From a bacterium (GTDB lineage: Bacteria > UBP15 > UBA6099 > DSWB01): 6,729 bases of DNA. Position numbers and translations under genes: made by a program. The notes beneath the pieces were generated by a model, which ran no database searches, was not told where the DNA came from, and saw only the letters and a list, made by a program, of their open reading frames with translations. The DNA lies in assembly GCA_020061125.1 (NCBI GenBank), contig JAGUYV010000266.1, positions 1 through 6,729 on the forward strand, read 5' to 3'. Positions within the stretch are counted from its first letter, which is position 1; the number at the start of each line of letters is the position of its first letter. Shown one piece after another: positions 1 through 6,729 of the stretch.

Positions 1-405
1 GCGGGCGTGTGGCTGCTGGCGCGCGGGCACGCTTCGCAGCGCTGGCCGCAGACGCAGGCGCGCATCGTGGAATCCAGAGTCGTGCGCACGGAAAGCGACG
101 ACGGCCCGGGCTATTACGCGGACATCCGCTACGAGTACGCGGTGCGCGGCAGGGCGTATTCCTCGGACAAGGTGTTCGTAGTGAACGAAGTTTACGAGAA
201 ACGCGAGAGTGCGGCGCGGCTTGCGGCGCGCTATCCCGAGGGGCATGAAGCGCGCGCGCATTACAACCCGAAGCGGCCCGCGGACTCGGTTCTGGAGCCG
301 AGGCGCAACGATTCATTTTTTCTGCTGCCGGTTTTCGGGGCGTGCGCGCTGGGCGTGTGCGGTTTGCTTTTCGCCAACCGCCCGCGCCGCGCGCCGCGCG
401 GCTGA
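1..405 (+). CDS. DUF3592-type membrane protein, 5' end outside window
   Basis: The frame is open to the left edge, so the true start is probably outside; the GTG at position 7 is only the first possible start codon inside. The 134 visible codons show the tail of a hydrophobic segment (VWLLA), then a soluble part beginning with SQRWPQTQARIVESRV, a YYADIRYEYAVRGRAYSSD stretch, AARYPEGHEARAHYNPKRP and SVLEP. A second hydrophobic helix follows (about residues 103-124 counted from the GTG), then an Arg-rich tail. An N-terminal helix, a small beta domain with a 'W-P-x-T/Q-x-x-R-I' opening and a 'Y-N/D-P-x-x-P' closing motif, and a C-terminal helix is the usual plan of DUF3592 proteins, which sit in the membrane and have no established function. 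The gene ends with TGA, and composition shifts from GC-rich to AT-rich shortly after it. Family assignment is from motif memory; the role is unknown. Confidence 0.75.
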   Translation, partial: AGVWLLARGHASQRWPQTQARIVESRVVRTESDDGPGYYADIRYEYAVRGRAYSSDKVFVVNEVYEKRESAARLAARYPEGHEARAHYNPKRPADSVLEPRRNDSFFLLPVFGACALGVCGLLFANRPRRAPRG

Positions 406-452
406 CGCGACGGAAGAACAAGAAGCACAAAAAACGGCGAAGCTATTTTCTG

Positions 453-469
453 GATTTATTGGAAAAAGG
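453..469. repeat. Left copy of imperfect direct repeat flanking AT-rich island
   Basis: This 17-nt segment matches 1181-1197 in the same orientation at 14 of 17 positions, including an uninterrupted TATTGGAAA. The two copies bracket the AT-rich membrane-protein gene, about 728 bp apart. It may be a target-site or attachment-type duplication, but AT-rich DNA makes short chance matches easier. Confidence 0.35.
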
Positions 470-473
470 CAGA

Positions 474-496
474 CAAATGTGCTGACTGAACATTTG
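474..496 (-). terminator. Possible weak terminator (inverted repeat) after the island gene
   Basis: CAAATGT (474-480) and ACATTTG (490-496) form a 7-bp stem with a 9-nt loop immediately after the stop codon of the minus-strand membrane-protein gene. Read on the minus strand, a run of five T follows about six bases beyond the stem. The stem is AT-rich and the T-run is displaced, so it is a weak intrinsic terminator at best. It could instead be a protein-binding dyad at the island edge. Confidence 0.3.
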
Positions 497-497
497 C

Positions 498-1088
498 TCA
501 ATCTGGTTTCAACGGGATTAACTTCACTACAAGAGAATATGTATTTATGAGACTTGCTATGATCAATATGATTGTCACCGACATTAAAATAATTGATAGT
601 GTGCAATTCACAGTCAAGATCAGCCCAATTAGAGATGAACAAATCGTGGAAAGAGCAGTGATTACACAGGTTATTAGTTGTTTTTTTGTTATGTCAAAAT
701 CTTCTAGTTCTTTTTTTAATTTGTCTATTTGTGGCATGTATCCTGGAATGGCAAAATCATGATCCGTGCCTGTTGCAGTACAATACGCTTCCATGGCTCG
801 AGGGAAGCTCCCTACTATTTCGCTGACATTTGTAATGATAATTTGATCCCGATTTAATTCATAGCCTTCCAAATTGTCGCGAAATGCTTGATTGTTATGC
901 CGTTCAGCAATTGCCTTGATAATATCTTTGTATTTATTGATGCTGTCAATCCGCATCTGTAAATAAAACAGGCATAGCATGCCTACAAAACCAATGAATG
1001 CAACGAATGTTTGCGCTGTGGTTGAAAAGAAATAGTAGTAATAAACTGGCTGATCGATATGAGATAACAAATCGTTTAGATACGACAT
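498..1088 (-). CDS. Unrecognised three-helix membrane protein, AT-rich
   Basis: I do not recognise a named family. The 196-residue product (from ATG at 1088) opens with an aromatic run YYYYFF (residues 17-21) leading into a first membrane helix (about 25-44: AQTFVAFIGFVGMLCLFYLQ). A basic, helical segment follows, then a soluble middle part (about 50-136) containing a charged stretch DKLKKELEDF, and two closely spaced helices at about 138-160 and 163-186. Positive charges after helix 1 suggest that the middle part is cytoplasmic. An in-frame TTG at 1103 would add five residues. I prefer the ATG, although neither start has a Shine-Dalgarno sequence. Codon use is strongly AT-biased compared with all neighbours, the gene stands alone on its strand, and imperfect direct repeats flank it: signs of recent transfer. 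The soluble-domain-plus-hairpin plan resembles many uncharacterised accessory or defence-type membrane proteins, but there is no direct evidence for such a role. Confidence 0.7.
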   Translation of the reverse strand: MSYLNDLLSHIDQPVYYYYFFSTTAQTFVAFIGFVGMLCLFYLQMRIDSINKYKDIIKAIAERHNNQAFRDNLEGYELNRDQIIITNVSEIVGSFPRAMEAYCTATGTDHDFAIPGYMPQIDKLKKELEDFDITKKQLITCVITALSTICSSLIGLILTVNCTLSIILMSVTIILIIASLINTYSLVVKLIPLKPD

Positions 1089-1093
1089 GCGTA

Positions 1094-1122
1094 ACGATAA
1101 CAAAAAGCAATCTTTATGTCAA
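1094..1122 (-). promoter_or_regulatory. Candidate sigma70-type promoter for the island membrane protein
   Basis: On the minus strand a perfect TTGACA (1122-1117) is followed after exactly 17 bases by TATCGT (1099-1094; four of six bases match TATAAT). The -10 box ends five bases before the ATG at 1088, so transcription would begin at or next to the start codon and give a leaderless or nearly leaderless mRNA. ATCTTT/AAAGAT arms (1110-1115 and 1134-1139) flank the -35 box. It could be chance in AT-rich DNA. Confidence 0.4.
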
Positions 1123-1180
1123 TTCATTAAATCAAAGATATTTTATCGGCAATGCTTCCCGGATTGTACTTGAAAACTGC

Positions 1181-1197
1181 GATCTATTGGAAACGGG
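1181..1197. repeat. Right copy of imperfect direct repeat flanking AT-rich island
   Basis: Partner of 453-469, with 14 of 17 identical positions in the same orientation. It lies three bases from the stop codon of the amidohydrolase, exactly where the composition changes from AT-rich to GC-rich. Confidence 0.35.
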
Positions 1198-1200
1198 AAA

Positions 1201-2601
1201 TCAGTCGAGGCTGAAGAGCACATCGTGGCCGGGCCAGAAGTCCGGCAGTTCCGGGTGTTTGGCCTTGAACCACGAGCCGCGCACGCAGGTGTAGCGCACT
1301 TTTTTGAACGCGCGCAAATCTTCGAGGGGGTTGCCTTCGATGACCGTGAACGAGGCGGTGCGTCCGGGCTTGACCAAGCCCAGGTCCGGGCGATCCACGA
1401 ACTCGGCGGCGCGGTTCGTGGCTGCGCGGATGGCGTCAATTTTGCTCATGCCCACGCTTTCGAGGCGCAGCAGCTCGTCGGCCAGTTCGCCGGGCCAGGC
1501 CACGACCGCGCCGATGTCCGTGCCCGCCACCATGGGGACGCCCGCGGCGAGCAGGTTGGCCGTGTTGCGCTCCTCGGCCGCGTAGCAGTATCGGTTGGCG
1601 CGCGTGTACCCGAACGAGCCGGAGTAATCCACGGCGCTGAAATCCGTCCAGGTTTCGCACACGAACTTGAGTTTTTCCAGGGCCTGCGGTTCGAAGAATT
1701 CGAGCGCCCTGTCGCTTTTCAGAAATCCGATTTTTTCCTCGAAGCGGGCCTGGCTGTCGTTGATGGTGAGGGTGGGGCATATGGTCACGCCGCTGTCGCG
1801 CACCTTCTGAATTTCGTCGTCCAGGAGGTCGCGGTCGTACACGCCGTGTTCCAGGCAGTCAATGTCGAATTCGAGCAGGTGGTGCATGTCCTCGGACCAG
1901 TTGTGGTGCACGCGCACCTTGACGCCGAGGCGGTGTGCGGCGTTGCAAAGGCCGTGGAGCACATCGTCGGCGATGGCGGGCAGGGTGCGCCCGTCCACGA
2001 GCATGCGGGACAGGCGCGTGTATCCGACCTTGATGATGCGCGCGCCCTGGGAGTAGAGGTATTCGGCGATGCGCGCGGCTTCGCGCGGGGTCTTGGGTTC
2101 GTATTTGGGCTGGCCCACAAGCGCGCCCGCAATGGCGGGCACGGGGTGCACGGCCTCGGGGTAGCCGCCCTCGCAACTGAAGATGCCGCCCGAGGCGATG
2201 ATCTCCGGCCCGGGCACGCCGCCGGACAGGACCTTGTTCTTCTGCCGGTTCAGAATCTTGATGGGCGAGAGCATGTCGCACACGCAGGTCACGCCCGCGG
2301 CCACGGTGGCGATGCAGTTGCGGTCCATCTGCTTGAAAGTCCAGAGGCCCGGAACACCCTTCTGCTCGGTCATGTACGGGCTAAGGATGTGCACATGGCA
2401 GTCAATGAGGCCGGGCGTGAGGGTGAGGCCCTGGAGGTCGAGCGTGGCTGCGCCGCCTGGGTCCGCGCAGTCCACATCGCGGATCATGCCGTTCTGGCAG
2501 AGCACGGTTGTCGGGCCGGAGAGTTCGCCGCGTTCCACATCGAGCACCCGCGCGTTGCGCACAAGAACCCGGGGATTGGCAAACGGCAGTTTCTCTAACA
2601 T
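1201..2601 (-). CDS. Metal-dependent amidohydrolase (imidazolonepropionase/prolidase-like)
   Basis: A 466-residue cytosolic amidohydrolase with no signal peptide. The N-terminal beta part carries VLVRNARVLD (residues 12-21). The metal site appears complete: H69-x-H71 in LIDCHVHI, K191 in IIKVGYT (candidate carboxylated lysine), His at 232/233 in VRVHHNW, H252 in DCLEHG, and D362 in AGTDIG. The C-terminus has the family's RAATNRAAEFV and GLVKPGRTASFTVIEGNPLEDL segments. This ligand set is that of binuclear-type amidohydrolases related to imidazolonepropionase and prolidase-like enzymes, which cleave C-N bonds in cyclic amides or dipeptides. The substrate cannot be read from sequence. The reading frame stays open 86 codons upstream, but that extension overlaps the divergent oxidoreductase, lacks family sequence and is rejected; ATG at 2601 gives a normal length. 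The Shine-Dalgarno is weak (AGCGGA). It is divergent to the oxidoreductase at 2708, which suggests common regulation. Confidence 0.88.
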   Translation of the reverse strand: MLEKLPFANPRVLVRNARVLDVERGELSGPTTVLCQNGMIRDVDCADPGGAATLDLQGLTLTPGLIDCHVHILSPYMTEQKGVPGLWTFKQMDRNCIATVAAGVTCVCDMLSPIKILNRQKNKVLSGGVPGPEIIASGGIFSCEGGYPEAVHPVPAIAGALVGQPKYEPKTPREAARIAEYLYSQGARIIKVGYTRLSRMLVDGRTLPAIADDVLHGLCNAAHRLGVKVRVHHNWSEDMHHLLEFDIDCLEHGVYDRDLLDDEIQKVRDSGVTICPTLTINDSQARFEEKIGFLKSDRALEFFEPQALEKLKFVCETWTDFSAVDYSGSFGYTRANRYCYAAEERNTANLLAAGVPMVAGTDIGAVVAWPGELADELLRLESVGMSKIDAIRAATNRAAEFVDRPDLGLVKPGRTASFTVIEGNPLEDLRAFKKVRYTCVRGSWFKAKHPELPDFWPGHDVLFSLD

Positions 2602-2610
2602 TCCGCTAAT

Positions 2611-2616
2611 ATTATA
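2611..2616 (-). promoter_or_regulatory. Candidate -10 box for the amidohydrolase
   Basis: A perfect TATAAT read on the minus strand ends nine bases before the ATG at 2601. No good -35 box lies 16-18 bases upstream; a TCGACA is present only 10 bases upstream, which is too close. If used, the leader would be only a few bases long. Confidence 0.35.
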
Positions 2617-2649
2617 CAAACCGTGTTGTCGAAAACCGAATGAATTTTG

Positions 2650-2684
2650 CGGACATGCCTCTGGCCGGAGTGATATAATCATTC
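2650..2684 (+). promoter_or_regulatory. Candidate promoter with overlapping dyad for the 2708 oxidoreductase
   Basis: CGGACA (2650-2655; four of six bases match TTGACA) is followed after 18 bases by a perfect TATAAT (2674-2679), placing the start of transcription about 20 bases before the ATG. An imperfect 17-nt palindrome (2668-2684), with TGAT/ATCA inner arms and GA/TC outer ends, lies directly over the -10 box, where a repressor could block transcription. No regulator gene is in the window. Confidence 0.45.
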
Positions 2685-2707
2685 GCATCGGGAACGGGGG
2701 CGCGTCC

Positions 2708-3691
2708 ATGAGCCAACTCACTTTCGGCATCCTGTCCACAGCCAGCGTGAACGCGTACGGCTTTCTGCCGTTCGTGAACCGTGTGCGCGGGGTCAGGCTG
2801 CTGGGAATCGCCTCGCGCGATCTCTCCGCCGCGAAACAGTACGCCGGAAAACACGGCATCCCCCGCGCGTACGGGTCTTATGACGAACTGCTCGCGGACT
2901 CGGACATCCGCGCCGTCTACATACCGCTACCAGCAGGAATGCACCGCGCATGGAGCCTGCGTGCGCTGGACGCGGGCAAGCATGTGCTGTGCGAAAAGCC
3001 CATGGCCGTGAATGCGGCCCAGGCCCGCGAGGTGGCCGCTAAAGCCGCGGAAACCGGTCTCACCTTTTCCGAGGGCTACCACTACATGCACCACCCGCTG
3101 TTCCGCAGGATTCTGGACATCGCGGCCGGAGCAGAGATCGGGGATTTGCTGTGCGTCAACGCCGCATTCGGCGTGCCCCTGACGGACAAATCCAAGGTGC
3201 AGTTCAACCCGGATCTGGGGGGCGGGGCGCTGCTGGACACCGGGTGCTATCCCGTGAGCCTGGCGCGCGCGCTGGCTGGAGGCGGCCCGTTCAAGGTCGT
3301 GCGCGCCCGCGCCCGACGCACGGCCTCGGGCGTGGATGGAACCCTGGATGCGGAATTGCTGTTCGGCGCCGGAGTCCGCGCACGCATCCAGTGCAGCATC
3401 GAAAAATTCGTTCCCATGCATGCGCATATCAAAGGCTCCGAGGGCGGCCTGTTCGTGTTTTCCCCGTTCACCCCGGCCATGCCCGCGGGTCCGGTCGTTG
3501 TGCCGCTTTATCTGGCCGTGCTGCAAAAGGGCCGCAGGCTGGAGAGCGTGCGCGTGCCCTCGGCTGTGAGTTACGAGCGCCAGATCCGCGCGTTCCGTGA
3601 CGCCGTGAACCAGGGACGCCGGCCCGAGACAAGCGCGGAGCACGGCGCGCAGGTTCTGGAAATCATGGACGCCATTTACGCCGCCCTGTAA
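2708..3691 (+). CDS. Gfo/Idh/MocA oxidoreductase, dihydrodiol-dehydrogenase-like
   Basis: A 327-residue NAD(P)-dependent oxidoreductase, normal length for the family. The N-terminal Rossmann part begins LTFGILSTASVNAYGFLP (residues 4-21). In place of a strict GxGxxG it has the G-I-L-S-T-A form seen in the dimeric dihydrodiol dehydrogenase and glucose-fructose oxidoreductase branch. The EKP catalytic-lysine motif is at 96-98 (GKHVLCEKPMAVNAAQA). The second domain has EGYHYMHHPLF (122-132) and GGGALLDTGCYPVSLAR (171-187), again typical of the dihydrodiol-dehydrogenase branch. The start at ATG 2708 has GGGGG seven bases upstream and sits directly before the Rossmann strand; the longer in-frame reading starting at 2183 is antisense to the amidohydrolase and is rejected. 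Enzymes of this type oxidise or reduce sugar, cyclitol or diol hydroxyls with a nicotinamide cofactor. The substrate is unknown. It is transcribed divergently from the amidohydrolase. Confidence 0.88.
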   Translation: MSQLTFGILSTASVNAYGFLPFVNRVRGVRLLGIASRDLSAAKQYAGKHGIPRAYGSYDELLADSDIRAVYIPLPAGMHRAWSLRALDAGKHVLCEKPMAVNAAQAREVAAKAAETGLTFSEGYHYMHHPLFRRILDIAAGAEIGDLLCVNAAFGVPLTDKSKVQFNPDLGGGALLDTGCYPVSLARALAGGGPFKVVRARARRTASGVDGTLDAELLFGAGVRARIQCSIEKFVPMHAHIKGSEGGLFVFSPFTPAMPAGPVVVPLYLAVLQKGRRLESVRVPSAVSYERQIRAFRDAVNQGRRPETSAEHGAQVLEIMDAIYAAL

Positions 3692-3995
3692 TATGCGCAA
3701 GGAAAGGTGCATACCAGCGCGGCCTCTGGACGCAAAGGCGCATAAAGTCCGAGAAGGGAAAGCTCTTTTTCATGTGAGCTTAAAGGATGTAGGGCGGCGT
3801 CGCTGAACGCCGCCGCCGCAGGACGCGGACAACCGCGGCAAAGGCAACGATTCCCATAGGTCCGCCGAGGACAGCAAAACATTGACGGGCGGCGTATTCA
3901 ATCAGCCGCCCGGCCCTGCAAGCATCCTCCGAACGACTTGAATAAAATTGCGCAAGAGCAAGCGCTCCATCAAAAATCATCCGGAGAGTCAGGAC
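3692..3995. other. Intergenic gap between the two oxidoreductase genes
   Basis: This gap of about 300 bases has no convincing gene. After the stop at 3691 there are only weak hairpins: TATGC/GCATA (3692-3713) and AAGCTC/GAGCTT (3760-3781, with a T-run in the loop rather than after the stem). Neither is a standard terminator. The REP-like repeat occupies 3784-3928. A TAAAAT at 3943-3948 is a possible -10 box without a clear -35, followed by the small palindrome TTGCGCAA (3948-3955), both upstream of the 3996 gene. Confidence 0.6.
3784..3928. repeat. Pair of inverted REP/BIME-like palindromic units
   Basis: Unit 1 contains an 8-bp perfect stem, GGCGGCGT (3793-3800) with ACGCCGCC (3807-3814), and a 6-nt loop. 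Unit 2 contains GGGCGGC (3887-3893) with GCCGCCC (3905-3911) and an 11-nt loop. Reverse-complementing unit 2 aligns it to unit 1 beyond the stems: both read AGGATG, then T/CAGGGC, then GGCG, then TGAA, then CGCCGCC, with small insertions of 2-4 bases in unit 2. The pair is therefore two diverged inverted copies bracketing about 70 bp, as in bacterial interspersed mosaic elements or a small MITE-like element. No T-run follows either stem, so they are not plain terminators. Confidence 0.55.
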
Positions 3996-5153
3996 ATGGA
4001 CAGGAACAAAATCAAGCTCGCGGTCATAGGCTGCGGCCGCATCGCGCGCCAGGGGCATCTGCCTTATTTGAAAAACCATCCGCGCGCCCGCGTGGCTGCG
4101 GCGGTGGATGTGTCCGAGAGCAACACCAAATCCGTGTGCAGGGAAGCCGGCATCCCGAACGCCTATGACGACGCGGAAAAAATGTTCGCCGCGGAGAAAC
4201 CGGACGGGGTTCTGATCTGCACGCCCAACTGGGCGCACAAGCCGCTCACGCTCATGGCTGCGGAGCATGGCGCGCATGTGTTCTGCGAAAAGCCCATGGC
4301 CGTGAACGCGGCCGAGTGCGAGGACATGATCGCCGCGTGCGGCAAGGCCGGGGTGAACCTGCAAATCGGCATGGTGAAGCGGTTCGACGCCGGGTTCGTG
4401 CGCGCGCGCAAAATGGCCCGGGACGGACGCCTCGGCAGGGTGTCGCAAATCTATGCGTCGTATCTGAATCCGCCGCCGCCGCGTCTGGACGGGCCTGTTT
4501 TCAAAACCGCGGAAAAGTGGGCCGCGCGTTTGGGCGTGGACCTCATGGCCAGCATGGGCCTGTGGCGCATGACCGACGAGCGCACCGGCGGCGGGCAGCT
4601 CCTCGAAATGGGAACCCACCTCCTGGACCTGTTCTTCTACTTCCTTGGCGAACATCCCGAACGGCACGGCGGTTTGCTGAACCGCAACCGGGACGACATG
4701 CGCTGGGAAGACCAGGGCACGCTCATCGTGAAGATGCCCTCGGGCGCGATCTGCACCGCGGAAATGAACATGAGCGTCACCGCGGACAACATGGTGGGGG
4801 AGAAGGGGACGATCTACGGGAGCAGGGCGTCGCTGGCGTTCAACCATGTTAACGCCATGTGGTACGGACTGCCGTTTCACCATTATTACCCGACGCGGCT
4901 CTCGCTGTACCAGGCGCACTCGCCGGTGACCGGGATGGGCTTTCCCGTGTGGCCCATTCCCGCGGGCCGCGCGCATTACATGCACAAACTGCAAATGGAC
5001 TATTTCATAGATGGCATACTGGGGCGCAATCGCGATTATTTCGGGATGGGAGAGGACTTTGCGGCGACGGGGCGCGACGGCCTAGAAGCCATGCGCGTGA
5101 TCAGCGCGGCGTATGAGGCGCGCGAGGTGTCCGGCGCCGCGGGCGCGCCATAG
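3996..5153 (+). CDS. Gfo/Idh/MocA family oxidoreductase
   Basis: A 385-residue NAD(P)-dependent oxidoreductase. The N-terminal Rossmann fold has a classical KLAVIGCGRIARQGHLPYL (residues 8-25, GxGxxA type). The EKP motif is at 98-100 (HVFCEKPMAVNAAE), and LQIGMVKRFDAGF follows at 122-134. The C-terminal domain carries GGGQLLEMGTHLLDLF (198-213), with H208 a likely catalytic histidine. An unusual proline run, NPPPPRLDGP (158-167), and an aromatic/His-rich stretch near 289-305 are probably substrate-side loops. ATG at 3996 has GGAG nine bases upstream and sits just before the Rossmann strand; an in-frame ATG at 3948 adds 16 basic, non-family residues and is less likely. This is a different subgroup from the oxidoreductase at 2708 (only the Rossmann and EKP segments are clearly alike), so it is not a recent tandem duplicate. 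Substrate unknown; sugar or inositol derivatives are typical of the family. Confidence 0.88.
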   Translation: MDRNKIKLAVIGCGRIARQGHLPYLKNHPRARVAAAVDVSESNTKSVCREAGIPNAYDDAEKMFAAEKPDGVLICTPNWAHKPLTLMAAEHGAHVFCEKPMAVNAAECEDMIAACGKAGVNLQIGMVKRFDAGFVRARKMARDGRLGRVSQIYASYLNPPPPRLDGPVFKTAEKWAARLGVDLMASMGLWRMTDERTGGGQLLEMGTHLLDLFFYFLGEHPERHGGLLNRNRDDMRWEDQGTLIVKMPSGAICTAEMNMSVTADNMVGEKGTIYGSRASLAFNHVNAMWYGLPFHHYYPTRLSLYQAHSPVTGMGFPVWPIPAGRAHYMHKLQMDYFIDGILGRNRDYFGMGEDFAATGRDGLEAMRVISAAYEAREVSGAAGAP

Positions 5154-5179
5154 AAAAGCCCCGGCGGGTTGGCCGGGGC
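5154..5179 (-). terminator. Rho-independent terminator of the cold shock gene
   Basis: GCCCCGGC (5158-5165) and GCCGGGGC (5172-5179) form a perfect 8-bp GC stem with a 6-nt loop. On the minus strand it is followed at once by TTTT, so it terminates the cold shock transcript, whose stop codon is 33 bases earlier. On the plus strand no T-run follows, so it is at best a structural 3' end for the oxidoreductase converging from the other side. Confidence 0.8.
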
Positions 5180-5211
5180 ATCGCTGGCGTGTTGGAAAAG
5201 GGCGGCAGGAG

Positions 5212-5418
5212 TTAGAGTTTGGTCACATTAGCCGCTTGTTCGCCTTTGGGTCCGGTGACGATTTCGAATTCCACTTCCTGTCCTTCGTCCAGGGTTTTGT
5301 ATCCATCATCCTGGATTGCGGAATAGTGGACGAAAACATCGTTGCCTTCGGGGCGCTGGATAAAACCAAAGCCCTTGCTGGCGTTGAACCATTTGACGGT
5401 GCCTCGCATCCTTTCCAT
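5212..5418 (-). CDS. CspA-family cold shock protein
   Basis: A 68-residue single cold shock domain, full length for the family. It opens [12 protein letters not shown], has the RNP1 motif KGFGFI at residues 15-20 and RNP2 VFVH at 28-31, then a [16 protein letters not shown] segment and an AANVTKL end. Such proteins bind single-stranded RNA and DNA in the cytoplasm through the aromatic residues of RNP1 and RNP2, and act as RNA chaperones; some are cold-induced and others constitutive. The start at 5418 is fixed by AAGGAGG eight bases upstream (5433-5427), the best ribosome binding site in the window; the second ATG at 5409 is less well placed. A strong-looking promoter lies about 220 bases upstream and an intrinsic terminator follows, so it forms its own transcription unit. 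It lies downstream of, and on the same strand as, the fhlB-like gene. Confidence 0.97.
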
Positions 5419-5640
5419 CAGGCCGGCCTCCTTGTTCTGTGCTCGTGTTCAGCCCGTACGGCGTTTCTGGTACAGGCAAAGAAGGCCAGCGCTTCTGTTG
5501 CCTTACAGAGAACCACATACACCTAAACACACCTGTGGGCTTGGCCCACGCAAAATGCAGACCATCGCCAATCAGCCTTCCGATCATTCAGTTGGGGAAT
5601 GAAATCGCGTCTGTTCAGCAACTGCGCCTGCACCTCGACC
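5419..5640 (-). promoter_or_regulatory. Long 5' leader of the cold shock gene
   Basis: If transcription starts near 5640, the mRNA carries about 220 untranslated bases. A perfect GTGGGC/GCCCAC hairpin with a 3-nt loop lies at 5535-5549. No coding frame with a ribosome binding site is evident. Long structured leaders are a known feature of cold-regulated csp mRNAs, where they change fold with temperature; whether this one does so is inference. Confidence 0.5.
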
Positions 5641-5646
5641 TAATTG

Positions 5647-5674
5647 ATCTTATCATGAGAGGATGCTGTGTCAA
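5647..5674 (-). promoter_or_regulatory. Sigma70-type promoter of the cold shock gene
   Basis: On the minus strand a perfect TTGACA (5674-5669) is followed after 16 bases by TAAGAT (5652-5647; four of six bases match TATAAT). The box pair lies in a locally AT-richer stretch, 49 bases after the stop codon of the fhlB-like gene, and points toward the cold shock gene. Confidence 0.6.
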
Positions 5675-5722
5675 GTGGGGTCTGGAAAATATAAATGGCG
5701 TGAATAAAAGCGATTTTGCGGG

Positions 5723-6022
5723 TCACAGGAGTCCGTCGCGGGCGCGGCGCTCCATGCGGTAGATGAAGGACAGGACTTCGGCCACCACCTGGTACAGCTC
5801 GTAGGGGATGGCGTCGCCGAGGTCGAGCTTGACGAGCATTTGCACGAGCGCGGGGTCTTCGTACAGGGGCACGCCGTACTCTTTGGCCATCTCGATGATA
5901 CGCTCGGCCACCAGGCCCTTGCCCTTGGCCACCACGCGCGGGGCCGGGTCTCGCTCCAGGTCGTAGGCCAGAGCCGCTGCCTGCTTGCGGGGGGGCTGTC
6001 TGCGCGCGTTGCCGTCCGTCAT
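5723..6022 (-). CDS. Stand-alone FlhB C-terminal-domain protein (FhlB/EscU-YscU-HrcU type)
   Basis: A 99-residue protein matching only the cytoplasmic C-terminal domain of FlhB, the export-switch component of the flagellar type III secretion apparatus. Recognisable segments are AALAYDLERDPAPRVVAKGKG (residues 16-36), AERIIEMAKEYGVPLYEDPALV (39-60) and IPYELYQVVAEVLSFIYRM (72-90). There are no membrane helices, so the protein is soluble. The autocleavage motif NPTH that precedes this domain in full-length FlhB is absent; the equivalent place reads RKQAAAL. Known FhlB-type proteins can replace the cleaved FlhB C-domain in part and affect substrate switching. It starts at ATG 6022, overlapping the stop codon of the upstream gene by one base (TGATG), with GGAG five bases before it, so translational coupling is likely. 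The only other in-frame start candidates are upstream, inside the neighbouring gene, and give non-family sequence. Confidence 0.85.
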   Translation of the reverse strand: MTDGNARRQPPRKQAAALAYDLERDPAPRVVAKGKGLVAERIIEMAKEYGVPLYEDPALVQMLVKLDLGDAIPYELYQVVAEVLSFIYRMERRARDGLL

Positions 6023-6729
6023 CAGATCTCCATGTCTATCGTGGTGATGCCGGGCGCGGCGGGCATGGCCTGCTGCGCCTCTTTGCGCTGCCTGCGGGTC
6101 TGCACGGTCACGCTCACGGTTTCCAGGGCGTAGGGCGTGCTCTTCAGCCCCTCGGAAAGCTCTTCGAGATACCTGTCCAGAATCATTTTCACGCGCTTGT
6201 TCTGCACGCGGATGTTGCACCGCAGGTTGCGCTCGAAGGTGTTGATGCTGATCATGCTCAAACCGATGAACTCGGTGTCCAGGATGATGACCAGGGACGC
6301 GTTGTCCGGGTCCACCTCTTTTGTCCCGTGCTTCCGGTTTTTGCCCTCGTGGTTTTTGTACACCTTGAGTTTGCCGATTTCCACCTTGCCGCCCACATTG
6401 ATGGGGAAGAAAGTGACAAACGCTTCGGTGGGATTTGCGCCGTTGTGGGCCAGGAGGTTGGACAGGGCGGCGTACTGCAGGCCGCGCGCCATGTTGAGGG
6501 CTGCGTTCGCGGGGTCCTGGGACTGCGCGTTCTGGGCCAGGGTGTTGAGAGCTGTGCGCAGGTCGGCCGCGCCGCGCAACTGGTTGGCCAGAAGATCGGC
6601 TTCCTGGCGCAGGGCGGCGCTCGCGGCCTGTTGCGCGAGCGCCTGCACGCGGGCCGGAATGTCCCGTGTCTGTTCCGGCGATTGCGCGGTTGCGGTGTCA
6701 CGCACCAGTTGAGCGGCGCTTTCGATGAA
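6022..6729 (-). CDS. Protein with FliK-like C-terminal domain, 5' end outside window
   Basis: The frame stays open to the right edge (visible start ...FIESAAQLV), so the protein is N-terminally truncated here; the GTG at 6705 is only an internal candidate. The 235 visible residues have an Ala/Gln/Leu-rich helical first part (to about residue 90 from the GTG), then a folded domain. This starts AFVTFFPINVGGKVEIGKLKVY (95-116), followed by a basic loop KNHEGKNRKHGTKE, then NASLVIILDTEFIGLSMIS, RNLRCNIRVQNKRVKMIL and a helix ending in STPYALETVSVTVQ. The alternation of 'small-molecule-like' beta strands with the final helix-strand resembles the C-terminal domain of flagellar hook-length control protein FliK. 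Coupling by TGATG to an FhlB-type gene matches the paired arrangement known in other flagellated bacteria (for example B. subtilis ylqG-ylqH). A role in flagellar export or hook-length control is inferred; it may be a second FliK-like paralogue rather than FliK itself. Confidence 0.7.
   Translation of the reverse strand, partial: FIESAAQLVRDTATAQSPEQTRDIPARVQALAQQAASAALRQEADLLANQLRGAADLRTALNTLAQNAQSQDPANAALNMARGLQYAALSNLLAHNGANPTEAFVTFFPINVGGKVEIGKLKVYKNHEGKNRKHGTKEVDPDNASLVIILDTEFIGLSMISINTFERNLRCNIRVQNKRVKMILDRYLEELSEGLKSTPYALETVSVTVQTRRQRKEAQQAMPAAPGITTIDMEI

Follow-up and report, generated by a model that had tools for sequence, protein, structure and literature searches.

The window, i.e. 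the whole stretch of DNA that was analysed, comprises 6729 bases and corresponds to an entire contig; the genome is 79% complete and fragmented into 513 contigs. Its left end is occupied by a gene for a DUF3592 protein, which converges with an amidohydrolase gene (Table 1). An AT-rich island of about 0.8 kb with one gene lies between the 3' ends of these two host genes. The island gene is codirectional with the amidohydrolase gene, 97 bp downstream of it, and convergent with the DUF3592 gene. Segmentation with two breakpoints placed the island at 414-1205, with a GC content of 0.36 as opposed to 0.66 in its local flanks, which agrees with the AT-rich stretch between GC-richer flanks that had been described in a first-pass annotation of this DNA. 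As that annotation had also stated, no recombinase was found among the genes of the window. Furthermore, there were no tRNA genes in positions 1-4101 and no Rfam matches in the window.

Table 1. Features of the AT-rich island and its neighbourhood (positions in the window).
Feature	Position	Strand	Remarks
DUF3592 gene, left neighbour, convergent	1..405	+	PF12158, E 4.6e-16; cut by contig start
AT-rich island	414..1205	.	maximum-likelihood composition edges; GC 0.36 vs 0.66 outside
Imperfect 17-nt repeat, left copy	453..469	+	14/17 match; within chance
Single ORF, putative membrane protein	498..1103	-	201 codons; probable ATG 1088-1086, giving 196 aa
Predicted sigma-70-like promoter, TTGACA-17-TATCGT, TG before -10	1094..1122	-	from motif scan and sequence
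Imperfect 17-nt repeat, right copy	1181..1197	+	starts three bases past amidohydrolase stop; within chance
Amidohydrolase gene, right neighbour	1201..2601	-	orthologues in five other genomes of the order

Toward the other end of the window, more than 200 bases before a cold-shock gene (5212-5418, minus strand) are AT-richer and apparently noncoding (5419-5640); they have no Rfam match at the gathering score. A gene at 5726-6729 on the minus strand has a weak FliK-like C-terminal match, which is below the cut-off, and the short gene beside it presumably encodes a homologue of the FlhB C-terminus.

The island gene and its predicted product

At the composition of the island, an open reading frame of 200 codons arises by chance with a probability of about 5e-7 per start (own arithmetic from the stop frequency). 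Because a chance reading frame of this length is very unlikely, the island gene is taken as real. Its GC3 is 0.37 vs 0.80-0.86 in the genes for the amidohydrolase, two oxidoreductases, the FliK-like protein, and the DUF3592 protein; the cold-shock gene in the window has a GC3 of 0.59. A codon-adaptation comparison, which had been proposed in the first-pass annotation, characterized the island gene as off-type, with a CAI-like codon fit to the flanks of 0.25 vs 0.58-0.77 for its neighbours.

Hydropathy analysis of the putative product indicated an N-terminal helix, a hydrophilic middle part (about 90 residues), and a C-terminal stretch of strong hydrophobicity, which reads as a helix pair. With about three hydrophobic helices encoded in the minus-strand frame, the initial description of a single three-helix membrane protein was upheld. 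Single-sequence structure prediction yielded a mostly or entirely helical model with a pLDDT of 59.5, which is too poor for a fold search. Neither a curated family nor a solved structure matched the protein.

The island gene was not found in any of the six further genomes from the phylum UBP15, and searches of phage, plasmid, viral contig, and species-genome collections with scans that detect close relatives only returned no relative of its product. Distant relatives may exist beyond the reach of such peptide-pattern scans. In a sample of 386 genomes, one weak match was obtained (genome G281, E 0.004), which was rejected as spurious; it is a wrong-strand overlap of a long RNA methyltransferase-like reading frame and has a stop inside.

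A promoter scan found four sites vs 2.4 expected by chance. The candidate promoter of the island gene ends five bases ahead of the probable ATG, and it is only suggestive that the gene might be expressed from this predicted promoter of its own, which would possibly be leaderless, with a start about at the ATG. As read from the sequence, a TATAAT box is also located a few bases before the ATG of the amidohydrolase gene (2602-2640, minus strand), and the -10-like box of the island gene has the same position relative to its ATG. In this lineage, mRNAs with a short leader or none at all may be frequent.

The imperfect repeat and other AT-rich islands of the genome

An imperfect 17-nt direct repeat (GATYTATTGGAAA) is located near both ends of the island, and its coordinates, its 14 matching positions, and its exact nine-base core were borne out as first annotated. 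The accompanying assumption that the repeat exceeds chance was not. Among dinucleotide shuffles of two 100-bp edge windows, 26 of 2000 (1.3%) reached 14/17 matches, and the same ungapped local score was obtained in 17 of 300 shuffles (5.7%) of 160-bp windows. When the left edge of one island was compared with the right edge of a different island of the same genome, 14/17 or better was found in 2.6% of 342 comparisons. Within the island there is a second 14/17 pair (at 825 and 1084), which is at no border. Measured inward from the composition breaks, the distance is 39 bp to the start of the left copy and 8 bp to the end of the right copy; direct repeats beyond chance were not found at both breaks. 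From these sequence comparisons, the repeat is most likely a coincidence, with a nominal chance of 1 to 6% that leaves room for a real degenerate site.

A survey of 739 kb of the source genome, covering contigs of at least 3 kb (100 whole or partial contigs in addition to the window), identified 23 AT-rich islands including that of the window, i.e. one per 32 kb; they are about 0.4 to 2 kb long. Apart from that of the window, eleven or twelve stretches contain at least one AT-rich reading frame of at least 90 codons. A 400-kb sample of another genome (G003) contained 49 low-GC stretches at the same threshold, a count that is not comparable with that of the source genome owing to a lower overall GC content (0.54). 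No protein family is common to the island genes of the source genome, and no two of their products matched each other by BLASTP. Domain tests of ten island proteins revealed TPR, M50-like peptidase, RelA/SpoT, and copper amine oxidase N-terminal domains, while six proteins had no named domain; putative membrane proteins without a named family are also encoded by unrelated island genes. Two island proteins match candidate defence models, one of them only weakly. The strong match, to PDC-S33 (E 2.4e-19), is that of the RelA/SpoT-domain protein (PF04607, E 2.6e-21) encoded in a single-gene island at L190:834-1925. The M50B-like peptidase domain (E 1.2e-8) is encoded by an island gene at L175:1409-2077. 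In the island at L125:4793-6471, the gene for a TPR protein directly adjoins a tRNA-Ser (cga) gene; tRNA genes are classical, typical integration positions.

Edges could be tested for 19 islands. A consistent edge repeat was not found at the 18 islands other than that of the window, and their scores are similar to those of unrelated edges. Since the best edge-repeat score was 6-8 in 17 of the 19 islands and 10 in two (those of the window and of L154), vs 3.5% of unrelated edge pairs scoring 10 or more, the islands share no border signature.

Movement via the repeat by a recombinase acting in trans had been suggested in the first-pass annotation. According to this explanation, the island arrived as a cassette, inserted by such a recombinase or via a degenerate att-like pair, and the 17-nt direct repeats were left at its ends. 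This would fit the occurrence of the repeat with its exact core near both ends, the position of the right copy directly behind the amidohydrolase gene, and the fact that the pattern written from both copies is present at no other place in the genome without mismatches; if up to two mismatches are allowed in the degenerate pattern, only two more places, both weaker, are found genome-wide. However, the strength of the match is within chance for AT-rich edges, the left copy is off the composition break, the other islands have no consistent edge repeat, and the site has neither a tRNA gene nor an integrase. Insertion of this kind is therefore regarded as unlikely. The more specific version, in which a recombinase in trans would have used a degenerate 17-nt site to move a cargo cassette whose membrane protein belongs to a new family, is very improbable.

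Origin of the island

The comparison set for the phylum UBP15 is small and consists of seven genomes including the source, so six others; a literature search under the phylum name turned up only unrelated ubiquitin proteases. Orthologues of the amidohydrolase with 64-72% identity are encoded in five of the six other genomes, and a wider scan of named genomes found, apart from one orthologue, only distant amidohydrolases. Over the 500 bases past the amidohydrolase stop, the GC content is 0.51-0.55 in the five orthologous loci vs 0.37 in the window, and neither the island gene nor AT-rich DNA was found after the stop in these loci. The DUF3592 gene has a weak, non-syntenic match in only one other genome of the order. 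It is next to the amidohydrolase gene in none of the other genomes of the phylum, and hence there is no site at which both flanks can be compared. Because the five orthologous loci contain neither AT-rich DNA nor the island gene, the island is, on this comparison, lineage-specific at this locus. Two related genomes have AT-rich stretches (GC about 0.30-0.45; L018:1-4200 and L019:1800-6300) on the upstream side of their amidohydrolase orthologue.

Foreign composition and codon usage unlike those of the host, together with the absence of the gene from the six other genomes and of AT-rich DNA from the five orthologous loci, support the original claim of an acquired gene. Thus, the first-pass interpretation stands with respect to acquisition and falls with respect to repeat-mediated movement; likewise, its description of the AT-rich stretch, the single reading frame, the repeat coordinates, and the lack of a recombinase holds, while a repeat beyond chance does not. 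As a donor or a relative was not found, it is composition and phyletic absence that suggest acquisition. Most likely, the island represents an accessory gene of an ordinary kind that was acquired horizontally and is located between two convergent genes; its repeat would be due to chance, and nothing points to a dedicated mobility mechanism.

Alternatively, the island could be the remnant of a larger AT-rich element derived from a prophage or plasmid, which was eroded down to one gene. Such an origin would be in line with the presence, in the same genome, of similarly composed islands that reach about 2 kb and of the island abutting the tRNA-Ser gene, but the island of the window has no phage or plasmid match, and its reading frame is intact and fills most of it, which makes erosion improbable. 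An assembly or binning artefact, in which a fragment of another organism was joined into the contig, is scarcely credible: although the genome is fragmented and the 6.7-kb window makes up a complete contig, a chimera need not be invoked because the DNA flanking the island on both sides has a composition ordinary for this genome and 22 more such islands are present on other contigs within the 739 kb.

For an ordinary acquired accessory gene, the following course can be proposed. An AT-rich foreign fragment of about 0.8 kb with one gene, and probably with its own promoter, would have entered the host genome by illegitimate or homology-assisted recombination. It would then have been fixed between the 3' ends of the convergent genes, where an insertion harms neither of them. 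The product, with its single N-terminal helix, hydrophilic middle part, and C-terminal helix pair, would be a small membrane protein, most likely an accessory protein of the inner membrane such as is introduced by phage or plasmid DNA.

For a phylum represented by very few genomes, the locus provides one further example of an orphan gene that lies in DNA of foreign appearance. The survey is more useful, as it indicates that the islands carry diverse, mostly unnamed genes without a common border repeat.

Among known systems, att-bounded gene cassettes and integrated elements resemble the island in that one gene is located between two similar short sequences. In contrast to these, the repeat of the island is weak and off the left break, is accompanied by neither an integrase nor a tRNA gene, and has no counterpart at the genome's other islands. 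Bacterial genomes contain a general class of AT-rich ORFan genes that were acquired horizontally. Members of this class are not generally flanked by an imperfect repeat, and the repeat of the island is within chance. With a single short gene whose relatives were not found, a GC content far below that of the host, and a position between host genes, the island resembles the members of this class.
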